A stretch of 23,985 nt of DNA from a virus: IMG/VR virus record IMGVR_UViG_3300034374_001694, positions 1-23,985 of that record, one strand, 5' to 3'. Shown here in pieces: positions 1 through 23,985 of the stretch. Each line of letters starts with the position of its first letter. The stretch's first letter is position 1. A program made the translations under genes and the position numbers. A model generated the notes under the pieces. That model was given only the letters and a program-made list of their open reading frames with translations, made no database searches and was not told the DNA's origin.

Positions 1-502
1 TAGGTGTTAGACCATATTGACTACCATAAAAATTTTTCATAGCAATAGATTCAGGAGATTGTTTAGGTAAAATTTGTCCCAGAAGATTACCAGGAGTTAA
101 AAATTTAAGTAGTTTCATAATACCTGATTCTTCTTTTTCACCTGTTAATGAATCTACTTGTTCAACATCTTCTTCATTAGCAACACCATAAGAAGTATCA
201 ATACCTAAATTTTGTAAAGGCACCTCTTGCCTGATGTTTTTTTGTAAATTTGTAGGAAATATGCTTTGAAAATTTCTTGGATCAAATGGATTAGCTTTCA
301 TTTGATTCTCTTCAATTATTTGGTCAACTATACTTTTGTTTTGAATATTAGGATCAAACTTCATAAGCTGATCAGTTACATTAATAAATGGATTATTATT
401 TATCATTGGTAAAGCATTAGTAGAATTTACAATACCTGTTTGATTACCTGTACTAAAAGGTGCTAACAATTGTTGTAATCTTATCTCGTCTAATGTTGCC
501 AT
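1..502 (-). CDS. Partial virion-module protein (N-terminal 167 residues)
   Basis: An open frame starts at ATG 502 and runs off the low-coordinate edge, giving 167 codons with no stop. It begins MATLDEIRLQQLLAPFSTGN and lies 1 nt after the stop of the 1425-residue internal protein, so it is the next gene of the same operon. The visible part is hydrophilic, rich in N, Q and P, and has no membrane segment or enzyme motif that I recognise. Its position behind the large internal virion protein suggests another internal or ejection protein, but that is inference from context only. A purine-rich AGAGGATTAGC upstream, inside the preceding gene, may serve for ribosome binding. The C-terminus and true length are unknown. 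Confidence 0.8.
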   Translation of the reverse strand, partial: MATLDEIRLQQLLAPFSTGNQTGIVNSTNALPMINNNPFINVTDQLMKFDPNIQNKSIVDQIIEENQMKANPFDPRNFQSIFPTNLQKNIRQEVPLQNLGIDTSYGVANEEDVEQVDSLTGEKEESGIMKLLKFLTPGNLLGQILPKQSPESIAMKNFYGSQYGLTP

Positions 503-503
503 T

Positions 504-3500
504 TTATGCTAATCCTCTAGATCTTAATCTAATTTGTTTCTCTTCTTCAGATAATAAAGCATTTTCTGTTGTAGTCAATCCTTGATTTAAGGCCCCTGAT
601 GCCTGAAGCGCTGCAGTTTGAACCACTTGTTGATTAGGCATTGGTGTAATAGGTAATTGACTTAACTGATCTCTAGTAGATTGTTTTAAAATATATTCAT
701 CAGGGTTGATTTTAAACTCTTTATTTAATCTTTGTTTATAAAGTTTTTTTTCAATTCTATCTATTACTTTTTGCACTCTTTTATTTAAAGGATTTGGAAT
801 TTTCTTTTCTTTAGCTAAATCCATGTAAGCTTGTCTCATATTTTTAGAAACTCCAAAAGGTATAAATTTATTTTTTTTAATACTATAGTAATCTTTTTTC
901 ATACCTCTTTTTGCAAATATTTCTGCTATTTCTTTATCTCTCATACCTAAAACTTTAGCTGCATCATAAGTTCTTCTCATTGAATTAAATGTTTCAAGTC
1001 TTTGTTGGTTAGCTAAAATGTATTGTTGAATAATCTGATTATCATCTGTAACAGGATCTCCACTTAAAGTACCTTTAAAAATTAATCTTCTTTCATCACG
1101 AGTAGCTTGTTGAAAATCTTGAATTTTAAAGTTCATAGTTTTTGGAATATCTAGAGGCACTTCTCTTGCACCGAAAAAACCCATTAACTCATCCGGTATT
1201 TCATATAAAGTTCCACCAATAGTTTGACCTGTAGATGCTTTATATAATCTTTTTAATTGTGGAAATGAACCTGGAGATAATTTGTATGCTACGTGTTTAA
1301 ATGAATCTCTTAATTTATTACCTAGAGGATCTCTAGGATTCCAAACTCTATTACCATTATCATCAATACCATTTCTTGTAAAAATATCCATCACTGCTCC
1401 AAAGTAAATAGATTCACTTACAAAAGGTTGAACTGCTTTAGCAAATGCACGTCCCATTCCTTTAACTATACCTTCTAATAATGGAGCTTCATCTAATTCA
1501 TCGACTTTATTTACTGTAGCAACTACAGGAGCTGTCATAGTATCATAAAAAAATCCATGAGAAAAATCTATGTATTTGTATTTACCATTTTCATAAACAG
1601 GTAGAATTGTATTATCTTTAGACCAATCAGGTACAAATTCTCTTATGGCTGCTAATTGATCTCTTGTTATACCATAGAGTGCTCTAAAACCTTCCACAGC
1701 TACAATAGGTGCTGTAATATATGTTAATGCTTGTCCTGTTAATCTTCCTTTTCCAATAGGTGCAAGTATAGGGTCTTTGGCTTCTTTAATACCTCTAGTT
1801 AAATTATTAGTTCCTGTTCTATAAATTTCAGATGGGAAAGATGCAAAGTTTCCAAGTGGAGATCTTCTAAATCCTTTTACAACATCAGATACATAGGCGT
1901 AATTTGGAATAGTTTCTCTTACAATTTTAGCTGCTTCTTTCATAAAGAATATATCATCTGGCATTTTATTAATTAAACCTTTTCTTAATGCAACAGTATA
2001 AGCATCTTTTAATTTAGCTCCTTCTCCTAAGAAATTAAATACTCTAAAAAAATCATCACCACCAACATATAATTCTTGTGCAACATTATATAAAGATTTT
2101 ATTCTTTTGGTTCCTGTATTTAAAATTCTATTCATAAAACCATCTATAGATGATTCTTTACCTCCTTGTACAATATCAGAAATAATTCCTTCTACATCTC
2201 TAAAAGTTGTACTTTGATTAGTAACACCTTCCTCTAATAAAAATTTATATAACTGTTGATTTTCAGGTGTATTTCTATATTTAGGATTACCGGTTGATTT
2301 GTAAAGTAGCTGAGGTTGAATAGCTCCTGTAGACTGTTTTATATAATCTATAAATTTTCTAGGGTTACCTGCAAAATATAATAAATTACCATTATGTAAC
2401 GTTGTAAAAAAGTTAGATGTAAAGTTTCTTATTTGAGTTACAGGACCCAAAACAGTTTTACCAACTTGTGTTAAACCTTTTGGTATTAAAACTAAATATC
2501 TATACATAGCTGATTTCATCAAACCAGTTGAAAGTATTTCATCTCCTTGTTTAATTGCATCCGCCCATTCCTTGGTTGTAAATAGTCCATCTAATGGAGA
2601 TGTGTAAATTTCATCAGATAATCTATTAGGTAATGTTAATCCTTTTGAAGAAGTAATAATATCTTTACCAGGAAAAGCTTGTAGTGCTTCATCATAAGTT
2701 TTTCTAAAAACACCTCTACCACCATTTGCAACAGTGATATTACTATTTTTTAATAGATCAGTATAAAATTTATCTCTGCCTGCAATTTGAGCAAGGTCTC
2801 CCATTGTATTATAAACTATATTTTTAGCGTTAGTATATTCACCAAATAATTTTTTAAACGCAGTTAAATCAGATACAGTTTGTATTAATCCACCTTTACC
2901 ATCTGGTTTAAATTTATTTCCTCCTGTAACATTATCTGCAAGATTTTTCATAATAACTCCTTCTTGAGCCATTATACTATTACTTCCTAATGGAAACACT
3001 GGACTTTTTTCTATTGGATTTATCTTTACATTTTTAAGTATGTTTTCAACAATATCTCTTGCTCTACCTGCATCAATTGGAAAATTTTGTGCTTGATAAT
3101 ATCTTTGTATAATTTTTCCAACTTGTTCTTTTAATTCATCAGTTGGTTTAAAACCTTTTATTAAACCTTTATTTGCATCAACTATTTTATAATCATTTAT
3201 TAAAAATTTACTAATTCTACTACTCATTATATCATTAAACTCATCAGCACCTTTACTAATGTTACCGCCTTGTAAAATATCATTTTTAATATTAGCTACT
3301 TTAGTTCTAAATTCTACAGCATCTTTAACTACTTTATTAACAGTTTCATCACCCACACCTATTTTTTTCATTGATGTAGTAAAGTCTTGTAATACTTTTT
3401 TATTAAAACCATTAAAAGATATTTTACCTTTATTGACAGCATCTTTTGTTTTCATCATAAACTTAGCAATCATTCCAGATGCAGTATCAGGACTAACTGC

Positions 3501-4781
3501 TTCTGCAACATTTATTGTTTCTCTAGATATTCTTTTTAATGAATCATCAATACTTTTTCCAAGATCATCAGCAGTTAATTTTAATGATGCTTTAGTTCCT
3601 TCTAATTTCTGTGTACCTGTAAAAATTGATTCATCTTTAAAACTTCTAGATCTAAATTTAGATGCAAATTTATCTATCCATCTATCAATTCTGGAATTAC
3701 TAAACATTAAGTCATTGCCTTTTTGTGACATTAACTTTGAAGTAAACCCTTTTATACCAACAATAGCGGGTATAATTGGAAAACCATATTCTGCACCAAA
3801 TAATAATTTATTATGTAGTTGTCTAAGAGCATCGTCTCCTGCTTCTTCTTTTTTTTCTCTATCTAATTTTGTTGGTATAAAACTTATAAAATCACCAAAC
3901 GTACCTATATCTTCTTCTTTGGCTACAAGTGCACCTACTCCTAAACCGCCTCCAACAGTAATACCTACAAATTTATCTAATCTAGATAATTTATTTAATT
4001 CAGTTGCTTTCTTACCTGCTTCTAAAAAAGTTTTTGTATTTTTACTTGTGTTTAAATAAGTACCATTCTTAATTGCTTTTGTTATAATTGGAGCTATTTG
4101 TCTTGCCTTTTGACTTAACTTAGCAACAACAGGTACAGCTGTTTTAGACGCTATCTTACCGGCTCCATATAACGAAACTAATGCTTCTGTTATTTTACCA
4201 GTTACTGTTGCGTCAGCTTTTTCTGCTGATTCTTTTTCAATAATACCTAAATAAGTATCTTCAAAAGCTTTATTAAATTTGTATGTTGCACCTTCTTCTA
4301 CAGGTATGCCCTCTTCTTGCATTGCATCATAAATCAAAGTTCCGAAATTAACTACACCTTTTGGTATTTTTATAAGTCCACTATTAATAGCATTTCCAAA
4401 AGACTCACCTAAAGATACTTCATTGTTTTCTTCTGGTGGTAAACCAAGATCTCTTAATGTTTCTTCAATTTTAGGTTCTTTGGTAAATGTATCTTTTACA
4501 ACTTTTACTGTAGAGTCTACTGGATCTTTAATAAATTTTTCAATCTTAGGCATGATGGCTTTGTCATTTTTTTCTGCCATCTTTTGAACTTCAGATTCAG
4601 GTACACCTGCTTCTAAAGCTTTTTGTTCTTCTAATAATTGTTTAGCTTTAAAATAACCTTCTTTTTCATAAACTTCAAAGAAACGTTTGCTTAATTCTCT
4701 ACCCTCTAAGAATTCTTTTTTAGATTCTTCAGAGGGAGTTATACCTTTTAATATTTTTTTAAAAAAATTTGGTTCAGCCAC
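504..4781 (-). CDS. Large internal virion / DNA-ejection protein (putative)
   Basis: This 1425-residue protein is the largest in the window. It is mostly helical in character. The N-terminal ~110 residues are charged and Lys/Glu-rich. Glycine-rich hydrophobic stretches occur near residues 271-287 (VGITVGGGLGVGALV) and 330-345, and a basic, Asn/Gln-rich C-terminus follows. I see no lysozyme, transglycosylase or peptidase motif. Size, position at the end of the tail block and next to other Gly/Ala-rich proteins match the very large internal core/ejection proteins of podoviruses such as T7 gp16; this is an inference by position, not by sequence. Translation starts at GTG 4781, preceded at a 6-nt spacing by AGGAG (4788-4792), which lies inside the end of the upstream gene. 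A run of seven T and seven A bases lies in codons 6-10. Confidence 0.8.
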   Translation of the reverse strand: MAEPNFFKKILKGITPSEESKKEFLEGRELSKRFFEVYEKEGYFKAKQLLEEQKALEAGVPESEVQKMAEKNDKAIMPKIEKFIKDPVDSTVKVVKDTFTKEPKIEETLRDLGLPPEENNEVSLGESFGNAINSGLIKIPKGVVNFGTLIYDAMQEEGIPVEEGATYKFNKAFEDTYLGIIEKESAEKADATVTGKITEALVSLYGAGKIASKTAVPVVAKLSQKARQIAPIITKAIKNGTYLNTSKNTKTFLEAGKKATELNKLSRLDKFVGITVGGGLGVGALVAKEEDIGTFGDFISFIPTKLDREKKEEAGDDALRQLHNKLLFGAEYGFPIIPAIVGIKGFTSKLMSQKGNDLMFSNSRIDRWIDKFASKFRSRSFKDESIFTGTQKLEGTKASLKLTADDLGKSIDDSLKRISRETINVAEAVSPDTASGMIAKFMMKTKDAVNKGKISFNGFNKKVLQDFTTSMKKIGVGDETVNKVVKDAVEFRTKVANIKNDILQGGNISKGADEFNDIMSSRISKFLINDYKIVDANKGLIKGFKPTDELKEQVGKIIQRYYQAQNFPIDAGRARDIVENILKNVKINPIEKSPVFPLGSNSIMAQEGVIMKNLADNVTGGNKFKPDGKGGLIQTVSDLTAFKKLFGEYTNAKNIVYNTMGDLAQIAGRDKFYTDLLKNSNITVANGGRGVFRKTYDEALQAFPGKDIITSSKGLTLPNRLSDEIYTSPLDGLFTTKEWADAIKQGDEILSTGLMKSAMYRYLVLIPKGLTQVGKTVLGPVTQIRNFTSNFFTTLHNGNLLYFAGNPRKFIDYIKQSTGAIQPQLLYKSTGNPKYRNTPENQQLYKFLLEEGVTNQSTTFRDVEGIISDIVQGGKESSIDGFMNRILNTGTKRIKSLYNVAQELYVGGDDFFRVFNFLGEGAKLKDAYTVALRKGLINKMPDDIFFMKEAAKIVRETIPNYAYVSDVVKGFRRSPLGNFASFPSEIYRTGTNNLTRGIKEAKDPILAPIGKGRLTGQALTYITAPIVAVEGFRALYGITRDQLAAIREFVPDWSKDNTILPVYENGKYKYIDFSHGFFYDTMTAPVVATVNKVDELDEAPLLEGIVKGMGRAFAKAVQPFVSESIYFGAVMDIFTRNGIDDNGNRVWNPRDPLGNKLRDSFKHVAYKLSPGSFPQLKRLYKASTGQTIGGTLYEIPDELMGFFGAREVPLDIPKTMNFKIQDFQQATRDERRLIFKGTLSGDPVTDDNQIIQQYILANQQRLETFNSMRRTYDAAKVLGMRDKEIAEIFAKRGMKKDYYSIKKNKFIPFGVSKNMRQAYMDLAKEKKIPNPLNKRVQKVIDRIEKKLYKQRLNKEFKINPDEYILKQSTRDQLSQLPITPMPNQQVVQTAALQASGALNQGLTTTENALLSEEEKQIRLRSRGLA

Positions 4782-4782
4782 G

Positions 4783-5625
4783 TTACGCTCCTATTGGTAC
4801 TAGCTGATTCCCTTGTCTTTTGAAATATTTATTTCTTCTATAGTCGTAAATAACACCACCATTTTGATATTCAGTAGCATCATCTTCATCTATTTCTAAT
4901 ATACCACCTTCTAATTCTTTAAGTATTTGAGTATCTTTTTTTAAGAAAGGTGTATCAAGATCAATATCATCATATGATATTCCTTCTACTTTACCACTTT
5001 TAACATTATTAATTGCGTTAACAACTTCTCTTGCACCATAAGGTGTAATTAGTGCATTACCCGCACCATCAGTTATGTTTATTAAACCGGCCATATCTAC
5101 TTCAAAACCTTCTTCTTTTTTCTGTTGAGGTGATTTACCTTTTCTATATAATTCTGTTTCAACTAATTTATTTAAAACTGTTTGATAATCTCTACCTGTT
5201 TCTTTAGCTATTTGTTTAGCTTTTTCAATAAATGGAGCAATGTCTTCATCTTCCATACTATCTAATACTTCTAATGCAACACCAGTTTTAAGTTTCTTTT
5301 GAGATTGTACATTTTTTAATAAACTAGCCACTGGTTTTTCTGCAGCTCCAACTGCAGTTCCAATTATACCACCTGTAGGTGTTTTATTAGCAAGTGCTGG
5401 TCCATACTGTAATAAGAATTGTGTTAATGGGTCATCTAATCCTGTACCACCTGAAACAGATTCAATTAAATCTATTCTATTTTGAACATTATCTCTAAAA
5501 GTTTGACCACCTACTCCATCAGGATCAGATAAAGCATGATCTTCTCTATCAACAATACCCGTCATAATGCCGTCACCAACATTACCACCTTTTCTAAACA
5601 TAGGTCTTCTAAATATTCTACTCAT
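4783..5625 (-). CDS. Internal virion protein with GG motifs (putative)
   Basis: A 280-residue protein that begins MSRIFRRPMFRKGGNVGDGI, a basic start ending in a GG motif. A related motif, EYQNGGVIYDYRR, comes near residue 255. The middle is helical and acidic/basic mixed, with an A/G-rich stretch near residues 80-95. It ends 1 nt before the GTG of the 1425-residue protein, and its last codons carry that gene's ribosome site. From experience, R-R-P-M-F-R-x-GG starts are common in uncultured marine phage genomes, in genes next to internal virion proteins; the biochemical role is not known to me. Assignment as an internal or structural protein is by neighbourhood. Confidence 0.75.
   Translation of the reverse strand: MSRIFRRPMFRKGGNVGDGIMTGIVDREDHALSDPDGVGGQTFRDNVQNRIDLIESVSGGTGLDDPLTQFLLQYGPALANKTPTGGIIGTAVGAAEKPVASLLKNVQSQKKLKTGVALEVLDSMEDEDIAPFIEKAKQIAKETGRDYQTVLNKLVETELYRKGKSPQQKKEEGFEVDMAGLINITDGAGNALITPYGAREVVNAINNVKSGKVEGISYDDIDLDTPFLKKDTQILKELEGGILEIDEDDATEYQNGGVIYDYRRNKYFKRQGNQLVPIGA
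4788..4792 (-). promoter_or_regulatory. Ribosome site that decides the GTG start of the 1425-aa gene
   Basis: AGGAG on the minus strand, 6 nt before GTG 4781 and overlapping the last codons of the 280-residue gene (stop at 4783-4785). It supports GTG initiation coupled to the end of upstream translation. Confidence 0.7.
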
Positions 5626-5626
5626 A

Positions 5627-6433
5627 TTAACTAAACGCTCTATATACTCCAGCTAGTGTAGCACCCGCACCTAAAGCAGTTTGTAAAGCTGTTGGAGATG
5701 GTTGCATTTGAGTTTGAGTTGAACCAGGGTAACCTGCAATTAATCCAGTGATCCCTGAACCCAGAGCCTGTGTAGCTTGAAGTGGTTGATTTAATTGTTG
5801 TTGTAATAATTGTTGTTGTGCAGATAATTGTGCTTGTAGTTGAGCTTGGTTAATACCACCTAGTGTAGATAAAGCTCCAACATCTTGACCTAAGAAAGCT
5901 TGACCAGCTTGACCTAGTTGTAATTGATTTCCAATATTTTTTTGAGCTAATTGTTGTGCTTGTTGAAATCCTTGTTGCTGTAACTGCGCTTGTAAAGCTG
6001 CTCTGTTTCTATCAGATGATGATTGATATTCTGCTCTTTGCACGCCTTCTCTACCACCACCAAAGGCACCGGCTGCAATTGCTGCTGCTGGTACACCTTG
6101 TGCACCTTTTTGAGCTTGAACATCAAATCCTTGTAAAGTTGTATCAATGACATCTTGTTGATACGGAGACATAAATTGTTTGTAAGCATTCGGCCCTGCT
6201 GAAGCTGCTGCTGCTTGTAAGAAAGGTTTATAACCACCTATACCCGCAAGTGCTGTTGATTGAGCTTGTTGTTGTAATGGACTAAGTCCTGCTACAAATT
6301 GTGGACCAAATATTTTTGAAAGATCTGCTTGAGATAAAGCACCTGTTACTTGTTGTAATTGAGTAATATATGGTTTCGCTGCCGCTTCTATAAACTCAGG
6401 TGGTTGTTGAACTACTGTTGATACTTCAGCCAT
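5627..6433 (-). CDS. Gln/Ala-rich internal virion protein (putative)
   Basis: A 268-residue protein of low complexity. Residues ~140-225 are extremely rich in Gln, Ala and Leu (blocks such as QAQLQQQGFQQAQQLAQ) and would form long helices. A Gly/Ala segment (AAAIAAGAFGGGREG) lies near residues 117-131, and the C-terminal ~40 residues are hydrophobic and Gly-rich. It resembles the small Ala/Gln-rich internal core proteins of podoviruses (T7 gp14-like in composition and place), which line the ejection channel; that functional statement is inference. Its ATG overlaps the stop of the upstream gene in a TAATG junction at 6433. Shorter frames inside it on both strands are compositional shadows of the CAA/TTG repeats. 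Confidence 0.75.
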   Translation of the reverse strand: MAEVSTVVQQPPEFIEAAAKPYITQLQQVTGALSQADLSKIFGPQFVAGLSPLQQQAQSTALAGIGGYKPFLQAAAASAGPNAYKQFMSPYQQDVIDTTLQGFDVQAQKGAQGVPAAAIAAGAFGGGREGVQRAEYQSSSDRNRAALQAQLQQQGFQQAQQLAQKNIGNQLQLGQAGQAFLGQDVGALSTLGGINQAQLQAQLSAQQQLLQQQLNQPLQATQALGSGITGLIAGYPGSTQTQMQPSPTALQTALGAGATLAGVYRAFS

Positions 6434-7497
6434 TATGCCCTACCATTCTTTTCTAATTGTTTCATCATACTGTACATACGTTGTGCACCTTTATTAACAT
6501 TACCATCTCCAAATTCTTTTACAGCATCTGCTGTCATTACAAATTCATTGTTTGCTAACATCGCTGGAATGTCATCTGCCTTTTCTTTTACACCAACTGG
6601 AGGAATAAATCCACCTGTTTCTCTAAGATCTAATTCTGTAACCCCTGCAGGATTTTGATTTAAAGGCAAACCTTCTATTAGAGAAGCTGCCATAGCATTT
6701 TGTTCTGGATTATTAGATCCTTTTGCAAATCCGATTCTACCACCATAAGCTGCTTCTTGTCTATCATCTATACCATTAAAATTTTCATCTATAAAATAAT
6801 TACTATTATTAGAATTACTTGTTTTTAATTTTTCTAAAATATTAGGATTATTATTAAGTAATTTAGCAATCATTCCTCCCATACTACTATTTTTTGTAAC
6901 AGGACTATCTCCTGCTTTCATTGAAGCTGAAACTAAACTACCCAAACCGTATTGCATACGGCCACCATAAGCAACGTTTGTTCTATTCATATCTTGATTA
7001 TACTCTGATAAATCTATTTCTACTTGATCAGCTATAGCTGCATCTTCATTTTCTGACTTAGCAAATGTTCTTTGATTTTTATATGCATTAGTTAGTTTAG
7101 CTCTTAATGCTCCAACATCTCTAGTAATACCTTCAGGATCACCTTCTTCTTCAGCTTCATTTAATAATCCACCTAATAAAGAACCACCTGCAAATGCTGC
7201 TAATGTACCACCTAAACTTTTTTCACCTGCTTTTTTTGCTCCACCTGAAAATAATGAAGTTATTCCAGGTATAGTACCTACTCTACCTGTTAAATTTCCC
7301 ATTCCAATAAAAGGAGCGCCACCTCCAAACATAGGTAACATAGGTGCAAAATTTAATGCAGCTAAAGATAGTAAAGGATTTTCTTTTACAGTATTAGCTA
7401 TACCTTTAATACCAGTCTTAACACCTTTTTTTATAGATTTAACTAGGCTTCCTAAGCCGTATAATTGTCTTGGTTGTAATCCTCGTGATATTGCCAT
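6433..7497 (-). CDS. Gly-rich internal/tape-measure-like virion protein
   Basis: A 354-residue protein. YGLGSLV occurs twice (near residues 14 and 183), and AYGGR occurs twice (AYGGRMQYG near 176, AYGGRIGFAKG near 250). The C-terminal segment from about residue 300 reads DDIPAMLANNEFVMTADAV and ends in a basic helix. The D-D-x-P-A-M-L-x-x-x-E-F-V-M signature is one I know from the C-terminal regions of many phage tail-length and internal virion proteins. Glycine-rich hydrophobic stretches at residues ~50-115 could insert in membranes during ejection. A 67-nt A+T-rich gap separates it from the glycosyltransferase gene upstream, and no strong ribosome site is seen. Role in DNA delivery is inferred. 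Confidence 0.75.
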   Translation of the reverse strand: MAISRGLQPRQLYGLGSLVKSIKKGVKTGIKGIANTVKENPLLSLAALNFAPMLPMFGGGAPFIGMGNLTGRVGTIPGITSLFSGGAKKAGEKSLGGTLAAFAGGSLLGGLLNEAEEEGDPEGITRDVGALRAKLTNAYKNQRTFAKSENEDAAIADQVEIDLSEYNQDMNRTNVAYGGRMQYGLGSLVSASMKAGDSPVTKNSSMGGMIAKLLNNNPNILEKLKTSNSNNSNYFIDENFNGIDDRQEAAYGGRIGFAKGSNNPEQNAMAASLIEGLPLNQNPAGVTELDLRETGGFIPPVGVKEKADDIPAMLANNEFVMTADAVKEFGDGNVNKGAQRMYSMMKQLEKNGRA

Positions 7498-7564
7498 AAT
7501 TTAAATATATTTATACTGTTAAGCAGGCATAGAATCCTGTAAATATAATACTTTATTTGATTTT

Positions 7565-8473
7565 TTAACTATCGTCAACAGGTTTTGCGTTCTCTAATAA
7601 ATCATAAAATCTACCACAATATTGATGGTCACCAACATGAGTTATATTATCTAAAGCATAGATATATATTTCTCCTCCCATATCACCCCATCTTTGACAA
7701 AAACCAAAATCTTCACCAAAATATCGTTTAGTCTCTATATCATGTAATGTATCAAATAAGTTAAACATATTTTCTTTTTTAACTTCTTCACCATTTATAA
7801 CAGTTGGTTGATATATCTCTAATTCTGGATGATTCTTAATCATCTTTTCAATAACTTTTCTTTTAATTAACATACATCCTGTGGGAGCATGAGTTACTTT
7901 AATAACACCATGTTCCATTTTTAATTCATTATCTCCTATTTTTAATGGAAACACATGAGCTGATTTTAATACATCATCTTTTGTTTTAATCATATTTGTC
8001 TCTTTCATTGTTCTCCACATCTTATCTGTATCAAATGTTTTCATTGGATATGGACAAGAAATAATATCTTTGTCAGCTCCAATCATTTTAAATATAGTGT
8101 TTGATTGAAAATCAATATCAGAATCAATAAACAATAAATAATCATAATGATCTTTGTGATTTAAAAATTCAGCTACACATAAATTCCTACCTTGTGTAAC
8201 TAAAGAAGATTTTAATAAAGTAAAACTAACTAATATACCTTGTTGCATACATTCTTGTTGAAATTTTAAAACAGCTTGAGTGTAATGCATAGATACTTCA
8301 CTATGACAAGGAGTACAAACCATTATCTTTGCTTTTGGATTATCTAACATAGCACCTATATTAATAGTTTTAACACTAGAGTTTACCTGTTCTATTTTTT
8401 CAGTTTGATAAGTATCTGAATTAATGTTTGTTTCTTTTTTTTCAGAAAACCATATTGGTTCATTATTTTGCAT
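7565..8473 (-). CDS. GT-A fold glycosyltransferase with DXD motif
   Basis: A 302-residue protein with the marks of a GT-A nucleotide-sugar transferase. A beta strand IMVCTPCHSEV starts the fold at residues 50-60. LVTQGRNLCVAEFL follows at 91-104. The metal-binding DXD motif sits in YDYLLFIDSDIDF (DSD at 117-119). APTGCMLIKR comes at 196-205, GEDFGFCQRW at 253-262, and a late His in THVGDH (278-283) is a candidate metal ligand. The first ~45 residues are an extra polar leader. Similar proteins occur in marine myoviruses and podoviruses, usually without known acceptors. It overlaps the upstream glycosyltransferase gene by 11 nt and has a good site (GAGAGGAGC) 7 nt before ATG 8473. The acceptor could be a virion protein or host surface glycan; the sequence does not decide. 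Confidence 0.85.
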   Translation of the reverse strand: MQNNEPIWFSEKKETNINSDTYQTEKIEQVNSSVKTINIGAMLDNPKAKIMVCTPCHSEVSMHYTQAVLKFQQECMQQGILVSFTLLKSSLVTQGRNLCVAEFLNHKDHYDYLLFIDSDIDFQSNTIFKMIGADKDIISCPYPMKTFDTDKMWRTMKETNMIKTKDDVLKSAHVFPLKIGDNELKMEHGVIKVTHAPTGCMLIKRKVIEKMIKNHPELEIYQPTVINGEEVKKENMFNLFDTLHDIETKRYFGEDFGFCQRWGDMGGEIYIYALDNITHVGDHQYCGRFYDLLENAKPVDDS

Positions 8474-9401
8474 TTATTGCTCCTCTCAAAAATCTTGTCC
8501 AAGATTGGCCTTTATCTTCCCAATTATAAAATTTATTTACGTAATTTTGTTGCATCTTTAAATGTTCCTGGATATCTGAATTATGAAGCATGTCTGCAGA
8601 AGCTTCTATAGCTTGAGCAAATTTCCTAGCTAAACTTTTATAATTATTTGAGTAAGGTATATAAATTGGAAAATCTGCACCTGTTTCATATATAGCACCA
8701 AAGTTAGTAGTAATACAATATAAACCCGCTGACATAGATTCTAATAATGATATACAAGATGTCTCTTCCCAAATACTAGGGTATACAAACATTCTATAAT
8801 TTTTTAAATTTTCTTTAATATATTCATTTGGCTTGTAACCAATATAATTTACATTAGGTAGTTGTCTTGCTTGTTCATATAAAGCTTTATATGATTCATC
8901 ATTAGCTTCTGCAAAATCTTTTCCATATACTTCACAAGAAGAATAAACATCTAAACTAATTAATGGATTCTTAACTAATTGCATAGCACCTAATAATACA
9001 CTTAATCCTCTCCAAGGTGTACAGTGATGTACTATTTTTATAGAATCACCTTTTTTATATTGAGTTAAAACAGGTTGTACTTCTTCAATACCATTTTTAA
9101 TAACTATACATTTCTCTCTAGGTAAATCAAATTTTTTTGTAAATTGTTCAAAGTTCCAATTAGAGTTAAATACATACCAATCGTATTTATGGTGGTTTGA
9201 TTTATTATCAAACCATGGTTTTAAATTAGGTTGGTCCCATGAATTTTTTTGCCAAAGAATATTTAACTTAGTTGAATGTAATGGTGTTTTTTCTGGTACA
9301 GATGTACAAATTTCCACTTGATTAAGTAAGCTAGGTTCTACATGCTTTCTTAAATATTCTAATTGTAACTCTGTTCCGCCTCTAGGATTTTGGTTTTTCA
9401 T
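8463..9401 (-). CDS. GT-B (GT4-type) glycosyltransferase
   Basis: A 312-residue protein with the GT4 pattern. The N-terminal glycine motif is PRGGTEL at residues 6-12. An acceptor-side strand YDWYVFNSNWNFEQF follows at 73-87, then VIKNGIE at 100-106. The donor-domain strand IKIVHHCTPWRGL is at 121-133, the linker NVNYIGYKPNEYIKENL at 183-199, and the E-x7-E motif (E213, E221) sits in WEETSCISLLESMSAG. The usual first beta strand before GG is missing, because the protein starts only five residues ahead of the PR-GG segment. An in-frame TGA at 9411-9413 rules out a longer start. It overlaps the 77-residue gene upstream by 20 nt and the GT-A gene downstream by 11 nt. The pair probably acts on the same glycan; donor and acceptor sugars are unknown. 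Confidence 0.85.
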   Translation of the reverse strand: MKNQNPRGGTELQLEYLRKHVEPSLLNQVEICTSVPEKTPLHSTKLNILWQKNSWDQPNLKPWFDNKSNHHKYDWYVFNSNWNFEQFTKKFDLPREKCIVIKNGIEEVQPVLTQYKKGDSIKIVHHCTPWRGLSVLLGAMQLVKNPLISLDVYSSCEVYGKDFAEANDESYKALYEQARQLPNVNYIGYKPNEYIKENLKNYRMFVYPSIWEETSCISLLESMSAGLYCITTNFGAIYETGADFPIYIPYSNNYKSLARKFAQAIEASADMLHNSDIQEHLKMQQNYVNKFYNWEDKGQSWTRFLRGAINAK

Positions 9402-9615
9402 TGTTTTGATTCATTACTTTCTGTAAAATATTTAATCCTTTCGGAGATACTACTACTGTAAGATCTTGTGCAATATGTTCTGCAACTGTTTCAGTATTAG
9501 GATCTGCTATATCAGCTTCTTTCTCTGTTTCATCTTTATATACTTTATTAGTTCTAGTATTTCTTAAAACTATTGTTGTTGTACAATCAATTTTTAATAC
9601 ATCTTCGTTAGCCAT
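9382..9615 (-). CDS. Small protein of unknown function (77 aa)
   Basis: A soluble, acidic 77-residue protein, MANEDVLKIDCTTTIVLRN at the start, with a strand-rich first half (VLKIDCTTTIVLR) and a helical second half around TVAEHIAQDLTVVVSPKGLNI. I do not recognise a family. It begins in a TAATG junction with the 113-residue gene and has AGGAG about 10 nt upstream. Its end overlaps the start of the GT-B gene by 20 nt, so the two are probably translated together. Being between small virion-like proteins and the glycosyltransferases, it could belong to either group. Confidence 0.7.
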   Translation of the reverse strand: MANEDVLKIDCTTTIVLRNTRTNKVYKDETEKEADIADPNTETVAEHIAQDLTVVVSPKGLNILQKVMNQNNEKPKS

Positions 9616-9956
9616 TATCCATTCTCCTGTGATCTATCTACTAAAGCGTAACCAACTACTACTTCAAGTTTATTAGCGGTTTCTGCTTGAACTTTTATAG
9701 CATCTCCTGCTTCTAAATTCAACCCCTGTTCAACAGCATTTACTGTGCTTGTAGCAGGTATATCTTTTCTAAAAAATTCTATGTCTGTACTAGCAGAAGA
9801 ATCTCTTAAATCACAGTTAGCTAATACAGCTCCTGTGCTATTATTAGATATATACACAGATTTTACAATAGCGATAGATGAGGTACTTATAGTTAAAACA
9901 GTAGTCATAGCTGTACCACTTAATATCTTACTAGCGTTTTTATATTGTATAGTCAT
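9615..9956 (-). CDS. Small beta-rich virion protein (putative)
   Basis: A 113-residue protein made almost wholly of short polar beta strands (TTVLTISTSSIAIVKSVYIS, then KLEVVVGYALV near residues 97-107), with no signal peptide or membrane segment. The layout of alternating strands, an Asn/Ser loop after the second strand (SNNSTGAVLANCDL) and a final Val-rich strand recalls the 91- and 97-residue proteins farther upstream in this window. Such small beta-sandwich proteins often decorate virions or cap tail parts. It is joined by TAATG to both neighbours (9956 and 9615). No strong ribosome site is visible, consistent with translation by reinitiation. Confidence 0.7.
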   Translation of the reverse strand: MTIQYKNASKILSGTAMTTVLTISTSSIAIVKSVYISNNSTGAVLANCDLRDSSASTDIEFFRKDIPATSTVNAVEQGLNLEAGDAIKVQAETANKLEVVVGYALVDRSQENG

Positions 9957-10120
9957 TAGGATAAAAAGTAATTATATGTATCTTGCTCTTCTTTCAAGTC
10001 ATTTTGAAAAGCAAAATTAAGTTGGTTTTGTAATGTAGTTAAAGACTCTAATATCTGTCTTTGATTTTCTACATCATATTCTGGTTGCGGTTCAGGTATG
10101 TATGCAGTTATTTTAGCCAT
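9956..10120 (-). CDS. Small helical protein (54 aa), unknown function
   Basis: The chosen start is ATG 10120, giving 54 residues: MAKITAYIPEPQPEYDVEN, then a helix rich in L, N and Q (RQILESLTTLQNQLNFAFQN) and a short acidic tail. A longer in-frame reading begins at 10171 inside the 653-residue gene. The 10120 start is preferred because it forms a TAATG fusion with that gene's stop and has GGAAGAAG just upstream. I recognise no family. Comparable tiny genes follow nozzle genes in other marine podoviruses, but that alone gives no function. Confidence 0.7.
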   Translation of the reverse strand: MAKITAYIPEPQPEYDVENQRQILESLTTLQNQLNFAFQNDLKEEQDTYNYFLS

Positions 10121-12081
10121 TATCTTCTTCCATCTGGTTGTGCATCTAATCTTAAAGTTCCATATCTCCAAGTCTCACCAGTACCATCATTTTCTATTTT
10201 AATTGATACTAATCTTCCTCTTGCTCTTGTATCTACTTTACTAGTAGAACTTGTAATTGTAAATGGGCCAAGAGGTGAACTAGATGCAGTATTATTTGGA
10301 TAATTATTTAATAGTAAAGTAATTTTTGAATTACCTGTTAATACTTTAAAATCAGGTATAAATCTTTTTACAGACATAAAGACTTCTCCATCTCCTTTAT
10401 AATCAATCGTGCCGGTTCCTCCTCCAAAGGGACTTTGTCTTGCAGTAATATCAAAGTCTCCTGATTGAATAAATGCATCAATAGAGGTTGTACCTGAACT
10501 GTTAATTTGATCAGTTCCTTTTTCATGTTCGTAATAAATAGATGCTCCAAATTTATTTGTAATTCCTTGTATCGGAAAATTAGGTGTAGCACCTTTGTCA
10601 TAATCAGTTGCGTAAGGTAAATCATAGATTCCTTGATCAATATAGCTTGATCTATCAAGTGAACTTGTAGTCCAGATATTTTCTCCATAATTATATACTA
10701 CACATCTATTAACTTGTTCTGAACTTGCTGAAGGATAAAACCAATTTATTTCATTATATAAACTATTATGTTCACAATAAATTAATTGACTAGAACTATA
10801 ATTTACACCTAAATTATCTCCAGTAGTTGTAAATACAAAATCTTCTACTAAACATGGTAAAGCTTTTACAGTACCATCAAAAACAAAAAAACCACCTTCA
10901 CCCGACATCCAAAATACTTTACCATCAGAATAACTTATTGCGTTCTGTCCTATTAAACCACAGTTAGTACCAACTTGTCTTACAGAAAAAGTAAACGGTG
11001 GACCAACATATTGAATTACATATGCAGATGTATCTGTTAAAACTAATGTATAATCTTTACCTGATACTGCTCCCATAATTTCATTACCTTTATCTAATCT
11101 AAATGTTCCTGCAGTATTTGTTGCAGTGGGTAAGTACGTATTTAAATCTTCTTGGTTTGAAAATCTAATAAACATTGGATCTTGAGTTGTTGCATTACCA
11201 ATAGTTGTTTCAGTTCCAAAATGAAATAAATGTCTATCTCTATCAGATACTTGCGTTAATATTGTAGCAGTTGGATTACTACTTGTTGGAATACCAGAAG
11301 TAGTTGTAGATGCTCTAACAGTCCTCGGATTACCTGCACCTGCATTCCATGTAAATGTTTTACCATTACGAATAGTTGCAACCAACACTTGACCAAAATT
11401 ATCAAGAGACCATAAACCAGGATCTAAGGTTACATTACTAGTTGCACTTGCAGTTCCCCATGTACTTGATCCCCATGTAGATGTACCCCATCCTAAACCA
11501 GAAGTTTGAAACGTTGGTCCTACTATTTCATATGGATCAATTTGAGCAGACCCTGTTCCACTACTAGCACCTGCTGAGTTTGTTGGCATAGTAATTTGAA
11601 ATGTATTATTTGTTTTGTTTAATACTTCAAAAGTATTTCCAGTGAAATCTGCTATTGCATAACCTGAGCTTGTTGGAACAGTTACACTTGAAAATGTTAT
11701 ATATCTTCCATCTAATAAACCATGTGAAGTTTTATTAACCGTGACTGTTGCTGATCCAGAGGTAACTGTAAAAGTAGCTCCTGCAATAACGTCATTATCT
11801 AAAGGAGAAATATCAAAAAACTCACCTTCATAATATAAAAATAAACCTTGTGATGTTCCAATTGCTACGTATTTTTCACCTGCAATAGATGTGAAAGCAT
11901 GTTGTGCTCTTGCTGCACCTGGTAATGTATTATTTGAATTAGTGAGTTGACTCCAGCCACCTATTTTTTCAGGCAGTCCGTATCTAAATCTAACAAAATC
12001 TCCATCGACCCACTGTGATTCACCACCTGAGTCTGTGACCATTTTATTAAAACCAGGTTTGAAAAAAAGTTTTTGTAGCAT
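10120..12081 (-). CDS. Tail nozzle / P22 gp10-like DNA-stabilisation protein
   Basis: A 653-residue beta-rich protein. Its N-terminus holds SQWVDGDFVRFRYGLPEKIGG (residues 22-42) and KYVAIGTSQGLFLYYEGEFF (70-89), the pattern of P22 gp10-like packaged-DNA stabilisation and nozzle proteins that plug the tail tip. Later blade-like strands include YTLVLTDTSAYVIQYVGPPF and KVFWMSGEGGFFVFDGTV. Residues ~105-165 form an inserted beta module (GSATVTVNKTSHGLLDGRYI onward, ending TFQITMP), followed by a W-G-T-S-T-W-G-S-S-T-W-G run at 197-209. It ends RLDAQPDGRR. Assignment to the nozzle is by these patterns and by place after the fibre block; an alternative name is tail tubular protein B. A promoter-like TTGCTA-15-TATATT lies in the 40-nt gap upstream, but its spacing is poor. 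Confidence 0.75.
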   Translation of the reverse strand: MLQKLFFKPGFNKMVTDSGGESQWVDGDFVRFRYGLPEKIGGWSQLTNSNNTLPGAARAQHAFTSIAGEKYVAIGTSQGLFLYYEGEFFDISPLDNDVIAGATFTVTSGSATVTVNKTSHGLLDGRYITFSSVTVPTSSGYAIADFTGNTFEVLNKTNNTFQITMPTNSAGASSGTGSAQIDPYEIVGPTFQTSGLGWGTSTWGSSTWGTASATSNVTLDPGLWSLDNFGQVLVATIRNGKTFTWNAGAGNPRTVRASTTTSGIPTSSNPTATILTQVSDRDRHLFHFGTETTIGNATTQDPMFIRFSNQEDLNTYLPTATNTAGTFRLDKGNEIMGAVSGKDYTLVLTDTSAYVIQYVGPPFTFSVRQVGTNCGLIGQNAISYSDGKVFWMSGEGGFFVFDGTVKALPCLVEDFVFTTTGDNLGVNYSSSQLIYCEHNSLYNEINWFYPSASSEQVNRCVVYNYGENIWTTSSLDRSSYIDQGIYDLPYATDYDKGATPNFPIQGITNKFGASIYYEHEKGTDQINSSGTTSIDAFIQSGDFDITARQSPFGGGTGTIDYKGDGEVFMSVKRFIPDFKVLTGNSKITLLLNNYPNNTASSSPLGPFTITSSTSKVDTRARGRLVSIKIENDGTGETWRYGTLRLDAQPDGRR

Positions 12082-12121
12082 ACTTTAAAATATACCAGTT
12101 TGTTTGTTATAGCAAGTTGTC

Positions 12122-13177
12122 TTATCTAGCTGGAGTTGGTATACCAGTTGACGTTACAAAAGGGTTTTCAGCAAAAGCCATATACATATATGTTGAACCA
12201 GAACCATTAATAGCAGCAGAAGAGTTTCTCCATTTAAAACCATTGCTTACAAAATCTATCGCATCATAGTTTCCTTCAGCTGCAGAATCATCTGGAAATA
12301 AAGCATTATCCATTTCATTAAATGTATCTCTCGTGGTATCGTAAATTCTCCATGAGTTACCAGATGCACTAATTCTTTTCATCATAATAAAAGCTGGTTT
12401 AAATCCTGTATAAACAAATGTTCCATCACTACTTCCATTTCCTGTGTATCTTCCTATTTTTGAATAACCTTTAACACTATGAAAACAGTAGGCTATAAAA
12501 TCTTCGCCTGATTGATTTGTGTCAGCATAACTTCCATTTGCTATAGTAAAAACTGAGCTTGTAGGTGCTGTGTTATTAAATGGATTGCTATTTGCATTTT
12601 CTCCGCCAGTATCAAAACCAAGACTATAATCAAATCCATTACCAGATAAAGCCGTACAACCAATTTTCCAACCAGCAGTCCTATCTCTATTTTTAATAAT
12701 TAAAAGATCTAAAGGTTGAGTTAAACCATGACCAACTGTATTATTAGAGTTTCCTGTTCCTGTGTATCCTACAACACTAAATCCAGCAGTAGTGTTTGCA
12801 GATACAGTTGAAGTTATTGCACCATCTGAGTTTGATGAAGTTCCATTAGCAGCTAACCAATTCCATGTTACGTATGTTCCACCACTAGTATTAAAATCCG
12901 AGCTGTCTGTTCCTACTACATATCCATCACCAGTAAATGATTCTATTAAATCTTGCGTACCTTCAGCACTTGTGCTTTGTTGAGATAAAACTTTTCCAGA
13001 AGCTCCAAAACCTCTAACAACATCTGCTGTTTTATGACCTGCTACAGCATTTCTTCTTTTAACCCAAACCCAATCTGCTTGAAAATCCATTCCTGATAAT
13101 GTTACATTACTTCCTGTTCCTGTATAAAGTAAGGTATTAAAATAATCGTCTGATTTATCTATTGGTGTGTAAGCCAT
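12122..13177 (-). CDS. Triple-repeat tail/receptor-binding protein (DUF7483-like)
   Basis: A 351-residue protein with three internal copies of a beta unit. Each begins YTGTG or YTGNG (residues 18, 138 and 244), runs to a Gly-Phe/Leu-x-x turn and a strand ending in Lys-Arg/Asn (WVWVKRR 36-42, LLIIKNR 158-164, FIMMKRI 263-269), and then a late aromatic stretch (TWNWLA 104-109, IAYCFHSVKGY 228-238, MYMAFAENPF 331-340). I associate this arrangement with a widespread uncharacterised family in marine phage tail regions. It ends GIPTPAR. It follows the LamG/SPRY-like gene through a TAATG fusion, which suggests matched amounts of the two proteins. An adhesin or fibre role is inferred. Confidence 0.7.
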   Translation of the reverse strand: MAYTPIDKSDDYFNTLLYTGTGSNVTLSGMDFQADWVWVKRRNAVAGHKTADVVRGFGASGKVLSQQSTSAEGTQDLIESFTGDGYVVGTDSSDFNTSGGTYVTWNWLAANGTSSNSDGAITSTVSANTTAGFSVVGYTGTGNSNNTVGHGLTQPLDLLIIKNRDRTAGWKIGCTALSGNGFDYSLGFDTGGENANSNPFNNTAPTSSVFTIANGSYADTNQSGEDFIAYCFHSVKGYSKIGRYTGNGSSDGTFVYTGFKPAFIMMKRISASGNSWRIYDTTRDTFNEMDNALFPDDSAAEGNYDAIDFVSNGFKWRNSSAAINGSGSTYMYMAFAENPFVTSTGIPTPAR

Positions 13178-14598
13178 TATCCATACTCCGCTAAGTTTTT
13201 TGTGTTAAGTGCATAAAAATTTTTTGAACTTCCATCAAATGTACCAGCACTTGGGTCGTATTCAAAGTTTCCATAACCATTTGGATCAGAATTACCTGAT
13301 GAAATTGTATAAGTTGGATTACCAAAATTAACTTCCCAAGTAGATGAATTTGATGACGTACCATCAGCAACACAAGGATGGTAAACTCCAGTTGGAACAC
13401 TTCCTGGATCAGTTATAGATACTCCAGTTCCACTATTTTGTATTGTTCCATTTTTTGCAAAATATAATTTATTGTTATCTAAATCTAAATACATGCCCAT
13501 TATGTCTCCTGTAGTATATGTATTTCCATAAGAAGAACCACTGGCATTATTATAAACTTGTCCATCAGATGATTTATAACCCCATTGATAAGCGTCATTA
13601 GCATCTCCTGTTCCACCACCTCCAGCTAAAAATGTTGTATTATCTGCTGGTTGTTCCGATGCAATACCAATATAATTATGGTCTGCCGCATTTGTTAGTT
13701 TTGCTTCCATGTACCATTTACCTTGACTTAAACCAAATGTTGAATTTGACCAATAATATTGACTAGCAGTTGAAGGTGTCCATTTTAAATTACCTTCTGT
13801 AAAAGTTGATGAAAAAGTTGGTAATAAACTATTTAATGTTGCAAAATTATTTGTACAAGTATCAGTAGTTTGATCTATTGCTGTAAGATTACTAACTGTA
13901 AAGTCATTACTATTACCAGAAGTATCATCTCCTAAAGCTGAAGAATCTTGAAATTGTAAATAATATCCGTTAGTTCCAAAAGTTAAACCAGATACATCTA
14001 TAGGTTTCCATATCCCACTATCACTATCAAATTCTCCAAATGATGTTGGGTCTAGTTGTTGTCCATCTATATATACTGATTCTGCTAAATAACCTTGTAA
14101 ATATCCTATACCACCACCTTCTCCAACTCCAACAGCTTGAGTTGATAAATCTACACCTAAATTTGCATTTTGTGATGGTGCACTATTTGTATCAAATACA
14201 GTTTCCAATACTCCATTTACATACATTTTTATTCTGTCATTTGCTGTTCCTAGTGTTGTATCTACTGCAACAACAATATGATACCAAGCTGAAACATCTC
14301 TAAATTTTGCAGTTGTAATTTTTCTAGCAGTTGTACTTCCTTCGTAGTTAATAAAATCAAGTCTATCAGTACTTAAAAAAGAAATTGCACAATAATTACT
14401 AGAATTAGAATAGAAACCTTGCATTATATCAAAGTTACCTACTGTTGACCTTTTTACCCACACACTATGAGTAAATTTTTGTTGGCTAGTAGGTGTTCCA
14501 TTACTTCTTGTTAATTTATCGCTACTAGGCTCATTAAACCTTAATGAGTTATCTACTTCATAACCCCCTGCCGATTGGTTTCCTCCAACTATTAACAC
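13177..14598 (-). CDS. LamG + SPRY-like tail protein (putative glycan-binding)
   Basis: A 473-residue protein with two lectin-like parts. Residues ~15-190 show a concanavalin/LamG-like jelly roll: SLRFNEPSSDKLTR, FTHSVWVKRS, WYHIVVAVDTTLG, RIKMYVNGV and YLAESVYIDGQQLDP. Residues ~265-435 look SPRY-like: GKWYMEAKLTNAADHNYIGI, the GDIMGMYLDLDNNKLYFAKNG block and STWEVNFGNP. The combination occurs in tails of marine phages and suggests surface-glycan recognition. Translation begins at GTG 14598, fixed by a perfect AGGAGG (14608-14613) 9 nt upstream and by the preceding stop at 14600. The stop is fused to the next gene's start at 13177. Confidence 0.75.
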   Translation of the reverse strand: MLIVGGNQSAGGYEVDNSLRFNEPSSDKLTRSNGTPTSQQKFTHSVWVKRSTVGNFDIMQGFYSNSSNYCAISFLSTDRLDFINYEGSTTARKITTAKFRDVSAWYHIVVAVDTTLGTANDRIKMYVNGVLETVFDTNSAPSQNANLGVDLSTQAVGVGEGGGIGYLQGYLAESVYIDGQQLDPTSFGEFDSDSGIWKPIDVSGLTFGTNGYYLQFQDSSALGDDTSGNSNDFTVSNLTAIDQTTDTCTNNFATLNSLLPTFSSTFTEGNLKWTPSTASQYYWSNSTFGLSQGKWYMEAKLTNAADHNYIGIASEQPADNTTFLAGGGGTGDANDAYQWGYKSSDGQVYNNASGSSYGNTYTTGDIMGMYLDLDNNKLYFAKNGTIQNSGTGVSITDPGSVPTGVYHPCVADGTSSNSSTWEVNFGNPTYTISSGNSDPNGYGNFEYDPSAGTFDGSSKNFYALNTKNLAEYG

Positions 14599-14599
14599 G

Positions 14600-15220
14600 T
14601 TAGATTACCTCCTCTGGCCACTCTCCTAAAGGTCTTGTATACACAGGATCTTGTTCTGTTCCTGTGTTAGTATATTCATATAATGCTTTAAGTGCATCGA
14701 CATTTGCTGCACCATCTATTGCAGTTTCCATTTGATTTGATTTAGTTCTAACTGCTGCTCTATACGTTGTAATATCTGCAGGTACAGTATAATCAGCAAC
14801 TTCAGTTGCTTTAACCACATACCAATCTGTTTTAGCAAGTAATCCTGCAGCTTGATTTTTTACAATTCTTTTCTTTTCAGTTTTTAAACCATAGTTAATA
14901 ACTTGAACACCATCTTTTAAAACATTATTTCCATCTTCATCAACTGCATTTTCATCTACTAATCTTTTAGCAGTTGCAGTTTCCCAAGATTCTGTAACTT
15001 GATTGTTTGCAAATGCAATAGTTGAATTTGTATTTATATAATATTCTGTGTCTTTATAATTTGTTTTGTCAACGATAACTTCATATATACCAATAGCCTC
15101 TTTTTCTTCTTTAGACCATTTAGTAAATATATCTCTTGGATATTGTGTATCATTTAACACAAATCCTTTTGCATGACTAAATGTTTTTATTATTGTTTCA
15201 TCTTGTACTAATACCCACAT
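14600..15220 (-). CDS. Putative tail-fibre assembly protein
   Basis: A 206-residue protein. The N-terminal half has strands and the segment YPRDIFTKWSKEEKEAIGIY (residues 27-46). A helical middle follows, with KTEKKRIVKNQAAGLLAKTD and then WYVVKATE, ADITTYRAAVR and a final ALYEYTNTGTEQDP. The KNQAAGLLAKTDWYVVKATE stretch followed by a Y-R-A-A-V-R helix is a pattern I know from phage tail-fibre assembly or DUF4376-like chaperones. Its place between two tail-protein genes fits. TTAGGAGAAAAATTATG gives a strong start. It could also be a structural component rather than a chaperone. Confidence 0.65.
   Translation of the reverse strand: MWVLVQDETIIKTFSHAKGFVLNDTQYPRDIFTKWSKEEKEAIGIYEVIVDKTNYKDTEYYINTNSTIAFANNQVTESWETATAKRLVDENAVDEDGNNVLKDGVQVINYGLKTEKKRIVKNQAAGLLAKTDWYVVKATEVADYTVPADITTYRAAVRTKSNQMETAIDGAANVDALKALYEYTNTGTEQDPVYTRPLGEWPEEVI
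14608..14613 (-). promoter_or_regulatory. Ribosome site that decides a GTG start
   Basis: AGGAGG on the minus strand, 9 nt before GTG 14598. No ATG is placed between the preceding stop and this GTG, so the perfect site fixes the start of the LamG/SPRY-like protein. It lies inside the last codons of the fibre-assembly gene. Confidence 0.75.
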
Positions 15221-15230
15221 AATTTTTCTC

Positions 15231-16232
15231 CTAACTTAATATTAAATTCAATGTTGTTCCAACCTCTAACCACTTTGTACCATTATATCTAAAAACAAAC
15301 AAGTCTCCTCTATTAGCAGTTGTTGTTAAAGTTGGTGCAGTGTCCCCACTAAATTCATATACAGCATTCCAAGTTATTGTTCTTGAACCTGTACCATCTT
15401 GTATTACCAGTAAAGAGACGAATTGTCCAGTAGCACCTCCACTTGGTGCTGCAATTGTTCTATTACCAGCTAAAGTTACTTTTGCAACAGGAGCTGTATT
15501 TACAGCCCAATCTATAGTTGTTGCATCTGTTAAAGCAACTTCTGGGTTATAAACTGCATCATTAAATTTAACTAATCCAGTTCCTTTTGTACTAATATTT
15601 AACCCTACATTAGTATCTCCTCCTTCTACGGATAAACCAGGGTTATCACCTGTTGCAGAATTAGTCATTTCAAAATAATTAACAGCTGATCCTATTTTTT
15701 GAAAAATTAATTGTTCATTATCTGAGTCATCTGTAATTCCATGTGCATCATCAAATTTTATATTAAAAGAATTAGTATCTAAATTTCCTCCTAATTCAGG
15801 AGAACTATCTTCTAGGATATTAGAAATTAGTCCTGTATCTACAACATTTGTACCATCAGAATAAACTATTTTAGTTGTTTTTTCTGTAGCTCCCCAAGTA
15901 ACTCCTGTTCCTGAACTTGTTTTAAAAGTTACAGTATGTGCTCCTGTTGTTGAATTAAATACAATATAAGTTTTTTCAATACTATCTGGTATAACTACAT
16001 TAACATTTCCAGAAATAGTTCCTGTTAATTTTAAAACTTGGTTTTTACCATTTGATAAAATACCATTTGAAAAAGTTAAAGTTGCACCTGAAGTAATTCC
16101 AACTGCATCATAACCACCAATTGCTTGTTCTAAAATTAATAAATTAGTATTAGTAAACTGACCCCAAGTTCCTGAATTTTCTCCGGTTTGTTGTACAGTT
16201 AATTTTAAATTAGCTGAAGTTGCATTTGCCAT
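15231..16232 (-). CDS. Tail fibre-like protein with shared C-terminal module
   Basis: A 333-residue protein. The N-terminal part (MANATSANLKLTVQQTGENS, WGQFTNTNLLILEQAIGG, TLTFSNGILSNGKNQVLKLT, then VFNSTTGAHTVTFKTSSGTG) is a segment common in tail proteins of marine phages. Residues 231-333 align without gaps to residues 744-846 of the large fibre at 17213-19753, about 74 of 103 identical by hand count, including KVTLAGNRT, VIQDGTGSRT, TWNAVYEF and DLFVFRYNG. The shared end may trimerise, fold or bind receptor. A 46-nt A+T-rich gap precedes the gene, with AAGGA before the ATG. Role in adsorption is inferred. Confidence 0.75.
   Translation of the reverse strand: MANATSANLKLTVQQTGENSGTWGQFTNTNLLILEQAIGGYDAVGITSGATLTFSNGILSNGKNQVLKLTGTISGNVNVVIPDSIEKTYIVFNSTTGAHTVTFKTSSGTGVTWGATEKTTKIVYSDGTNVVDTGLISNILEDSSPELGGNLDTNSFNIKFDDAHGITDDSDNEQLIFQKIGSAVNYFEMTNSATGDNPGLSVEGGDTNVGLNISTKGTGLVKFNDAVYNPEVALTDATTIDWAVNTAPVAKVTLAGNRTIAAPSGGATGQFVSLLVIQDGTGSRTITWNAVYEFSGDTAPTLTTTANRGDLFVFRYNGTKWLEVGTTLNLILS
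15234..15542 (-). repeat. Copy 1 of shared fibre C-terminal module
   Basis: Codes for residues 231-333 of the 333-residue protein. It is gap-free against the end of the large fibre at 17216-17524, about 74 of 103 residues identical by hand count. Confidence 0.85.
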
Positions 16233-16278
16233 ATTTTAAATTCCTTAAAATTTCATTATATTTATATTTTTACTCTAA

Positions 16279-16989
16279 TCAAGCTACTTCTTTCCAACCT
16301 GGAGGATCAATAGGAGCACCTCCTGTATTAACTTCAGTCCATACTACATTTTTAACACTATTTAATGACATAGTCATTTCAATTCCTGTTAATATAGCTA
16401 ATGAATCTGGTGCTGTTGCAGTACCTTCCTGCATAGTCATTATCTGACCAGTTACATCTATTAAACTATTAGCATCTGCAACTGCTGTACCAAGTGCAGC
16501 TGTCATAGGTAAAGCTGTTACAGTAACATTAGCATCTGCTCCAATTGTTACAGAATCTTCTTGCATGGTCATTGCTTGACCAGTGATAGATACATTTGCA
16601 GCACCTGTAATAGCAACAGAACCTAAATTAGCAGACATTGCTATTCCAGTTACATCTTCTGTTACAACATCTGTAAATGCTTGAGCAGTGCCTAAGGCAG
16701 ATGTCATTGCTATTCCAGTAACACTGGTATTACCCTCTGCAGTTACAGTGGTAGAACCTAAGTTAGATGTCATTGCTATTCCTGTTGGCAATGCGATAAC
16801 ACCTGCAAATATACTAACTGTACCTAAGTTAGAAGACATTGCTTGACCTGTTACAGAAACATCTACATCAATTACGACTCCTTCGTTACCTTGATTAAGA
16901 GCAAGAGCTTGACCGGTTACAGCTACAATTGGATTTTCTACAATTGCAGCGAAAGGCGATTCTGAAAAAGAATTAAATGCAAAAGCCAT
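16279..16989 (-). CDS. Nine-repeat (22-residue) tail protein
   Basis: A 236-residue protein built almost entirely of a 22-residue repeat with the core VTG-x-A-M-T-x-x-L-G. TG (or the degenerate TA) recurs with the preceding residue at 24, 46, 68, 90, 113, 135, 157, 179 and 200. Nearly every hydrophobic strand is followed by Ala/Ser/Thr-rich linkers. The N-terminus MAFAFNSFSESPFAAIVENP and the C-terminus WTEVNTGGAPIDPPGWKEVA are unique. The period suggests a beta-solenoid or elongated fibre. I recall related VTG repeats in marine phage structural proteins, but no known activity. AGGAG lies 8 nt before ATG 16989. Confidence 0.75.
   Translation of the reverse strand: MAFAFNSFSESPFAAIVENPIVAVTGQALALNQGNEGVVIDVDVSVTGQAMSSNLGTVSIFAGVIALPTGIAMTSNLGSTTVTAEGNTSVTGIAMTSALGTAQAFTDVVTEDVTGIAMSANLGSVAITGAANVSITGQAMTMQEDSVTIGADANVTVTALPMTAALGTAVADANSLIDVTGQIMTMQEGTATAPDSLAILTGIEMTMSLNSVKNVVWTEVNTGGAPIDPPGWKEVA
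16360..16920 (-). repeat. Nine tandem 66-nt (22-residue) coding repeats
   Basis: The unit VTG-x-A-M-T-x-x-L-G recurs at intervals of 22, 22, 22, 23, 22, 22, 22 and 21 residues in the 236-residue tail protein. The copies have diverged at DNA level but the frame and period are kept, so selection acts on protein shape. Confidence 0.8.
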
Positions 16990-16992
16990 AGT

Positions 16993-17205
16993 CTAGGCTC
17001 CTGTTTTATTTTCTTTTAGTTTTTCTTTAGGTAATTCTTTTTTAAGTAATTCAGAATAATGTTTTTGTAAAACTTCTAAATCAGTAAATTGAATATTTAA
17101 CTGTTGTTTTTGAGCAATAATGTTTTGTAATTTTTGTAAATATAATTTACCTTCATTTGATAATTTTTCACTATCATATTCTTTTTTATCAAAATTAAAA
17201 TTCAT
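16993..17205 (-). CDS. Small coiled-coil protein (DUF6447-like)
   Basis: A 70-residue protein: MNFNFDKKEYDSEKLSNEGK, then a leucine/glutamine-rich helical hairpin (QKLQNIIAQKQQLNIQFTDLEVLQKHYSELL shape, residues 24-54) and a Lys-rich tail. The start F-D-K-K-x-Y-x-x-x-x-L-S followed by two helices matches a short family I know from marine phage tail regions (DUF6447-like) without known function. Its position directly behind the big fibre gene would suit a fibre chaperone or adaptor; that is inference. It starts 7 nt after the fibre stop, with AGGA nearby, and stops with TAG 3 nt before the next gene. Confidence 0.7.
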   Translation of the reverse strand: MNFNFDKKEYDSEKLSNEGKLYLQKLQNIIAQKQQLNIQFTDLEVLQKHYSELLKKELPKEKLKENKTGA

Positions 17206-17212
17206 ATATATC

Positions 17213-19753
17213 CTAACTTACTGTTAATAATAAGTTTCTACCTACTTCTAACCATTTACTTCCATTATATCTAAATACAAATAAATCTGCTTTATTAGCT
17301 GTTGTTGATAATGTTGGTGCTGTATCAGCTGCAAATTCATACACAGCGTTCCATGTTAATGTTCTCGATCCTGTTCCATCTTGAATAACTGTAATAGAAG
17401 CAAATTGACCTGTACTTCCATTTGATGGAGCAGCCATTGTTCTGTTACCAGCTAGTGTTACTTTACACACTGATTGAGTTGACATATTCCAGTTAATAGT
17501 TGCACCATCTGTTAAAGTTGTTTCTGCGATATAACCTTTATCAGTTACTAATGTTCCATCAATATTCAAACCTGTTGTAAATGAAGCTGCTCTAGTTGAT
17601 CTTGTAATTTCTAAAACAGGATGAGCGGTCGATGAATAATAAACACCAAGCACTGCAGTTGCATCACTATCAGCAAAACCAAGATATGTTCCAGCTGCTG
17701 TTGGAGAAACAGCTGCACCAAATAAGGTATTAACTCCATCTGTTGATGGGGTAGCTACGTTTAATGGAAATGCTGGAGTAACACCTACTCCTAATTTAGA
17801 TCCATCAAAAATTAAATTTGCTTCTGCATTCATAGCATCTGTGCCAGTTGCAGTAACTATTCTATTATTAGAACCATTGGACATGAAATCGGATACATCA
17901 ACAGCGACTGTATCTGCTGCTACATCGATACCTGTACCAGCACCAACGTTAAGTGTAACAGAACCAGAAGCACCGCCTCCTGTTAAACCAGATCCTGCTG
18001 TAACTCCTGTAATGTCTCCAGTATTAGTAGTATAACCAGCATCATTATTAAATCCTGAGTTATTAATATTACCTTTAGTTAATTTTTTCTGATTATTAGA
18101 AGAATCAATTACAGCAAAAAAATCTCCATCTCCATCTGAAGTAGAAGTTGATAATTCTGATAAATCGACATTAAGTGTAACATCTCCTGAAGTTCCACCA
18201 CCATCTAATAATGTTCCAGCAGTTACACCGGTTATATCTCCAACTGTAGGTGTTTGAAAAGATGGTTGTGCTCCAGCTCCTCCTGAAGTTAAAACTTGAC
18301 CAGAACTTCCTGTTGCTATTGCAACTGGATTTCCTGAAGCGTCATAAGAAATAATATTACCATCTGTACCTGATGCCATTTCAGCTAATCCAACAGCATT
18401 GTCAGCGATCTGAGCTGTGTCTATAGCATTGTCTGCCATTAAGGCATTCGTAATTTGATCATTTGCAATGTGGGCTGTGTCTATTGAACCGTCAACGTAT
18501 TGATTGCTGTCGACACTGTTCGCTGCCATTTTGGCAAGCGTCACATTAGAATCTGCTATCTTGGCTGTCGTTACTGCACTGTCTTGAATTTCTGCTGTTG
18601 CTACACCTGAATCTTTAATTGTTATTGCTCCAGAACTAGCTGCAAAGTTGTCTGAGCTAAATGAAGCAGCTCCTTTTGCAGATGTAGAAGCATCTGCTAG
18701 ATTGATTGTGACATCACCTGAAGATCCACCACCTGTTAAATTTGTACCTGCTGTAACACCTGTAATGTCTCCAGTAGTTGGAGTTTCAAAAGTAAGTGTT
18801 CCAGAACCATCTGTTGTTAAAACTTTACCTGCTGAACCGTCTGCAGTTGGAAAAGTATACGCACTATTAAAAGTAATTGCACCTGCATTTGTTCCTGAAA
18901 TCCAAGTTGTAGTTGTTGAACCATCATGTCCAGCAATTTTTAATTGTCTATCTCCTGTTGCACTATCAGCATCAACAGTTCCAATAATTACGTTACCAGC
19001 ACCACTTGTTATATTGTCTCCACCATCATAACCAATTAGAATGTTGTAATCACCAGAACTAACTCCTCTACCAGAATCTCTACCAACCGCAACGTTAAAA
19101 GCACCACCATTTAAAACATTTAATGAATTAGCACCTACGGCTACATTATATCCACTATTAGTATCAGCCATAGTTCCACTTAAAGCACCAGAACCTATTG
19201 CCGTATTATCAGGAGCGCCAGTAATTGCATCTCCAGCTTGAGCACCAATTAAAGTATTATTACCAGCAGTTGTTAAACTTGTTCCAGCATCACTACCTAC
19301 TGCTGTGTTTTGATCTCCAGAAGTAATTGCATCCAAAGCCGCAATTCCAACTCCTGTATTATCTTGTGCTGATGATAAAGTTCCAGTTGTTGCATGGCCA
19401 ATCAATAAACTATCTGCAAAATTAGTACCTTCTAATTTACCTGGCACAAATCTACTTGCAGGAAGGGTACAGAAAACATCTTTAGTGCCCGCAGAAAAAT
19501 CTACTGCTGAATCACTATTAGATGATGATAATATAGTATCTCTTGATAATGTATCGGGTGAAGCATCGGTAACAGTTCCTTGACCAACTTCAAATTCACC
19601 ATTGCTATTTACAATAGAATAGAAAGTTGTGTTACTATTTCCAATTCCTGCAACAAAGGTCTCAAAACCTGTTGCTGCTCCTGCTAAATTTATTGTGCCC
19701 GTACCTGTACTTGTAGAGGTTTCTCTTACCCTATCATTTACAACTAATGCCAT
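17213..19753 (-). CDS. Large mosaic tail fibre
   Basis: An 846-residue fibre with clear segments. Residues 1-104 (VNDRVRETSTSTGTGTINLA onward, with TLSRDTIL and FSAGTKDVFCTLPASR) are the N-terminal attachment segment I know from marine podovirus fibres. Residues ~115-260 carry YadA-head-like units (NTAVGSDAG, NTLIGAQAG, NTAIGSGAL, NVAVGANSL, NVAVGRDSG, NILIGYDGG). GDITGVTAG occurs at 328, 505 and 579, each followed by L-x-G-G-G-x-S-G. Residues 381-460 are eight exact-length decapeptides ending IA, MA or similar. Residues 744-846 are shared with the 333-residue protein. It probably forms a trimeric fibre for host attachment. AGGAG precedes the ATG. The reverse-strand frames inside are shadows. 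Confidence 0.85.
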   Translation of the reverse strand: MALVVNDRVRETSTSTGTGTINLAGAATGFETFVAGIGNSNTTFYSIVNSNGEFEVGQGTVTDASPDTLSRDTILSSSNSDSAVDFSAGTKDVFCTLPASRFVPGKLEGTNFADSLLIGHATTGTLSSAQDNTGVGIAALDAITSGDQNTAVGSDAGTSLTTAGNNTLIGAQAGDAITGAPDNTAIGSGALSGTMADTNSGYNVAVGANSLNVLNGGAFNVAVGRDSGRGVSSGDYNILIGYDGGDNITSGAGNVIIGTVDADSATGDRQLKIAGHDGSTTTTWISGTNAGAITFNSAYTFPTADGSAGKVLTTDGSGTLTFETPTTGDITGVTAGTNLTGGGSSGDVTINLADASTSAKGAASFSSDNFAASSGAITIKDSGVATAEIQDSAVTTAKIADSNVTLAKMAANSVDSNQYVDGSIDTAHIANDQITNALMADNAIDTAQIADNAVGLAEMASGTDGNIISYDASGNPVAIATGSSGQVLTSGGAGAQPSFQTPTVGDITGVTAGTLLDGGGTSGDVTLNVDLSELSTSTSDGDGDFFAVIDSSNNQKKLTKGNINNSGFNNDAGYTTNTGDITGVTAGSGLTGGGASGSVTLNVGAGTGIDVAADTVAVDVSDFMSNGSNNRIVTATGTDAMNAEANLIFDGSKLGVGVTPAFPLNVATPSTDGVNTLFGAAVSPTAAGTYLGFADSDATAVLGVYYSSTAHPVLEITRSTRAASFTTGLNIDGTLVTDKGYIAETTLTDGATINWNMSTQSVCKVTLAGNRTMAAPSNGSTGQFASITVIQDGTGSRTLTWNAVYEFAADTAPTLSTTANKADLFVFRYNGSKWLEVGRNLLLTVS
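17216..17524 (-). repeat. Copy 2 of shared fibre C-terminal module
   Basis: Codes for residues 744-846 of the large fibre and ends, like copy 1, right at the stop codon. A direct repeat in the same orientation about 2 kb from copy 1, so it could support recombination between the two genes. Confidence 0.85.
18374..18613 (-). repeat. Eight tandem 30-nt (decapeptide) coding repeats
   Basis: Residues 381-460 of the 846-residue fibre divide with no gap into eight decapeptides of the type D-x-A-V-x-T-A-x-I-A, for example DSAVTTAKIA, DNAIDTAQIA and DNAVGLAEMA. The exact 30-nt period is preserved throughout. Confidence 0.85.
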
Positions 19754-19765
19754 TTAGTTCTCCTA

Positions 19766-20218
19766 TTAACCAGAGATTCTTAATATAGCTGCTGAAGTCG
19801 TTGCTGCCGGAAACTGTATTGTAAAAGTTCCCGAAGTAGCTGTTTTATTTCCTCCAAAATCTAAAACTGCAACTGCTGCATTAGTAACTGCAGAAGATGT
19901 GTTATAAATTAATGCACCTCTAGCTGTCAACGTTACACCTGTAAAAGATAAATCCGCAAAGTCAACGAATGCAACACCTTTACCAGTTCCGGTTCCGATG
20001 TTTGCACTTTGACCTGTTAATGGATCACCGCCTGCTGCGTAAGTACCTGTGTTTGCTACTTCATTACTTGAAGAGTAAGCTGTAGTTGTTGAGTTTAGAG
20101 TTGCTGAAGAAGTAAAAAGAGCTAGCTTAAAAACATCACCACCAGATGATTTAAAGTTTACATCACCTTCTAGTAATTGTTTTTTGAAAGCATTTGCGAT
20201 CGCTTGTGTTATAGCCAT
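19766..20218 (-). CDS. Virion structural protein, 150 aa (function unknown)
   Basis: A 150-residue protein: MAITQAIANAFKKQLLEGDV, FKLALFTSSATLNSTTTAYS, then Gly-rich loops, KGVAFVDFADLSFTGVTLTA, ARGALIYNTSS and a last strand pair AVAVLDFGGNKTATSGTFTI. The alternating strands and the small helix at the start suit a compact beta-sandwich. I know similar proteins between neck genes and fibre genes in marine phages, with no established role; candidates are a tail-completion or fibre-docking protein. CTAGGAGAAAATTATG makes the start clear. It lies 12 nt upstream of the large fibre gene in the same operon. Confidence 0.7.
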   Translation of the reverse strand: MAITQAIANAFKKQLLEGDVNFKSSGGDVFKLALFTSSATLNSTTTAYSSSNEVANTGTYAAGGDPLTGQSANIGTGTGKGVAFVDFADLSFTGVTLTARGALIYNTSSAVTNAAVAVLDFGGNKTATSGTFTIQFPAATTSAAILRISG

Positions 20219-20232
20219 AATTTTCTCCTAGT

Positions 20233-20886
20233 TTATTTTCCACCGACTCGAGGAACACCTGATTGATATTCATCTCGTCTTCGTCTCCCCATTTGTTCTA
20301 CTGAGAAGCCTTCTAATACTTGTTTATACTTTCCTTCGTATAATTGCAAGAGATCATTTGGCCCCTTTAAAAAAGAATATGCTTCAGCCAGGCATGCATA
20401 TAAAAGTCCGTTGGGAAAATACTTACTGATATATGTTTGTGTATTTGTACTAGATAAACCGGCATCTTTCAAGATATAATTAAGTTGAATTGTGTAAGTA
20501 GCATCAGGGGTAGGTGCTACAACTATTTTTTGCTCATCCCATAAACTGTAATATTTTGGCACACCAGAAGCTCCTGTTGGATTATATTCTGACATAAAAC
20601 TTGTATCTCTATATTCTAAAAATTCTCTATTATCAGGGTTAGAACTTCCATCAGAATCTACTATTTGAGCTGATCTAATAATTAATAAATCTGCTGGTCT
20701 ATCTATAAATCTATCTGAAGTTACTAAACTAGCTGTTGCATATCTTCTATTATTATCAGAATCTACATCTCTAAATATTCTAAATTCAGCATCACTAATT
20801 ATTCCATCAACAATAGTAGATGTTAAAACATTTGAATCTACTTCTGTGTAATCTCTAATTTTTTGTATTAATTCTGCGTATGTCAT
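20233..20886 (-). CDS. Head-tail adaptor-like protein (SU10 adaptor type)
   Basis: A 217-residue protein. Residues 1-30 are a helical start (MTYAELIQKIRDYTEVDSNV), followed by IVDGIISDAEFRIFRDVDSD, a strand region around YYSLWDEQKIVVAPTPDATY, YTIQLNYILK and a helical end with YFPNGLLYACLAEAYSFLKG and LYEGKYKQVLEGF. It finishes in a basic RRRRDEYQSGVPRVGGK tail. This is the pattern of phage adaptor proteins of the SU10 type that sit between portal and tail. Its stop-start fusion with the 165-residue gene and its closeness to the gp4-like gene support a neck role. Identification is from memory of the family pattern. Confidence 0.7.
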   Translation of the reverse strand: MTYAELIQKIRDYTEVDSNVLTSTIVDGIISDAEFRIFRDVDSDNNRRYATASLVTSDRFIDRPADLLIIRSAQIVDSDGSSNPDNREFLEYRDTSFMSEYNPTGASGVPKYYSLWDEQKIVVAPTPDATYTIQLNYILKDAGLSSTNTQTYISKYFPNGLLYACLAEAYSFLKGPNDLLQLYEGKYKQVLEGFSVEQMGRRRRDEYQSGVPRVGGK

Positions 20887-21383
20887 TATGGTGTTAATGT
20901 AACTGGACCTGCAGTTACAGACATTCCTCCAAAGTTTCCTGTTACTGTTGCAGTGCTTCCACTGCTAAAACTATAACTATTTGTATTAATAACTGTTATA
21001 CTAAATCCTGCAGAATTTTCAAACACTGTATAAGCTAGTCCTCCAGGACTTCCGTCTACATTTCTAAGAACAACAGTATTTCCGGTTGTTCTACCATGAC
21101 CAGGTTCTGTAACAGTTACAGTACTTGAACCTGAAGTTAAATTTAATGGATTTCCAGGTAATAAATTTTCTGTTGCAGGTTCAACTCGAGCAGGTCTTGC
21201 ATATTGTAAACCTTGTGGATCAGCAACAGTTGGTTTAGGATTTAACTGTGGTTGCTTTGGTTCAAATTCAGATGTATGTACACGTGAGCCATTCCATTCA
21301 ACAACCATTTCTTTGTATGGAAAAGCCATACCTGAACGATCTGAAATAAATTGTGCGTATTTTCCTTTAGATAAATTAGACAT
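20886..21383 (-). CDS. Neck-region protein with C-terminal beta module
   Basis: A 165-residue protein. The first half, KGKYAQFISDRSGMAFPYKE, MVVEWNGSRVHTSEFEPKQP and a Pro-rich linker ending YARPARVEP, is a conserved pattern in phage neck regions, function unknown to me. Residues ~83-150 form a beta module (GSSTVTVTEPGHGRTTGNTV to TNSYSFSSGSTATVTG) like the insert in the 653-residue nozzle protein. Its start overlaps the gp4-like gene by 8 nt, and its stop is fused to the adaptor gene's start by TAATG. It probably joins tail parts, but that is inference. Confidence 0.65.
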   Translation of the reverse strand: MSNLSKGKYAQFISDRSGMAFPYKEMVVEWNGSRVHTSEFEPKQPQLNPKPTVADPQGLQYARPARVEPATENLLPGNPLNLTSGSSTVTVTEPGHGRTTGNTVVLRNVDGSPGGLAYTVFENSAGFSITVINTNSYSFSSGSTATVTGNFGGMSVTAGPVTLTP

Positions 21384-22098
21384 TTGGATAATAAGTTTGT
21401 GGAGTTATAAATGTACTTGAAGAAGAACCATCTTCTTCTAAAGCTCTTTTTAATTCATCTTCATAAAGTAATTTCATTTGTTGAACTAATTCTGGTTTAA
21501 ATTTTTGTGATAAATAATAAGCTAATCCTGATACCATACAAGGTACAAATCTATATGGTACATCTGCATTGTTTGTATAGTTTCCTGCATCCTGAATCCG
21601 GCTTACATAATAATAGTTAATAAAGTTTCCGGCTTCAGTGGATCCTGGAGTTAGATATAAAGTAATAGTTACTTTATCAATAAATCTTTGTACAAAATAT
21701 TGTGTTGGAGTTCCTGTGTCAGTTTTTGATGAAAGACCTTGATAACCTGATCTATTAATTTTAGTTAAAGAAAAATCAACATTATCTGAATTTCTATAAA
21801 CTGCTTCTAGTATATCATCTACACCATAAACAGCATTTGGACTTGAAGTTCCATCAGCTGTTGATCTAAACATTGTATAAGTTGATTGACCATCAACTAA
21901 TGTAATTGAATTATTTTTTACTTCCCAAAAATGAAGACCTCTATTACCCCATTCTTGAAACATTATATTTAAAGAACGTCTTGCTGTTTTTATATCATTA
22001 CCAGAATAATCAAATCTACCTATTCTTTCATAGGCTTCCGTGATTATATCATCGATAAAAAAATTCGATTCAAAAGTTGTAATTCCTGAAGTTGCCAT
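21376..22098 (-). CDS. P22 gp4-like tail accessory/connector protein
   Basis: A 240-residue helical protein: FFIDDIITEAYERIGRFDYS (residues 12-31), then DIKTARRSLNIMFQEWGNRG, LHFWEVKNNSITLVDGQSTY, the strand block VTITLYLTPGSTEAGNFINY, and helices ending PCMVSGLAYYLSQKFKPELV and LLYEDELKRALEEDGSS. The helical start with I-x-E-A-Y-E-R-I-G and the R-R-S-L-N-x-M-x-x-E-W block match tail accessory factors of the P22 gp4 type, which extend the portal and close the head. It starts in a TAATG fusion with the 97-residue gene. Confidence is good on pattern, moderate on exact function. Confidence 0.75.
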   Translation of the reverse strand: MATSGITTFESNFFIDDIITEAYERIGRFDYSGNDIKTARRSLNIMFQEWGNRGLHFWEVKNNSITLVDGQSTYTMFRSTADGTSSPNAVYGVDDILEAVYRNSDNVDFSLTKINRSGYQGLSSKTDTGTPTQYFVQRFIDKVTITLYLTPGSTEAGNFINYYYVSRIQDAGNYTNNADVPYRFVPCMVSGLAYYLSQKFKPELVQQMKLLYEDELKRALEEDGSSSSTFITPQTYYPNV

Positions 22099-22391
22099 TA
22101 AGCTCCTGTTATAGTTACTGTAATGCTTCCACCTGCTCCTGCTAAATTATAAACAATACCATTTTCAAATTTAATACCTGAACCTGGAATATAAACTTCT
22201 AATCCTTCAGTTCCATACTTATAAGTAGCTACTGCTGTTCCTGGCGTTGATGCATCTGCTGAATCATAAAAAATAATTGTAGATGATGCTATACCTAATC
22301 CTTGGATAGAAGTAATTCTAGTTCTACCTGTTCTAGCTAAAGTGTTAGCTCCCACTGTTGTCACATTTAATGTTTTCTGATCTGAATCCAT
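22098..22391 (-). CDS. Small beta virion protein, paralogue of the next upstream gene
   Basis: A 97-residue protein, MDSDQKTLNVTTVGANTLAR at the start, with strand blocks TGRTRITSIQGLGIASSTII, TPGTAVATYKYGTEGLEVYI and a last SGIKFENGIVYNLAGAGG then ITVTITGA. It shares M-x-S-D-x-K, GRTR and G-I-x-F-x-x-G positions with the 91-residue protein encoded just upstream, so the two look like an old tandem duplication. AGGAG lies 8 nt before the ATG. It probably forms a small beta-sandwich on the virion. Function is not known. Confidence 0.7.
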   Translation of the reverse strand: MDSDQKTLNVTTVGANTLARTGRTRITSIQGLGIASSTIIFYDSADASTPGTAVATYKYGTEGLEVYIPGSGIKFENGIVYNLAGAGGSITVTITGA

Positions 22392-22400
22392 TTTGTCTCC

Positions 22401-22676
22401 TTACTTATCTATTAATACGGTTGATTTAGCACTAGTAATAGCACTACAAGTCATTCCAGATTTAAATAAAATTCCATCTTCAGGCATGTTAAAAGTAAAA
22501 ACATCTCCTGGAGGAACTTCTGCCGTAAATTGCGTTCCACTGATATCTTGTAAAGTTATTGATCCTGTATCAGTAGTAGTTGTTGTGTTGGAAAGAATAA
22601 TTCCTCTTAGTCTTGTTCTTCCAGCAAACACTTGACCTGTTGCTGTTATTTGAATCGCTTTTACATCTGATCTCAT
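22401..22676 (-). CDS. Small beta virion protein (91 aa)
   Basis: The start is taken at ATG 22676 (MRSDVKAIQITATGQVFAG), because AGGAG (22685-22689) lies 8 nt upstream. A longer in-frame ATG at 22718 would run through the terminator-like hairpin at 22700-22719. The 91-residue product has FAGRTRLRGIILSNTTTTTD, TGSITLQDISGTQFTAEVPP and DGILFKSGMTCSAITS blocks, all beta-prone, and resembles its downstream neighbour. It opens the stretch after the hairpin, so its expression may depend on readthrough or a separate promoter. Role is not known; a virion surface or neck part is likely from context. Confidence 0.7.
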   Translation of the reverse strand: MRSDVKAIQITATGQVFAGRTRLRGIILSNTTTTTDTGSITLQDISGTQFTAEVPPGDVFTFNMPEDGILFKSGMTCSAITSAKSTVLIDK

Positions 22677-22684
22677 ATTTGATT

Positions 22685-22689
22685 CTCCT
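22685..22689 (-). promoter_or_regulatory. Ribosome site that decides the start at 22676
   Basis: AGGAG on the minus strand, 8 nt before ATG 22676, lies between the terminator-like hairpin and the 91-residue gene, and selects the shorter reading frame. Confidence 0.75.
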
Positions 22690-22699
22690 AAAATATTTA

Positions 22700-22719
22700 T
22701 GTGGGGCCGAAGCCCCACA
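22700..22719 (-). terminator. UUCG-loop intrinsic terminator-like hairpin
   Basis: On the minus strand the sequence TGTGGGGC-TTCG-GCCCCACA forms an 8-bp stem closed by a UUCG loop, 11 nt after the stop of the 184-residue gene, followed by TAAATATTTT. The exceptionally stable loop and the A/U-rich tail support termination or 3'-end protection. It also argues against the longer start of the following gene. Confidence 0.75.
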
Positions 22720-22730
22720 CTAATTATTTA

Positions 22731-23285
22731 TTAAGCTGCCCAAGCAAATGCGCCTTTAACTGCTAAAGGATCTTTAGACGAGTCAAGACCTACATGCCAA
22801 AAGCCATCTTCTGTACAAGAGAAATATAAAATACATCCAATTGAAAAGAAGTTTGTAGTGGCGTTAGCGGCTGTAAAAACTAATGAACCTTCACCTGCTG
22901 TTGATGTATCATAAGAAACATTATCAGCTGCTCTAGTTTCAATTAAAGAACCTGTGTACCATGCATCAGTTCCTAAAGCATCGAAAGTTAAAGTGTTTGT
23001 TCCACCAGTAGTGTCTACTCTTTGAACGTAAGCACATTTAGTTCCTGCGATAGCACTAGGTAAAGTCATTGAACAAGCTGCTGCGCCTGTAAAGTTTACC
23101 GTACTAACTTGACCACCTGGTAAAGCAACTCCAGCTCCTGCAGAAACTGCAGCGTGAGTCATACCTTGAAAATCAAATTTTACGTTTAGGTAGTTAGGTG
23201 TATAAACACCTGTTGATAGGTTTTTTACTACAGACTGGAATCCGTTTTCGGATCTTACCGGTCCTGTAAATGTTGTATTAGCCAT
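22731..23285 (-). CDS. Probable abundant virion (decoration) protein, 184 aa
   Basis: A 184-residue protein: MANTTFTGPVRSENGFQSVV, an Ala/Gly-rich centre (GMTHAAVSAGAGVALPGGQV), strands SMTLPSAIAGTKCAYVQRVD and GTNTLTFDALG, and a C-terminal FSIGCILYFSCTEDGFWHVG followed by AVKGAFAWAA. The F-x-G-P-V-R-S-E-N-G-F start is one I know from marine phage structural proteins close to capsid genes. It has its own 170-nt leader with a promoter candidate, a perfect AGGAGG before the ATG and a terminator-like hairpin behind, the layout of a highly expressed virion gene. Decoration or cement protein is the best guess. Confidence 0.7.
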   Translation of the reverse strand: MANTTFTGPVRSENGFQSVVKNLSTGVYTPNYLNVKFDFQGMTHAAVSAGAGVALPGGQVSTVNFTGAAACSMTLPSAIAGTKCAYVQRVDTTGGTNTLTFDALGTDAWYTGSLIETRAADNVSYDTSTAGEGSLVFTAANATTNFFSIGCILYFSCTEDGFWHVGLDSSKDPLAVKGAFAWAA

Positions 23286-23455
23286 ATTAATATCCTCCTA
23301 GATATTTTAAATGTAGTCCCTAGGGGTTGTCGACTATACGCGTCTACATTTATGTTTATTATTTATGTATAGTAATTAATTACTACACTACTTTTAAGTA
23401 GAGTGCAAGAGAGCCTGTAATGTGGAGTGAATTTTTCCAACGATGTAGCTTTTTA
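23286..23455 (-). promoter_or_regulatory. Palindrome-rich intergenic control region
   Basis: A 170-nt gap with no gene, the longest in the window. It holds a promoter candidate (23369-23397), a palindrome AGTAATTAATTACT (23371-23384), an 8-bp inverted repeat AAATGTAG/CTACATTT (23309-23316 and 23344-23351) and, inside that, CCCTAGGG (23318-23325), GTCGAC (23329-23334) and ACGCGT (23338-23343). It ends in AGGAGG before the 184-residue gene. It most likely controls that gene at transcription and possibly at the mRNA leader. Confidence 0.6.
23369..23397 (-). promoter_or_regulatory. Candidate sigma70-type promoter
   Basis: On the minus strand TTAAAA (23397-23392) is followed after exactly 17 nt by TACTAT (23374-23369), four of six matches to each consensus box. 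The 14-bp palindrome AGTAATTAATTACT covers the 3' part of the spacer and most of the -10 box, where a repressor could bind. A+T-rich sequence gives such matches by chance, so this is a candidate only; it is placed sensibly in front of the 184-residue virion gene. Confidence 0.4.
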
Positions 23456-23680
23456 TTAAGTAGCTACTGAAACTGTAGGAGCGATAGCCTCGACTTTATT
23501 CTGCAAATGAGCTTCTTTTGCTTCTGCAGACTTAATATGTAAAACAATCTTTTTTACTTCGTCGTCTATCCTCACCATATCAAGAGTATATTTACCCTCG
23601 TTAAGATGTTCTTGCTCCCATTTGAGATCCAGTGATTTTTTCTTGTTGTAAAGATCCTGGATGTGTGGTTGCATCGTCAT
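23456..23680 (-). CDS. Small helical protein overlapping its upstream neighbour
   Basis: A 74-residue product from ATG 23680 (MTMQPHIQDLYNKKKSLDLK), with GAGGAAG (23687-23693) 6 nt before the start. A start at 23695 is also in frame, but that ATG lies against the ribosome site itself. The protein is a charged helix with coiled-coil potential (VRIDDEVKKIVLHIKSAEAK) and a short hydrophobic end. It overlaps the 90-residue frame upstream by 80 nt in a different frame, which is unusual in this otherwise economical map. I know no family; a scaffold-like or regulatory helix is possible. Confidence 0.6.
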   Translation of the reverse strand: MTMQPHIQDLYNKKKSLDLKWEQEHLNEGKYTLDMVRIDDEVKKIVLHIKSAEAKEAHLQNKVEAIAPTVSVAT

Positions 23681-23873
23681 ATATAACTTCCTCATAAGTT
23701 ATTCTATATCTCTCAGATCCAAACATTTTGTCTCCGAGATTTTCCCATTTTATAACATTTTGTCCTAGTTTGTCAACTATGGCTTGTTCAAGGGAAACTG
23801 CATCATCATTAGATGATACTTTAAATTTTGCGTAATGATTGTAAGCGATTATGGTAACTATAAATTTTTTCAT
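23601..23873 (-). CDS. Small protein of unknown function (90 aa)
   Basis: A 90-residue protein: MKKFIVTIIAYNHYAKFKVS, a helix AVSLEQAIVDKLGQNVIKWE and a strand ERYRITYEEVIYDD, then a polar tail from residue ~68 that lies in the overlap with the next gene. The alpha/beta core ends near residue 67, so the overlapped tail may be a free extension. The ribosome site is weak. The gene follows the GC-rich hairpin behind the putative capsid gene. I recognise no family. The A6 run at the overlap (see findings) could allow a frame change joining it to the next frame. Confidence 0.6.
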   Translation of the reverse strand: MKKFIVTIIAYNHYAKFKVSSNDDAVSLEQAIVDKLGQNVIKWENLGDKMFGSERYRITYEEVIYDDATTHPGSLQQEKITGSQMGARTS

Positions 23874-23897
23874 GGATTTGTTATCTTACTTTCTAAA

Positions 23898-23921
23898 TGA
23901 GGCGGAACTATGTCCGCCTCA
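23898..23921 (-). terminator. GC-rich hairpin behind the putative capsid gene
   Basis: A perfect 9-bp stem, TGAGGCGGA / TCCGCCTCA, with a 6-nt loop, lies 17 nt downstream of the TAA at 23939-23941. It stands out in A+T-rich sequence. On the minus strand it is followed by TTTAGAAAG, a poor U-tract, so it may be a partial terminator or an RNA-stabilising 3' end that sets capsid transcript levels rather than a full stop. Confidence 0.55.
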
Positions 23922-23938
23922 AATATTTTAATTAGTGA

Positions 23939-23985
23939 TTAAACACCTTCAACACCGAAGATACCTCTATAGTCAGAAACTCCAA
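23939..23985 (-). CDS. C-terminal end of upstream gene (possibly major capsid)
   Basis: Only the last 14 codons and the TAA (23939-23941) are present, reading GVSDYRGIFGVEGV. The gene enters from beyond the high-coordinate edge. Its place just before small structural genes and a terminator-like hairpin is where the major capsid gene stands in many podoviruses. That identity is a guess from position; 14 residues are too few for family assignment. Confidence 0.45.
   Translation of the reverse strand, partial: GVSDYRGIFGVEGV

Follow-up and report, generated by a model that had tools for sequence, protein, structure and literature searches.

Why would a phage keep two overlapping glycosyltransferase (GT) genes in the midst of its virion genes, and what do the encoded enzymes modify? 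The question is raised by a 24-kb IMG/VR fragment (IMGVR_UViG_3300034374_001694, 23,985 nucleotides, hereafter the window), whose closest cultured relatives, judged by the GT genes, are the pelagiphages HTVC027P and HTVC023P. The window virus is most probably an HTVC023P-type pelagiphage. All of the features described here lie on the minus strand of the window. A GT-B gene (8463..9401, 312 aa) precedes a GT-A gene (7565..8473, 302 aa), and the GT-B stop and the GT-A start overlap by 11 nucleotides (8463..8473), an arrangement of translational coupling. Upstream of the pair are three small genes, encoding a 77-aa protein (9382..9615) that overlaps the GT-B start by 20 nucleotides, a Ser/Thr-rich (21%) 113-aa protein (9615..9956) and a 71-aa protein (9956..10171) of the same block, followed by the gene of a 653-aa virion structural protein (10120..12081, phrog_3287). 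This last protein had been called a tail nozzle in an earlier interpretation made without database searches (hereafter the sequence-only reading). Downstream are four internal/ejection-type genes, including those of a 354-aa protein next to the pair (6433..7497), assigned to this type by position, and a 268-aa protein (5627..6433) with a weak match to the DNA ejection protein phrog_4287 (E = 0.0026). The coordinates, strand and overlap given in the sequence-only reading are exact, and the location between the tail nozzle block and the internal/ejection proteins is as it had described. Predicted promoters and terminators around the pair are not above shuffled expectation, and PADLOC models of anti-phage defense genes give no matches.

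The compact GT-B enzyme matches Pfam Glycos_transf_1 (E = 1.3×10−16, 61 bits against a curated cut-off of 26.4) and the glycosyltransferase family phrog_2170. Its AF2 model (pLDDT 85) retrieves with Foldseek the GT4-type GT-B structures BshA, SenB, TarM and SdgB (E about 10−10, TM about 0.6) and shows the two-Rossmann GT-B fold, in which the first strand of the N-domain seems absent from the model, as it does in homologs of similar length. The GT-A enzyme matches phrog_1574, a family of unknown function (E = 2×10−40), and no Pfam family above cut-off (Anp1, E = 0.007). In sequence searches of the two profiles against PDB chains, neither enzyme has relatives. The best structural matches of the GT-A model are GT-A enzymes (Mnn9, STIV A197, LH3 and GalNAc-T2) with E about 10−7, but TM is only about 0.4 on a model of moderate quality (pLDDT 71), so that structure prediction bears out the proposed GT-B assignment, and for the other enzyme the GT-A fold is putative. 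The motifs from which both assignments had been made, E213-x7-E221 in the C-terminal domain of GT-B and DSD at 117-119 of GT-A, are present and invariant in 30 homologs, as is a GT2-like ED at 254-255 of GT-A. The GT-A counterparts in HTVC027P (gp81) and HTVC023P (gp78) are annotated as hypothetical. In close relatives, the GT-A N-terminus MQNNxPIWF is near-invariant and is followed by a variable linker and then the catalytic domain; this N-terminus could be a docking peptide. More distant GT-A homologs (30-35% identity; L392-L406) are found in chromosomes of Beijerinckiaceae and relatives, and that of Methylocapsa acidiphila adjoins electron-transfer flavoprotein genes. As a functional clue the bacterial homolog is uninformative, being an orphan amid electron-transfer and housekeeping genes.

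Both GT genes are under strong purifying selection, with dN/dS of about 0.08-0.21 between the window and its relatives. Across HTVC027P, HTVC023P and two contigs (G001, nearly identical to the window, and G006), both GTs belong to the core genes, and their conservation is similar to that of the 653-aa virion protein, with identities of 56-71% for GT-B, 55-65% for GT-A and 54-70% for the virion protein. The retrieved contigs hold 185 distinct pair sequences, which argues that the pair is not a chance arrangement. In a search based on the GTs, GT-B is followed by an overlapping GT-A in all contigs with enough DNA; the overlap is mostly 11 or 14 nucleotides, and at least some of the longer overlaps reflect an alternative upstream start codon chosen by the ORF caller. 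The block of 653-aa, 71-aa, 113-aa and 77-aa genes lies upstream of the pair in all loci (179/179), and in 98/102 the next gene downstream is of the ejection type; some of these loci represent the same contig cut differently. L058, the exception that we inspected, has one additional 329-aa gene between the pair and the ejection-type gene.

A second survey was seeded with the 653-aa virion protein rather than the GTs, against ascertainment bias, and counted contigs with more than 3.3 kb downstream. Among window-like contigs the pair is in place in 25 of 27, and among HTVC023P-like contigs it is present in 41 of 43, in place in 36 and displaced by inserted genes in 5. In two further contigs GT-B is present and the contig ends. 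In one window-like contig (L425, 6766-9262) the pair and the small genes give way to genes for a 690-aa protein, whose C-terminal stretch is Hint/intein-like, and for an acetyltransferase-like 144-aa protein. Both surveys link the GT genes to virion genes, the arrangement sought in a virion-glycosylation system. In HTVC023P-type phages the two genes practically never part and keep to this slot, which is the point that the sequence-only reading had proposed to check.

Conservation of this kind bears on the idea that the pair is a passenger, gained once by an ancestor and kept by linkage, with a metabolic role (a small-molecule glycoside) unrelated to the virion. The GT4 structural neighbors of GT-B do include the small-molecule enzymes BshA and SenB, and the orphan status of the GT-A homolog in Beijerinckiaceae is in keeping with such a role. 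We nevertheless regard it as very unlikely, given purifying selection, near-universal retention of the pair across deep divergence, and the further enzymes recruited to the slot, all of which make or cap hydroxyl groups.

These further enzymes occur in an HTVC023P-like subclade; the window itself lacks the oxygenases and the carbamoyltransferase, which counts against a virion-glycan role. In 23 of 248 loci, 2OG-Fe(II) oxygenases (PF13759, PF13640) separate the virion protein gene from the pair, and in one case the insertion splits GT-B from GT-A. A Nol/TobZ-type carbamoyltransferase (phrog_1601; TobZ is among its PDB matches at about 10−33) lies upstream of GT-B, together with oxygenases, in three sequence types (L509-L512, L493 and L494), one of which, L493, also has a Gly_transf_sug (GT32-type) enzyme as a single case. 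Another contig, L504, carries oxygenases and the carbamoyltransferase, has no GT pair in its 4.3 kb, and ends there. Since the slot also holds oxygenases, a carbamoyltransferase and a GT32-type enzyme, the pair can be seen as the constant part of a glycan-modification cassette that is able to grow. The recruited enzymes, which produce or cap hydroxyl groups or attach sugars, fit this description. A homologous GT-A/GT-B pair is also found in the marine T4-like virus AG-345-L05, amid tail-fiber-like genes, sulfotransferases and 2OG oxygenases; its GT-B (L134:7926-9821) is fused to a C-terminal domain of about 310 aa resembling a hypothetical protein of Synechococcus phage S-SKS1. In marine T4-like phages, GT genes are often located in the tail-fiber region (PMC7029224), and this, together with AG-345-L05, shows that the earlier remark that modification enzymes usually lie elsewhere was too strong.

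HTVC023P-type phages therefore have two intact, conserved and translationally coupled enzymes in a near-fixed slot, with hydroxylase, carbamoyltransferase and GT32 genes co-localized in relatives. These observations suggest that pelagiphages put sugars on their own particle proteins. Glycosylation of virion proteins, as the sequence-only reading had proposed, is the best-supported explanation of two such enzymes in a fixed slot, although for virion (tail) proteins we put it at only an even chance of being correct. By this account the two enzymes would be co-translated, in step with the virion genes as far as the layout indicates, and would act sequentially on a phage virion protein in the SAR11 cytoplasm. 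A nucleotide-sugar donor would supply the initial sugar, which one enzyme would attach and the other extend, the sugar and the order of steps being conjectural. The most likely acceptor would be a component of the tail or tail tip whose gene lies in this block, such as the small Ser/Thr-rich protein at 9615-9956 or the Ser/Thr-rich fiber and nozzle proteins. The 113-aa protein is a candidate by adjacency only; examined for an acceptor signature, it has conserved Ser/Thr at few positions. In some relatives, the 2OG-Fe(II) oxygenases of the slot would first create hydroxyl groups and the Nol/TobZ-type carbamoyltransferase would cap the sugar. Late expression is presumed from the layout, and the claim of co-expression with late structural genes went too far, because the expression classes of HTVC027P are reported as mosaic-like along the genome (PMC12753301) and operon position is no proof of late expression.

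The target of the enzymes could instead be a surface glycan or a lipid precursor of SAR11, glycosylated late in infection so that progeny re-adsorption or superinfection is blocked. Such a role has already been proposed for the GTs of pelagimyophages, which in many cases are encoded in the host-recognition region (PMC7029224). GT-B enzymes of the GT4 type commonly work on the envelope, LPS/EPS enzymes are among the weak NCBIfam matches, and Nol-type carbamoyltransferases classically act on sugars. Envelope-modifying genes, however, tend to be accessory and variable and often come with membrane partners, whereas the pelagiphage pair consists of two soluble-looking core enzymes in one fixed slot where no membrane or flippase partner is seen; we consider this alternative unlikely.

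The main rival, which the sequence-only reading had not raised, is that the pair glycosylates the phage DNA, placing a sugar or two on a hydroxylated base as a nuclease shield, as in T4 or hypermodified rhizophages. It draws on T4-like phages, in which both GT families occur at separate loci of the same genome (phiN3, phiM12, phiM7, phiM19, Cr30, DLP6, OC and RHph_I1_18) and together in 4/4 contigs over 100 kb. The GT-A homolog directly adjoins the sliding-clamp gene in 78 of 80 T4-like contigs (L301-L380, L136, L138, L140, L141, L143), which suggests a DNA role there, and a TET/JBP oxygenase lies near GT-A in Cr30 and DLP6. The "SNF2 DNA repair protein" genes of DLP6 (L140:3407-4753) and Cr30 (L138:13997-15325) instead match Pfam Tet_JBP above cut-off. 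Rhizophage genomes are described as often highly modified in PMC6992544, which cites the 1984 transduction papers on N3 and M12. Because of the co-occurrence of the GTs, the sliding-clamp position, TET/JBP in Cr30 and DLP6, and modified rhizophage DNA, the T4-like clade may well act on DNA. TET is present in only 1 of 12 long T4-like contigs and 7 of 80 neighborhoods, so it was rejected as a general partner of GT-A. In the thymidylate synthases (TS) of phiN3, Cr30 and RHph_I1_18 the specificity position is still occupied by Asn (dUMP-type), which rules out a dCMP-hydroxymethylase route for these three genes.

For the pelagiphages themselves, TS and aG/PT-PPlase DNA-hypermodification genes are reported in some HTVC023P-type clades (PMC9599517), a point in favor of the DNA rival. 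Against it, no base-hydroxylating enzyme (TET/JBP or dCMP/dUMP hydroxymethylase), as would be expected beside DNA glycosylation, and no PF12851 (TET) or PF00303 (TS) was found in HTVC027P, HTVC023P or 14 IMG/VR contigs, most of them incomplete. TET, TS, hydroxymethylase and T4-type DNA glucosyltransferase are likewise not among the top 25 Pfam families listed for HTVC027P and HTVC023P proteins. In a deep GT-A tree the pelagiphage pair forms its own clade, with long branches and no resolved order for the tail-context clades, and this separate clade is fixed in the virion block. Furthermore, restriction-modification has been reported in only one of more than 100 SAR11 genomes (PMC7029224). The carbamoyltransferases in MetaGPA belong to contigs of unmodified DNA where "glycosyl transferases group 1" flank them, and to modified ones where they lie beside thymidylate synthase (PMC8670742). 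This pattern, the lack of TET, TS and hydroxymethylase in the genomes searched, and the separate clade count for protein over DNA in pelagiphages, and modification of DNA by this pair, although a serious rival, appears unlikely to us.

A diverged second phrog_1574 GT-A paralog, annotated as hypothetical, was observed in HTVC027P (gp05, L001:3493-4200) between primase and helicase; no separate gene of this type was found in G001 or G006. From its position, gp05 would be the better candidate if one GT-A of HTVC027P serves DNA. Relatives with these genes in an early or metabolic region, which the sequence-only reading had counted against a virion role, thus exist in part, as the sliding-clamp homologs of T4-like phages and as gp05, but the HTVC023P-type pairs stay in their slot.

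SAR11 are the commonest bacteria of the ocean, and pelagiphages are very abundant. If core phage enzymes glycosylate their particles, glycosylated virions would be common among marine phages and no longer a mycobacteriophage curiosity, and the modification could bear on adsorption, stability and grazing. Both HTVC023P and HTVC027P are in culture, so direct tests are feasible. Three GTs of HTVC023P-type pelagiphages have been reported as auxiliary metabolic genes that may act on DNA or protein (PMC9599517); in the text available, that report on the same phage group makes no mention of a fixed pair, its slot or the identity of the GT-A. Three points are new relative to the published text available: that the second gene encodes a GT-A, that the pair and its slot are fixed, and that hydroxylase, carbamoyltransferase and GT32 genes expand the slot.

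Among known systems, virion glycosylation occurs in mycobacteriophages such as Che8 (Freeman et al. 2023, via PMC12619734 and PMC11256854). The pelagiphages have in common with them phage-encoded GTs, which in the mycobacteriophages, according to those texts, glycosylate capsid and tail tube proteins. These are other phages with other hosts, in which glycosylation is proven, whereas in the pelagiphages it is inferred from genes. The F1 phage Maravista, related to Che8, reportedly has its GT genes near the genome 3′ end, whereas the pelagiphage pair lies between nozzle and ejection genes. With the alpha/beta DNA glucosyltransferases of T4 and the TET- or HMase-linked GTs of phage DNA, the pelagiphages share the presence of two GTs as a pair, and a further link is that the T4-like GT-A homologs are in the replication module. 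The pelagiphage pair itself is in the virion operon; unlike in the T4 and TET- or HMase-linked systems, no base-hydroxylating enzyme was found in HTVC023P or HTVC027P, and T4 DNA glucosyltransferases are not among the top structural matches of the pelagiphage GTs. Typical anti-restriction or serotype genes are variable, in contrast to this core pair of low dN/dS. The GTs of pelagimyophages and cyanophages (PMC7029224) share with the pair a host-recognition or tail region, with 2OG oxygenases nearby in AG-345-L05, but the myophage genes lie in a hypervariable region (PMC7029224), whereas the pelagiphage pair occupies a fixed core slot.
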